A stretch of 50,007 bases of DNA from Bacteroidota bacterium. Its GTDB lineage: Bacteria > Bacteroidota > Bacteroidia > CAILMK01 > JACPUW01. Position 1 is the stretch's first letter, and the number at the start of each line of letters is the position of its first letter. A program made the translations under genes and the position numbers. This document shows, in pieces, positions 1-50,007 of this stretch. The stretch is taken from NCBI GenBank assembly GCA_016192035.1, contig JACPUW010000036.1, forward strand, positions 1-50,007, given 5' to 3'. The notes beneath the pieces are model-generated. The model saw nothing but the letters and a program-made list of their open reading frames with translations, did no database searches and was not told the origin of the DNA.

Positions 1-185
1 ACGTGGTGCGGGCCGCACTGACCCCCGTGCTGGGCCGCCCCCTAATGGCCGCCTCCACCACCCGCCAGCTAAGCTTGGCCCTACCTGATGGGTACAACCC
101 CCGGCAGGTATATGCCATGCTGGTGCTGTGGCAACCCACCGGCCAGTTGCCGCAAGTGGTCAACGCCGAACGCACTAAACCCTAG
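1..185 (+). CDS. Omp28-like outer membrane protein, C-terminal fragment (gene runs off the window)
   Basis: The reading frame is open from the left edge of the window and stops with TAG at 183-185, so only the last ~61 residues are visible. They read VVRAALTP, then a variable loop, then LSLALPDGYNP and a short beta-strand ending QVVNAERTKP. In Omp28-related Bacteroidota lipoproteins the chain ends in the same pattern: an 'HxHVVRA' strand, a 'LPxGYNP' strand and a terminal 'VLQV-E' strand. The assignment rests on this short pattern only. The first visible GTG is probably not the start. Downstream lies the T9SS-tail repeat on the opposite strand. Confidence 0.5.
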   Translation, partial: VVRAALTPVLGRPLMAASTTRQLSLALPDGYNPRQVYAMLVLWQPTGQLPQVVNAERTKP

Positions 186-204
186 TGTAGCACTGGCCAT
201 TAGG

Positions 205-362
205 CCCCTACTCCCCCACCGCAAACCGCCCGTGGTAGCGGCCGGTCTTGGTCTGCACGTGCAGCAGGTATAGGCCCACTGGCAGCCTGCCCGTGTACCT
301 CGGTCCATTTTTTACACCCCCCCAAATAACCAGAATTTGGCATGCTTCTAGGCCGCGCCGGC
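205..362 (-). repeat. T9SS sorting-domain tail repeat, copy A (158 bp)
   Basis: This 158-bp stretch recurs at 3935-4092 with one difference (ACTGG here, ACCGG there). Its first 88 bp (205-292) are identical to 2227-2314, the 3' end of the kelch gene. On the minus strand the shared part encodes the end of a type A T9SS sorting domain, LPVGLYLLHVQTKTGRYHGR and then FAVGE and a stop. Upstream of LPVG the frame stays open within the repeat but no longer matches a sorting domain, so this is an orphan gene tail without a body. See the finding on recombination. Confidence 0.9.
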
Positions 363-666
363 CCTGGCCCGGCGGGGTGGGGTGGTGTGCCCTGCGCCCT
401 GTGGGCCCTGGGCCAGGTATATTTGTTTTTTATGGTACTAGCCGCGTATAACACTTGCCAAGCCAGCATTCACCCTGCTAATGCCCTACTACAGAAACTG
501 GTCAAGGAGCGGGCTTTAGCCCATATACCACTGGCTATGCTATTAATTTATAGAACCTTATACAATAACTGTGGCTCAAAAAACCTACACAGGGCTGGCC
601 TACGCGCCAAGCCCTGTGTATATAAGTACACGCACACCCTTCATTTACCAAAAGGCACAAGTATGT
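363..666. other. Gap without a supported gene
   Basis: Between repeat copy A and the small gene at 667 the sequence is GC-rich for about 60 bases (363-420) and then AT-richer. It contains an exact TATATTTG box at 418-425 and a strong hairpin at 587-619 (listed separately). An open frame at 432-692 has a start codon 6 nt after that box, but its product shows no domain, signal or family resemblance, so I do not call it. Confidence 0.5.
587..619 (+). promoter_or_regulatory. Hairpin in the leader of the 67-residue gene
   Basis: ACACAGGGCT (587-596) and AGCCCTGTGT (610-619) form a perfect 10-bp stem with a 13-nt loop. Two more G-C pairs are possible at the loop side with one bulged A. It lies 47 nt before the ATG at 667. 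No T-run follows, so it does not look like an intrinsic terminator; an operator or leader structure fits better. Confidence 0.5.
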
Positions 667-870
667 ATGCCAAACGCACAAGAAAATCGTAATATATTGA
701 AAAAAAATATCTTAACCCAATATAGGGAACCCACTGACCTAGAATTGCAGGCAATCATAGAACAGGTGCTGGCCGAAACCAAGCAAAAGTTTGCGGGTAT
801 TCATGACCGGCTCAAGCAGACCATAGCAGCGGAGATACATATGGCCAAATCTAAGTTTGAAACCAAGTAA
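667..870 (+). CDS. Small hypothetical protein (67 aa)
   Basis: I do not recognise the family. The ATG at 667 begins MPNAQENRN; the frame stays open upstream to 571, but that extension looks like noncoding leader and contains the hairpin. The product is charged and predicted helical (LELQAIIEQVLAETKQKF, then AAEIHMAKSKF), with no signal peptide, membrane segment or cysteine. It lies 111 bp upstream of the PD-(D/E)XK gene on the same strand, inside the segment bracketed by the T9SS-tail repeats. A small partner of that protein is possible but unproven. Confidence 0.5.
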   Translation: MPNAQENRNILKKNILTQYREPTDLELQAIIEQVLAETKQKFAGIHDRLKQTIAAEIHMAKSKFETK

Positions 871-981
871 GCATGAAGATGCCTATACTCATAGTAGTTG
901 CTGGGCCAAAACTTTGAAAAGATATAGGCAGCACTGCTTGGCAACAAATACACTTATCTAAATATAAAAACCATATATCCC

Positions 982-2220
982 ATGCGTATAAATATCCCGT
1001 TAGAGCCAAAGGAATGCTATCAGAGCAAAGGCAAAACCTATCTCTTGTGTAAAATAAGGCAAAAGGTAATATGGATGAACCCTGAAGAACTGGTTCGCCA
1101 GGGTATGATTGAATTGTTGTTAGAAGCCGGCCTATCCTATGATTTGATTGATGTTGAAGTACCCATGTCAAGCTTTGCCAAAGGCAGGCCCGGGCGTGCA
1201 GACCTAATTGTGTATGGCCATACCAAAGGGGAGCGAAAAGTGCTATTGCTTATTGAATGCAAGGCGCACGCTATTTCGCTAACCGATAATGTGTTAGCGC
1301 AGGCATTTCAATACAATGCCATTGTGAATAGCCCCTATGTAGCCGTGGTAAACGGTTATGACCTGCACTTCTATACCCAGGTCTCTGGCCAATATACCCA
1401 GGTGGAATTCAATTCCATAATTGAATTCGTAGCCAACCACAATACGTACACCGAACCGTCTGCCGAGGAATGGTATCGTTTGGATATAAAAGAGATAGAA
1501 GACGAGAAATTTCTTGAAACTGCCAATGATTTCTTTACCATGGCGCCGAGGTACCCCCGAAGGCACTATTTATTGGACGTATATAGCCAAAACTGGGTAA
1601 AGTCCTTGTCTCTAAAGTTAGAAAATGTATTCTATGACACTTCAGATGCAAACCGTTTTGAATCGCTTTCAAGCAAAACAAGCAAACTAATTGAAGATAA
1701 AGGGATTAGATTTGGTAAATATAGCACCTTTGGCGGTTATACCTTTACTGAAATGTACCGATTCTTGGTGCTGGAAGATGAAGCCGGTAACTTCTTTACG
1801 GTGAATTTTGCCATTTTCTCTTATGATGTTTATGACTATGAAACGGAAGAGACGTATGAGTCGAGCCATAGGGGCTGCTACATGATGGTAGGTTTTGACA
1901 ATCCGGAAATCTCTTGCCACTCCCTTGAATACAAATTAGATCACCACGTTATGAAGGAGCCTGGGCGGCTATCATTTTGGCACGATGGTAGAATAACCAT
2001 TACCCGCCGTCGAAAAAACAGCTTGGTAATTGATTATCTAAAGGGGCATCAACCAAGATTGGTGGTCGAAAACAAGGTGTTTCTCGGGTCATTGTCAGAC
2101 AATAAATCACTATATTCCAACGACCCAGAAGTCATCCTACTGATAAGCAACATAATAGATTATGCAGTCTATAGGGAACGCCTTAAAGCCGAAATCCGGC
2201 AGAACGAACGTGATGGGTAA
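982..2220 (+). CDS. PD-(D/E)XK protein with type I restriction enzyme R N-terminal domain (HSDR_N_2-like)
   Basis: This 412-residue protein has a nuclease-fold domain in its first ~150 residues. The entry motif MNPEELVRQ (32-40) is typical of the HSDR_N_2 family. The catalytic triad is visible as D74 (RADLIVYG), then E92 and K94 (IECKA), with conserved glutamines (Q107, Q110) and VVNGYDLHFY after it. The other ~250 residues carry no motif I recognise; there is no helicase domain, so it is not a full HsdR. The family is common in Bacteroidota as stand-alone proteins and usually left unassigned; a role in DNA restriction or element biology is plausible. No methyltransferase or specificity subunit is nearby. 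The ATG at 982 is kept because relatives have a similar N-terminal lead-in. Confidence 0.8.
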   Translation: MRINIPLEPKECYQSKGKTYLLCKIRQKVIWMNPEELVRQGMIELLLEAGLSYDLIDVEVPMSSFAKGRPGRADLIVYGHTKGERKVLLLIECKAHAISLTDNVLAQAFQYNAIVNSPYVAVVNGYDLHFYTQVSGQYTQVEFNSIIEFVANHNTYTEPSAEEWYRLDIKEIEDEKFLETANDFFTMAPRYPRRHYLLDVYSQNWVKSLSLKLENVFYDTSDANRFESLSSKTSKLIEDKGIRFGKYSTFGGYTFTEMYRFLVLEDEAGNFFTVNFAIFSYDVYDYETEETYESSHRGCYMMVGFDNPEISCHSLEYKLDHHVMKEPGRLSFWHDGRITITRRRKNSLVIDYLKGHQPRLVVENKVFLGSLSDNKSLYSNDPEVILLISNIIDYAVYRERLKAEIRQNERDG

Positions 2221-2226
2221 TCACCC

Positions 2227-2314
2227 CCCCTACTCCCCCACCGCAAACCGCCCGTGGTAGCGGCCGGTCTTGGTCTGCACGTGCAGCAGGTATAGGCCCA
2301 CTGGCAGCCTGCCC
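2227..2314 (-). repeat. T9SS sorting-domain tail repeat, copy B (88 bp, inside the kelch gene)
   Basis: These 88 bp are identical to 205-292 and differ from 3935-4022 at one base. They encode the last residues of the kelch protein (LPVGLYLLHVQTKTGRYHGR, FAVGE, stop at 2230-2232). The match to copies A and C ends abruptly just before the LPVG codons. Upstream of that point the kelch gene continues with a normal sorting domain, while copies A and C share a different sequence. Confidence 0.9.
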
Positions 2315-3852
2315 AGGTCCACGGCAGCAGTGCCCAGTGTGCCAAGCTGACTTTCCTGGCGCAGCAGGGTATTACCTTGCAGGTCCATCACTTCAATCCA
2401 TTGTATATCACCCGCATGGGGCAGCCCTATGGTAAGCCTGCCGTGGCTGGGGTTGGGGTATAGGGCCATTTCCTGGGCATGGGGCGTTTCTGTGGCCACC
2501 GTGTAGTCGGGGGTGTATTTCCACAGGTCGTTCAGGTAGCCCAGGTTGCTATCGGCATCATAACCATACCCGCCAAAAAGCCATAGGTTGCCCAGGCTGT
2601 CGGTCCAGGTGGCAGAGCCCATGCGGGCTCCTGGCCAAGAGTTCACACCTGGCTTGCCAAGTTCCCCGTATATACCACGACCATTGTACGAGGTATTCTT
2701 CCTTTTCCAGTGCCAATTATTTCCGTCCCATACCCATAGGTCATTTGTAATTCGCCAAGGCATAAAATGAAAATACCCACCAAAAAGAAATAACTCCGAA
2801 TTCTTTCCTCCCCATAGCATTGTTTGGCCCCTTGCCCCGGGATCGCATAAGTTGGGGTAGGCTTTGATGCAATATCTTGCCTCGCTATAGTAATCCTCAC
2901 TTCCAGAAAGCCAAGTCCATATCCCTTCCTGGTATTTCCATAAATCATTCTTGGTATAATAGTCATACTGAATAGGGGGGAGCGAACCACCGTACAAATA
3001 CAATGAACCATCTGTGGTTGTAACACTTGCCGTATAAAACCTTGCTCCCGGCCAAGATGCTGAATCACCGGCCCCTAGCTGCGGATAGAAAGAGAAATTT
3101 CCGTCCTCCGAACCCATTTTATAAGTCCATTGGTTTTCGCTCCATTGCCAGTATTCATCCAAACCCGACTCAATTTGTCCGCTTTGGTCTAGCCCTCGCC
3201 CGCCATATAGAAAAAAACTGCCTTGCCTTTTCCAGTAAACTGTAGAATACCGAGGCCCTGGTTTGTTTATTGGACTTGTCTTTCCCTTTTCCACAAAAAC
3301 CGTTGAATCCTTACCGGTAGTATCTCCGCCCAACATAGCCCAACCGTTGTCCTTCCTTGCATATTTCCAAAAATCGGAGGTAACTGCTATTTTATACTTA
3401 CTTGAGTCTTTACCAATAATTGATAGCCCTCCGAAAACATAAAAATTTCCTAGTGAATCTAAATAACATGCCGCTGATTTTCTGGCACTTGGATTCCTTT
3501 GGTAGTGGTATTCCCATAGGTTATCGGCAGTATCGGCACCTGCTACCCATTGCCATGTTCGCCCATCCCATTTCCATAGGTCATTTCGCATATTGCTAAT
3601 CTTGATTTTATGATTCAATGTCGAACCGCCAAATACCCACACTTGGTTGCTGTCATCCAATGCAGTGCACATTTTGGTTCTCGCCGGCGGCCAATTCTCT
3701 GTGTCCGAAACCCTAGGCTTTCCGTACTCGCCGCCATCGTTGGCATACTTGCTGCCCCCCACCCATGTCCATTGGCCCTGGGCTCCTACCAATCCATGAA
3801 AACACATGGGGAAGAGAACTAAAATTATTGTTTTACACTGCATTACATTCAT
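2230..3852 (-). CDS. Secreted kelch/galactose-oxidase-like beta-propeller protein with T9SS sorting domain
   Basis: The ATG at 3852 gives a 540-residue protein with a good signal peptide (MNVMQCKTIILVLFPMCFHG, then LVGAQ). The frame stays open further upstream into repeat copy C, but that part is the repeat read out of frame and should not be included. The body contains repeated kelch-type blades, each with an FGG turn followed by NDLWKW/NDLWKY and W(T/Q)W(V/L)SG (for example VWVFGGS, NFYVFGGL, LFLFGGY, LWLFGGYG). The last ~80 residues begin ALYPNPSHGRLTIGLP and end in a strand-rich type A T9SS sorting domain. Such proteins are exported by T9SS and bound to the cell surface or released. The ligand is unknown. 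Confidence 0.85.
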   Translation of the reverse strand: MNVMQCKTIILVLFPMCFHGLVGAQGQWTWVGGSKYANDGGEYGKPRVSDTENWPPARTKMCTALDDSNQVWVFGGSTLNHKIKISNMRNDLWKWDGRTWQWVAGADTADNLWEYHYQRNPSARKSAACYLDSLGNFYVFGGLSIIGKDSSKYKIAVTSDFWKYARKDNGWAMLGGDTTGKDSTVFVEKGKTSPINKPGPRYSTVYWKRQGSFFLYGGRGLDQSGQIESGLDEYWQWSENQWTYKMGSEDGNFSFYPQLGAGDSASWPGARFYTASVTTTDGSLYLYGGSLPPIQYDYYTKNDLWKYQEGIWTWLSGSEDYYSEARYCIKAYPNLCDPGARGQTMLWGGKNSELFLFGGYFHFMPWRITNDLWVWDGNNWHWKRKNTSYNGRGIYGELGKPGVNSWPGARMGSATWTDSLGNLWLFGGYGYDADSNLGYLNDLWKYTPDYTVATETPHAQEMALYPNPSHGRLTIGLPHAGDIQWIEVMDLQGNTLLRQESQLGTLGTAAVDLGRLPVGLYLLHVQTKTGRYHGRFAVGE

Positions 3853-3934
3853 TGAATAATTCACGAAAATAACCTGTCCACCCGACCTATTTTGGTGCCA
3901 AGGCCAACACTTACAGAAGCAGGAAGAATCACCC

Positions 3935-4092
3935 CCCCTACTCCCCCACCGCAAACCGCCCGTGGTAGCGGCCGGTCTTGGTCTGCACGTGCAGCAGGTA
4001 TAGGCCCACCGGCAGCCTGCCCGTGTACCTCGGTCCATTTTTTACACCCCCCCAAATAACCAGAATTTGGCATGCTTCTAGGCCGCGCCGGC
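3935..4092 (-). repeat. T9SS sorting-domain tail repeat, copy C (158 bp)
   Basis: Second full copy of the 158-bp repeat, identical to 205-362 except one base. It lies just upstream of the kelch gene in the same orientation as copy A, so copies A and C are direct repeats 3,730 bp apart. Identity stops at GGCCGCGCCGGC; the flanks beyond differ (CCTGG after copy A, ACATAGG after copy C). A short AATCACCCCCC run before the repeat is also shared with the sequence next to copy B. Confidence 0.9.
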
Positions 4093-4297
4093 ACATAGGT
4101 TAATTTTTTTTGCCCAATGGGTGCAACTGGTTAAAAATTCAGCTAATATTGCTCATGCTTATTTGCACCGCCCGGCTTCCATCTCTCCACCCTTTAACTA
4201 CATTCAGCTGTATTTCAGCAATGTGTACATACAGGGCAATAGGCGTCTGCCAAGTAATGCCAGAGCACGCCACAACACCTTTTAATTAACTACTTCG

Positions 4298-4771
4298 ATG
4301 AACGAATTTGAACAACCCGACTTTGAACAGAAACAACGCCACGGATGCGTCACCGCTTGGCTGGTACTCTTACTCTTGGCCAATTCGATCACGGCATTGA
4401 CCAACCTATTTGCCGCTGATTTTGTGATGAAGGCATTGCCCCAGGCAGCTCCATCCTATCTTGTCATCCTACTGGGGATCATAGGAATAGCCAACGTGTT
4501 TTTTGCCTACCGATTGCTCAAATGGAAAAAGGACGGCTTTTGGGGCGTAGCGGTTTCGGCATTGGTGGCTGTATTTATCAACTTCTCCATAGGTATGGGC
4601 ACCATGCTGTCACTGGCTGGGCTCATTGGGGTGGTATCTTATTCGCAATCTTACAAATTAAAGCCAACGGCACCACAGCTTGGGATAACCTGGAGTGAGT
4701 CCCTCCCTCTGTGGCTGTTGCTACCGGGCTACACTACCTGTGGTGCCCATGTCCACTGCCCACACCCATAA
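4298..4771 (+). CDS. Small integral membrane protein with an apparent 1-base frameshift near its end
   Basis: The annotated frame gives 157 residues with hydrophobic segments at about 19-42, 54-74 and 80-100 and a fourth beginning near 103. From about residue 111 the product becomes hydrophilic and implausible (VVSYSQSYK...). In the +2 frame from 4630 the sequence reads GGILFAILQIKANGTTAWDN then LE and TGA at 4696-4698. That completes the fourth membrane segment and gives the ending common to this family of ~130-residue four-helix proteins. One G missing from the GGGG run at 4628-4631 would explain it. It is either a real frameshift (pseudogene) or an assembly error. No function is known to me. 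Confidence 0.75.
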   Translation: MNEFEQPDFEQKQRHGCVTAWLVLLLLANSITALTNLFAADFVMKALPQAAPSYLVILLGIIGIANVFFAYRLLKWKKDGFWGVAVSALVAVFINFSIGMGTMLSLAGLIGVVSYSQSYKLKPTAPQLGITWSESLPLWLLLPGYTTCGAHVHCPHP

Positions 4772-4815
4772 TTGTACACTTTCAAACAACCAACATACCT
4801 TAAGAACCAAAATCC

Positions 4816-5811
4816 ATGAAAAAGGTATTGACATTACTCAAATGGCTGGGAATAGGGCTAACAGTGCTCATAGTTGGCGTAGTAGCCTTTGTGCTGCTCA
4901 CCTGGAACAAGACCTTTGATGCCCCCTTGCCCCATATAGCGGCCAGTACCGACTCCGCCATAATTGACAGGGGCAAGCACCTGGTCTTTGGCCCCGCGCA
5001 TTGTGCTACCTGCCATGTGCCCATGCACAAAATCATGGAGGTAGAAGCGGGCCTGGAAATGCCGCTGGTTGGTGGCTGGGAACTCCACATTCCACCCGGA
5101 TCGTTTAGGGCACCCAACCTTACGCCTGACCCACTTACAGGAATTGGCAACATAAGCGACCCACTCATAGCCCGTGCCCTGCGCCATTCCGTGGGCCACA
5201 CCGGACATTGTTTGTTTGACTTTATGCCTTTTCAGCAGCTATCCGATGCCGACCTTCTGGCTATTGTCTCATTCTTGCGTTCACAAGAACCTGTGGGCCA
5301 CGCAGTAGAACCCACAAAACCCAGTTTCCTGGGCAAGGCCTTGCTGGCTTTTGGCGCCCTAAAACCTAAGGGCCCTAACTCCCCACCACCCTCCCAAGTG
5401 GAAATAGCCCCTACCCCAGCCTTCGGTGAATACCTGGCCCGAAGCGTGGCCAACTGCATGGGCTGCCATACCGAACGCGACCTTAAATCAGGCGCCCTGG
5501 TGGGCCAGGAGTTTGCCGGTGGCAGTTTCTTCCCGCCCCACGAAGGTTTATCAGAGGGCTATGCCTTTGTTTCACCAAACATTACTCCCCATAAAGAGTC
5601 AGGTGTCATGGCCAACTGGGACCAGGACGAATTCATAAGACGGTTCAGGGCCGGCAGGCTGGGCACTACCAGCCCCATGCCCTGGGGAGCCTTTTCGCGC
5701 ATGACCGATACCGAGCTCAAAGCCCTGTACCTGTTTTTACAAACCCTTAACCCAGTGGATAACAAAGTGGTGAAAACCATCTATGCACCGGGTGAGCCCC
5801 TGCCGGTATAA
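4816..5811 (+). CDS. Membrane-anchored dihaem cytochrome c
   Basis: The 331-residue protein has an N-terminal membrane anchor (about residues 9-29) with no clear cleavage site. Two c-type haem motifs are visible: CATCH at 63-67 and CMGCH at 214-218. Each starts a cytochrome c domain with downstream Met-containing segments (FMPFQQLSD, SPMPWGAFS) that could supply axial ligands. The repeated PNLTPDPLTGIG / PNITPHKESGV pattern is typical of periplasmic dihaem cytochromes that pass electrons to terminal oxidases or accept them from dehydrogenases. No partner enzyme is adjacent, so the donor is unknown. Confidence 0.9.
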   Translation: MKKVLTLLKWLGIGLTVLIVGVVAFVLLTWNKTFDAPLPHIAASTDSAIIDRGKHLVFGPAHCATCHVPMHKIMEVEAGLEMPLVGGWELHIPPGSFRAPNLTPDPLTGIGNISDPLIARALRHSVGHTGHCLFDFMPFQQLSDADLLAIVSFLRSQEPVGHAVEPTKPSFLGKALLAFGALKPKGPNSPPPSQVEIAPTPAFGEYLARSVANCMGCHTERDLKSGALVGQEFAGGSFFPPHEGLSEGYAFVSPNITPHKESGVMANWDQDEFIRRFRAGRLGTTSPMPWGAFSRMTDTELKALYLFLQTLNPVDNKVVKTIYAPGEPLPV

Positions 5812-5821
5812 TTGTAGGGCC

Positions 5822-5923
5822 GCCATCCTACCTTGTTAATCATCCCTATTACTTTTTCCAAAAAAAACCCTTCGAACCGGGTATTTCTTGGTATATCTCT
5901 CTTTTCTTGGCCATCCTACCTTG
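5822..5923 (+). repeat. 14-bp direct repeat between two genes
   Basis: GCCATCCTACCTTG occurs at 5822-5835 and again at 5910-5923, 88 bp apart, in the 140-bp gap before the gene at 5952. The second copy runs into TTGAATTTTG and may overlap the promoter of that gene. The function is unknown. Confidence 0.5.
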
Positions 5924-5951
5924 AATTTTGACCGGTAAATAACCCAACTCC

Positions 5952-6533
5952 ATGTCTTTTCACCTGCCTAAGCCATTGTTTTCATTTCTTGCAAAAACCA
6001 CTGGCAAAAAAGCCCTCATTTGGTTCATTGTCACCAATGCGGTATATGCCTGTATGCTCCTTTACACCATACCCTACACCGTGAACCTGGCCGGCGGCAT
6101 GGCCCTGCCCGACATGATGCCCCTGGGCTATGACCACGCGTATGTAATCCGCCTGCTTCACTCCCTGGGCCAGGAAGGCCGCCATGCTTACCTCTACACC
6201 CAGATCCCCCTTGACATGGTCTATCCTGGCCTCTTTGCCCTAGCCTATGCACAGGTCATGGCTTTTTTCCTGCTTCGGCTTGGCAGGTATCATTCAGCAC
6301 TTTACATCCTCTGCCTGCTTCCCGTGCTGGCAGGCACCGCCGACTACCTTGAGAACTTTGGCATCATCTCCCTCATCCACCATTTCCCCTCCGTTTCGGC
6401 CTCTACCGTAGGCATCACCGGAGCTTTCTCTATCATAAAAAGCCTATCCACCACCGTGTATTTCTTTGCTTTGATAGGTATTGTCATTTGGTTTGTGGCT
6501 GCCCGGCCTTGGGCCAATGGCAAATCCGCCTAA
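5952..6533 (+). CDS. Integral membrane protein of unknown function
   Basis: The 193-residue product has about five hydrophobic segments (around residues 22-42, 90-108, 113-130, 139-160 and 165-186). A charged loop near residues 55-85 carries RLLHSLGQEGRHAYLYTQIP. The central block AGTADYLENFGIISLI with its conserved acidic residues is shared with hypothetical membrane proteins I recall from other Bacteroidota. No catalytic motif is seen. It follows the cytochrome gene by 140 bp, in the same direction, but the gap looks large enough for its own promoter. Confidence 0.75.
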   Translation: MSFHLPKPLFSFLAKTTGKKALIWFIVTNAVYACMLLYTIPYTVNLAGGMALPDMMPLGYDHAYVIRLLHSLGQEGRHAYLYTQIPLDMVYPGLFALAYAQVMAFFLLRLGRYHSALYILCLLPVLAGTADYLENFGIISLIHHFPSVSASTVGITGAFSIIKSLSTTVYFFALIGIVIWFVAARPWANGKSA

Positions 6534-6600
6534 CAGGTCCCTATATGTCCGTTACGTGGATATTACCCTGTGCTACAGCCTGTTTTTTATTGTAAACACC

Positions 6601-8160
6601 TTACGGCAGGCCGTACAGCAAATGTCCGCTCAAAAAAGACCTAGGTTTGCCCACCAGCCCAAGTAACCGCTCATACTCAAGCTGCATGGCAGGCGATTGA
6701 TGGACATGGGTGAGCAAAAGCCAATCGGCTTTCACTTCCATGTGCTGTACATAATTCACCGATTGCAGCACGCTGTCTTGGTCTATACCTGAAATGGTAC
6801 AAAGGACACCGTCACCCATTTCAGCCACTGCGCTCCCTATGTGCCCCCTGGCATTTGACAAAATCACTACATGACCATTAATTTCATGGTTCACAGGTAT
6901 TTGCATCAATCTATACCCGGTAAGCACCGTACTGGATAACACAAGGATCCATACCAGGGCTTTCTTGTACCGTGGGGAAAACTGGACCAAGACCTTGCCA
7001 AAGGCCGGTAGGCACATCACCGTGAAAACCAACAGGTACCGGTCGTTCATAAACACATGTGAGGGTACCCGGCTGGCCAAAAACATGCCCAGTGATAGAC
7101 CAAAAAATAATATGGGTACCCACCATAAGGGTGCTTGCGCCTTTGGTGCCCGCCACTTTGCCATTGTCCACCCAGCCACAATCCCCAGGGCAACATACAC
7201 CCCAACTACTTTCCACCAAGTATTAAAAAACTGGGTTATTACCGTGCCAAACAAAAGGTTAAGGGGCGCATACAAGGCCACCTCTACGCGAGACCGGCTT
7301 TCTGGCGTGGCATAGCCCCCTGCCGCCCTATAGATCAAACGCACCATATAACCAGGGTGCCAGGCTTCCAGCCCTATTAGTAACATGAGAACCATCACTG
7401 CGGCTACTGCCATTATCCGCCATTGACGCAGTGCCGACACCCCCCCCACACACCACCAAAGCAACACTGGCAGCAGCAGCACAAACTGAAAATGCGTGAG
7501 CATGCCGCCCAGGCAAGCCGCAAATAGCACAATTAGCCAAACCATTCCCCCCTTGGTTTTATACCCGTGTGCCGCATATAGTGCCCATAGTGCCCAGAAA
7601 GCATAAAACGTATAATGCCTAGATGTTAGCAACGACGTAATCACTACGGGATGCATAATGGCCACCACCCCCAGCAGGTAGGGCCACACCCCACTTAGCC
7701 CCAGCCTTCGCCAAAATAGGATCAGCAGAAACAGTATGCCCAGTTCCGACAATATATTGATGTATATGGAACTAGAAACGGTAAATGGTTTAAGCCTATA
7801 TTGCAGGTAGGCCAACTGAAAGTATAGCGGCGGATGGGTATCACATGAAAACATGCCTCTTCCTACCGTACCCATATCCGCCCCATTGTTGCCAAAAAAA
7901 CGTTGTTTCCAAGTACCTACCGGCACGGCCTTTTCTGAAAACCAACCATTTTCAAGTGAATCCCGCATTTGGTGTTCAAACGTGCAGAGGTTGCCCGTGG
8001 CTGCCATGGCCCCTATGGCATCATCATGTGGCAGGGCCACTTTGTGCCTCAACGCTTGCCACCGCACCAGGCCCCAGAGGGTCAGCAACATTACAAAGCC
8101 CAGGAAACTCCACAGCCGAATACCCTCCAAAAGCCTTCCGGCCCATTTCTTATCCGCCAT
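6601..8160 (-). CDS. GT-C type membrane glycosyltransferase (GT39/PMT-like)
   Basis: The ATG at 8160 (MADKKWAGRL) gives 519 residues. It sits one base after the rlmD stop codon; an upstream ATG at 8187 would overlap rlmD. The protein has about ten hydrophobic segments. After the first is a large outer loop with an acidic pair (HDDAIGAM) and the motif SCDTHPPLYF, which resembles the catalytic and substrate loops of dolichol/polyprenol-phosphate-sugar-dependent GT-C enzymes. The enzyme probably transfers a sugar from a polyprenyl-phosphate donor to a lipid, glycan or protein at the outer face of the inner membrane. Donor and acceptor are not known. It is probably co-transcribed with rlmD. Confidence 0.75.
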   Translation of the reverse strand: MADKKWAGRLLEGIRLWSFLGFVMLLTLWGLVRWQALRHKVALPHDDAIGAMAATGNLCTFEHQMRDSLENGWFSEKAVPVGTWKQRFFGNNGADMGTVGRGMFSCDTHPPLYFQLAYLQYRLKPFTVSSSIYINILSELGILFLLILFWRRLGLSGVWPYLLGVVAIMHPVVITSLLTSRHYTFYAFWALWALYAAHGYKTKGGMVWLIVLFAACLGGMLTHFQFVLLLPVLLWWCVGGVSALRQWRIMAVAAVMVLMLLIGLEAWHPGYMVRLIYRAAGGYATPESRSRVEVALYAPLNLLFGTVITQFFNTWWKVVGVYVALGIVAGWTMAKWRAPKAQAPLWWVPILFFGLSLGMFLASRVPSHVFMNDRYLLVFTVMCLPAFGKVLVQFSPRYKKALVWILVLSSTVLTGYRLMQIPVNHEINGHVVILSNARGHIGSAVAEMGDGVLCTISGIDQDSVLQSVNYVQHMEVKADWLLLTHVHQSPAMQLEYERLLGLVGKPRSFLSGHLLYGLP

Positions 8161-8161
8161 G

Positions 8162-9562
8162 CTACATTCTATTGAGCTGTGCCACACACTCCACGTGCGG
8201 CGTGTGCGGAAACATATCCACCGGCACCAGCTTGTCTATGGTGTATCTGGATTGTAGTAGGCCCAAGTCGCGGGCCAGGGTGGCCGGATTGCAGCTCACA
8301 TACACCACCCTGCGGGGCAATAACTGGAGTATGGCCTCCAATGCCTTGGGGTGCAGCCCCATTCGGGGCGGATCTACCACCACTACATCTGGCAGTGGAT
8401 GCTTGTTGGCCCATTCCCCGTTCAACAGTTCTTCCACCGTACCCATCAGGAACACCGCATGGCCCACTCCGTTCAGCCTGGCATTCTGCTGCGCCATGCC
8501 CACCGCCTCCTCCACGGTTTCTATTCCTATAACACGCTGACAATCTTGCGCCAAATAAATACCAATGGTGCCCACCCCGCAAAACAAATCGTAGAGGGTT
8601 TCCCCCGGCTCCAAACCGGCAAATTGCCTTACCCATTGGTACAACACTTCCGTTTGTCGCAAATTGGTTTGCATAAAAGACTTGGCATCTACCAAAAAGG
8701 AATACTGACCAATGGCCTGCACCAATTGCCCTGTGCCAAACACCAGGTGGGGGGCCAGGTCATATACCGTGTCGTTGTGCTTGTCATTTAGGTAGTAAAA
8801 TCCTGTTTCTATGGCAGGGAACCGCTCCCTCAAATGGGCCAGCAGCAATGGGGCATAGCCTGCCCCGGCACTGGTTACCATAATGCCCACCATGTACTGC
8901 CCCTTTTCGTTGTTTCGTATCAGTACAGAACGCAGTACCCCCTGGTGGCTGCGCGGGTCATAAAATGGCAAACCTTGTGCTGTGGCATGTGCAAACACTT
9001 CATTGCGAATGGCATTGCTGGGCTCGGGCTGTAGGTGGCATTGGTCTATGTGTAGCACTTTGTCCCATCGTCCTGGCGCGTGGTAGCCCAGTGCGCCCAA
9101 TGCCTCCGGGACCATGCCTTCCCCTCCTTGTGGCCACCACCTGAGGGCCGATGCCGAAAACTCCAATTTATTGCGGTAGTACTGGGTCTCTCCGCAGCCC
9201 ACTATGGGCATAAAATCAACCACTTGCACCTTTCCTATGCGCTGTACCACATCATGCACGTGCCGTTCCTTTAGGGCCAGTTGTGCCAGGTACTGTATGT
9301 GTTGCAGCTTGCAGCCTCCGCAGTCGGCGTAGTGTGCACAAAAAGGTTCCGCGCGTTCGGGTGAGGCGTGCTCCAAAAGATCCAGTCGCCCTTCATAGTG
9401 GTTCTTCCGCTGCCTATTGGTTGTCAATGAAATGACATCACCCCTACAGGCTCCGGGCACAAATACCACCTTGCCGTTTTCCTTCACTACCCCCCTGCCT
9501 TCTGAATCGTAGCCCTGTACGGCTACTGAAGCCATTTTGATGGGCTTGCTCTTACGCGCCAT
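8162..9562 (-). CDS. rlmD: 23S rRNA (uracil-5-)-methyltransferase, RlmD/RumA family
   Basis: This 466-residue protein has a TRAM domain at its N-terminus (about residues 8-65). Iron-sulfur ligand cysteines are C75, C81 and C84 (CAHYADCGGC), with C175 (IDQCHL) as the fourth. The SAM-binding loop is DLFCGVGTIG (325-334), followed by DPPR (397-400) and the catalytic cysteine C424 in SCNPATLARD. These are the full set of RlmD-family hallmarks; the exact target base (U1939 in E. coli, or another 5-methyluridine) is inferred. The ATG at 9562 is chosen because it lies 4 nt after an exact TACTTTTG promoter element and before the TRAM domain. An in-frame start at 9619 would overlap the upstream gene. 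Confidence 0.9.
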   Translation of the reverse strand: MARKSKPIKMASVAVQGYDSEGRGVVKENGKVVFVPGACRGDVISLTTNRQRKNHYEGRLDLLEHASPERAEPFCAHYADCGGCKLQHIQYLAQLALKERHVHDVVQRIGKVQVVDFMPIVGCGETQYYRNKLEFSASALRWWPQGGEGMVPEALGALGYHAPGRWDKVLHIDQCHLQPEPSNAIRNEVFAHATAQGLPFYDPRSHQGVLRSVLIRNNEKGQYMVGIMVTSAGAGYAPLLLAHLRERFPAIETGFYYLNDKHNDTVYDLAPHLVFGTGQLVQAIGQYSFLVDAKSFMQTNLRQTEVLYQWVRQFAGLEPGETLYDLFCGVGTIGIYLAQDCQRVIGIETVEEAVGMAQQNARLNGVGHAVFLMGTVEELLNGEWANKHPLPDVVVVDPPRMGLHPKALEAILQLLPRRVVYVSCNPATLARDLGLLQSRYTIDKLVPVDMFPHTPHVECVAQLNRM

Positions 9563-9566
9563 GGCG

Positions 9567-9574
9567 CAAAAGTA
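9567..9574 (-). promoter_or_regulatory. -7 promoter element TACTTTTG of rlmD
   Basis: Exact match to the Bacteroidota sigma-A -7 consensus TAnnTTTG. Four bases (CGCC) separate it from the ATG at 9562, so the transcript would be leaderless or nearly so. No clear -33 TTTG is visible. Confidence 0.6.
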
Positions 9575-9584
9575 TCGGGTCGGC

Positions 9585-10061
9585 CTATTTAGCGGTGGCC
9601 CAGCGCACTTTCTCTTCAAGGATGGGCATGAAGTCGTCGGGGCCGTGATAGCCCTGTACCATGGTTACCTGGTTTTTTTCAATTGAAAGGAAAAAGGTGG
9701 TGGGGTACCCTACCCCCTGCCCACCCGATAGGTTGGCCAGCAATTCGCGGCCTGACATTTCGGTTTCGCCTACCTTATAGGTTTGCTTAAGCTCGGGATT
9801 GAATTTCACGGGCACAAAGTGTTTGTTTATATAGCTGATTACCTGCGCCTTGCTATAGGTATCGGCATCCATCCGCTTGCACCAGCCACACCAGTCGGTA
9901 TAGGCATCTATCAGCAGTGGCTTGTTGGTCTTCTTGGCCTCTATATAGGCTTCGTTCCATTCCTTCCATTCCAGGGCGGTAGTACCCAGCGGGTACCTAA
10001 ATGCCATAAAAAACGCTACTGCACTAAATATAAGCAGGGTTATGAGGTGGCGGGTTTCCAT
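9585..10061 (-). CDS. Membrane-anchored thioredoxin-like protein
   Basis: The 158-residue protein starts with a hydrophobic anchor or signal (about residues 6-21) followed by a thioredoxin fold of the thioredoxin_7/DUF255 type. The redox motif is WCGWCKRMD with C58 and C61, and the cis-proline loop is GYPTTFF. The domain should face the periplasm and reduce or isomerise disulfides, or serve a cytochrome or envelope protein. It lies upstream of rlmD with 22 bp between the stop and the rlmD start. A TAGATTTG element at 10079-10086 lies 17 nt before the ATG. Confidence 0.85.
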   Translation of the reverse strand: METRHLITLLIFSAVAFFMAFRYPLGTTALEWKEWNEAYIEAKKTNKPLLIDAYTDWCGWCKRMDADTYSKAQVISYINKHFVPVKFNPELKQTYKVGETEMSGRELLANLSGGQGVGYPTTFFLSIEKNQVTMVQGYHGPDDFMPILEEKVRWATAK

Positions 10062-10078
10062 GATGTGTCAATAAGCGG

Positions 10079-10086
10079 CAAATCTA
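10079..10086 (-). promoter_or_regulatory. -7 promoter element TAGATTTG of the thioredoxin-like gene
   Basis: Exact TAnnTTTG match, 17 nt before the ATG at 10061. It lies in the 72-bp divergent region shared with the gene starting at 10134. Confidence 0.55.
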
Positions 10087-10133
10087 TCCAAACCCTAATT
10101 TGGCAGCTGTTAAAAGTCTTGTAAATGCATTAA

Positions 10134-11396
10134 ATGAACTGGTTGAACCACCTTTCTGCCCGCGCTGACTACCTCTGCCTGTGCTTCTTGGCGATCCTCT
10201 ATCAAGGCAGCCAAGCCAATGGGCCGCTGCTGGGCGACTCTTTGGGCTTTACACTGGGCAGCAGCCAGGGATTTCAGTGGGCTACCAATGCCACCGGACA
10301 CATGGCCTACGCAAACTGGCTGTACGCCCTACACCTAATTTTTCCTTCTTATGAGCCCCATCAAGTGTTTGCCTGGTCATCCCTGGCTTGGTCGCTAGCC
10401 ACCCTTCTCGTACTACGTCAGCTCTTTTCGGCCATGGCACTGCCTGTTATCCTTCGTTCAGCGGCCTTACTCTCACTTGGGCTTTCTTTCACCTTTTGGC
10501 GGCATTCCTGCCAGGTAGAGGTATATGCGGCCAACGCTTTTATCACCTCTGTGGCCTGCCTATGGTTCTACAAATGGCATATCCATAGGCAAAGCAAATG
10601 GCACATAGCCACCGCATGGCTCTTGGGCATGGCCCTGTGGGTCTATATCCAGTTTGTGCTCTACCTGCCTTTTCTTGTCCTTTGGTCTGTATGGGCCCAC
10701 CAACTTCGTTTCCATATGCATTTGTTGGGCCTGCTGGCTTTTGGCCTACCCGCACTTGCCCTAGTGGTCCCTCCGTGGTTGCTTCATACCAATACCCTAT
10801 CCAGTATCTTGTTTGACAATGCGTTTAAAGATGAAGTCCTCACCGCTCAGTGGCAGGTACTGCTCAAGGGGTTGGTCCTATCATTGGCCTATCTCCTGTA
10901 CAATTTCGGATGTGTAGGCATAGCCATGATTGCCGCGCTGTGGCAGGGCCGCCGAAATCAATATCAAATGGGCCTGGCCACCATGGCCCTCACCATTTGG
11001 CTTTTTGCCGCCAGGTATCCCGTTACCGATGCCCACGTGTTTTACCTCCCTGCCTACATACCCCTGCTGGTGCTGCTGGCCCAGCGCATGGCCTCCTATG
11101 GCCAAATGCCTAAGCGCTGGATGAACTGGGCCGCCCTAGCAATGTGCTGCGCCCAACCTATGGTGTATATGATTACTGAAAACGTTGTTTCCCAACTACC
11201 TCAAGGCCAAAAATTGGCAGACGACAAATGGTACAAAGGCGGTTTGGAATACTACTTGTGGCCCGGGCTAGCACATGCGCCCACAGCCAATGAATTATGC
11301 CATTGGCTGAACGACCCTTCATTGGATATGGCACAATATGAAGAAATTGAACAAAATTCACGGTACCTTCAATCCTATTGCGCCCGCCACCCATAG
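10134..11396 (+). CDS. GT-C/DUF2723-like polytopic membrane protein
   Basis: The 420-residue product has about nine or ten hydrophobic segments. The first loop contains GPLLGDSLGFTLGSS and then WATNATGHMAYANWLY, placed like the GDSGE...HPPGYPL loop of DUF2723 (POMT-like) proteins. The segment FWRHSCQVEVYAANAF corresponds to the conserved 'FW..xxVEVYA' helix of that family. These proteins are predicted glycosyltransferases acting on the outer face of the inner membrane. The proline-rich substrate motif is replaced here, so activity is uncertain. It is shorter than typical DUF2723 proteins and lacks their C-terminal domain. The gene is divergent from the thioredoxin-like gene. Confidence 0.65.
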   Translation: MNWLNHLSARADYLCLCFLAILYQGSQANGPLLGDSLGFTLGSSQGFQWATNATGHMAYANWLYALHLIFPSYEPHQVFAWSSLAWSLATLLVLRQLFSAMALPVILRSAALLSLGLSFTFWRHSCQVEVYAANAFITSVACLWFYKWHIHRQSKWHIATAWLLGMALWVYIQFVLYLPFLVLWSVWAHQLRFHMHLLGLLAFGLPALALVVPPWLLHTNTLSSILFDNAFKDEVLTAQWQVLLKGLVLSLAYLLYNFGCVGIAMIAALWQGRRNQYQMGLATMALTIWLFAARYPVTDAHVFYLPAYIPLLVLLAQRMASYGQMPKRWMNWAALAMCCAQPMVYMITENVVSQLPQGQKLADDKWYKGGLEYYLWPGLAHAPTANELCHWLNDPSLDMAQYEEIEQNSRYLQSYCARHP

Positions 11397-11471
11397 GCTA
11401 TTTAATTTCGCAACCCTACCACTATTTTAGGTACTTATGCGTTTTGCTGCCTTGTCCCAGCTACCTATTTT

Positions 11472-13751
11472 ATGCCAAAACCATTGAATATCAAGCCTTT
11501 TTCAATCCAATTGTTGCTTATCGCCTGCATGGTTACCCCTTTGGCAGCCCAGATAGGCATAGGGGATTGGAGGGCACACCTACACCTGGCCAAAGCCTTA
11601 AAGGCCGTTGAAACACCTACCAGGGTGTATTGCGGCACCACCAACGGGGTATTTTTCATTGATAAAGAAGACAATTCAGTAACTTCTCTGTCCACCGTGG
11701 ACGGGCTAAGCGACGTAATGACCCATACCTTAGCCTATGAGCCAGCTACCAACCATGTCTTTGTGGCCTATAGCGGCGGAATGGTTGATATGCTGGGCCC
11801 CGACTATGTGGTCCCCATACCGTTTATAGCCGACAACGCCAATATAAGCGGTGACAAAACCGTAGTAAACTTTTTCTTTTACAGTGGCTTGGCCTATATG
11901 GCCACCGCGTTTGGGGTAGTGGTGTACGATATTGAAAAGCGCGAGGTGCGCGAGTCATACCTGAACCTGGATGAACGTGGCAACCAACTGGCCGTGAATG
12001 ACGTGGTCGTTTTTCAAAACCGCGTCTTTGTTGCCACAAAAAATGGCATTCGCTCGGGAAGCCTAAACGATAACCTTTTGGATTTTAACTTCTGGGTTAC
12101 CACCCATCCATCCCCTTGCAGTTTGATGGAAGTGTTTGACAACCGCTTGATCCTCTATTTTGCTAACGACAGCCTACTGGAATATGACGGGGGCACCTAT
12201 AGCCCGTATGGCCCACTCCCCAAGGCTACCGTGAGGCAAATGGATGTGCAAAACGGCAAATTGGTGGTTACCAAATGGAACCATATCTCCATACTGTCAT
12301 CTGATGGCCAGCATGACTCAGTACTAACCAATGCGCCCTCCCACGGCATGCTTGACCATGAGGGCACCATGTGGGTGAGCAGCATGTCAAATGGCCTCAT
12401 CAAGTTTAGCGAAACACGGAGGTACTTTACCCCAAACGGCCCCGGAGGGCCTACCGCCTGGGACTTTGACTATTCCAAGGGTGAATTATGGGTGGCCAGC
12501 GGCGGTGTCGATTTGGCCTACAATCCCCGGTTTTTAAACAATGGGGCCTATGTATTTGCCGACAATAAATGGCAGAACCTGCACGGAGGCAACACCCCAG
12601 CCCTGAGCCCCTTGCGTGACATACACCAGGTGAGGATAGATGAAGTGCGTGGGACGAAATACCTGGCGAGTTTCAATAAGGGTGTCGCGATGATTTCCGA
12701 CAACGAAGTACAGGTATTTGGCAAGGACAATACCGACGGCGCCCTGGCACCGGCAGGTGGCGGTACCGACCCAGATGCCCTCGTGCTGGTGTCTGGTATA
12801 GACCTGGATACACAGGGCAATTTGTGGATGGGCGTGCAATATGCCGAAAACTCCCTGGCCGTGCGCACGGCCAACGGCACATGGAAATCCTTTTTCCTGG
12901 GCCCTGATAACAGGGTTACCCGCCTTTTGGTGGATGAAAGCGGTCAAAAATGGCTTATTGTACACCTGGACGGCATATACGTGTTTAATGACGGGGGTAC
13001 CCCACTAAACGAAAGCGACGACAAGGTGAAGCACATAAATACCAGCGTGGGCAATGGCAACCTGCCTGCCCCCGACGTGTACTGTATGGCCCTGGACTTG
13101 GATGGCAATATTTGGCTAGGTACCGGCGAAGGCGTTTGTGTAGTATATAATCCTGACAATGTGTTTGAAGCCAATGCCTCCTTTGATGCCACCCGCCCCA
13201 TAGTGACCGATGGCGATGTTTCTGCGTATCTCCTTGAAGGACAGAAAGTAAACTGTATAGCTGTGGATGGTGCCAATCAAAAATGGCTGGGCACCAACAA
13301 CGGGGTATTTGTGACCAATTCAAATGGCGACGAAGTACTGTACCGTTTCACGGTTGACAATAGCCCCTTGCTTTCCAATATGGTGTATGCCATAGGCATA
13401 GACGGCAAGACCGGCGAGGCGTTTTTTGCTACTTCCAAGGGTTTGGTATCCTATCGGGCACAGGCTACCTTAGGGGATTCCTTACAGCAACAAGTGTATG
13501 TGTTTCCCAATCCCGTTAGGCCAGGCTACACCGGCCCCATAGCCATTACCGGGCTCACCCCAAACGCCAACGTGAAGATAACCGACATATCAGGTAACCT
13601 GGTATATGAAACCAATGCCCAGGGCGGCACCGCCGTGTGGTATGGCAAAGATTTCTCTGGAATGAGTGTTTCCTCAGGTGTTTACCTGGCCTTTAGCGCC
13701 AACCGCAATGGCGAACAAACCCATATCACCAAGATAATGGTGGTACGATAA
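11472..13751 (+). CDS. porZ: T9SS attachment-complex protein PorZ
   Basis: This 759-residue protein has a signal peptide ending at about residue 26 (PLAAQ) and then IGIGDWRAHL, the characteristic mature start of PorZ. Two beta-propeller domains of the two-component-regulator type follow, with repeats such as YCGTTNGVFFID, NIWLGTGEGVC and KWLGTNNGVFVT. The last ~85 residues (VYVFPNPVRPGYTGP to ITKIMVVR) form a type A sorting domain, which PorZ proteins also carry. In Porphyromonas PorZ works with PorU, PorQ and PorV in the surface complex that cleaves sorting signals and attaches cargo to A-LPS. It overlaps recO by one base, a pairing I believe recurs in the phylum. Confidence 0.9.
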   Translation: MPKPLNIKPFSIQLLLIACMVTPLAAQIGIGDWRAHLHLAKALKAVETPTRVYCGTTNGVFFIDKEDNSVTSLSTVDGLSDVMTHTLAYEPATNHVFVAYSGGMVDMLGPDYVVPIPFIADNANISGDKTVVNFFFYSGLAYMATAFGVVVYDIEKREVRESYLNLDERGNQLAVNDVVVFQNRVFVATKNGIRSGSLNDNLLDFNFWVTTHPSPCSLMEVFDNRLILYFANDSLLEYDGGTYSPYGPLPKATVRQMDVQNGKLVVTKWNHISILSSDGQHDSVLTNAPSHGMLDHEGTMWVSSMSNGLIKFSETRRYFTPNGPGGPTAWDFDYSKGELWVASGGVDLAYNPRFLNNGAYVFADNKWQNLHGGNTPALSPLRDIHQVRIDEVRGTKYLASFNKGVAMISDNEVQVFGKDNTDGALAPAGGGTDPDALVLVSGIDLDTQGNLWMGVQYAENSLAVRTANGTWKSFFLGPDNRVTRLLVDESGQKWLIVHLDGIYVFNDGGTPLNESDDKVKHINTSVGNGNLPAPDVYCMALDLDGNIWLGTGEGVCVVYNPDNVFEANASFDATRPIVTDGDVSAYLLEGQKVNCIAVDGANQKWLGTNNGVFVTNSNGDEVLYRFTVDNSPLLSNMVYAIGIDGKTGEAFFATSKGLVSYRAQATLGDSLQQQVYVFPNPVRPGYTGPIAITGLTPNANVKITDISGNLVYETNAQGGTAVWYGKDFSGMSVSSGVYLAFSANRNGEQTHITKIMVVR

Positions 13752-14455
13752 TGCAACCCGACAAGGGTATCGTACTGGGTTCCTTGCGTTTTGGCGACCA
13801 CGATGCCATAGCGCGCATCTATACCCGGCGCCAGGGTGTATGTACATTTATGTGCAAGGGCATACATGGTCGCCGCAGCCAAATAACGCCCTCCATGCTC
13901 CAGCCCATTACGCTGCTTGATATGGTGTATAGGCACCGCGAAAACCAGAATATGCAGTATGCCAAAGAACTTAGGGCTAACCCTCCCTTACTACAATTAC
14001 AAGGCAATATGTCAAAAACGGCAATTGCCCTGTTTTGCGCAGAGGTGCTGCAAAAAACCATGGTACATGCCCAGTGCGACGAACAGCTTTTTGACGACCT
14101 ATGGGGACAAGCCATTTCACTGAATAACTGCGATATAGTAAGCCCATACTGGCCCCATCTATTCCTTATTAAGCTGGCCAGAAACCTGGGACTGGAGCCC
14201 TCCGGCTTGCCACAGGGAGGCCTTCTGCACCTATCCATGGGTGGCTTTATGGAAACCAAAAACTTGGTGGCAGAGCCTTCAACCTCATATGATTCCCTGG
14301 CACTCCATCAGCTTATTCAAGGACAAGAACCTGACCCATTGCCCAAGCCCATGCGTATTGCCCTGCTGGGCAAGATTTTATCCTACCTTTCGTATCATTT
14401 AGACGATTTTAAGGAACTCAAAAGCCTTCCTGTGCTCCATCATGTTTTTCAGTGA
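13751..14455 (+). CDS. recO: DNA repair protein RecO
   Basis: The 234-residue product begins MQPDKGIVLGSLRFGDHDAI and continues through KGIHG; this is the N-terminal OB fold of RecO. A helical C-terminal domain follows. RecO binds single-stranded DNA and with RecR loads RecA onto SSB-coated DNA in the RecFOR pathway. The C-terminal zinc-binding cysteines found in many RecO proteins are not evident; this region reads GLEPSGLPQGGLLHLSMGGF without a CxxC pair. The start codon overlaps the porZ stop (TAATG), so translation is likely coupled. Confidence 0.9.
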   Translation: MQPDKGIVLGSLRFGDHDAIARIYTRRQGVCTFMCKGIHGRRSQITPSMLQPITLLDMVYRHRENQNMQYAKELRANPPLLQLQGNMSKTAIALFCAEVLQKTMVHAQCDEQLFDDLWGQAISLNNCDIVSPYWPHLFLIKLARNLGLEPSGLPQGGLLHLSMGGFMETKNLVAEPSTSYDSLALHQLIQGQEPDPLPKPMRIALLGKILSYLSYHLDDFKELKSLPVLHHVFQ

Positions 14456-14572
14456 AATAGCCCAATAAAAAAACTTTGCGGGTGGCATTGGGGTTACACA
14501 CCGCGCCTACCCTTGGCCCCTATGTTTCCTGTATAGGCTCATGGCGAGGCATACCTTCGCACCGACATACAC

Positions 14573-15580
14573 ATGATTACAACAGATATATGCATTGTAG
14601 GGGCAGGGCCGGTAGGCCTGTTCGCCGTGTTTGAAGCAGGCCTCCTGGGCATGAGGTGTCATTTGATAGATGTGTTGACCCAGCCAGGCGGGCAATTGGC
14701 AGAGATATACCCCAAGAAACCCATTTATGACATACCGGGGTATCCGGTGGTGTTGGCCGGTGAGCTTATCCAGCGTCAGCTAGAACAAATTGCCCCCTTT
14801 AAACCCACCTGGTCGCTGGGTGAAAAGGCCACAGACCTACAAAAAAACCCAAGCGGCGACTTTTTGATCACTACCTCGGGCGGGAACCAGATACAAGCCA
14901 AAATTTTGGTCATAGCCAGCGGGTTAGGTGTATTTGAACCGCGAAAACCACCCATTTCGTCCCTTGACGACTTTGAAAACAAGGGGGTGGACTACTTTGT
15001 GAAAAATCCCGATGCCTACAAGGGCAAGAAACTGGTGCTGGCCGGCGGCGGCGATAGCGCGCTGGATTGGACGATATTCTTGGCCGATATAGCGGCAGAA
15101 CTCACACTGGTTCACCGAAGTTCGCGGTTTAGGGCCGCCCCTGATTCGGTAGAAAAAGTCATGGCCCTGAGCCAATCAGGGAAAGTGCGCCTAATGCTGG
15201 ATGCCAATGTGACCGAAGTGCACGGAAACGGAAGGCTCAACAAGGTGGTAGTGAGCAACAAAGACGGTTGGCCTACCCATCTCGATACCGACTATTTCAT
15301 TCCGCTCTTTGGGTTGCGGCCTGAGCTTGGCCCCCTGGCCCAGTGGGGCCTGAACATGGATGGAGAAGCCATAAAGGTTGACAATACACTTGATTACCAA
15401 ACAAATATACCTGGCGTATATGCCATAGGTGATATTAACACATACCCGGGCAAACTTAAATTGATCCTTTGTGGATACCATGAAGCTGCCCTAATGGCCC
15501 AGAGTGCCTGGAAACGGCTTCACCCCAACAGCATGTTTAACATGAAATACACCACCGTAAACGGAATAAATGGATTTTAA
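14573..15580 (+). CDS. Ferredoxin-NADP reductase, thioredoxin-reductase-like type
   Basis: The 335-residue flavoprotein has the FAD-binding motif GAGPVG (10-15), the Q-P-G-G-Q-L segment typical of this family (37-42), the NADP(H)-binding motif AGGGDSALDW (157-166) and a second FAD motif, VYAIGDINTYPGK, near the C-terminus. It lacks the CxxC redox centre of thioredoxin reductase, which separates the YumC-type ferredoxin-NADP reductases from true TrxB. It should pass electrons between NADPH and ferredoxin in the cytoplasm. The next gene, only 4 bp downstream, encodes a 2Fe-2S ferredoxin, the probable partner. Confidence 0.9.
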   Translation: MITTDICIVGAGPVGLFAVFEAGLLGMRCHLIDVLTQPGGQLAEIYPKKPIYDIPGYPVVLAGELIQRQLEQIAPFKPTWSLGEKATDLQKNPSGDFLITTSGGNQIQAKILVIASGLGVFEPRKPPISSLDDFENKGVDYFVKNPDAYKGKKLVLAGGGDSALDWTIFLADIAAELTLVHRSSRFRAAPDSVEKVMALSQSGKVRLMLDANVTEVHGNGRLNKVVVSNKDGWPTHLDTDYFIPLFGLRPELGPLAQWGLNMDGEAIKVDNTLDYQTNIPGVYAIGDINTYPGKLKLILCGYHEAALMAQSAWKRLHPNSMFNMKYTTVNGINGF

Positions 15581-15584
15581 TTAA

Positions 15585-15920
15585 ATGATAGACAAAGATT
15601 TGGTTCAAATAAAGGTGGCTGGCCCCAATGCAACCGTGGTGACGCTTCCAGCCCCTACCAATATGTCGCTGAGCCTTATGGAATTGCTCAAGGGCAATGG
15701 ATACCCCATACAGGCCACCTGTGGAGGCATGGCCCTATGCGCTACCTGCCATGTGTGTGTGCTTGAAGGGTATGAACAGGTTGGTGAACCCGCCTCTGAT
15801 GCGGAATGGGCCATGCTCGATTCCTTGTTTAACACTACCGACACCTCCCGTTTGGCCTGCCAGGTAAGGATTGGCCATGCGTGTGACAATATGTTGGTTA
15901 AGATTTTAGGGGATACATAG
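15585..15920 (+). CDS. 2Fe-2S ferredoxin, adrenodoxin/vertebrate type
   Basis: The 111-residue protein has the cluster-binding pattern CGGMALCATC (C46, C52, C55) and the fourth ligand C92 in RLACQV. This is the spacing of adrenodoxin-type ferredoxins. After the cluster loop come a conserved acidic surface (GEPASDAEWAMLD) and a C-terminal strand (HACDNMLVKIL). It probably receives electrons from the reductase encoded 4 bp upstream and delivers them to a biosynthetic enzyme or iron-sulfur assembly. The ATG is separated from the upstream stop by only AAAT-type spacing, consistent with one operon. Confidence 0.92.
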   Translation: MIDKDLVQIKVAGPNATVVTLPAPTNMSLSLMELLKGNGYPIQATCGGMALCATCHVCVLEGYEQVGEPASDAEWAMLDSLFNTTDTSRLACQVRIGHACDNMLVKILGDT

Positions 15921-15940
15921 CGTAAAATTGATGCCCTAAT

Positions 15941-16681
15941 ATGGGACATATGCGCGGTTACCTTTTATTCGCACTACCCTGTTTGGCCCTGTGTTGGCCC
16001 ATGCAGGTACAGGCCCAGACTTACGAGGGCAAAGCCAGTTTTTACAGCGACAAACTGCACGGAAACGAAACAGCCTCAGGCGAAAAGTACGATATGTACT
16101 CGTTTTCGGCGGCCCATCTATCCCTGCCGTTTGGCACTTGGGTACGGGTAACCAACTTATGGAACGGCAAATCGGTGGAGGTTAAAATCAATGACCGAGG
16201 GCCTTTTGATAAGGATAGGATTATTGACATATCAAAGCAAGCTGCCATAGAACTGGGCATGGTGACGGCCGGGGTGGTGGATGTGAAAGTAGAAGTGCTG
16301 CCCGCCAAAACAGAGGAAAAAGACCCTGCGGGGGCCCCCCCCGCTGCCGGTGCGCCAAAGGAAGAAGCAAATCACGCAGGCACCCAAGTAAGGGGCGATG
16401 GCACATTTAAGATTACCGTGAGCCAAGAAAACGGACTGCTGGGGTTTGGGGTACAAATAGGTGCCTATTCTGACTACCTGGCATTGGTCAAGATGCTTGA
16501 ACAACTTCAGTCAAAAGGATTCCCGGATACCTATATCAACACTGACGTGGTAAACGGCAAACGGGTATTTAGGATAGTAGTGGGCAATTTTCAGCATAGG
16601 GTGGAAGCCGAGATGTATTTGGTATCGTTAAAATCAAAGGGTTTTGAAGGGTATGTCGTAGCCCATCAGGTAAGCAACTAG
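15941..16681 (+). CDS. RlpA-like double-psi beta-barrel protein with SPOR domain
   Basis: The 246-residue protein has a signal peptide ending VQAQ at residue 26. The RlpA-like double-psi beta-barrel follows, with YEGKASFYSDKLHGNETASG, the 'FGTWVRVTN' strand and the signature VKINDRGPF. A Pro/Ala/Glu-rich linker (about 120-150) leads to a SPOR domain (about 165-243; FGVQIGAYSD ... RIVVGNF). SPOR domains bind denuded glycan strands at division sites; RlpA proteins in other phyla are lytic transglycosylases for such strands. Activity here is inferred. A second ATG at 15950 is an alternative start. It is 20 bp after the ferredoxin gene. Confidence 0.85.
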   Translation: MGHMRGYLLFALPCLALCWPMQVQAQTYEGKASFYSDKLHGNETASGEKYDMYSFSAAHLSLPFGTWVRVTNLWNGKSVEVKINDRGPFDKDRIIDISKQAAIELGMVTAGVVDVKVEVLPAKTEEKDPAGAPPAAGAPKEEANHAGTQVRGDGTFKITVSQENGLLGFGVQIGAYSDYLALVKMLEQLQSKGFPDTYINTDVVNGKRVFRIVVGNFQHRVEAEMYLVSLKSKGFEGYVVAHQVSN

Positions 16682-16799
16682 TTTCATATAGGAAGAAAGC
16701 CCCAAATTCTATGCTGCACTTTCACAGCAATTTATAGATTAATATTATGCGCTTTCATTCCTTTCAGCTCCATAATGGTGGCAATTTCTTGGTTGCGCC

Positions 16800-16807
16800 T
16801 ATTTTTG
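16800..16807 (+). promoter_or_regulatory. -7 promoter element TATTTTTG of the His-rich lipoprotein gene
   Basis: Exact TAnnTTTG match, 26 nt before the ATG at 16834. The palindrome at 16804-16822 overlaps its 3' half, the usual arrangement for a repressor site. An identical TATTTTTG precedes the lipoprotein gene at 19648. Confidence 0.6.
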
Positions 16808-16822
16808 CAATTCAGTTGCAAA
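16804..16822. promoter_or_regulatory. Palindromic operator 1 (Fur/Zur-like candidate)
   Basis: TTTGCAA (16804-16810) and TTGCAAA (16816-16822) are perfect inverted repeats around a 5-nt centre. Aligned on its centre with the palindrome at 19599-19619, the inner pattern TGCAA-n5-TTGCA is shared, and 14 of 21 positions agree. It overlaps the -7 element and lies 11 nt before the lipoprotein start codon. Regulator identity is inferred from the metal-uptake context. Confidence 0.65.
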
Positions 16823-16833
16823 TACAACAAATC

Positions 16834-17238
16834 ATGATTAAGTACGCATTTTTTGCCCTCCTGCCAATCATTGCCCTACTACCGGCATGTGACCGCCATG
16901 AAAGCGAACACCACCATACGGAAGTGACTTTTGTTTCGCCCACCGATGGCCAAGAAATCCCTGAGGGCCAGGCCAGTGACATAGAGCTGCGCATAGACTT
17001 TAGCACTGAAGGGGAGCATTTGGAAGGGATAGACATTCGCCTATTTACTACTGCTAGCCCCACCGAGGCCATTTTTACCCATAAAATTCACGAACACGAA
17101 CAGGCCCACAGTTTTGTACAGAACCTAGACCTATCGGCCTATACCAGCGGCACGGCATTTACCCTGGATGTATCGGTGTGCCATGACCACGAATGCACCG
17201 ACAAAGAGTTGGAATCCATTACTTTTCGCCTGGAGTAG
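16834..17238 (+). CDS. His-rich periplasmic/outer-membrane lipoprotein
   Basis: The ATG at 16834 gives 134 residues beginning with a lipoprotein signal (MIKYAFFALLPIIALLPACD), lipidated at C19. An in-frame ATG at 16747 would remove the lipobox from the N-terminus and run over the promoter and operator, so I reject it. The mature protein is rich in histidine and acids (CDRHESEHHH, HKIHEHEQAH, VCHDHEC) and looks like a single Ig-like beta-sandwich. It resembles DUF4625-type lipoproteins only loosely. The His clusters suggest binding of a transition metal. Its 3' end overlaps the convergent TonB-receptor gene by 20 bp, and it shares an operator type with that gene. Confidence 0.7.
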   Translation: MIKYAFFALLPIIALLPACDRHESEHHHTEVTFVSPTDGQEIPEGQASDIELRIDFSTEGEHLEGIDIRLFTTASPTEAIFTHKIHEHEQAHSFVQNLDLSAYTSGTAFTLDVSVCHDHECTDKELESITFRLE

Positions 17239-19582
17239 GGTTTCTTTTGCCCATTGATAAAGGCATATGTAGGCCCAATAAAAAATTGCGTCCCTGCTCC
17301 GGCAGGTTAAGTGCTCTGTATCGGCTCATGTGGTTCAGGTAGGGCGTGTTAAACAGGTTGTTCACTCGCATGGACCAATGTAAAAAACCTAATGACCGAA
17401 AGGCCAACCTACCTCCCAGGCCCAAATGCACCAATATATAGCCAGGGGTTGCCGGCTCATTTCGTGCGGTGCGCTGCTGGGCCAGCACTTGGTCCACCAG
17501 GCACCATAGGCTTATCTGGTTGATGCGCTGTCCGTAAACTTTTTTCCACTCTAGACGGTGAAACAGGGCAAATGGCGGGCTAAACGGCAAGGAGCGCCCA
17601 GTAGTCCCCACTTGGCTAAACACTGCCTCCGCGCCCTGGCGCAATTCCAGGTTCTGGTATAATTCCATCACGTGTTCCACCTCCCCTCCCCAAATCCAAG
17701 CGTTGTCTTGATAGTAAGCATACACCTGTCCAGCCTCAGGCAAATAGGAAAACTTGCCCGAAGGCCCCAAGAATATAAATCCTTGATAGGCACTGCCCCA
17801 TAGGGCCATTTCTGCCCAGTGGCGGGCGGCGTGGTACCGCAGGCTACCATCCAGGTGCAGACCTGTTTCCTGTTGCAGTGAGGCATTACCCTGTTCATGC
17901 CTAAAAGTACCATGGTGTACGCCATTGGATGCCATTTCATTGGCATATGGCATTCTAAAGCTTCGGCTTAAATTGGCCTTAATATGAAAATGGGGGCCCA
18001 GGGGGCTGTGGGCACCCACCGCAGCCGACCATCCCAGGAACTGGCGCTTGGTAGGCGCAAACAACAAGCTATCAAGTATTTCACCCTGTGAGTTATATAG
18101 TATCCTATGCCCTTCACCAATCACATTGACCCCCTTGTCTATCCTAAGTGCCCCATTTATCCCAGCGCCTTCTTGCCAGGTGCACTCTACCAGATAGTAT
18201 GCCGCTAGCCTGCCCAAATCAAAATTGGGCAGCAGATAATCAAACCCACTGGAATGGTTTTGCTGCAACTGAAACCCCGCACCAAGCACCTGCTTTACCC
18301 CTTCATTTGGATTCCTTTCAAAGTGTCCATTGGCCGCATAAGTCATCAGGTCAAAGTGTTGTGCCAGCATACGCAGCGCGTCTGAATACGGTAGGTTTTG
18401 AAATTCGGGCCAGGCGTGTTCAGCCCTAAGGTTTCTCTGAACGGCCGCATCAATTGACAGGTGACTTTTTTTCCAGTGGGCAATAAAACTGCCCCCCAGC
18501 CTTTGGTGCCTCACCACTTGCTTTGGCAGGTCCATGTCGCGGTCGTTGTCATCAGGAACCAGACTATATGAAGTGGGAATGCCCACGGCACCCGCAAACA
18601 ATCCGCTGGTAAGGCCAAACTGGGAGTACCACAGGCGGTACGACGAATTGTGGCGGCGCAATCCCAAGCCTAGGCGGTAATGCAGCTCCTTCCCGGCGGT
18701 GTTTTTGAGCTTGCCATCGTATATGGGCAATTCAAACCCATTATATACAAAGGAGTTGGCCGGCAAACGGTAGTCTCCGTATGACTGTGTGGTAAACCGA
18801 CCTGACAGGGTAAGCCCTTTATGGGCACCGGCAAAGGACATGGATGTACCCACCAACCGGTTGTTGGATTCCAGCACCTGGTCTATGCCACCACGCAGGG
18901 TGCCAGGAGCCAAAAGGGCAAATGGCGGTGTATTGATCACCCCTCCGGTGGCATCTGCCCCATATTGCAGGGCTGAGGCTCCTTTGATGATTTCTACCTC
19001 TTCCACATCAAAGGGATCCATTTCAAGTCCGTGGTCCTGGCCCCATTGCTGACCCTCTTGGCGCACACCCCCTAGGTTTACCGCTATCCGGTTGCCGCTT
19101 AATCCCCTAATAACCGGTTTGCTAATACCTGCCCCGGTTTGAATATACTGCAGCCCCACTACCTGGCCCAGCGTGGCCGATAGGGTTTGTTTATGCATTT
19201 CATGTATCTGTGCGCCACCCAAATGCTCTACCGATTTGGAGTTTTCCAGTTTGGCGTGTTCATCAAGCACCACCATCTCTTCAAGCATTATAGTGGTCAT
19301 TTTCAAGCGCATCTGCACCCGGTCAAAGGGCTTTAGGGCGGTGTCTAATTCTTTGGTTTCATACCCAATCAGGGTGGCTACAATCCGGTATTTACCCGGT
19401 TCATACACGGGCAATTCAGCTTTGCCTTCCTCATTGCTTACCTGTACATATCCCTGCGGATAGACCACCAAGTGCACATTGGCCAATTCTTCACCTTCTT
19501 GTCCATATAGGTGTACCGTCACCTGGGCTTTAGCACAGAATGCGGCAAAAAAAACCGCCAATGCGGCTATGTGTCGATTCAC
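17219..19582 (-). CDS. TonB-dependent receptor, probable metal (zinc/haem-type) transporter
   Basis: The start is GTG at 19582 (MNRHIAALAVFFAAFCAKAQ), giving a 787-residue protein with a signal peptide. Residues ~20-100 form a carboxypeptidase-regulatory-like domain, ~110-230 the plug (RGLSGNRIAVNLGGVRQEG, then QQWGQDHGLEMDPFDVEEVE, then IIKGASALQYGADATGG), and the rest the 22-strand barrel. The plug signature with QQWGxDHG-xExDP is typical of receptors related to the ZnuD zinc/haem group. The barrel has several His-containing loops (for example NGVHHGTFRHEQGN). Flanking lipoprotein genes and the shared palindromes support a metal-uptake role; the substrate is inferred. Confidence 0.85.
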   Translation of the reverse strand: MNRHIAALAVFFAAFCAKAQVTVHLYGQEGEELANVHLVVYPQGYVQVSNEEGKAELPVYEPGKYRIVATLIGYETKELDTALKPFDRVQMRLKMTTIMLEEMVVLDEHAKLENSKSVEHLGGAQIHEMHKQTLSATLGQVVGLQYIQTGAGISKPVIRGLSGNRIAVNLGGVRQEGQQWGQDHGLEMDPFDVEEVEIIKGASALQYGADATGGVINTPPFALLAPGTLRGGIDQVLESNNRLVGTSMSFAGAHKGLTLSGRFTTQSYGDYRLPANSFVYNGFELPIYDGKLKNTAGKELHYRLGLGLRRHNSSYRLWYSQFGLTSGLFAGAVGIPTSYSLVPDDNDRDMDLPKQVVRHQRLGGSFIAHWKKSHLSIDAAVQRNLRAEHAWPEFQNLPYSDALRMLAQHFDLMTYAANGHFERNPNEGVKQVLGAGFQLQQNHSSGFDYLLPNFDLGRLAAYYLVECTWQEGAGINGALRIDKGVNVIGEGHRILYNSQGEILDSLLFAPTKRQFLGWSAAVGAHSPLGPHFHIKANLSRSFRMPYANEMASNGVHHGTFRHEQGNASLQQETGLHLDGSLRYHAARHWAEMALWGSAYQGFIFLGPSGKFSYLPEAGQVYAYYQDNAWIWGGEVEHVMELYQNLELRQGAEAVFSQVGTTGRSLPFSPPFALFHRLEWKKVYGQRINQISLWCLVDQVLAQQRTARNEPATPGYILVHLGLGGRLAFRSLGFLHWSMRVNNLFNTPYLNHMSRYRALNLPEQGRNFLLGLHMPLSMGKRNPTPGEK

Positions 19583-19586
19583 GCTG

Positions 19587-19594
19587 CAAAGCTA
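19587..19594 (-). promoter_or_regulatory. -7 promoter element TAGCTTTG of the TonB-receptor gene
   Basis: Exact TAnnTTTG match, four bases (CAGC) before the GTG start at 19582, so the mRNA is probably leaderless. The palindrome at 19599-19619 begins 4 nt upstream of this element, between the expected -33 and -7 positions. Confidence 0.65.
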
Positions 19595-19598
19595 GGGC

Positions 19599-19619
19599 AA
19601 ATGCAACTCCGTTGCATTT
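19599..19619. promoter_or_regulatory. Palindromic operator 2 between divergent lipoprotein and TonB-receptor genes (Fur/Zur-like candidate)
   Basis: AAATGCAAC (19599-19607) and GTTGCATTT (19611-19619) are perfect 9-bp inverted repeats around TCC. The site lies in the 65-bp region between two divergent start codons and next to both -7 elements (19587-19594 minus, 19636-19643 plus), so one bound dimer could repress both genes. Length, symmetry and position fit an operator of the Fur superfamily; zinc (Zur) is favoured only by the receptor type. Confidence 0.75.
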
Positions 19620-19635
19620 ACAACCAAGGCCAACC

Positions 19636-19643
19636 TATTTTTG
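19636..19643 (+). promoter_or_regulatory. -7 promoter element TATTTTTG of the DUF4625-like lipoprotein gene
   Basis: Exact TAnnTTTG match, four bases (TGCC) before the ATG at 19648. A TTG inside the right arm of the palindrome (19612-19614) lies 21 nt upstream and could serve as the -33 element. Confidence 0.6.
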
Positions 19644-19647
19644 TGCC

Positions 19648-20457
19648 ATGAAATGGTCAGTGTACCTCCTTACATTGCTATACATCTCCTTGATATTTAG
19701 CAACTGCGGGCTTGTTGACATAGACGAAAGCCCCCCCTTACTGGAATGGGGTGATAAGGGGAGCCCCATACAGGCCGATTCGGTATGTGGTGAGCTCTCG
19801 CCACATGCCATTCGCCTTATGGGCGGCGACACACTGGCGCTTGACCTGGTACTTACGGATGATGTGGGCTTGGGACAGCTAAAAATTGACATTCACGACA
19901 ATTTTGATTGCCACGGACATAGCAACAAAACCCAGGATTGGTACGTGCAGGATATACTAGACCTGCCAGGCACCTACGAAACACTATTCATGGAATACCC
20001 CGTGCCACCACAACCCACCGCCGGATATTATCACCTAACCATAAGATTAATAGATGATAATGGAAACGAAGGTGCACCGTCCAACATAGATCTTGTTGTA
20101 TTAAACCGTGCCGACCTTAAAGCTCCATTAATAAAAGTGGCACTGCCCAGCTCCAAGGAACTGATGGTGTCCAAAGGGGAAGAAGTACCGCTTAGTTATG
20201 TACTCGTTGATAACCACACCCTAGACCCTCCAAATAGCCGTTTTGTACTCCAATACAGGGATTTTTCATCGGGCAATGTATTTACCGTGGACCAATTAGA
20301 CCTTTTGGAACCAGACAGTACGGCAAGGATTGAAATAACATTCAGGGTGCCAAGCACATGGAAACACGGATATACATATGGCCTAGAAGCCTATGGCTTC
20401 GATTGGGTAAACAACCGGTCAAACCTAGCGGAACGGGTGATGGTAGTGGCAGAGTAA
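19648..20457 (+). CDS. DUF4625-like lipoprotein
   Basis: The ATG at 19648 gives 269 residues with a lipoprotein signal (MKWSVYLLTLLYISLIFSNC), lipidated at C20. The open frame extends upstream into the divergent TonB-receptor gene, but that part is not credible. The first domain (about 25-165) holds LVLTDDVGLGQLKIDIHDN, then FDCHGHSNK, and ends in RLIDDNGNEG; this is the pattern of DUF4625, a Bacteroidota lipoprotein family. A second beta-rich domain repeats the same logic (VPLSYVLVDNHTLD ... YGFDWVNNRSN). The DIHDNFDCHGH cluster could bind metal. The gene is divergent from the receptor gene, with the operator between them. Confidence 0.75.
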   Translation: MKWSVYLLTLLYISLIFSNCGLVDIDESPPLLEWGDKGSPIQADSVCGELSPHAIRLMGGDTLALDLVLTDDVGLGQLKIDIHDNFDCHGHSNKTQDWYVQDILDLPGTYETLFMEYPVPPQPTAGYYHLTIRLIDDNGNEGAPSNIDLVVLNRADLKAPLIKVALPSSKELMVSKGEEVPLSYVLVDNHTLDPPNSRFVLQYRDFSSGNVFTVDQLDLLEPDSTARIEITFRVPSTWKHGYTYGLEAYGFDWVNNRSNLAERVMVVAE

Positions 20458-20527
20458 GGTGGGGGCTAGATTGAACGCGCTGTGCTACAGGTTCAGATGG
20501 ATTGAAACACCAATATGTGGTGCGCCG

Positions 20528-21226
20528 TTATGAAGCCTTGCGCACGGTGCGTTGTTCTATGCGTTTTTCATAGTCCAGCCCCTGAAATATCCGCTGTACA
20601 AATATCCCTGGTGTGTGTATGTCGTTTGGATTAAGCATACCCGCGGGCACCAGCTCCTCTACTTCTGCTATGGTAACCTTGCCGGCCATGGCCATTAAGG
20701 GATTGAAATTACGGGCAGTGTCTTTATAGATCAAATTCCCCAGGGTATCCCCTTTCCAGGCCTTCACCAGGGCAAAGTCGGCTTTAAGCCACTGTTCCAT
20801 CACATACATTTTGCCATGAAACTCGCGCACTTCTTTACCTTGAGCTACTTCGGTGCCATAGCCCGCAGGGGTAAAAAATGCTGGTATCCCTGCCCCACCT
20901 GCCCTGCAGCGTTCGGCCAGGGTGCCCTGTGGAATCAAGTCCACTTCCAACTCCCCTGAAAGCAGTTGCCTTTCAAATTCTTCGTTTTCACCCACATAAG
21001 ATGATATCATTTTCCTCACCTGTCGCCCTTTTAGCATAAGCCCTATGCCAAAATCGTCAACCCCGGCATTGTTTGATATACAGGTAAGTCCGTGTATGCC
21101 CATGGCCACCAGGGCTGAGATACAGTTTTCGGGAATACCGCATAGGCCAAAACCACCCAACATCAAGGTCGCCCCACTGGGTATATCGTTCACGGCTTCC
21201 TGAGCATTGGCGAAAACCTTGTTCAT
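20528..21226 (-). CDS. scoA: 3-oxoacid CoA-transferase subunit A
   Basis: The ATG at 21226 ([15 protein letters not shown]) gives 232 residues, the normal length of this subunit. Hallmarks include [10 protein letters not shown] (24-33), [12 protein letters not shown], the [13 protein letters not shown] segment, and [20 protein letters not shown]. Subunit A of succinyl-CoA:3-ketoacid CoA-transferase moves CoA from succinyl-CoA to acetoacetate or a similar acid, together with subunit B, which carries the catalytic glutamate. No subunit B gene is adjacent: the downstream gene is convergent and the upstream gene divergent. The frame extends further upstream, but over another gene's start. A TACCTTTG element lies 24 nt before the ATG. 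Confidence 0.88.
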
Positions 21227-21250
21227 ATATTGCTGCTTTATAAATTGCAC

Positions 21251-21258
21251 CAAAGGTA
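21251..21258 (-). promoter_or_regulatory. -7 promoter element TACCTTTG of scoA
   Basis: Exact TAnnTTTG match, 24 nt before the ATG at 21226. Confidence 0.55.
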
Positions 21259-21290
21259 AAGTTTGCCCCTTGCAAGCCCACCACACCTCC

Positions 21291-22583
21291 TTGCGCATCC
21301 CCTTATTGTTAGGCTTCCTGTGGTTTTCTGGGCCACTTTGGGGGCAGGGCATGTGCGTATGGCGCTACTGGCAAACACCTGACACGGCGCTCTATCAAAT
21401 CAGCTGTGTAGTTCCCTCCCACCAGGTAGCCTACTATCCCCAGTATTGCAAAAATTTATTTGATAGCCTTGTAGTTACGTGGTCAGTTGATCCTATGGGC
21501 CAAAATTCCGTGGCCCACTATACCTGCCTTAACCGAGTCCGGGCAATGGCCATAGCCCAGGCGCTGCATAATGGTTTGGCGTGTACCTCATACTTATACA
21601 CCAACTTTCAGCCAAAACCAGCCCCTATGGCAGGAATGCCGTACCCGGCTGATACCCTACACCTAATCGGTGGAATGTCACGGCGGGCCACACGCATATT
21701 GGCCGCTGGCCATTCCGGCAGTCTGGCTCAGGCATCCACGCCCAAGCCACTTATGGTCCAGGTGTATTTCAATGGAATAATGCCCAATGAATTGCCCTGC
21801 TACGCGCTGCTGTGCGACCTGCTGGAGCAACAAGACGGCTTGTTTCAACAACACATGGTGAAAAGTGGACTAACCCTGGGCGCAGGTCTCGACTATGCCC
21901 CGCTTATGGCACCCTATTATGTGCGGTTTACGTTCACGCCCAACCCCATGGGGCTTAAGGAGGCCATTGAAGGTTTCTTTAATGAGTTGCGGGCTGTGGC
22001 CTTACTCAGCTACCACACACCTGCCCAACTCCAGTTGGCCAAGGAGCGCGCAATAGCTAAAAGGCACATGTATTTGGACAGGTTTGCCACTGGGGCAGCA
22101 CTGGATATAACCGACCAATACTTCCTGGAGACCACCGGTAGTGCTTCCTACCTAGACAGCCTTTTGGCGGTCAACAAACTCGATATGTTGCGGTTCACTC
22201 GCCGTTTGCTATCCAACCAACATTTTTTGGTATGCGTGCAAGCCCCCAAAGAGCACCTGGGCCAGGCGCAAGCCATTGTGTGGCCCACCAAGCCATTGCA
22301 AGCCTACCAAGTGAGTTGGAGTGACCATAAGGACGTGGTGCTGAACACCAAGGCGCAAGCCGTGCTGGATACGGTGGGGTATATACTAAACCTAAGCCCT
22401 TGGTTACATGCCGAATTCGTTTTGGCTGGTGAAGCAAGCCGCAAGGTGAAGCGCCGCCGACAGCGGCAGGTAACCGAATACCTAGCCGGAATAAAGGTGC
22501 GCAACGTGCTGATAACAAAATATGTAGGCAACAACAAGAATGGCGAAACACTGGAAATAAAACCGGTAAGCAATGAAAGGTAG
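21291..22583 (+). CDS. Secreted protein resembling a degenerate M16 (insulinase-family) peptidase, first of a pair
   Basis: I chose TTG at 21291, which gives a clean signal peptide ([19 protein letters not shown]). The frame is open from an ATG at 21207, but that would add a hydrophilic lead and overlap scoA's start; an ATG at 21351 would lose the signal. The middle (about residues 200-320) resembles an M16 C-terminal domain: [33 protein letters not shown] and [19 protein letters not shown]. No HxxEH zinc motif is present, so it would not be a peptidase itself. The last ~55 residues ([19 protein letters not shown], then TEYLAGIKV) vaguely recall an OmpA-type domain. It overlaps the next gene by 11 bp. 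Confidence 0.5.
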
Positions 22584-23628
22584 TTGGATGGGGCTGGTAT
22601 GCCTATGGGTGGTATTATCAGTGTCCATGTCCCTGCCTGCCCAAATAGCAAGCGGAGGGCAGGAAGGTGTGTTATATGAATATAGGCCAGGCCCCGTGGC
22701 CTTGACACTGGCATGGGCCGATACCGACACAGGACTGGCGCATGTAGAAAATGGCCTGTGGCTGGAGGCAAGCCTTGTGGGCGGCACACAGCGCATTGGC
22801 GCGGCTGACTGGAGTGCCTTAAGCCGTGACTACCTTATTCATTGGCAAGCCCTCCATATGCGCAACACATTACTAATCAAGGTACAGTTTCCGCCTAGCC
22901 AAACTCCCCTGGCGCTGCAAATGCTCCAAGACTTGCTGCATGGGGCCGCGCTCGATTCACACGCGGTGGCACAGTGGCGGCAAGAAACTATGAACCACTA
23001 CCGGTACTACCACCGCGATCCGGATAGCCTGATGAAGTGGTGGGCCATGGGTACGGAAGAAAAGTACAAATCCATTGATAAATTGGCCCTTAAGCCAGAT
23101 AAAAATGGGATACTGGGCTGCATGGGATACCCACAGGTGGTCACGTGCGCAGGTCCTGCCGACAGCACCCTTTTGTCGTGGCTTGGTCAAGTAAGCACCG
23201 CTCCTGTGCCCGTTAACTGGCGCATTACCACTCAACTACCAGTAGAAAAATCTAGGCCCAAACTTGGCCTTATAGGGCAAAGCGTAGCGCAGGTGGTGGC
23301 CAACGACCCATTGAGCGGAATGGCCGCTTGGCTACAACACGCATCACAAGTGGGCACTGAGGCATGGCTGGCACATGGGCCTTATTTCCATGTGCTTATC
23401 AGGCCCTTACCAATAGATGCCCTATCCAGTTTGCCATGGCAACCAATGGATGACTACTGGCTGGAAGAAGCGTGGGAGCTATGGTTGCTAAAGCGGGAGC
23501 GAAACGCAGATCTTTCGGTTGCCATGTCCATGGTGGCACTGGGTATATGGCCCGCCCACCTTCTGGACAACCAATATCCAGACACTGATTGTGGCCCATT
23601 GATAATTAGTGAGTTTCACATGAAGTAG
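22573..23628 (+). CDS. Secreted protein of unknown function, possibly a degenerate M16-like partner
   Basis: The 351-residue product has a signal peptide ending at about residue 24 (MSLPAQ). Its start lies inside the preceding gene (11-bp overlap), so the two are translationally coupled. A segment at about 98-150 (NTLLIKVQFPP, LALQMLQDLLHGAALDSHAV and QWRQETMNHYRYYHRDPDS) has the helix pattern found after the first strands of M16 domains, where paired subunits often occur as neighbouring genes. There is no HxxEH motif. Similarity is weak, and I state it only as a hypothesis. The C-terminus is rich in Trp (YWLEEAWELWLL). Confidence 0.5.
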   Translation: MKGSWMGLVCLWVVLSVSMSLPAQIASGGQEGVLYEYRPGPVALTLAWADTDTGLAHVENGLWLEASLVGGTQRIGAADWSALSRDYLIHWQALHMRNTLLIKVQFPPSQTPLALQMLQDLLHGAALDSHAVAQWRQETMNHYRYYHRDPDSLMKWWAMGTEEKYKSIDKLALKPDKNGILGCMGYPQVVTCAGPADSTLLSWLGQVSTAPVPVNWRITTQLPVEKSRPKLGLIGQSVAQVVANDPLSGMAAWLQHASQVGTEAWLAHGPYFHVLIRPLPIDALSSLPWQPMDDYWLEEAWELWLLKRERNADLSVAMSMVALGIWPAHLLDNQYPDTDCGPLIISEFHMK

Positions 23629-23750
23629 TTTTCTTGTTTCCAAACTTCCAAATTGCCCATGGGGCCCTTAAGGGAGCGGTTTAACACACAAATAAGGCAG
23701 TGTACATAAAGGGAATAAGCCATTGAATACCGGTAAAGGTTAAAAAAGCA

Positions 23751-23758
23751 TAGATTTG
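23751..23758 (+). promoter_or_regulatory. -7 promoter element TAGATTTG of the M48 protease gene
   Basis: Exact TAnnTTTG match, five bases (AACAG) before the GTG at 23764. This supports the GTG as the true start. Confidence 0.6.
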
Positions 23759-23763
23759 AACAG

Positions 23764-25017
23764 GTGGACCTAAGCCCGCATACCCTGCTAGCCCTACTGG
23801 CCGGAGCCTTAACCCTGGAATTTGCGGTAGGCCAAATATTGGCCCAGCTCAACCAAGGATACCCGCCACCTAAGCTCCCCGAACACCTTGGCCACCTATA
23901 CACACCCGAAAAATATGCCCGTGCCTTGGAGTATAAAAGGGAAAGGCACCGTTTGTCCGTTTTTGGCGGATGGGCGGGGTACCTAGCGGTTATGGGTCTG
24001 CTGTTGTCAGGTGGTTTTGCCGGAATAGACGCTTGGATAAGGGGATTTGAACCCAATACCCCGTGGCACAGCTTGTTGTTCTTGGGCATGTTATATCTAG
24101 GCAGTGACCTGTTATCCCTTCCGATACAGCTATATGCCACCTTTGTGGTTGAGGCCCGGTATGGGTTTAACACCACTACCCCTGGCACTTTTTTACTGGA
24201 CAAACTCAAGACATACGCCCTTGCCCTGTTGGTGGGAGGCCCGCTGGTATATGGACTCCTTACGATCATTCTCCACTGGGGAACGGGATTTTGGTGGCGG
24301 GCCTGGATACTGGCCATGGCGGTAAGCGTGGGCATGGGGTATCTATACACCAGCTTGCTATTGCCCATTTTCAACAAGTTAAGCCCACTGCCAGAGGGGC
24401 CCTTGCTCCATGCCATTCAGCAGTTGACCCTGCGCCTTCACTTTCCGCATGGCAGGGTGGTATGTATGGATGCCAGTAAGCGGAGCACCAAGGCCAATGC
24501 CTTTTTCTCAGGATTTGGCAGGCAAAAAACCATAGTGCTCACCGACAACCTGCTACATGACCATACCGATGCCGAAACAGTGGCCGTATTGGCCCATGAA
24601 ATAGGCCACTATACCCTGCGCCACACCTGGGTGCAGATGGGCATTTCAGCCATTACCACCGGCGCCATCTTATTCATACTATCATTGGTGCTTTTCAGCT
24701 TGGGCATGTCAAAGGCTATGGGTGCGAGTGAATGGGTAGTACATGTCAACCTCCTGGCGGCGGGCATGTTGTTTTCCCCCATCAACCTGGTTATCGGACT
24801 GTTTACCAACTCACTATCGAGACGACAGGAGTATAGGGCCGATGCCTTTGCCGCCGAACAGGTACCTGCCCAGGACTTGGCCGCAGCCCTGGGCCGCTTG
24901 GCCAGCAACAGCCTTGACGACCTTTTTCCCCATCCCGCCTATGTGCGCGCTTACTACAGCCATCCTACCATCCCTGAGCGCCTGGAGGCCTTGGGTGCCC
25001 TGATCGCAAAGGACTAA
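23764..25017 (+). CDS. M48 family membrane metalloprotease (Ste24/CAAX prenyl protease 1-like)
   Basis: The 417-residue protein has several membrane segments and the zinc-protease motif HEIGH at 278-282, with the third ligand glutamate E356 in EYRADAF. The N-terminal half contains EYKRERHRLSVFGGW and the RYGFNTTTPGTFLLDKLK block typical of Ste24-type enzymes. TKANAFFSGFGRQKTIVLTD before the active site is also characteristic. In bacteria such enzymes probably remove damaged or misfolded membrane proteins; prenyl processing is not expected. The GTG start at 23764 is supported by the promoter element 5 nt upstream. The 3' end overlaps the convergent GH3-like gene by 4 bp. Confidence 0.9.
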   Translation: MDLSPHTLLALLAGALTLEFAVGQILAQLNQGYPPPKLPEHLGHLYTPEKYARALEYKRERHRLSVFGGWAGYLAVMGLLLSGGFAGIDAWIRGFEPNTPWHSLLFLGMLYLGSDLLSLPIQLYATFVVEARYGFNTTTPGTFLLDKLKTYALALLVGGPLVYGLLTIILHWGTGFWWRAWILAMAVSVGMGYLYTSLLLPIFNKLSPLPEGPLLHAIQQLTLRLHFPHGRVVCMDASKRSTKANAFFSGFGRQKTIVLTDNLLHDHTDAETVAVLAHEIGHYTLRHTWVQMGISAITTGAILFILSLVLFSLGMSKAMGASEWVVHVNLLAAGMLFSPINLVIGLFTNSLSRRQEYRADAFAAEQVPAQDLAAALGRLASNSLDDLFPHPAYVRAYYSHPTIPERLEALGALIAKD

Positions 25018-26537
25018 AACATACCCGTTTGCAAGTACCGAATCAGTTCATCCAGCACCCTACGGTCATTGCTCAGCCGGGGCACTTTGTGCTGTCCACC
25101 CAGCTTGCCCTTCCATTTTAGCCAATTATAGAAGGTGTTTGAAGGCACGGCCTGCACCCGTGGCATGGTGAGTGCCATGTCGCCCTTTCTCTTGGCTTCG
25201 TAGTCGGTATTGGCCTCGCAAAGGGCTTTGTCCAGTGTGGACACAAAGGATTCCAGGTGTTCGGGTTCGCGGTCAAATTCAATCAACCACTCATGTGCGC
25301 CCTTGCCGCGCCCCTCAAAATACACGGGGCCGGCGGTAAAATCCTTGACGGAACAGCGGTGCACCACACAGGCCTTAGCCAGGGCCAACTCGGCATTTTC
25401 TATGATTAGCTCTTCGCCAAAAGCATTGATAAAGTGCCTGGTGCGCCCTGTAACCTTTATCCTAAATGGATAGAGTGAGGTGAACTTTATGGTATCGCCA
25501 ATCTTATAGCGCCATAGCCCCGCATTGGTGCTTATCACCAAGGCATACTGCTTGTTGAGCTCCACCTCCTCCAGTGCCAGGGTGCGGGGATTGGGTTTCT
25601 GCTCCTCTTCCAGGGGCAAAAACTCATAATAAATGCCATAATCAAGCATGAGGAGCAATCCATCATCATTGGGTTGGTCTTGAAAGGCAAAGAACCCTTC
25701 TGAAGCATTGTAGGTTTCCACGTATGACATGGACTCCTTGGGAATATAAAGCTTAAACAGCTCACGGTAAGGCTCAAAGCTTACCCCCCCATGAATGTAC
25801 AGCTCTAGGTTTGGCCATACTTCGGTTATATGGTCCTTACCGGTTATATCCAGTATCCGGTTGAACAACACCACGGTCCAGGTAGGCACGCCCACTATGT
25901 TGGTCACATTTCGGTTGATGGTCTTCTGGGCCAGCATCTCAATTTTCTCCTCATAATTGGGGTGGAGTGCCGTTTTGAGGTCGGGGGTGCGCAGGAGTTC
26001 TGCCCAAATAGGCAAGTTTTGGGTCAAAATAGCCGACAGGTCGCCATAGAACGAATGCTCATTGAGCTGGTTGATGCTATGGCTTCCTCCCAGTGTCAGG
26101 GAGCGGCCATCAAGAAAAAGGCTGTCTGGGTGGTTCTGAAGGTGTACGCCGAGCAAGTCCTTTCCCCCCTGAAAATGACAGTTTTCCAAGGCATCTTGGG
26201 TAATTGGCAAAAACTTGCTTCGGTCGTGGGTGGTGCCCGACGACTTGGCGAACCACTTGACCTTGCCGGGCCAAAGCACGTCTTCGGCGCCCTCCATAGC
26301 CCGCATGATATAGGGTTTTATGTCTTCATAGCTCCGTATGGGCACCCGTTCCACAAATTCCTTTCTCCCCGAAATCCTGTCAAAGTGATGGTCTTTGCCA
26401 AATTGCGTTTCAAGTGCTTGAGCCAACAAATCTGTCAATGTTTGGCTTTGGCATTCCAAGGGAGTTCCCCGCATAAGTTCCAACTGGTCTAACCGCTTCT
26501 TAAACAGCCAAGAGTATATGCCTGAAGAAATGCTCAT
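25014..26537 (-). CDS. GH3 family acyl-adenylate-forming enzyme
   Basis: The ATG at 26537 (MSISSGIYSWLFKKRLDQLE) gives 507 residues, the usual length of bacterial GH3 proteins. The adenylate-forming motif WFAKSSGTTHDRSKFLPIT is present in the first third, and YNASEGFFAFQ and LVISTNAGLWRYKIGDTIKF match conserved motifs of the superfamily. The C-terminal part has NAFGEELIIENAELAL. Plant GH3 enzymes conjugate amino acids to jasmonate or auxin; bacterial substrates are generally unknown. Here it probably activates a carboxylic acid with ATP and amidates it. The frame extends to 26600, but the extension lacks family motifs. Confidence 0.88.
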   Translation of the reverse strand: MSISSGIYSWLFKKRLDQLELMRGTPLECQSQTLTDLLAQALETQFGKDHHFDRISGRKEFVERVPIRSYEDIKPYIMRAMEGAEDVLWPGKVKWFAKSSGTTHDRSKFLPITQDALENCHFQGGKDLLGVHLQNHPDSLFLDGRSLTLGGSHSINQLNEHSFYGDLSAILTQNLPIWAELLRTPDLKTALHPNYEEKIEMLAQKTINRNVTNIVGVPTWTVVLFNRILDITGKDHITEVWPNLELYIHGGVSFEPYRELFKLYIPKESMSYVETYNASEGFFAFQDQPNDDGLLLMLDYGIYYEFLPLEEEQKPNPRTLALEEVELNKQYALVISTNAGLWRYKIGDTIKFTSLYPFRIKVTGRTRHFINAFGEELIIENAELALAKACVVHRCSVKDFTAGPVYFEGRGKGAHEWLIEFDREPEHLESFVSTLDKALCEANTDYEAKRKGDMALTMPRVQAVPSNTFYNWLKWKGKLGGQHKVPRLSNDRRVLDELIRYLQTGMF

Positions 26538-26997
26538 GGTTTCAAAGATGCTGCTTGGACTGATAAGGAAAAACCAATGCGCAAAGCAGCTACCCATCAC
26601 CTGGCCCCTGTGATTGACCCAATGCGCCTGGCCAGGATGATTTGTCGCCCAATAAAATGCCTATGTGGATAAGGGCCGTTTGAAGGGTATGCACTATGAT
26701 TAACAATTGACCTATAGATCACATAATCTTGGCAATACGCAAAAAATCCCAGTTTAACAATGCGATTTGCCATACATGATGTCAAATAGTTCGACCAAAC
26801 CCTAAAATGCCTGGAAGTGGAAGAAGTACGCAGGCATTTCCTGGATATCATATCGAAACACCCCTAGTCTATCTATCTGATATTCCATGAATTGTTCACA
26901 TTCAAGTATAAAATACCTGTATTTGACACCGGCAACTTGGCACATAGCTCCCTTTAGGACAAATTTTTGTTAATTTGCAGCCCAAAATCTTGAAAAG
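26538..26997. other. 460-bp intergenic region between divergent GH3-like and rsmE genes
   Basis: This is one of the longest noncoding stretches in the window. It contains one perfect DnaA-box sequence (TGTGGATAA at 26664-26672, TTATCCACA on the other strand). No second perfect box was found, and no tRNA, terminator or supported small gene was seen. An 84-codon open frame on the minus strand has no protein-like features. The right end carries the rsmE promoter region (TTTTTGTTAATTTGC around 26965-26979). Confidence 0.5.
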
Positions 26998-27711
26998 ATG
27001 GCCTTACCTGATATACCCTGTTTTTTAGACAGCGATTTTCAGAACGACAAAGAATTGAACAGGTTACCCTATACCGAGAGTCAGCATGCGGTAAAGGTGT
27101 TGCGGATGACGGAAGGAGACCCATTCCTGGTAAGCACGGGCCATGGCACGCTATGGGAATGCAGGGTCAAGAATAACAGGCTTAAACAGTTGGTGTACGA
27201 ACCAGTTAACGACTGGACGGCAGAAACCGGGCCGCCTCCCCTTCATTCGGTGGCTTGCGGCGTGCTTAGCCACAATACCACCATGGAATGGATGGTGGAA
27301 AAATTGGTAGAAATTGGGGTAAAAGCCATATACATGGTGCATACCGACCGGAGCAACAAGAAGAAGGTAAATATGGACCGGCTTGGAAAAATGGCCGTGG
27401 GGGCCCTGAAGCAAAGCCGAAAAGCCTATTTGCCCAAGATTCATGATGTTGCCTTAGAGCAGTTGTTTAAATCAAACAAAGGCCCATACTTGGTGGCTAC
27501 CTGCCATGCACTTGACCTACCCCTATTGTGGAATTCTGACCAAGGAACGGCGCAAACGGTTTTCATAGGCCCTGAGGGTGATTTTAGCGACCGGGAGCTG
27601 GAATTTCTACAAAAAAAGAACTGTACGTTTGTTTCTTTGGGCCCACAAAGGCTGCGCAGCGAAACGGCCGCCATACTGGCCCTGACGAGCCTAAATATAA
27701 AAACCTATTGA
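26998..27711 (+). CDS. rsmE: 16S rRNA (uracil-1498-N3)-methyltransferase RsmE
   Basis: The 237-residue protein has the N-terminal PUA-like part (SQHAVKVLRMTEGD) and a SPOUT methyltransferase domain. Diagnostic motifs are KLVEIGVKAIYMVHTDRS, MAVGALKQSRKAYLP, GPEGDFSDRE (191-200) and SLGPQRLRSETAA (213-225), which form the trefoil knot and SAM site. The usual 'EQSGR' is here KQSRK, as in many Bacteroidota. It methylates N3 of U1498 in 16S rRNA (E. coli numbering). The stop codon overlaps the start of the following DUF4159 gene, indicating an operon. Confidence 0.92.
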   Translation: MALPDIPCFLDSDFQNDKELNRLPYTESQHAVKVLRMTEGDPFLVSTGHGTLWECRVKNNRLKQLVYEPVNDWTAETGPPPLHSVACGVLSHNTTMEWMVEKLVEIGVKAIYMVHTDRSNKKKVNMDRLGKMAVGALKQSRKAYLPKIHDVALEQLFKSNKGPYLVATCHALDLPLLWNSDQGTAQTVFIGPEGDFSDRELEFLQKKNCTFVSLGPQRLRSETAAILALTSLNIKTY

Positions 27712-28364
27712 GACATAGTTTATTGCCCTTCCTTGTTGGCCTTTTGCTGCTAGGCAGTGCCAACAACGCCACGGTGAAAATTGCCCGGCTCAAGTATAGT
27801 GGCGGTGGCGATTGGTATGCCAACCCCACTTCATTGCCCAACCTAATTGCTTTTGTGAACCAAAACCTGGGCTGTAACCTTTGGCCCAGGGATGAAGTGG
27901 TAGGGCCCGGCAGCGCCGAAATTTTCAATTACCCCTTTGTGCACATGACCGGCCACGGCAATGTGGTGCTTAACGAAGCGGAAGCCGAAAACCTCCGCAA
28001 CTACTTGATGGCGGGGGGATTTCTGCACATAGACGACAATTATGGCATGGACCCTTTTGTGCGGCTCTTGGTGCGCCAACTTTTTCCTGACAAGGAATTG
28101 GTAGAATTGCCCTTTGAGCACCCCATTTACCACCAGAAGTACGATTTCCCTGCTGGCTTGCCTAAGATACATGAGCACGACAACCGTCCACCGGTGGGCT
28201 ACGGCATACTCCATGAGGGCCGCTTATTGCTTTTTTACAGCTATGAAAGCGACCTGGGCGATGGGTGGGAAGACCAGGACGTGCACAACGACCCCGAAGC
28301 CATTCGGCTAAAGGCGCTTATGATGGGTGCCAATTTGATTCAGTATGCCTTTACCAACAACTAG
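27708..28364 (+). CDS. DUF4159 domain-containing exported protein
   Basis: The start is TTG at 27708, overlapping the rsmE stop (TTGA), giving 218 residues with a signal-like N-terminus (about residues 4-19). The DUF4159 pattern is clear: VKIARLKYSGGGDWYANP, PFVHMTGHGNVVLNEAE, LRNYLMAGGFLHIDDNYGMD, HPIYHQKYDFP and YSYESDLGDGWED. The function is unknown; the domain has a flavodoxin-like or glutamine-amidotransferase-like fold with conserved acidic and His residues but no assigned reaction. The rsmE-DUF4159 pair suggests co-transcription. The 3' end overlaps the convergent dnaA gene by 4 bp. Confidence 0.88.
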   Translation: MRHSLLPFLVGLLLLGSANNATVKIARLKYSGGGDWYANPTSLPNLIAFVNQNLGCNLWPRDEVVGPGSAEIFNYPFVHMTGHGNVVLNEAEAENLRNYLMAGGFLHIDDNYGMDPFVRLLVRQLFPDKELVELPFEHPIYHQKYDFPAGLPKIHEHDNRPPVGYGILHEGRLLLFYSYESDLGDGWEDQDVHNDPEAIRLKALMMGANLIQYAFTNN

Positions 28365-29794
28365 TTATAGTTGATGGTAATCTTTTTCTGAAGATCTTCT
28401 ACTTGCTCCTTGAACAGGGTATCGGTATCCATGAGGTTTGTCACCGTTTGGCAGGCGTGGATAACTGTAGAGTGGTCCCGCCCTCCAAAGTATTTGCCTA
28501 TATTGGCCAGGGAAGTCTTGGTAAACTTCTTGGCCAAAAACATGGAAATCTGCCTTGCTTGCACAATTTCGCGCTTACGGGTTTTTGATTTTAGCAGATC
28601 AATGGGCATTTCGTAGTGTTCGCACACCAAGGTTTGGATATGGTCAATGGTAAGCTCCTTTGACACATTGTTGATGAAGTTTTTTAAGATCTCCTTAGAT
28701 ATATTGAGGTCTATGGGGGCGCGGTTGATGGATGAGTGTGCCAGGAGCGAGATAAGTGCCCCTTCCAGTTCACGGATATTGGTGGAAATGTTGTAGGCTA
28801 TGTACTCCCTCACTTCTTTTGGCAACTCTATGCCGTCCATATACATCTTATTCTCCAAAATGGCCACACGGGTTTCAAAATCAGGCGCTTGCAAATCAGC
28901 GCTAAGTCCCCACTTAAATCTGGAAAGCAACCGCTCCTCTATGCCGGTAAGGTCTTTTGGAGCGCGGTCGGAGGTAAGGATAATTTGCTTTCCATTCTGG
29001 TGCAAATGGTTGAAAATGTGAAAGAAAATATCCTGGGTGCGCTCCTTTCCCGACAAGAACTGTATGTCGTCCACTATGAGCACATCGATGAGCTGGTAGA
29101 AATTTATAAAGTCGTTGACCGAGTTGGTTTTAATAGAATCAATAAATTGATTGATGAACTTTTCGGACTGTACATAGAGCACCACTTTTGATTTGTAGTC
29201 GTGTTTTATGGAGTTGCCTATGGCCTGCACCAGGTGGGTCTTGCCCAGTCCCACGCCACCATAGATCATGAGCGGGTTAAAAGAAGTGCCTCCGGGTTTC
29301 TTGGCCACGGCCAAACCAGCCGATCGTGCCAAACGGTTGCATTCACCTTCAATTAGGTTGTCAAACACATAGTTGGGGTTCAGTTGCGGGTCTATGCTCA
29401 CCTTTTTTAGGCCCGGAATCACAAAAGGGTTTTTGATGCTCCCACTTATGTCCATGGGTATGTTCACCCCCTGTTCATGCCCATTGGTGGCTGGGTGGCC
29501 CGGCATGTTGATGGTGTAGGGCTTCTTGCTGCCCGAACTGTTCTCCACCACTATGTTGTACTCCAGCTTGGCCTCATTGCCCAACTCTTTCTTGATGGCT
29601 TTCTTCATCAAGTTAACATAGTGCTCCTCCAGCCACTCATAAAAGAACAAACTGGGTACTTGAATAGTCAAGACCTGTTTATCAAGAGAGATGGGCTTTA
29701 TGGGTTCAAACCAAGTTTTGTAACTCTGTCTGTTGACATTATCCTTAATAAAATTCAAACAACTAGCCCATACTACTTCATGGTTTTGGCTCAC
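28361..29794 (-). CDS. dnaA: Chromosomal replication initiator protein DnaA
   Basis: The start is GTG at 29794; an in-frame stop (TGA) lies directly before it, so no longer start exists. The 477-residue protein has domain I (1-80, WFEPIKPISLDKQVLTIQVP), a linker, the AAA+ domain with Walker A GGVGLGKTH (179-187) and Walker B VLIVDDIQF (238-246), and a C-terminal DNA-binding domain with GGRDHSTVIHACQTV. It opens the replication origin by binding DnaA boxes as an ATP filament. The usual neighbours dnaN and rpmH are absent, as is common in this phylum. A 257-bp region upstream carries its promoter. Confidence 0.97.
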   Translation of the reverse strand: MSQNHEVVWASCLNFIKDNVNRQSYKTWFEPIKPISLDKQVLTIQVPSLFFYEWLEEHYVNLMKKAIKKELGNEAKLEYNIVVENSSGSKKPYTINMPGHPATNGHEQGVNIPMDISGSIKNPFVIPGLKKVSIDPQLNPNYVFDNLIEGECNRLARSAGLAVAKKPGGTSFNPLMIYGGVGLGKTHLVQAIGNSIKHDYKSKVVLYVQSEKFINQFIDSIKTNSVNDFINFYQLIDVLIVDDIQFLSGKERTQDIFFHIFNHLHQNGKQIILTSDRAPKDLTGIEERLLSRFKWGLSADLQAPDFETRVAILENKMYMDGIELPKEVREYIAYNISTNIRELEGALISLLAHSSINRAPIDLNISKEILKNFINNVSKELTIDHIQTLVCEHYEMPIDLLKSKTRKREIVQARQISMFLAKKFTKTSLANIGKYFGGRDHSTVIHACQTVTNLMDTDTLFKEQVEDLQKKITINYN

Positions 29795-30051
29795 TCAGCA
29801 TCAATTTTAAGGTTAATAAAAAATAGTCCGTCGGGGGTAATCCTGCAAATCGGGGTGCTAAGATGACCCAATATTCCTTAAGAAAAAATTAAAGAATGCT
29901 TGGTGGAATGAAATTTTTTACAGGTGTGCCAGAAGGGCTAAAAAGGGCGTTTTTTAAAGTTCGTGAACAACAATTCATTACAATTGACAATTTGGTAACC
30001 CATTGTTAACCTGTAAATTCTCAGGGCAAAAAAAAATTAGCGGTCATAACA

Positions 30052-30582
30052 TCAATATTGCCCCCATAGCCTTGCCGCTTCTTTTTTCAACATACGGATG
30101 GCGTCTGCCCCGTGGTCATCGCCCTGCCGGGCCACCCTGTCCAGCAGCTGTCCCACCATTTCATACGCCAATGCCTCTTGGTTTAGCTCATTGCGGGCCG
30201 TGACTATTCGGTCTATTGCCTCATTCTTGGCCTGTACCACCTGTTGCCAGGCCAGGTCGCCCACATACAGTTGCTGGCTTAGGTTGTGCTCAAACTCTTG
30301 GTTCACCATGGCAATAAGGTCATGTGCATACCCTGCCACCGAATACCCTTCGGCAGGCAAGCGCAGCATGAGCTGGGCCAGGGTACAGCGCTCCAGGAAT
30401 AGGATAAGCCGCTCATACGCCTGTGTGCGCAGGGGCAGGGTGAGCTCTTTGCCACGCTGGGCCAAGTCACGGTCGCGCTGTGCCAGCATTTGCTTAAAAT
30501 ACAAGGCCACCACGGCCACCATGGCCAGGGCCACCACTAGTGCAGGCAACAGGATCTTGGCGAGTTCCAACATTGATTCCAT
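30052..30582 (-). CDS. Membrane-anchored protein of a Bacteroidota-conserved family, function unknown
   Basis: The 176-residue product has one N-terminal membrane segment (about residues 9-28) followed by a charged helical cytoplasmic domain. The block LRTQAYERLILFLERC, then the HNLSQQLYVGDLAWQQV segment and AKNEAIDRIV, form a pattern I recall from Bacteroidota hypothetical proteins of this size. No enzyme motif is visible. It lies 257 bp upstream of dnaA in the same direction and is divergent from the four-gene operon at 30644. Confidence 0.75.
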   Translation of the reverse strand: MESMLELAKILLPALVVALAMVAVVALYFKQMLAQRDRDLAQRGKELTLPLRTQAYERLILFLERCTLAQLMLRLPAEGYSVAGYAHDLIAMVNQEFEHNLSQQLYVGDLAWQQVVQAKNEAIDRIVTARNELNQEALAYEMVGQLLDRVARQGDDHGADAIRMLKKEAARLWGQY

Positions 30583-30613
30583 ACTCTCTCAAAAGGGCTT
30601 GTACCAGCCAGTG

Positions 30614-30621
30614 TAGTTTTG
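30614..30621 (+). promoter_or_regulatory. -7 promoter element TAGTTTTG of the HesB-like/DUF5916/RemB-like/asparaginase operon
   Basis: Exact TAnnTTTG match, 22 nt before the ATG at 30644 at the head of a four-gene run with no other internal gap. Confidence 0.55.
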
Positions 30622-30643
30622 AAGCCGCAAAGAAAACCCACAC

Positions 30644-30955
30644 ATGGCCAAACAAGCCACCCTCCCCCAACTACCCATACCTGTGAGCCCAAGGGCCCGC
30701 GCAAAACTTGCCGACTACCTGGAACTGTTGGGCAGCGGAGAGCAAACCTATGTGCGGCTGGGCCTAAGGCGGGAGGGTGCCCACCAAAAGAAAATTTTGG
30801 GCATAGACGGTAAGCGATATACCGACCAGGCCTATACCCTGGGCGACATGCTATTTGTGATAGACCGCAGGGAATTAGAAGCCCTGCAGGGCCATAGCCT
30901 GGATTTTAAGGAAACAGCGGCCCAAAAGGGGTTTATTTTTAGGGAAATCAAATGA
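30644..30955 (+). CDS. Cysteine-free HesB/IscA-like protein
   Basis: The 103-residue product follows the A-type iron-sulfur carrier fold from end to end: PVSPRARAKLADYLEL, YVRLGLRREGAHQKKILGID, LGDMLFVIDRRELEALQGHS, LDFKETAAQKGFIFRE. In IscA/ErpA the loop after VRLG-like strand carries a Cys, and the chain ends with a CGC motif. Here the loop reads REGAHQ, the C-terminal motif is missing, and the protein has no cysteine at all, so it cannot hold a cluster in the usual way. It overlaps the next gene by 4 bp (ATGA) and heads the operon. The function is unknown. Confidence 0.75.
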   Translation: MAKQATLPQLPIPVSPRARAKLADYLELLGSGEQTYVRLGLRREGAHQKKILGIDGKRYTDQAYTLGDMLFVIDRRELEALQGHSLDFKETAAQKGFIFREIK

Positions 30956-33120
30956 TTTACATAGGCATACAAAAAGCGGGAACCCTCTTTCTTAGTCTTG
31001 TACTTGTATTGGGATTAGTCTCAAGGCTATATAGCCAACCATCTGAAAAAAAAGAAATTAGTCCAATTTTTACGAATGAAATGGTGGTGCTTGATGGCAA
31101 AGCATTGGAGAACGTTTGGGCACAGGCCCAAATAGCAGACGGGTTTAGGCTAAACTATCCAAGCGATTTAGCCCTGGCCACAGCCACAACCACGGTAAAA
31201 CTCTGCTATGACCAAGAGCACCTATACCTCTACGCCGAGTGCCACGCGCCAAGCCAAAAACGATATGTTCGCACCCTGCAACGGGATTTCTACCACGGTG
31301 AAAACGACGGGATCAGCTTGGTGATAGACCCATTGCTCGACAATACCAATGGTTTTCTTTTTACCGTAAGTGCCCGGGGTAGCCAGAGTGAAGCGATAAT
31401 ATATAATGGTAACTGGACAGAGTACCATTGGGACAACTCCTGGCAATCAGAGGTATGGGAAGGGCCTGGGTATTGGGCGGTAGAGATGCGCATCCCTTTT
31501 CGCTCGCTTCGGTTTAAGGGAAACGCCGGACAGTGGGGGGTCAACTTTGTGCGGGTGGACATAGGGGCCAACGAGATATCGTCATGGAACCCTTGCCCCA
31601 GGGAGTTTGATGCCATTGGCCTCAATTTTACCGGGCTGCTCACCTGGCCACAGCCACCCAATCAATCCAAGAGCTATATAAGCCTGATACCCTACTCACT
31701 GGGCGGCATGCAGCGCATAATGCCCGGGCCAGGCAGCTACCAGGCCAATGCCGGCATGGATGCCAAATTGGCCCTGAGCACCTCCCTAAACTTGGACCTA
31801 AGCACCAACCCTGATTTTTCACAGGCCGAAGCCGATGAGCAACAGATAAACCTGGGCCGGTTTAGCCTGTACTTCCCAGAACGGCGCAACTTCTTTATAG
31901 AGAACAATGACCTGTTTGCCAACTTTGGGTTTAGGCAAATACGTCCGTTTTTTAGCCGCAGGATAGGCCTAGGCCCACGGGGCGACTTGGTTCCCATATA
32001 CTTGGGCGCCCGGCTAAGTGGCAAGGTAAACCAGCGGTGGCGCATGGGCTTATTGACGGTCCAGACCGCTGGGCAGGATTCGACCGTGGTGACACAGAAC
32101 TACTCTGTGGCTTGTTTTCAAAGGCAAATAGGGGGCGGGAACCTGGGCGGCATTTTTGTAAACAAACAAGATTTTGATAAAGAAGGGATTGGCCAAATGA
32201 ACCGCGTACTTGGGTTGGACTATAACATACTGTCAAAAAACAATAGACTGAGGGGGAAACTATTTTACCATCATTCGTTTGGCGATGCTGTGCCCAATGA
32301 CGAGAAACCCTATGCACATGCCAGCTGGCTTATGTACTCCGGCCGCAGCATGACCTATGCCTGGAACCACGAATATGTGGGCAAGGGCTACCGGGCTGAG
32401 GCGGGATTTGTGCCCCGCGAAGGACTGGGTTACTGGCGATTGGAACCCTGGGTTTCCAAGACATTTTACACCAAAAAGGGCCCAATCAATAACCACGGGC
32501 CTGAGCTGTATGTGGACTGGTACACCAATGAAAATATGGAAACCACCGATCGCTACCTATCGCTCGACTATACGTTTACCTGGCAGAATACCAGCTACTT
32601 GGAAATCAACCTTTCAGACCAATTCGTACATCTCATGTACCCATTTAATCCCAACCCAGCCGACAGCTTGCGGTTTGAACCAGGCCCCTATCACTGGAAT
32701 GGATTAAGCCTTGCGTTTGAACCGGCAGCAAGGGAAAAATTTGGTTTTGGTTTTTATGGTGAGTACAGCGGATTCTACAAGGGTGAAAAGCTTGGCCTGG
32801 GCGGCAGTGTGTACTACCGGCTGGAGCCCTACCTGCAGCTGCAACTAGAGGCTGAGGCCAACTACCTGATACTGCCTGCCCCATACCAAAGTGCCAACCT
32901 CATGCTCATTAGGCCCAGGCTTGACTTGTCCTTAAGCCCCAATGTGTTCATTACCGGCTTGGTAAAGGTAAATGGGCAAACCAGAGGGGTATCGCTCAAC
33001 ACGAGGCTGCAATACCGCTTTAAGCCCATGTCGGATATTTTTGTCGTTTTCAACCACAATTTTGGCTACCACGAAGGAACCCTCGTAGTATTCAAAATGA
33101 ACTATTGGATCAATGTATAA
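30952..33120 (+). CDS. DUF5916 outer-membrane protein with N-terminal CBM9-like domain
   Basis: The 722-residue protein has a signal peptide (cleavage near residue 28, LYSQ). The N-terminal ~190 residues form a CBM9-like sandwich, with LDGKALENVWAQAQ, LYLYAECHAPS, DGISLVIDPLLDN, GYWAVEMRIPFRSLRF and WGVNFVRVD. DUF5916 follows, with DLSTNPDFSQAEADEQQINL and FSLYFPERRNFFIENND, then a beta-barrel-like C-terminal half. These proteins are common in Bacteroidota, probably span the outer membrane and act on or bind surface substrates; no reaction is known. The gene overlaps the previous one by 4 bp and the next by 8 bp. Confidence 0.88.
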   Translation: MIYIGIQKAGTLFLSLVLVLGLVSRLYSQPSEKKEISPIFTNEMVVLDGKALENVWAQAQIADGFRLNYPSDLALATATTTVKLCYDQEHLYLYAECHAPSQKRYVRTLQRDFYHGENDGISLVIDPLLDNTNGFLFTVSARGSQSEAIIYNGNWTEYHWDNSWQSEVWEGPGYWAVEMRIPFRSLRFKGNAGQWGVNFVRVDIGANEISSWNPCPREFDAIGLNFTGLLTWPQPPNQSKSYISLIPYSLGGMQRIMPGPGSYQANAGMDAKLALSTSLNLDLSTNPDFSQAEADEQQINLGRFSLYFPERRNFFIENNDLFANFGFRQIRPFFSRRIGLGPRGDLVPIYLGARLSGKVNQRWRMGLLTVQTAGQDSTVVTQNYSVACFQRQIGGGNLGGIFVNKQDFDKEGIGQMNRVLGLDYNILSKNNRLRGKLFYHHSFGDAVPNDEKPYAHASWLMYSGRSMTYAWNHEYVGKGYRAEAGFVPREGLGYWRLEPWVSKTFYTKKGPINNHGPELYVDWYTNENMETTDRYLSLDYTFTWQNTSYLEINLSDQFVHLMYPFNPNPADSLRFEPGPYHWNGLSLAFEPAAREKFGFGFYGEYSGFYKGEKLGLGGSVYYRLEPYLQLQLEAEANYLILPAPYQSANLMLIRPRLDLSLSPNVFITGLVKVNGQTRGVSLNTRLQYRFKPMSDIFVVFNHNFGYHEGTLVVFKMNYWINV

Positions 33121-34813
33121 ACCTACCACCGCCCTCATTTTAGTAACTATCTCGCTCCTAATAGGGCAAATAGCTAAGGCACAATCCCCATTGTTCCCCA
33201 ACCGTTCGCTGAGCAACTACTACCTACAACGGGCCGAAATACGCTCGGGCGTGCTGAAGAACAAGACATTCTTTGACATACAGCCCATGCAACGCGCTGA
33301 GGGAGCTGACTTTGTACACACCAACACCCAGTGGCTGGTTTATGGGGCCGACTCTTCAAACTATTGGTATGCCATGAACGACAATTCTGGCTGGGCCAAA
33401 AAGAAAATCTTTACATCCAAGAAGCCTATACTCAAAACTTTTTACCGCGACCCGGCCAACCTGTACGCACTGAGCCAAGAGGGTTTTCAGGTGTTTGTAA
33501 ACCCGGTAATACTGTATATGCAAGGATATGAACGCGGCTATGCCCTTGATGAACCGATATTTAAAAATGAACGGGGGATAGAAGTGAGCGGCAACTTGGG
33601 CCGCAAACTGGGCTTTTACACCTATTTTACCGACAACCAGGCCAGGTATCCCACGTATGTACAGGAGTATATAGGGGCGCACCAAACTTTGCCCGGTGAA
33701 GGTTTTTATAAGGGGTTTAAAACCGGTGGCGTGGACCACTACACGGCCAGGGGGCATGTCACTTTTGGAGCGGTGGACGATAAGGTACACATACTCTTTG
33801 GGCACAGCCGCAACTTTATTGGCAATGGCATCCGCTCGCTTATCCTGTCAGACTTTGCCAAAGATTACCTACAGCTTAAGGTAAACACCAAGGTTTGGCG
33901 GTTCAATTATCAAAACCTGTATGCCCAGCTCAATGATTACCAGAAATATCAGTTGATGAACCCACGGCCCCTGGTGCATCCGCGCAAGTACATGGTATCG
34001 CACTACCTAAGCCTAGACTTGCTCAAAAACCTGAATATTGGCTTGTACGAGGTGATCATGTTTCATGATGTGGATGGCAACGGAAGGGGGTTTGAAGCCG
34101 ACTACATCAACCCCATCATTTTTTACCGCGCGGTGGAACACTCGGTGGGCAACAGCCCCGACAACGTGTTGATGGCGGCCACCATCAACTACCTGCCTAC
34201 CAAAGGGGTATCGCTCTATGCCCAGTACCTCATAGATGAATTTAAATTCTATGAATTTTTGGCACGTGACAAGTGGTGGGCCAATAAATACTGCCTGCAA
34301 CTTGGGTTAAAGGGTGTGGACCTCTTTGAAGTAAAAAACCTGGACTATACACTGGAGTACAACATGGTGAGGCCCTATACCTATTCACATAGCAGCACGG
34401 GCAACAACTACATACACTACAACCAGCCACTGGCACACCCCTTGGGTGCCAATTTTAAGGAAATTATCAATCAGGTAAGGTACATACCCTTGAAAAACCT
34501 ATACCTCACTGCCACCTATAGATATAGTACCCAAGGCCTTGACACAGCCAATATCAACTATGGGGGCAATATTTTTAGTCTATATAATGACAATAGGCCC
34601 AGTGAATACGGGGTAAAAGCCGGTCAGGGAATAGAAAGCAATATAAACTGTGTGACCGTGGAAATGAGCTATATGGTTAGACACAACTTTTTCATAGATT
34701 TCATAGGCATGCTGCGCAACTACCAATCAGGCTATAGCCAACTAAACCGCAACGACTTGATTTTCCACGTAGGCGTTCGGTGGAACGGCATTCACAAAAA
34801 CCTGGAATTTTAA
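33113..34813 (+). CDS. RemB/Wzi-like outer-membrane beta-barrel protein
   Basis: The 566-residue protein has a signal peptide ending AKAQ at residue 24. The sequence alternates strands and turns rich in Tyr and Asn, typical of a barrel: GRKLGFYTYFTDNQARYPTY, HILFGHSRNFIGNGIRSLIL, LQLKVNTKVWRFNYQNLYAQ, FEADYINPIIFYRAVEHSVG. The block around FGHSRNFIGNGIRSL resembles gliding protein RemB and the capsule-assembly Wzi group. It may anchor or export surface polysaccharide or adhesins. It overlaps DUF5916 by 8 bp. Confidence 0.75.
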   Translation: MYKPTTALILVTISLLIGQIAKAQSPLFPNRSLSNYYLQRAEIRSGVLKNKTFFDIQPMQRAEGADFVHTNTQWLVYGADSSNYWYAMNDNSGWAKKKIFTSKKPILKTFYRDPANLYALSQEGFQVFVNPVILYMQGYERGYALDEPIFKNERGIEVSGNLGRKLGFYTYFTDNQARYPTYVQEYIGAHQTLPGEGFYKGFKTGGVDHYTARGHVTFGAVDDKVHILFGHSRNFIGNGIRSLILSDFAKDYLQLKVNTKVWRFNYQNLYAQLNDYQKYQLMNPRPLVHPRKYMVSHYLSLDLLKNLNIGLYEVIMFHDVDGNGRGFEADYINPIIFYRAVEHSVGNSPDNVLMAATINYLPTKGVSLYAQYLIDEFKFYEFLARDKWWANKYCLQLGLKGVDLFEVKNLDYTLEYNMVRPYTYSHSSTGNNYIHYNQPLAHPLGANFKEIINQVRYIPLKNLYLTATYRYSTQGLDTANINYGGNIFSLYNDNRPSEYGVKAGQGIESNINCVTVEMSYMVRHNFFIDFIGMLRNYQSGYSQLNRNDLIFHVGVRWNGIHKNLEF

Positions 34814-34819
34814 TTGGGC

Positions 34820-35881
34820 ATGGAAGCCAATCCCATACTGGTAGAACGGTGGAGGAGCGGGCAGGTAGAAAGTGTTACCCGAGGGGCTATTTGTGTGGTT
34901 TCCAGTGAAGGCAACTGTGTGTTTTTCATGGGAAACATCAACCAAACGATTTTTACCCGGTCGGCCTTAAAACCCTTTCAGTCACTGCCCCTACTGGCGC
35001 TGGGCGCCGCCGACCATTATGGGTTTACAGGCCCGGAAACCGCCATCACCTTTGGCTCCCACAACGCCGACCAAGCGCATCAAGCAGCCGTACTTTCCAT
35101 ACTGAAAAAACTGGGCTTGGGCGCCGATGCCCTGCAATGCGGGCCACAACTACCAGGCGACCGCGCCACACGCAAGCTACTGGAGACCAACAAGGAGAAA
35201 CCTTCGGCCCTGCACAATAACTGTTCGGGCAAACATGCGGGTTTCCTGGCCCTGGCTGCCTTCTTGCAGGCGCCACTGCACCACTACCTGGCGCATGACC
35301 ATGAGGTGCAGCGCAGGGTAAAGACTTTTTGTGCAGCAGTCCTGGAACTTCCAGAAAGCGATCTGCTGATTGGTGAAGATGGTTGCTCTGCACCAAACTA
35401 TGCCTGCAGCCTGTATCACCTGGCTTTGGGATATAAAAACCTGGCCACGGGTTTGCCTTACAGCCCATCCATGCACCAAGCCATGAACCGCTTGGTGGAA
35501 TGCTGGAGGAAACACCCGCACTATGTGGCCGGTACAGGACGCTACTGCACGGAGGTTTGTGAAGGCAGCAATGGGGAAGTACTGGGAAAAACAGGGGCAG
35601 ATGGCGTGTACTGTATGGCAATACCCCGACTGGGACTGGGAATAGCCATAAAAGTGGACGATGGCGCCATGGGCCCCCAGTACCTAGTGGCACAGGCCCT
35701 GGTGGATGAGTTGGGATTGGCCCCTTTGGCGGTGCTTGAGCAGTACCGTGTGCGCCCCATTTTGAATTGGAATAAGCACCAAACAGGGGTGGAACAAGTA
35801 AGCGATAGTGCCAGGAGGGCAATAAGGCAATTGCCGAACAAACTTGGCCCAGTGACTAGCGCAAGCCCAGTGACTGCCTAA
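34820..35881 (+). CDS. L-asparaginase II family protein (asparaginase of the AnsA-unrelated type)
   Basis: The ATG at 34820 (MEANPILVERWRSG) gives 353 residues; a TTG two codons earlier is an alternative. The family pattern is clear: VERWRSGQVESVTRGAICVV, FTRSALKPFQSLPLL, ITFGSHNADQAHQ, LHNNCSGKHAGFLALA, GEDGCSAPNYACSLYHLALG and GKTGADGVYCMAIP. This family (PF06089) hydrolyses asparagine to aspartate and ammonia and is unrelated to the classical asparaginases. It lies directly after the RemB-like gene and probably belongs to the same operon. Its 3' end overlaps the convergent YjbR gene by 26 bp. Confidence 0.9.
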   Translation: MEANPILVERWRSGQVESVTRGAICVVSSEGNCVFFMGNINQTIFTRSALKPFQSLPLLALGAADHYGFTGPETAITFGSHNADQAHQAAVLSILKKLGLGADALQCGPQLPGDRATRKLLETNKEKPSALHNNCSGKHAGFLALAAFLQAPLHHYLAHDHEVQRRVKTFCAAVLELPESDLLIGEDGCSAPNYACSLYHLALGYKNLATGLPYSPSMHQAMNRLVECWRKHPHYVAGTGRYCTEVCEGSNGEVLGKTGADGVYCMAIPRLGLGIAIKVDDGAMGPQYLVAQALVDELGLAPLAVLEQYRVRPILNWNKHQTGVEQVSDSARRAIRQLPNKLGPVTSASPVTA

Positions 35882-36212
35882 TGGATTTTGGCACCCCGGC
35901 CAGTACTTGTCCGTAGGAATGATCGATCAGTTCAATAATCTCTTTATCTGTCAGATGACCACCAAGCACCACCGTATTCCAGTGTCTTTTATTCATGTGG
36001 TAGCCGGGCAACACATCCTGTGGGTAGGCAGCCCTTAGTTCCTGTGCCTTTTGGGGACTGCACTTAAGATTGGCCGTGTCAGGTGCACTTACCGATAGGA
36101 GTGCGAACATTTTGCCGCCCACTTTAAACACCAGGGTGTCTTCATCAAAAGGTAGGCACTCTTCCACGGCGGGCTTAGACAGGCAGTAGATGCGAAACCA
36201 ATCGAAGGTCAT
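35856..36212 (-). CDS. MmcQ/YjbR family protein
   Basis: The 118-residue protein fits the whole family: WFRIYCLSKPAVEECLPFDE, TLVFKVGGKMFALLSVS, NLKCSPQKAQELRAAYPQDV, PGYHMNKRHWNTVVLGG, and a C-terminal helix with LIDHSYGQVLAGVPKSIR. YjbR proteins have a double-stranded DNA-binding-like fold (CyaY-like) but no established role. It overlaps the convergent asparaginase gene by 26 bp and lies 2 bp downstream of the TonB-receptor gene, so it is probably the last gene of the AsmA-receptor transcript. Confidence 0.9.
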   Translation of the reverse strand: MTFDWFRIYCLSKPAVEECLPFDEDTLVFKVGGKMFALLSVSAPDTANLKCSPQKAQELRAAYPQDVLPGYHMNKRHWNTVVLGGHLTDKEIIELIDHSYGQVLAGVPKSIRQSLGLR

Positions 36213-36214
36213 GT

Positions 36215-38518
36215 TTAAAAATAAAGGCCCACGCCCAAGCTGGGCAATATGGGCAATTGGTTTACCCGTGCATAAGACACACGGTCAAAATAAAAGACAT
36301 TTCGGCGGTTGTAGGCATTTGCCACACTAAGGTTGAGTTCCAGCTTCTTATTGCCCTTTAGTTTCTTCCACCACTTGGCAGCCAGGTCAAGCCTTTGGTA
36401 GTCAGATAGCCGCCCGCCATTGATATCGGCGTAGTAAATGCCCAAGTCGCCATTTTCTTGAAGGTAATCGGTGCCAACCCCACCGCCAAAATCCAGGAAC
36501 TCGTAGAAACCCTGGGTTTGGGTAAATGGAAAACCCGACCCAAAATTCCACCGTACGCTAAATTCCAGGTTGCGCTTGCTGCCCGCTACGTAGCTCAACA
36601 ACAAGTTGAGGTTGTGCCGTCGGTCCCAGTGGGGTGAGTAGGTCATTTTCTCGTCTTGACGCACTACCCAGGTTAGGGAATAGGCCAACCATGCATACCA
36701 CCTATCTTTCTCATATTCATACGTTATATCTCCACCGTAGGCATATCCACGCTCCACTATATAGTCTGATTTAAAGTACTCCTCTTTGTTGCTGTAGGCA
36801 GGGGTATTGTCAAAAATCTTGTTGCGGTTTATGTTGGTGAGCTGGGTAAAATCCTTGAAGAAGCCCTCCACGTTCATACTGGCATGGTCCCCGGCGTCGG
36901 CCTCAAATCCACCTATCACATGTATGGCCTTCTGTAGTTTAGAAGTAACCTCTTGGCCCCTAAAAGTGGAAGGAATGCCCTCAGGTCCTGATAAAAAACC
37001 ATAGAACAGGTTTACTACGTCGCGGTCACTTTGAGCGTTTACCAAATTCTGTGTATAGAACCCTGTGGCAAACTTTAGCCGCCAATGCTCACTAACGAGC
37101 CATTTGCCTTTGAGCCTGGGCTCTGGCGACATTTCAGATAGGGATGCAAAATAGTGGAGACGAAAGCCTGGCTCCAGTATTAACCTGTCTGACTTATATT
37201 TATAGTGAATATAGCCTGCCAGTTCTGTGGTATAGCTTCTTTGATACACGGTACGGTTAGCCGCATTGGTAAAGGTAAAATCCGTGTTGAAACCCACGAA
37301 CTGCATACCGTACTTAAAAAGGTTAGGGCCATTGAAATACGAAAAATTGATGCCCCCTTCAAATCCGCTAATACTGCTGGAGCGGGGCAATGCCGTGGCT
37401 TCGGTTTGCACCATTTGATAATCTGACCAATTGAAATTGGCATCGATGACAGTAGAAACAGAAGAAGGCAAGAAGAGCAATTTAACACCGGCACCGTTGG
37501 CTTTCCAGTCATAATTGGTGGCATTTTCAAAATGCACCTTGTCGTTAAATGAAAAACCAAAGAAATCAAGCCGGCTGCCGTTGTTGGCCTGTACCCCCCA
37601 CTTGGCGTATAGGTCATTAAACACGTATGGGAGGCCGTTAGAATCGGCATAGCTATATAGTACTGGTGCCGTATGCTTTAGGTATGAAGACCTGCCTGAA
37701 AGCAGGAAGGAGCTAGATGACTTGCCATCTTCCCATTTTGATGTGGGCCCTTCTACCAAGATTTTGGCGGTGAAGGGGCCCGCTTCTACGTGGCCTGCGG
37801 TGCGCCGCTTATTGCCGTCGCGGGTCTTTATGTCCATCACTGCCGAAATGCGCCCCCCGTATTCGGCAGGATAGCCACCGGTATATACGTCCACACTGCG
37901 GATAATGTCCACGTCGAAAACCGAGAACAATCCAATGGAGTGAAAGGGGTTGTAAATGGTCATGCCATCCAGGATCACCTTGTTTTGAATGGGGCTCCCC
38001 CCGCGCACGTAGAGTTGTCCACCCTGGTCGCCTGAAAACACCACACCGGGCAGTATTTGAATGTATTGAGCAAAATCGGCACTACCGCCTATGGTGGGCA
38101 GCCTTTTTATTTTGTCGGGGGTAATTTTCACCACACTCACTTGGCTTTCAGTTTTCTTGGCCGTTCTCTCTTCACTTATTTCCACCTCATTGAGCGCGTA
38201 ATTGGCCGGCACCATATGAACGTTCTTGGTTATGATGTCGCCTCCCTTCAATACCATGTTTACCCTAACGGTATCAAACCCAATATTGGTAAAACGGAGA
38301 ACATAACTACCAGGTGGAATGCGGTTTACGGTGTAGTATCCATTGAAATCGGTATTGGAGCCCTGATGGGTGCCCTCTAAGAATACACTGGTAAAAGCCA
38401 AGGGTTCACCCGTTTCGTCATTATATACAAATCCCCTTACTTCGGCCAGTTGGCCAAGAGAGAGAAAAGGTACACACAAAAAGATAGGAAGGGAAATAAA
38501 TCTCAGGAAATAGGTCAT
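36215..38518 (-). CDS. TonB-dependent receptor with carboxypeptidase-regulatory-like domain
   Basis: The 767-residue protein has a signal peptide (MTYFLRFISLPIFLCVPFLS, then LGQ). Residues ~25-115 form a carboxypeptidase-regulatory-like domain (VRGFVYNDETGEPLAFTSVF). The plug follows with IQILPGVVFSGDQGGQLYVR, GGSPIQNKVILDGMTIYNP, RSVDVYTGGYPAEYGGRISA, and the barrel ends with VGLYF, a typical terminal aromatic residue. The plug lacks the metal-type signature of the receptor at 17219-19582; it belongs to a common group of Bacteroidota receptors with unknown ligand. It lies 10 bp after the AsmA-like gene. Confidence 0.88.
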   Translation of the reverse strand: MTYFLRFISLPIFLCVPFLSLGQLAEVRGFVYNDETGEPLAFTSVFLEGTHQGSNTDFNGYYTVNRIPPGSYVLRFTNIGFDTVRVNMVLKGGDIITKNVHMVPANYALNEVEISEERTAKKTESQVSVVKITPDKIKRLPTIGGSADFAQYIQILPGVVFSGDQGGQLYVRGGSPIQNKVILDGMTIYNPFHSIGLFSVFDVDIIRSVDVYTGGYPAEYGGRISAVMDIKTRDGNKRRTAGHVEAGPFTAKILVEGPTSKWEDGKSSSSFLLSGRSSYLKHTAPVLYSYADSNGLPYVFNDLYAKWGVQANNGSRLDFFGFSFNDKVHFENATNYDWKANGAGVKLLFLPSSVSTVIDANFNWSDYQMVQTEATALPRSSSISGFEGGINFSYFNGPNLFKYGMQFVGFNTDFTFTNAANRTVYQRSYTTELAGYIHYKYKSDRLILEPGFRLHYFASLSEMSPEPRLKGKWLVSEHWRLKFATGFYTQNLVNAQSDRDVVNLFYGFLSGPEGIPSTFRGQEVTSKLQKAIHVIGGFEADAGDHASMNVEGFFKDFTQLTNINRNKIFDNTPAYSNKEEYFKSDYIVERGYAYGGDITYEYEKDRWYAWLAYSLTWVVRQDEKMTYSPHWDRRHNLNLLLSYVAGSKRNLEFSVRWNFGSGFPFTQTQGFYEFLDFGGGVGTDYLQENGDLGIYYADINGGRLSDYQRLDLAAKWWKKLKGNKKLELNLSVANAYNRRNVFYFDRVSYARVNQLPILPSLGVGLYF

Positions 38519-38528
38519 TCAGTGGGTA

Positions 38529-41390
38529 TTAGTCTTTGAGCAATGCTTCGGCCTTTTTATCCAGCTCATCGGCCTTCATTAATAATTTATCGGCTTCTTG
38601 TTCAGGCTTTTTAGCCAAATCGAAGGTTTTATTGGCCTCTGCCATTTTCTCGTCGGCCTTGCTAAAGAGTGCATTCACGGGAATCATGGCCTTGTCGCGG
38701 GCCAATTTTGGAAGGCTGGCCATTTCCTTCTCTATCTTGGCTTTCTGGGCTTGGGCCTCTGCCCTAAGTTTCGCGCTTTCGGCTTTGAGCTCCTCCCCTT
38801 TTTTTGATAGCCCAGCTGCTTCGGTTTTGAGCTTGGCGGCTTTTGCCCTAAGTTCCTTGGATTGAGCCCTCAGGAGTTCGGCTTCCTTTTTTAGTGCGTC
38901 TTTGCCCTTGGCTATGGCCTGTTCCTTTCCTTCTTCTATCAGTTCCTTGGCCGTTTCCTTTACCTGTGTTTTCAGGTCGGCACCTTCCGCTCCCCGCAGC
39001 ACCGGTTTCATGGTTGGTTTGTCCATGGGGCCGGTTATCATAAAGCGCAGCGGCAGTTTTTCAGGCAATTTGGGGTTTACCATCCCCTTGGTTAGCTCGC
39101 TTACCAGGGTCTCAGCCTTGTCGCCCAGTCCCTTGGCCGGCACTTCAGTGTCCAGCGCATAGTCTATGGTTTGGTTTAGGCTGCTTTTGCCTCCAAATGT
39201 GAATGACTGCCCCTTGATGTCAAAATCAAAGGGGTCTAAGAATATATTACCGTCTTTTATTACAAAACTTGGTTTTATCTTGGTGATGACCAAGCGCTTC
39301 ATAGATTCATCCCATCCCAAATACTGTACGGCCTGTTCCCAAAGGCTATTGCCTTCCAGTTCCATGCGCGCTATGTCAAGTTTTGCCTTGCCGTTAACCG
39401 ATTCCAAAACGGGCATCATGTCGGTACCTAAGTTGTTTCGCAGCGCAATCCTGCCACTTATATTGCCTTTGATTTGTTGGGCTATGGGCATGAGTTCCCT
39501 CACTGTCATAAATGTTTCATACACACCAGGAATGGATAATGAATTCATGTCGAATGTCAAATCGGTACTGGGCTTATTGGGTGCCTGGGTGCTGTAGCTC
39601 CCAGCTATGGTCATAGAGCCGCCGAGCATATCAACCCCCAAGTCTTTAAAGGTGATGGTTTGGTTTTGTACCATCAGTAGGCCCCGCATATTGTCCATGT
39701 CATAGGTATCATACTTTACCTTTTTGATGAGCGTGTTGAGCGCAAAATCAATATTGGCAGGTACCTCCACTACCGACAACTCATCATCGCCGCCTTCGGT
39801 TTCACCAGCGTCAGTTCCAGGGGCTTCCTCATCGGCCAACCACGGGTTTAGGTCCAGGTAATTGCCCTTTACATCCAGTTGGCCTTTCACCGTTTGGCCG
39901 TGAAACAGGTAGGGCAGATAGTTCTGGAGGTAACCGGTCATGGATATGTCGCTGCTTCCCAGCAAAATATCTAGGGTTTGCAGGGATGCTTTTTCAGGAG
40001 TAAACACAAAGTCCATGACAGGTATTTGTACAAGTTCTGGCAGGTCGGCATCCTGGTAAGCAAAATCCTTGAGTGTCAATCCACCTGATGCATTGAAGGC
40101 ATCATAACGTTCGCCTTCCACATCACTCATCTTACCTGATGCGCTAAAATTGGTGGTAAGCATTCCTTTGAAGGTACTTACCCCGTCCAGGGGCAGCAAT
40201 CCCGCTATGCGCTCCAGCATGATGGAGCCTTCAAGGGCCATGTCCACAAAAGGGTCGCTGTCGGGATTTTTCATAAGCAGGCGTAGGTCAAAGGGTTCCT
40301 TGTCCAGTTCCACATGGCATTTTAGCAAGTCAACCACAGTAAGGTCAAAAATGCCACCTGGGTTGGTAACAGCCAATTCTACTTGTGTGTTTCTCAGCTC
40401 GGTAGGCAAATCGGGGTATTTAAAAGCCCCATTCTCCACCAATAGGTTGAGCCCAAAGGCTGGGTACAGGGTCTCGGTCATGGTGCCTTTGAGAAAACCG
40501 TCAAGCCCTACGTTCCCACTGGCTTGGAGGCCAGCAAAATCATTGGCATATAGGCTGGGAACCAGTGAAAGGAGGGTTCTAAAGTCGGTTTTGGTGATGC
40601 CAAAAGAGAGGTCAAAATCCATGTCCTCTGCCACAAACTGCATAGAGCCATCAAAAGAAAGGCCCAGGTCATTGATTAGCAACTCGTTTTCCTTAAACAC
40701 ATACTTCTCCTCGTTGAGGTACAGCACCAATCCGGCGGTATATGACATGGCCGCCTGGGTAAGGTAGGGCACACCTTCATAATCCAGGGATAGTCCCTTG
40801 GCATTCATTTGGGTTTCTATGGCCATTTCCACCTCGTTAAAGTCGCCTGACATAAGGAAGTTAAACCCCCTAAGTTGGGCAAAGGTGGCCAGTGAACTGT
40901 CCAGGTATTGCATATGCGCATTGGTGATGGACAGGGATGAAAGTTTGAAGGAATACGGTGCCGATTCTTCACTTTCAGCTTCTTGTTCGGTAGAATCGCT
41001 GGGAAGGGTTATGTCATAGCTGGCCCTGCCATCCTTCATCACCTGCACCAGTATGCGGGGCGAAACAAGGTCCACCGACTTCACTTCCATATGGCCTGAT
41101 ATGATGCGCATGATGTCCACCTCCACCTTTATTTCCTCGGCAAAAAACAAGGTATCTCCTTCAAAAGGTGCCTTGTTTACAATGGATAATGACTTGATGC
41201 CCACATATAGGTTAGGAAATGTAGAAATAAGGCCTAGGTTAATGTCCTCATCAAAATTGATGGTGGCATAAAGGGTTTCGTTCTTGATGTAGGCTACTAT
41301 ATCGTCCTTGAAAAAATATGGAAGGACTACAATGGTTGAAACCAATAACAGGAACAAAGCCAATAATATAAGGAGAATGCGCTTCATCAA
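38529..41390 (-). CDS. AsmA family protein with long coiled-coil tail
   Basis: The 953-residue protein starts with a membrane anchor (about residues 4-26) and an AsmA N-terminal pattern (VAYIKNETLYATINFDEDIN, LGLISTFPNLYVGIKSLSI). The body is a long series of amphipathic strands, and the C-terminal AsmA region has ALDTEVPAKGLGDKAETLVS and LPLRFMITGPMDKPTMKP. AsmA proteins are bridge-like structures thought to move phospholipids to the outer membrane. The last ~150 residues are unusual: a K/A/E-rich coiled coil (KELRAKAAKLKTEAAGL, KKGEELKAESAKLRAEAQAQ). The gene lies 10 bp upstream of the TonB-receptor gene. Confidence 0.88.
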   Translation of the reverse strand: MMKRILLILLALFLLLVSTIVVLPYFFKDDIVAYIKNETLYATINFDEDINLGLISTFPNLYVGIKSLSIVNKAPFEGDTLFFAEEIKVEVDIMRIISGHMEVKSVDLVSPRILVQVMKDGRASYDITLPSDSTEQEAESEESAPYSFKLSSLSITNAHMQYLDSSLATFAQLRGFNFLMSGDFNEVEMAIETQMNAKGLSLDYEGVPYLTQAAMSYTAGLVLYLNEEKYVFKENELLINDLGLSFDGSMQFVAEDMDFDLSFGITKTDFRTLLSLVPSLYANDFAGLQASGNVGLDGFLKGTMTETLYPAFGLNLLVENGAFKYPDLPTELRNTQVELAVTNPGGIFDLTVVDLLKCHVELDKEPFDLRLLMKNPDSDPFVDMALEGSIMLERIAGLLPLDGVSTFKGMLTTNFSASGKMSDVEGERYDAFNASGGLTLKDFAYQDADLPELVQIPVMDFVFTPEKASLQTLDILLGSSDISMTGYLQNYLPYLFHGQTVKGQLDVKGNYLDLNPWLADEEAPGTDAGETEGGDDELSVVEVPANIDFALNTLIKKVKYDTYDMDNMRGLLMVQNQTITFKDLGVDMLGGSMTIAGSYSTQAPNKPSTDLTFDMNSLSIPGVYETFMTVRELMPIAQQIKGNISGRIALRNNLGTDMMPVLESVNGKAKLDIARMELEGNSLWEQAVQYLGWDESMKRLVITKIKPSFVIKDGNIFLDPFDFDIKGQSFTFGGKSSLNQTIDYALDTEVPAKGLGDKAETLVSELTKGMVNPKLPEKLPLRFMITGPMDKPTMKPVLRGAEGADLKTQVKETAKELIEEGKEQAIAKGKDALKKEAELLRAQSKELRAKAAKLKTEAAGLSKKGEELKAESAKLRAEAQAQKAKIEKEMASLPKLARDKAMIPVNALFSKADEKMAEANKTFDLAKKPEQEADKLLMKADELDKKAEALLKD

Positions 41391-41432
41391 GTATGCATAT
41401 TTAGTAGTGAAACTGGAAAATTAAGGGGCGGG

Positions 41433-41440
41433 CAAAATTA
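41433..41440 (-). promoter_or_regulatory. -7 promoter element TAATTTTG of the AsmA-like gene
   Basis: Exact TAnnTTTG match, 42 nt before the ATG at 41390, in the 187-bp gap to the divergent gene at 41578. Confidence 0.45.
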
Positions 41441-41577
41441 GGAGAAAGCCGGGGCCTTTTGCCGCCCACAACCAATTGTACACTTTAATTTTCATTAACG
41501 CAAGAAGGCCCCTTTTGCCCACGCTGCCAACGAAAGGCCCCCGACTTTCGTACCATCATTTCATAAAACCTTGCCCC

Positions 41578-42060
41578 ATGAAGTTGCTGTCTTACTCCCT
41601 GTTTCTTGCCGCCTTGTTGTCATTTGCCCCTGCGGGCGATGACTGGTTTTCCATTCTTGGCCTCACCTTTAATGATACCGAAGCCACAGCCGCACTTTCA
41701 AAATTTGGGGAATACGACAAGTTCCGGTTTCGCGATGACTATGAAACACAGTTGAATTATTTCACCCACGGTTTTGCCCTTACCATGAATGATGCGGGCG
41801 AGTTTCAGAAGTTTTATTTTTTTAACGATGGATATGAATTAAACAATAAAACCTTTAGGAAATACACCGACGAACTGCCACTGGGACTGAACTTTGGCCA
41901 GAAGCCGGCCCAAGTGAAGGCCCTACTGGGGGCACCAACCCTGGAAGAAGGCAGTGCCTATAAACGGCTATACTACGAGACTACCTTTAGCTATGAAATA
42001 GTTTTTAACAATAACGAGATGCAATATCTGCGCATAGGTTTGTTGCCCCATAAGGAATAA
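41578..42060 (+). CDS. Exported hypothetical protein (160 aa)
   Basis: The ATG at 41578 begins a signal peptide (MKLLSYSLFLAALLSFAPAG). The frame is open from 41476, but the extension is not protein-like. The mature part reads DDWFSILGLTFNDTEATAAL, KFRFRDDYETQLNYFTHGFA and ELPLGLNFGQKPAQVKALLG, then APTLEEGSAYKRLYYE. The repeated 'F-x-D-x-x' and the 'LLGxPTxxEGS' segment suggest a two-lobed SmpA/BamE-like or 'DUF' domain that follows small conserved residues, but I cannot name it. The gene is divergent from the AsmA-like gene and convergent with the DUF456 gene. Confidence 0.7.
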   Translation: MKLLSYSLFLAALLSFAPAGDDWFSILGLTFNDTEATAALSKFGEYDKFRFRDDYETQLNYFTHGFALTMNDAGEFQKFYFFNDGYELNNKTFRKYTDELPLGLNFGQKPAQVKALLGAPTLEEGSAYKRLYYETTFSYEIVFNNNEMQYLRIGLLPHKE

Positions 42061-42079
42061 GGACATGGGGTGACGTGGG

Positions 42080-42598
42080 CTACGAAAAAATACCCAGTTT
42101 GACCACGCAGGATACCAAGGCTGCAAAACCATAAGCGAGTTTGGCCATGGTGCCGGCCAAGAAACCCACAAATGAGCCGAAACCCGCCCGCAGGGCTGCC
42201 CTGCTATCCATACCTGCCAGAAGCTCGGCCACCACTGCGCCAATAAATGGTCCTAACACAATGCCGCTAAGCCCAAAAACAGGGAGTGCCACACCAAGGA
42301 AAGGCAAGACAATAGCCGCCAGAAAGAGGCCGATATTGGCCCCACGCACCCCCCATTTGGTACCGCCAAACTTTTTTGTGCCCCAGGCTGGCACCAAGAA
42401 ATCGAGTACGGTAACCAATGCGGCCAGGACCCCAAAAGCCAGCAAGCCCATGAGGGAGTAATGGTGCTGAGGGGAGGAAAAGTGCATGAACAGGATGCCC
42501 ACAAAGGCTATGGGCGGACCGGGTATCACCGGCAATACACTGCCACCTATGCCGACTATTATAGCCAAGAATGCCAATATGATGAGTGCTATTTCCAT
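42080..42598 (-). CDS. DUF456 family membrane protein
   Basis: The 172-residue protein has four to five hydrophobic segments and matches DUF456 along its length: GIGGSVLPVIPGPPIAFVGI near the N-terminus (residues 17-36), FLVPAWGTKKFGGTKWGVRG (67-86), and GLSGIVLGPFIGAVVAELLA with a Gly-rich C-terminal helix pair (FGSFVGFLAGTMAKLAYGF). The function is unknown; the proline/glycine-rich first loop is the family hallmark. Confidence 0.88.
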   Translation of the reverse strand: MEIALIILAFLAIIVGIGGSVLPVIPGPPIAFVGILFMHFSSPQHHYSLMGLLAFGVLAALVTVLDFLVPAWGTKKFGGTKWGVRGANIGLFLAAIVLPFLGVALPVFGLSGIVLGPFIGAVVAELLAGMDSRAALRAGFGSFVGFLAGTMAKLAYGFAALVSCVVKLGIFS

Positions 42599-42678
42599 TC
42601 GGCCTCAAAAATACTAGGCCCATGCCCCTTATGCACATGGGCCTGTGCATGCCTTCTGTGACCTTGTGCCGAAATGTG

Positions 42679-42686
42679 TACTTTTG
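42679..42686 (+). promoter_or_regulatory. -7 promoter element TACTTTTG of the OmpA-family gene
   Basis: Exact TAnnTTTG match, 35 nt before the GTG at 42722. The leader contains the palindrome ACCAATTGGT. Confidence 0.5.
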
Positions 42687-42721
42687 GCCTCAATACCAAT
42701 TGGTAAACGCGCAACTTGTAG

Positions 42722-44608
42722 GTGAAGGCAGGTTTATTTTTGACCATAGTACTCTGGGCAGTTGCCCCGCTGGCCCTGGCCCAAAACTTGGTGCGCAATG
42801 GGACATTTGAGGAGTTTAGTGATTTTGAGAACTACGATTTTGGCTATAAGGCACTGGAAAACAACATTACTACTTGGCGATCGCCCACCAAAGCCGCACC
42901 GCGTATTTATAGCGATGCTCAGACAGCCAAAAGCGGAAAGGTATTTATTGGGCTCCATTGCTACGGCATACGGGGCTACCGCGAGTATATTAGCAGCCCA
43001 CTGAATTGCAGGCTTATAGCAGGCAAAACCTATGTATTCAAAATGTACGTAAAGCTGTCGGGCAACAGTGAGTTTGCCATTAGCTCATTTGGGGTAGCAT
43101 TTACCTCAGGGCGGCCTGATATGGCTACTAACTCTACCCTGTCAGACAGTACACAAGTGCTGGTGGACAATGTGAAATTTTACTCCGACAGTAGGGCTTG
43201 GATGCTGGTGGAAGACAGCTTTGTGGCCACAGGCAATGAGGCGTTTATGACCATTGGCAACTTCCGGTCTGATGCCGAAACGGTGAGCAAGAAAGTGGTA
43301 CGCATGGCCCGCGAAGGCAGGGCGTACTATTACTTAGATGACGTGAGCCTGGAATCGCTTAACGGACATGACCCATGCAAGTCAATTATTGATTCATTTG
43401 GTTGCGATAGCGTGCACCTGGGACGGTACAACCTGATACCCGACCCCAGTTTTGAATGCTATACCGACTGCCCCAGCAATGTAAACACCGATAAACTCTA
43501 TCACCTAAAAAACTGGTCGCAGACCTACGGCACCCCAGATTACTACAACTCATGCAGCATCATCATGAGCGTGCCTGACAATATAATGGGCAGTGAGCCA
43601 GCCCGCACCGGGCATGGATATGTGGGCCTATACATGTATGACAAAGGCAATTACCGTGAATTTTTATCTGCTCAACTGGATGCCCCATTGGAAAAGGAGC
43701 GGTGGTATGTGGTGAAACTGTACGCCGCATTGTCAGAAAACAGCGGATTGTGTACCGATGCCTTTGAGTTTCTCTTTACGCACAATGCCCCTTCTTTTAC
43801 CGGTACCGATACCTCGGCGGCGGTGCCCATGATAGACACCCAATATGTAGGCACCAATGCTGCGCGCGACAGCATGAGGAACGACTCATATAAAGCACTG
43901 TTGCAGGATGTAACCGAACGCGAGGCCAAGTTTCTACGATCCATTACGCCGGGTGCCATAAACGAACCGGGCAACTACGGCGACAAATACACCTGGAAAA
44001 AGATATGCGGCATGTACCTGGCCGATGGGGGCGAGCGCTTTGTGACCATGGGCAATTTTAACGACGATGACAATACACCCCTAAAAAGGCCTGAAGCCGG
44101 TGGCATAGGGGCTTTTGCCTATTACTACATAGACGATTTTACCATAGAACCGCTGTATGACAGCAACCTGACAGACTGCGGGGCCGGGCTTCCGGTGGTA
44201 GCCGATGCGCCCGACCTGACCGAACCGAGGTACTTTCAAGACCTTGATTTACCAGAACTGCTAAACGATGAGCCCTTTACCTTTAGGGGGTTCTACTTTG
44301 AATTTGACAAATTCGATATTCTGGATACCAACTATGTGTTTCTTGATAGCCTACTGGAATTGCTTTTGGAAAACGATGACCTTAGCCTGGAGGTACAAGG
44401 CCACACCGACGATGTGGGCAGCGATTCCTACAACGACCGGCTCTCAAAAAACAGGGCCTTGGCGGTGGTGAATTACTTAATAGACTCAGGTATAGACAAA
44501 AAACGAATAAAATATACCTACTTTGGCGCTACGGTTCCGGTGGCCAGCAATGCCACAGCAGAAGGGCGGCAGCTCAACCGCCGCTGTGAGTTTATCCTTA
44601 AGCGATAA
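42722..44608 (+). CDS. OmpA-family protein with two N-terminal carbohydrate-binding-like domains
   Basis: The GTG at 42722 gives 628 residues with a signal peptide (APLALAQ at ~21). Two similar beta-sandwich modules follow, each starting with an N-L-(V/I)-x-(N/D)-x-(T/S)-FE segment (NLVRNGTFEEF near residue 22 and NLIPDPSFECYTDCP near 237) and containing a (F/Y)(I/V)GL(H/Y)-YREx(I/L)S-type core. The C-terminal ~110 residues are an OmpA peptidoglycan-binding domain (FYFEFDKFDIL, LEVQGHTDDVGSDSYNDRLS, RALAVVNYLIDSGI, AEGRQLNRRCEF). It probably links the outer membrane or a surface glycan to peptidoglycan. Confidence 0.85.
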   Translation: MKAGLFLTIVLWAVAPLALAQNLVRNGTFEEFSDFENYDFGYKALENNITTWRSPTKAAPRIYSDAQTAKSGKVFIGLHCYGIRGYREYISSPLNCRLIAGKTYVFKMYVKLSGNSEFAISSFGVAFTSGRPDMATNSTLSDSTQVLVDNVKFYSDSRAWMLVEDSFVATGNEAFMTIGNFRSDAETVSKKVVRMAREGRAYYYLDDVSLESLNGHDPCKSIIDSFGCDSVHLGRYNLIPDPSFECYTDCPSNVNTDKLYHLKNWSQTYGTPDYYNSCSIIMSVPDNIMGSEPARTGHGYVGLYMYDKGNYREFLSAQLDAPLEKERWYVVKLYAALSENSGLCTDAFEFLFTHNAPSFTGTDTSAAVPMIDTQYVGTNAARDSMRNDSYKALLQDVTEREAKFLRSITPGAINEPGNYGDKYTWKKICGMYLADGGERFVTMGNFNDDDNTPLKRPEAGGIGAFAYYYIDDFTIEPLYDSNLTDCGAGLPVVADAPDLTEPRYFQDLDLPELLNDEPFTFRGFYFEFDKFDILDTNYVFLDSLLELLLENDDLSLEVQGHTDDVGSDSYNDRLSKNRALAVVNYLIDSGIDKKRIKYTYFGATVPVASNATAEGRQLNRRCEFILKR

Positions 44609-44693
44609 CTCGGCATAGGAAGTTTGCCCAAGCGCTATGATGATGCATGTGCCATTTCCCAAAGTGAACGGCAAAATATTGTGACATAACCGA

Positions 44694-44939
44694 CTAGCCA
44701 ACCAATCGACCGACAACGGGCCAGCGCCCAAACACATGTTCGCCATGAGGAGCCTGGGCCAGTTCTTGGGTTAGGTCTTGTCCGGCCCAGTGGGCATAGT
44801 GCTTGCCCTGCGCCCAAAGGCGGCTTCCGGTAACATCATAGATGAGCCCCTTAAAGGCCACCCAAACTTTATCCCTGTCCTGTCCATTGTGCAGTGACAG
44901 GGTACGCAGCCCAATTTCGGGCAGTTCACACAAGTCCAT
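44694..44939 (-). CDS. Small cytochrome b5-like haem-binding domain protein
   Basis: The ATG at 44939 gives 81 residues. The family pattern is VWVAFKGLIYDVTGSRLWAQ followed by GKHYAHWAGQDLTQEL and APHGEHVFGRWPVVGRL. Two haem-ligand candidate histidines are H47/H50 (GKHYAHWAG) and H65 (APHGE). This is the single-domain cytochrome b5-like/steroid-binding type common in bacteria, soluble and without a membrane anchor. The start lies 14 bp inside the end of asd, so the two are coupled. An ATG at 44972 is an alternative start. The electron partner is unknown. Confidence 0.85.
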   Translation of the reverse strand: MDLCELPEIGLRTLSLHNGQDRDKVWVAFKGLIYDVTGSRLWAQGKHYAHWAGQDLTQELAQAPHGEHVFGRWPVVGRLVG

Positions 44940-45915
44940 TGCGCTGCAAATACTCCAATATCTGCACGGCATTGGTGGCGGCCCCCTTTCTCAGGTTGTC
45001 GCTCACTATCCACATATTCAGGGTTTTTTCTTGGCTTTCGTCCCTTCGGAGCCGCCCCACAAATACCTCGTCGCGTTCATGGGCCAGGGAGGGCATGGGA
45101 TACTGGCCCTGACCAGGTTCATCCATAAGTTGCACCCCAGGAGTGGCATTGAGCAGGTTGCGAACCTCATCCAAGTCAAAATCATGGTTGAATTCCACAT
45201 TGACCGACTCGGAGTGCCCACCCATGACCGGTACACGCACTGCGGTAGCCGTTACCCTTATGTCCTGGTTGCCCAGTATTTTTTTTGTTTCGTTCACCAG
45301 CTTCATCTCTTCCTTGGTATATCCATTGTCCACAAACACATCACATTGGGGTATGCAGTTGAGGTCTATGGAGTGGGGATATACCCTAATGACAGGCAAC
45401 CCCGCCCGCTCGCCCATGAGCTGGTCCACGGCGGCTTTGCCCGTGCCGGTAACCGATTGATAAGTTGATACCACTACCCGGCGCAATCCATATCGCGTAT
45501 GGAGTGGGTGCAGTGCCATGACCATCTGTATGGTAGAGCAGTTTGGGTTTGCTATTACCTTATTGTCAGGGGTAAGTAGGTGCGCATTAATCTCGGGCAC
45601 TACCAGTGGGCAGGCTGGGTCCATCCGCCAGGCCGAAGAGTTGTCTATGACGTAACAACCCTGCTGGGCAAATTTGGGTGCCCAGGCGAGTGAAGTGCCG
45701 CCGCCGGCAGAAAACAAAGCCACCCGAGGTTTTTGGGCCAGGGCTTCATCCATGCCCATTACCCGCCAGTCTCGCCCTTGAAAAGTAAGGGTGCTGCCCA
45801 CCGACTTACTCGATGCCACTGGGTAAAAGTCCGTGATTTCCACATTTCGCCCTTCTAGGATCTCCATCATCTTGCGGCCCACCAACCCGGTGGCGCCTGC
45901 CAATGCCAATCGCAT
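44926..45915 (-). CDS. asd: Aspartate-semialdehyde dehydrogenase
   Basis: The ATG at 45915 (MRLALAGATGLVGRKMMEIL) gives 329 residues. The NADP-binding motif is GATGLVG (7-13), and the active-site cysteine is C126 in NPNCSTIQMV. A downstream block has QSVTGTGKAAVDQLMG, VDNGYTKEEMKLVNETKKIL and VRVPVMGGHSESVNV, which carries the substrate-binding histidine. The enzyme reduces aspartyl phosphate to the semialdehyde for lysine, methionine, threonine and diaminopimelate synthesis. A longer frame (to 45972) overlaps the next gene's start. A TAATTTTG element lies 20 nt before the ATG. The 3' end overlaps the cytochrome b5-like gene by 14 bp. Confidence 0.95.
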   Translation of the reverse strand: MRLALAGATGLVGRKMMEILEGRNVEITDFYPVASSKSVGSTLTFQGRDWRVMGMDEALAQKPRVALFSAGGGTSLAWAPKFAQQGCYVIDNSSAWRMDPACPLVVPEINAHLLTPDNKVIANPNCSTIQMVMALHPLHTRYGLRRVVVSTYQSVTGTGKAAVDQLMGERAGLPVIRVYPHSIDLNCIPQCDVFVDNGYTKEEMKLVNETKKILGNQDIRVTATAVRVPVMGGHSESVNVEFNHDFDLDEVRNLLNATPGVQLMDEPGQGQYPMPSLAHERDEVFVGRLRRDESQEKTLNMWIVSDNLRKGAATNAVQILEYLQRNGLV

Positions 45916-45935
45916 GTTACCGTGAATTAATGCGG

Positions 45936-45943
45936 CAAAATTA
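45936..45943 (-). promoter_or_regulatory. -7 promoter element TAATTTTG of asd
   Basis: Exact TAnnTTTG match, 20 nt before the ATG at 45915, in the 55-bp gap to the divergent gene at 45971. Confidence 0.55.
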
Positions 45944-45970
45944 CCGGCATTACCGTACTTTGGCGGCGTC

Positions 45971-48900
45971 ATGAGGGTTTCAAAAACGGTATTTCCACTT
46001 ATCGCCTTGTGGTTTTCGCTAAGCGCAAAGGCTCAAACGGTGCTTCATGATGACTTTAGCGATGGCGACCTGGGCAAATCGCCCACATGGGTGGGAGATT
46101 TGGGCCATTTTGTTACTACGAATGGTCAATTACAGTTAAAGACCAGTGGTTCTGGTATTTCGTATTTGTCAACCCAGGCGGTTTGGGCAGATACGGCTTC
46201 ATGGTCTTTCTATTTTGCCCTGGATTTTTCACCTTCCACTTCTAATCTGATAAAGGTGTACCTGAGCTATGACCGCGCCCAACTGAACGAGCCTGGCAAT
46301 GGGCTGTACCTCAAGGTGGGACGTAGCGGCAACGACGACAACCTGGAGCTTTACCGCCAGAAGGGCAGCAGCCTGACCAAACTGGGTGAAGGCAGCCTGG
46401 GCAGTTTGGGCGGCACATTAAACCAAGCCCATGTGCAGGTAACCCGTAGCCGTACAGGCGAAGTGCGCGTAATGGCTGATTTTTCTGGCAACAACAAGCC
46501 GATCCTTGAATTTGAACTGACAGAAACCGAAATAAGGAGCGGAAGCTATGTGGGCATTTCATGTACCTATACCTCAACGCGGTCTGACAAATTTTTCTTT
46601 GACGACCTGCGCCTAGCCCCTTTGTACCTCGACACGGTTGCTCCCAAATTAACAGCCCTATCCATATTAACTGCCAAGAGGTTATCATTAACGTTCACCG
46701 AACCGCTAGACAGTAGTTCGGCCGCCAACCCGGCCAATTACGCAATAGGCGGCAACCAAGCCTCAGAAGCATGGTGGACACAGGCCAGCCCATGGTTGGT
46801 AGAATTAGAATTGGCCTACCCGGTGGTGAGTGGCAACTCTTATACACTGGGCATACATGGGATACAAGACCCTGCTGGCAATACGGCCTCGGGTATTTTA
46901 TGGCCTTTCACCTACTATCTACCGGATTGGGGCCATGTGCTCATCAATGAGTTTATGGCTGACCCCAGCCCTAGCAATGGGCTTCCAGATGCGGAGTTTG
47001 TGGAACTGTACAACCACACAAACAACAATATAGACCTACAGGGCTGGACCTTGTCAGATGGATCGTCAACCGCCGGCCTGCCTGCCTATACTTTGAATCC
47101 AGGCAGCTACCTCATCCTGTGTGCCAGTAGCCAAGCCTCCCTATTTGGGCCGTATGGCGAGGTACTGGGCATATCGCTTCCTGCGCTGAACAATTCAGGG
47201 GACAAGATTATCCTTCGATCGGCAGATAACACACTGATAGACAGAATAATATATTCGATGGATTGGTATGCCAACGCTGACAAAAACGACGGCGGGTATA
47301 GTCTGGAGCGAAAATCATGGGATACGGCCTGCACCGGTGCCCATCACTGGATGGCATCAGTGCACCCACTAGGAGGTAGCCCTGGTGCAGTGAACTCCGT
47401 GTTTACCCACTTGCCCGATACCACTGCCCCTAGCTTGTCGGGCGTCATTGCCATGTCGGGCAATGAATTGGCCCTATATTTTTCAGAAAACATAGATTCA
47501 AGCACCGCAATGAACGGCACCTATGAACTACCTGGATATATCGGCAAGATAGCGGTAAGCCATGTGCAGCCAAGGGGCAACCCTAGCATAAGGCTGGTGC
47601 TAAGCCCTGGAATTGACTCCAATACATGGTATGACCTGAAAATAGACGGTGTGGGCGATTGCAAGGGAAACGTGTTGAAGAAGAAGTATAAACAGGCATT
47701 AATGTACCTAGTGCCGAAGCTGCCCAAGTGGCATGACCTGGTGATTACCGAGATTTTTGCCGATCCAGAGCCCAGCCAGGGCTTGCCCAATGCCGAATTT
47801 ATAGAGGTATATAACCGCATGACTTGGCCTATAAGCCTGGAAGGCAGCATGGTGACCGATGGACGAGATACGGCCCGCATAGACTCCCTGACCCTGTTTC
47901 CCCACCAATATGTGGTGCTTTGTGCCACCAGTGGTGTGGCCGACTTTACGCCCTATGGCAGCACCAAGGGGCTCTCAAAATTCCCCAGCCTAAACAATGG
48001 AGGTGAAACACTTTATCTGCGCGGCCCTAATGGCAGGCTTATTCACCAGGTGGATTACAGGGATACCTGGTATGGCAGCGATACCAAAAAAGACGGTGGC
48101 TATGCACTGGAAATGTTGGATACGGAGAATCCATGTGGCCGGGAAGAAAACTGGAAAGGCGCGCTAGATGGAAGCTATGCTACCCCAGGTAGGCCCAACA
48201 GCCAAAGCCAGGCAAATAGGGATGTAACTCCGCCCCAACTCATTGGTGCATGGGCTGTTGACAGTACTAGGATAGAGATTGTGTGGTCAGAAACCATGTA
48301 CCGTGGGCAGTTGGCTGCCTTAGATGGATACTCACTGAACCTGGGGATTACCGTTTTGTCATCCAATCCTTTGGATAGTACTTGGACCCGATCCCTGCTG
48401 GCCCTGGGCAATGCCTTACAGCCTGGTGAGGCATATACCCTAACGGCAAAGGGACTTAAGGACTGTGTAGGAAACCTGATGGCGGAAAAATCGTTGGAGT
48501 TGGCACTGCCCGAAACCCCTAGTGCCCGCGACCTAGTCATTAACGAGGTGCTATTTAATCCCCAAACCGGAGGAAGTGATTTTGTGGAATTGTACAATAT
48601 CTCCAAGAAATACATAAACTTACGCGATGTGCTGATAGGTGGCGCCGAAAGCCCCGGCCAACCAAAGGATATATGGTGGGCCTATGGGCCGGGCCACTTG
48701 TTGGCACCGGGCGGGTATGTGGCACTGTGTGCCGATCCAAGCTACATAGCAAGCCAGTATGAGACAAGTGGTGCCATACTTCTGGAGGCCCAACTCCCTA
48801 CCCTGCCTGACAGCGAAGGCGATATAGGGATCTATAATAAAGATACCACCTTGATTGACGCACTGCACTACCTTGAGGACTGGCACTACCCACTGCTTGC

Positions 48901-49360
48901 CATTAATGAAGGCGTATCACTGGAACGGGTAGATCCTGCCGGCCCCACGCAGAGCCCAGCCAACTGGCGTAGTGCGGCCTCATGGATAGGAGGCGCCACC
49001 CCGGGATATAAAAACAGCCAATATAGGCCAGAGCTACCGCCAGACGAGGTGGTGACGCTATCGAGTCCGTCGTTTTCTCCTGACAATGACGGGTATGAAG
49101 ATGCCGTAACGGTGCGGATAGCCTCCACTGGACAGGCATCGGTGAGCATTAAGGTTTATGCCCTGGATGGTCAATTGGTGCGCCAACTTGTGCCACATGA
49201 TTTGCTGGGCAGCGACAGCCGGTATGCTTGGGACGGACTAGATGAAATGGGCCAGCTGCAGCCGGTGGGCATATACCTACTATATGTAGAAATAGTGGAC
49301 CTGGACAGCGGAAAGACGCAAGTGGTGAAAAAGCCGGTGGTACGGGCTGCCAAATTGTAG
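45971..49360 (+). CDS. Large secreted protein with three lamin-tail domains and a FlgD-like C-terminus
   Basis: The 1129-residue protein has a signal peptide (SLSAKAQ, about residue 22) and an N-terminal lectin/laminin-like sandwich (about 25-215). Three lamin-tail domains follow, each starting with an LxINE/ITE strand and FVELYN: about residues 323, 590 and 854. Between them lie Ig-like linkers of the SLTFTEPLDSSS type (Big_5-like). The C-terminal ~95 residues (SPSFSPDNDGYEDAVTVRI to KPVVRAAKL) form a FlgD-like Ig domain of the kind found at the ends of secreted Bacteroidota proteins. It is divergent from asd. A surface or extracellular role, perhaps binding extracellular DNA or polymers, is inferred. 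Confidence 0.85.
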   Translation: MRVSKTVFPLIALWFSLSAKAQTVLHDDFSDGDLGKSPTWVGDLGHFVTTNGQLQLKTSGSGISYLSTQAVWADTASWSFYFALDFSPSTSNLIKVYLSYDRAQLNEPGNGLYLKVGRSGNDDNLELYRQKGSSLTKLGEGSLGSLGGTLNQAHVQVTRSRTGEVRVMADFSGNNKPILEFELTETEIRSGSYVGISCTYTSTRSDKFFFDDLRLAPLYLDTVAPKLTALSILTAKRLSLTFTEPLDSSSAANPANYAIGGNQASEAWWTQASPWLVELELAYPVVSGNSYTLGIHGIQDPAGNTASGILWPFTYYLPDWGHVLINEFMADPSPSNGLPDAEFVELYNHTNNNIDLQGWTLSDGSSTAGLPAYTLNPGSYLILCASSQASLFGPYGEVLGISLPALNNSGDKIILRSADNTLIDRIIYSMDWYANADKNDGGYSLERKSWDTACTGAHHWMASVHPLGGSPGAVNSVFTHLPDTTAPSLSGVIAMSGNELALYFSENIDSSTAMNGTYELPGYIGKIAVSHVQPRGNPSIRLVLSPGIDSNTWYDLKIDGVGDCKGNVLKKKYKQALMYLVPKLPKWHDLVITEIFADPEPSQGLPNAEFIEVYNRMTWPISLEGSMVTDGRDTARIDSLTLFPHQYVVLCATSGVADFTPYGSTKGLSKFPSLNNGGETLYLRGPNGRLIHQVDYRDTWYGSDTKKDGGYALEMLDTENPCGREENWKGALDGSYATPGRPNSQSQANRDVTPPQLIGAWAVDSTRIEIVWSETMYRGQLAALDGYSLNLGITVLSSNPLDSTWTRSLLALGNALQPGEAYTLTAKGLKDCVGNLMAEKSLELALPETPSARDLVINEVLFNPQTGGSDFVELYNISKKYINLRDVLIGGAESPGQPKDIWWAYGPGHLLAPGGYVALCADPSYIASQYETSGAILLEAQLPTLPDSEGDIGIYNKDTTLIDALHYLEDWHYPLLAINEGVSLERVDPAGPTQSPANWRSAASWIGGATPGYKNSQYRPELPPDEVVTLSSPSFSPDNDGYEDAVTVRIASTGQASVSIKVYALDGQLVRQLVPHDLLGSDSRYAWDGLDEMGQLQPVGIYLLYVEIVDLDSGKTQVVKKPVVRAAKL

Positions 49361-49685
49361 CGCATGGTCTTGGACCAAAATGGAGAAGGCAAGCATATGC
49401 CTATTAATTGATAATTTGGTGCGAAATAGTTCAGTATTGGCGATTTTGGCGCATGATAGGACAGAGCCAAGGCAAATGGGAAAGAAACTTCCCTTGGTGC
49501 ATAAGGTACTGTATGGGGTGGCGCTATGGCAGGTTTGGCAAGCACATCATATTACCAAGACAGGTGTTGGGGAAAGAGATAGAATGTACAAGGAATCCAC
49601 CCAATTGTATATGAGGGGTTGGGGTCCATACTGTATGCCAAATATTTAGCTCCCTTTTTCCATTGTTCCACCAACGGAATGGCAT
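49361..49685. other. Intergenic region with no supported feature
   Basis: I see no gene, hairpin of note or promoter match in these 325 bp. An open frame at 49380-49649 on the plus strand has no protein-family resemblance. The two flanking genes are convergent. Confidence 0.5.
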
Positions 49686-50007
49686 CTATTCCAATTCCCT
49701 GATCTCTGCCTGGGTCAATCCCGTTGATTGCATTATCAAATCGATTGACACACCATTCCTTAACAGGTTTCTGGCAACTTCCTTCCTGCCTTCAATCCTG
49801 CCTTCAATCCTGCCTTCGATCTTGCCTTCAATCCTGCCTTCAATCTTGCCTTCAATCTTGCCTTCAATCTTGCCTTCAATCTTGCCTTCGTCGCGCGCCG
49901 TATCCAGGGAATTTTTCATGTCGCGGTAGTGCTTTAGGCTGTCTTCATATGAATTGACCTGTTCTGGCGTGAACCTGGCAATTTCCGCAGTCTCAAATAG
50001 TTTCTCA
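49686..50007 (-). CDS. PD-(D/E)XK nuclease-family transposase/Rpn-like protein, C-terminal part (gene runs off the window)
   Basis: The frame is open to the right edge; the stop is at 49686-49688. The visible ~106 residues begin EKLFETAEIARFTPEQVNSY and EDSLKHYRDMKNSLDTARDE. This is the C-terminal region of the PDDEXK_2/Rpn-type transposase family, which is multicopy in many Bacteroidota genomes. Nine EGKI/EGRI-type tetrapeptides follow (49782-49889), then a short helix-turn-helix-like tail (KEVARNLLRNGVSIDLIMQS, TGLTQAEIREL). The nuclease core lies beyond the window. Proteins of this family act as recombination-promoting DNA endonucleases. Confidence 0.8.
   Translation of the reverse strand, partial: EKLFETAEIARFTPEQVNSYEDSLKHYRDMKNSLDTARDEGKIEGKIEGKIEGKIEGRIEGKIEGRIEGRIEGRKEVARNLLRNGVSIDLIMQSTGLTQAEIRELE
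49782..49889 (-). repeat. 12-bp tandem repeat encoding EGKI/EGRI units
   Basis: Nine 12-bp units lie in frame inside the PD-(D/E)XK transposase gene. On the plus strand the unit reads CTTGCCTTCAAT or CTGCCTTCAATC-like variants, with a single-base C/T difference that switches Lys (AAG) and Arg (AGG). The period equals four codons, so copy-number change keeps the frame. Confidence 0.9.

Follow-up and report, generated by a model that had tools for sequence, protein, structure and literature searches.

Two palindromes beside TonB receptor and lipoprotein genes as probable operators of a Bacteroidota Zur

Introduction

Bacteroidota are among the major bacteria of gut, soil and sea. In one member of this phylum, a contig stretch of 50,007 nucleotides (hereafter the window) carries two palindromes next to three genes with metal-linked features, which raises the question of whether these palindromes are operators and, if so, which regulator reads them. 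Relatives from named genomes and the TAnnTTTG promoters both point to Bacteroidota as the source. The original prediction placed the three genes under one operator type and a Fur-superfamily repressor, likely zinc-responsive, and it gains support here from the recurrence of the site before zur-like and zinc genes and from the Zur-type ligands of the candidate regulator. Based on our results, the palindromes are very probably the operators of a Bacteroidota Zur, the zinc-sensing repressor of the Fur family, and the acting Zur of this genome is most likely a 138-aa protein encoded at C38:34232-34543. This reading draws, from sequence, on a common site, its genome-wide specificity, its placement in promoters, its recurrence beside zinc genes, its co-occurrence with a Zur clade and the ligand residues of that clade.

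The palindromes and promoters of the window

The features of the island are the following, with offsets of promoter elements counted from the operator centre.
16800..16807, plus strand: TATTTTTG, -7 element overlapping the left half of O2, offset -13
16803..16823, no strand: predicted Zur operator O2, TTTTGCAATTCAGTTGCAAAT, 5' of the His-rich lipoprotein gene
16834..17238, plus strand: His-rich lipoprotein, 134 aa, with 11 His and an LPAC lipobox; putatively a protein of the surface or periplasm that binds zinc
17219..19582, minus strand: TonB-dependent receptor, 787 aa, with Plug, barrel and carboxypeptidase-regulatory-like domains (Pfam); putative outer-membrane zinc receptor
19588..19595, minus strand: TAGCTTTG, -7 element of the receptor gene, its end about 5 nt from the GTG start, offset +15
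19599..19619, no strand: predicted Zur operator O1, AAATGCAACTCCGTTGCATTT, between the divergent TonB-receptor and DUF4625 genes and common to both
19636..19643, plus strand: TATTTTTG, -7 element of the DUF4625 gene, with 4 nt between it and the ATG start, offset +27
19648..20457, plus strand: DUF4625 lipoprotein, 269 aa (PF15418, 71 bits against a Pfam cut-off of 27)

O1 is a perfect 9-3-9 palindrome (AAATGCAAC-TCC-GTTGCATTT, 19599-19619) and O2 a perfect 7-5-7 palindrome (TTTGCAA-TTCAG-TTGCAAA, 16804-16822), both as originally described. Aligned on their centres they are identical at 14 of 21 positions, again in agreement with the earlier description, and the core that had been singled out, TGCAA-n5-TTGCA, is rare genome-wide. 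In simulated DNA of the window's composition, perfect 9-3-9 palindromes arise at 0.35 and perfect 7-5-7 palindromes at 4.7 per 50-kb window, so that both types lie within chance; palindromy alone was therefore rejected as evidence, since it proves little, and it is the common sequence of O1 and O2 that does count. Scored with a matrix from other genomes, O1 and O2 reach 26.9 and 19.7, and the next score in the window is 9.6. An identical copy of the O1 core precedes TonB receptors, zur, MerC and DUF4625 genes in many genomes. The 17-mer TTGCAATTCAGTTGCAA of O2 has an identical copy between MerC and zur in a Calditrichia genome (L243), beside a second operator, which supports O2, the weaker variant, as a real operator.

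The original prediction also had the palindromes overlapping or adjoining exact TAnnTTTG -7 elements, and all three elements are indeed present in the window. This relationship extends to other genomes: among 106 operator-linked promoters, TAnnTTTG lies at -20 to -11 from the operator centre in 22 (0.7 expected) and at +10 to +29 in 37 (1.65 expected). The three promoters of the window use both registers, at offsets of -13 (His-rich lipoprotein), +15 (receptor) and +27 (DUF4625). In either register, a dimer on the operator would occlude the -7 element or else the spacer preceding it, which makes repression the natural reading. Only some 4-5 nt separate the ends of the -7 elements from the receptor and DUF4625 starts, so that both transcripts may be leaderless, with predicted starts near 19583 and 19648. 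Searching for -7 element and operator as one combined pattern proved too restrictive (3 of 198 genomes).

Elsewhere in the window, near the contig end, an ORF at 49663-49929 consists largely of SILP repeat units, a short tandem repeat.

Sites across the genome

The regulon of this genome was defined by pattern searches. The exact core TGCAAN5TTGCA occurs eight times in the 2.98-Mb genome and its reversed control not at all; five of these eight sites are intragenic and were discarded as operators on that ground. The extended pattern WTGCAACN3GTTGCAW, with at most one mismatch, leaves only three sites in the genome, all of them in promoters and two of them being O1 and O2. The third of these ATGCAACnnnGTTGCAT-type sites is on contig C38. 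Beyond one mismatch the search becomes too noisy (317 matches at up to three mismatches, 137 in the control). The genome scan proposed with the original prediction, for which random or intragenic hits would have spoken against it, has thus returned as its best three sites the promoters of metal-linked genes.

The third site lies between a gene for a MerC-domain protein (PF03203) and a divergent ABC-transporter operon whose genes encode a LolD-like ATPase, a permease of the FtsX/MacB type that has a His-rich stretch, and a small exported protein. The regulated set of this genome would accordingly extend to another contig and include there the MerC gene and the ABC operon. The second Fur-family gene of the genome lies downstream, about 3 kb from this site. 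Two details of the expectation gained no support: ZnuB-type transporters (PF00950) are absent from the genome, and no operator was found upstream of its own zur gene with the matrix. One ZIP transporter is present.

Recurrence in the class and the phylum

Among 295 genomes of the class, 85 contain the exact pattern, at 136 sites in total, against seven for the reversed pattern, a control which contains CpG and may underestimate chance; permuted matrices were added as a further control for this reason. Context was read for 76 distinct sites of the class scan: 67 are no more than 220 bp away from a predicted start and eight are intragenic. The genes behind the site are mostly zinc-starvation genes. 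A Pfam tally of 89 neighbour genes gives 12 FUR, 12 TonB plug, nine MerC, five DUF4625, three HisI (phosphoribosyl-AMP cyclohydrolase), three [2Fe-2S] ferredoxin and two NicO, and in two genomes from sister classes of the phylum the site is directly followed by a COG0523 GTPase gene (cobW plus CobW_C). Genes for zinc acquisition and zinc sparing are therefore present behind predicted operators; among the targets, the classical ZnuABC and zinc-free ribosomal proteins were not seen.

The arrangement of the window is itself repeated. In G012 the receptor and DUF4625 genes diverge around the site as they do here, and G146 has one site for a DUF4625 gene and another for the receptor next to it. In G015, zur and the receptor are co-oriented, with zur upstream, and both diverge from DUF4625 with three stacked operators in between; in G035, an operator lies between zur and the receptor downstream of it. 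In G454, from another class, one island holds zur, an operator and MerC in this order, together with a further operator that is followed by two DUF4625 genes, a receptor gene and one for a small protein. By these examples, the three-gene island of the window is a recurrent cassette which elsewhere includes the regulator. The nearest relatives of the receptor also cluster with zur and DUF4625, and homologues of the His-rich lipoprotein are found directly 3' of operator-controlled DUF4625 genes in G146 (L073) and G176 (L058).

A second collection was made by the Zur protein alone, giving 80 loci from named genomes, to which a matrix built from the earlier sites was applied; the loci were sought with an 8-row Zur alignment, one of 26 rows having proved too diverse. 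Thirty-three of these loci have an operator within 4 kb at a score of at least 15, where eight permuted matrices give none (and, at a score of 12, at most one locus). Dyadobacter has the gene order MerC, operator, zur, receptor, operator. At score 15, the other 47 loci are without an operator close by, and since this is over half, the operator code probably diverges or the targets are unlinked. Taken with the 210 class genomes without an exact site, this means that either many lineages are without the system or the site diverges.

Several loci add observations of their own. The 11-kb island of G454 (L288, G454:C1:1519000-1538000, at 3884-14424) has five predicted Zur operators, which also precede genes for an FAD oxidoreductase (PF13738) and a DsrE-like protein, possibly new zinc-starvation genes. 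A thioredoxin-reductase-like flavoprotein is repeatedly encoded behind the operator (L061, L072, L076, L079, L102), once divergent from zur, and several of these proteins carry the motif GGSYAGLSAAM. At L083, L086 and L089, from related genomes, HisI (PRA-CH) and a thioredoxin-like [2Fe-2S] ferredoxin diverge around one or two operators, which suggests a zinc-linked HisI paralogue at these loci.

The regulator

The genome has two Fur-family genes, a canonical Fur on contig C23 and the gene for the 138-aa protein on C38, which has the Fur-family fold by PF01475 (39.4 bits, cut-off 23.1). The canonical Fur (L027:6948-7403) has Thr and Arg at the positions of E. coli Zur residues 106 and 143, at which most relatives have a structural-site Cys. 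Of 40 relatives, 13 carry a Zur-like Fur-family gene of weak score, and ten of these 13 have the exact site; of the 27 relatives without such a gene, one has a site, and it is intragenic (Fisher p = 3.4e-6). All operator-linked regulators and the C38 protein fall in one clade (FastTree support 0.985), which groups with E. coli Zur (0.904), the one known Zur included, and apart from Fur.

The residues of this clade were compared with the ligand list of E. coli Zur (PMC4219657). The Cys4 structural zinc site, made of two CxxC motifs, is present in 30 of 30 members, the C38 protein included, and the sensory ligands His77, Cys88 and His96 are retained in 29, 29 and 30 of 30; in the Fur set, position 88 is Ser or Ala in 25 of 26. 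The fourth ligand, Glu111, is replaced by Cys in all 30 members, and the Fur set has Glu in 26 of 26; non-structural zinc sites vary among Fur-family structures (PMC4219657), so that Glu111 is not a universal Zur feature. Against the NCBIfam Zur model PRK11639, an equivalog model aimed at proteins nearer to E. coli Zur that does not define the family, the C38 protein scores 24.5 bits (cut-off 167), and within this clade NCBIfam models do not distinguish between Zur, Fur and PerR. Dyadobacter has an orthologue of the C38 protein at L212:3992-4411. A structure model of a Dyadobacter orthologue (mean pLDDT 87) retrieved Fur-family proteins throughout the 50 Foldseek matches listed, with the top TM-score of 0.72 for E. 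coli Zur (4mtd_A).

Alternative explanations

A Fur-family clade could also sense a different metal, such as copper, nickel or manganese. The extra Cys in the sensory site would fit this, as would the NicO transporters at two loci and, in Chitinophagaceae, the SCO1-like genes found behind the site together with MerC and zur. We nevertheless consider it quite unlikely, as His77, Cys88 and His96 of E. coli Zur are retained, E. coli Zur is the neighbouring branch, and the targets include HisI paralogues, listed as Zur targets elsewhere (PMC6103462), and COG0523 GTPases, a classical Zur target (PMC2770081), both thus known from Zur regulons of other phyla. As regards the Chitinophagaceae loci themselves, L226:2817-4402 and similar ones have the order MerC, operator, SCO1/SenC, zur, which would appear to place a gene of a copper-chaperone family under the zinc operator.

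A second alternative is that the canonical Fur binds these operators in response to iron and that the receptor takes up haem or a siderophore. The genome does have this Fur, and TonB-hemin is the best NCBIfam model of the receptor (1e-28), although its matches to the TonB-hemin and ZnuD models are partial and below cut-off (94 bits against 950 for ZnuD, NF038289). A canonical Fur is, however, present in essentially all 40 relatives, with or without the site, whereas the site tracks the Zur-like gene; the regulators adjacent to sites are all of the Zur clade, and HisI, COG0523 and MerC are not typical iron genes. Iron control through Fur is hence very improbable. Finally, that the palindromes arose by chance, or serve a structural purpose (as hairpins, for example) with no dedicated regulator, is barely credible, since palindromes of such sizes are expected in 50 kb but phylum-wide sequence conservation, promoter placement and linkage to one regulator clade are not, and the contrast between operator and permuted matrices at the Zur loci refutes this reading at the sequence level.

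A model of zinc-dependent control

Under control by Zur, we infer binding to DNA, zinc as the signal and repression as the direction, and it is co-regulation only that points to roles in zinc movement for the lipoproteins, the MerC-type protein and the ABC operon. When zinc is sufficient, a zinc-loaded Zur dimer would sit on TGCAACnnnGTTGCA, overlapping or abutting the TAnnTTTG -7 element, and would shut the promoters of the TonB receptor, the DUF4625 lipoprotein, the His-rich lipoprotein, the MerC-type membrane protein and the ABC-transporter operon. When zinc is scarce, Zur would lose its zinc and leave the operator, and the derepressed cell would build an outer-membrane zinc capture system from a TonB-powered receptor and lipoproteins that may bind zinc or zinc complexes.

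A wider possibility, which we put forward tentatively and hold to be somewhat less than an even chance, is that of a distinct Bacteroidota branch of Zur, with a His-Cys-His-Cys sensory site and an operator code of its own, that controls an as yet undescribed outer-membrane machinery for zinc capture, in which DUF4625 and His-rich lipoproteins would pass zinc to a dedicated TonB receptor, as SusD does to SusC for glycans. With a defined operator and regulator, zinc-starvation genes become predictable across the phylum, and a testable role is offered for DUF4625, MerC-type proteins and His-rich lipoproteins, whose functions have hitherto been unknown or misleadingly named.

Comparison with known Zur systems

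The Zur regulons of Proteobacteria, Firmicutes, Actinobacteria and Cyanobacteria have been reviewed (PMC6103462), and the COG0523/Zur survey took its motifs from Firmicutes and Proteobacteria, reporting sites there and in Cyanobacteria (PMC2770081). Terms beginning with Bacteroid- or Flavobacter- are absent from both papers, and we found no earlier description of a Bacteroidota Zur box in the open-access literature. Like described regulons, the system presented here has a Fur-family regulator with a Cys4 site and a Cys88-type sensory site, a palindromic operator over the promoter, and targets that include TonB receptors, COG0523, HisI and an ABC operon. In contrast, the operator TGCAACnnnGTTGCA is unlike the E. 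coli Zur motif TRWNAYRWTATAWYRTNWCA quoted in PMC6103462, position 111 is Cys here and Glu there, and DUF4625 lipoproteins, His-rich lipoproteins and MerC are prominent targets; in this genome, a ZnuB-type transporter is absent.

The closest counterparts of single parts show the same mixture. As with the Zur-controlled zinc receptors ZnuD of Neisseria and znuK/L/M of Caulobacter, a TonB-dependent receptor lies behind a zinc operator, with partial similarity to the ZnuD model; unlike ZnuD, the receptor described here has an N-terminal carboxypeptidase-regulatory-like domain and lipoprotein partners. The C38 operon resembles Vibrio ZrgABCDE (PMC9817125, PMC6103462) in being zur-linked and in joining an ATPase and a permease of the ABC type with a small exported protein, but differs from it in that no DUF2796 (ZrgA) or DUF3299 (ZrgE) match occurs among the operon genes scanned. 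In conclusion, the principle would be that of the known Zur, and it is the operator sequence, the ligand set of the sensory site and the regulon of lipoproteins and MerC that appear to set this system apart from the described cases.
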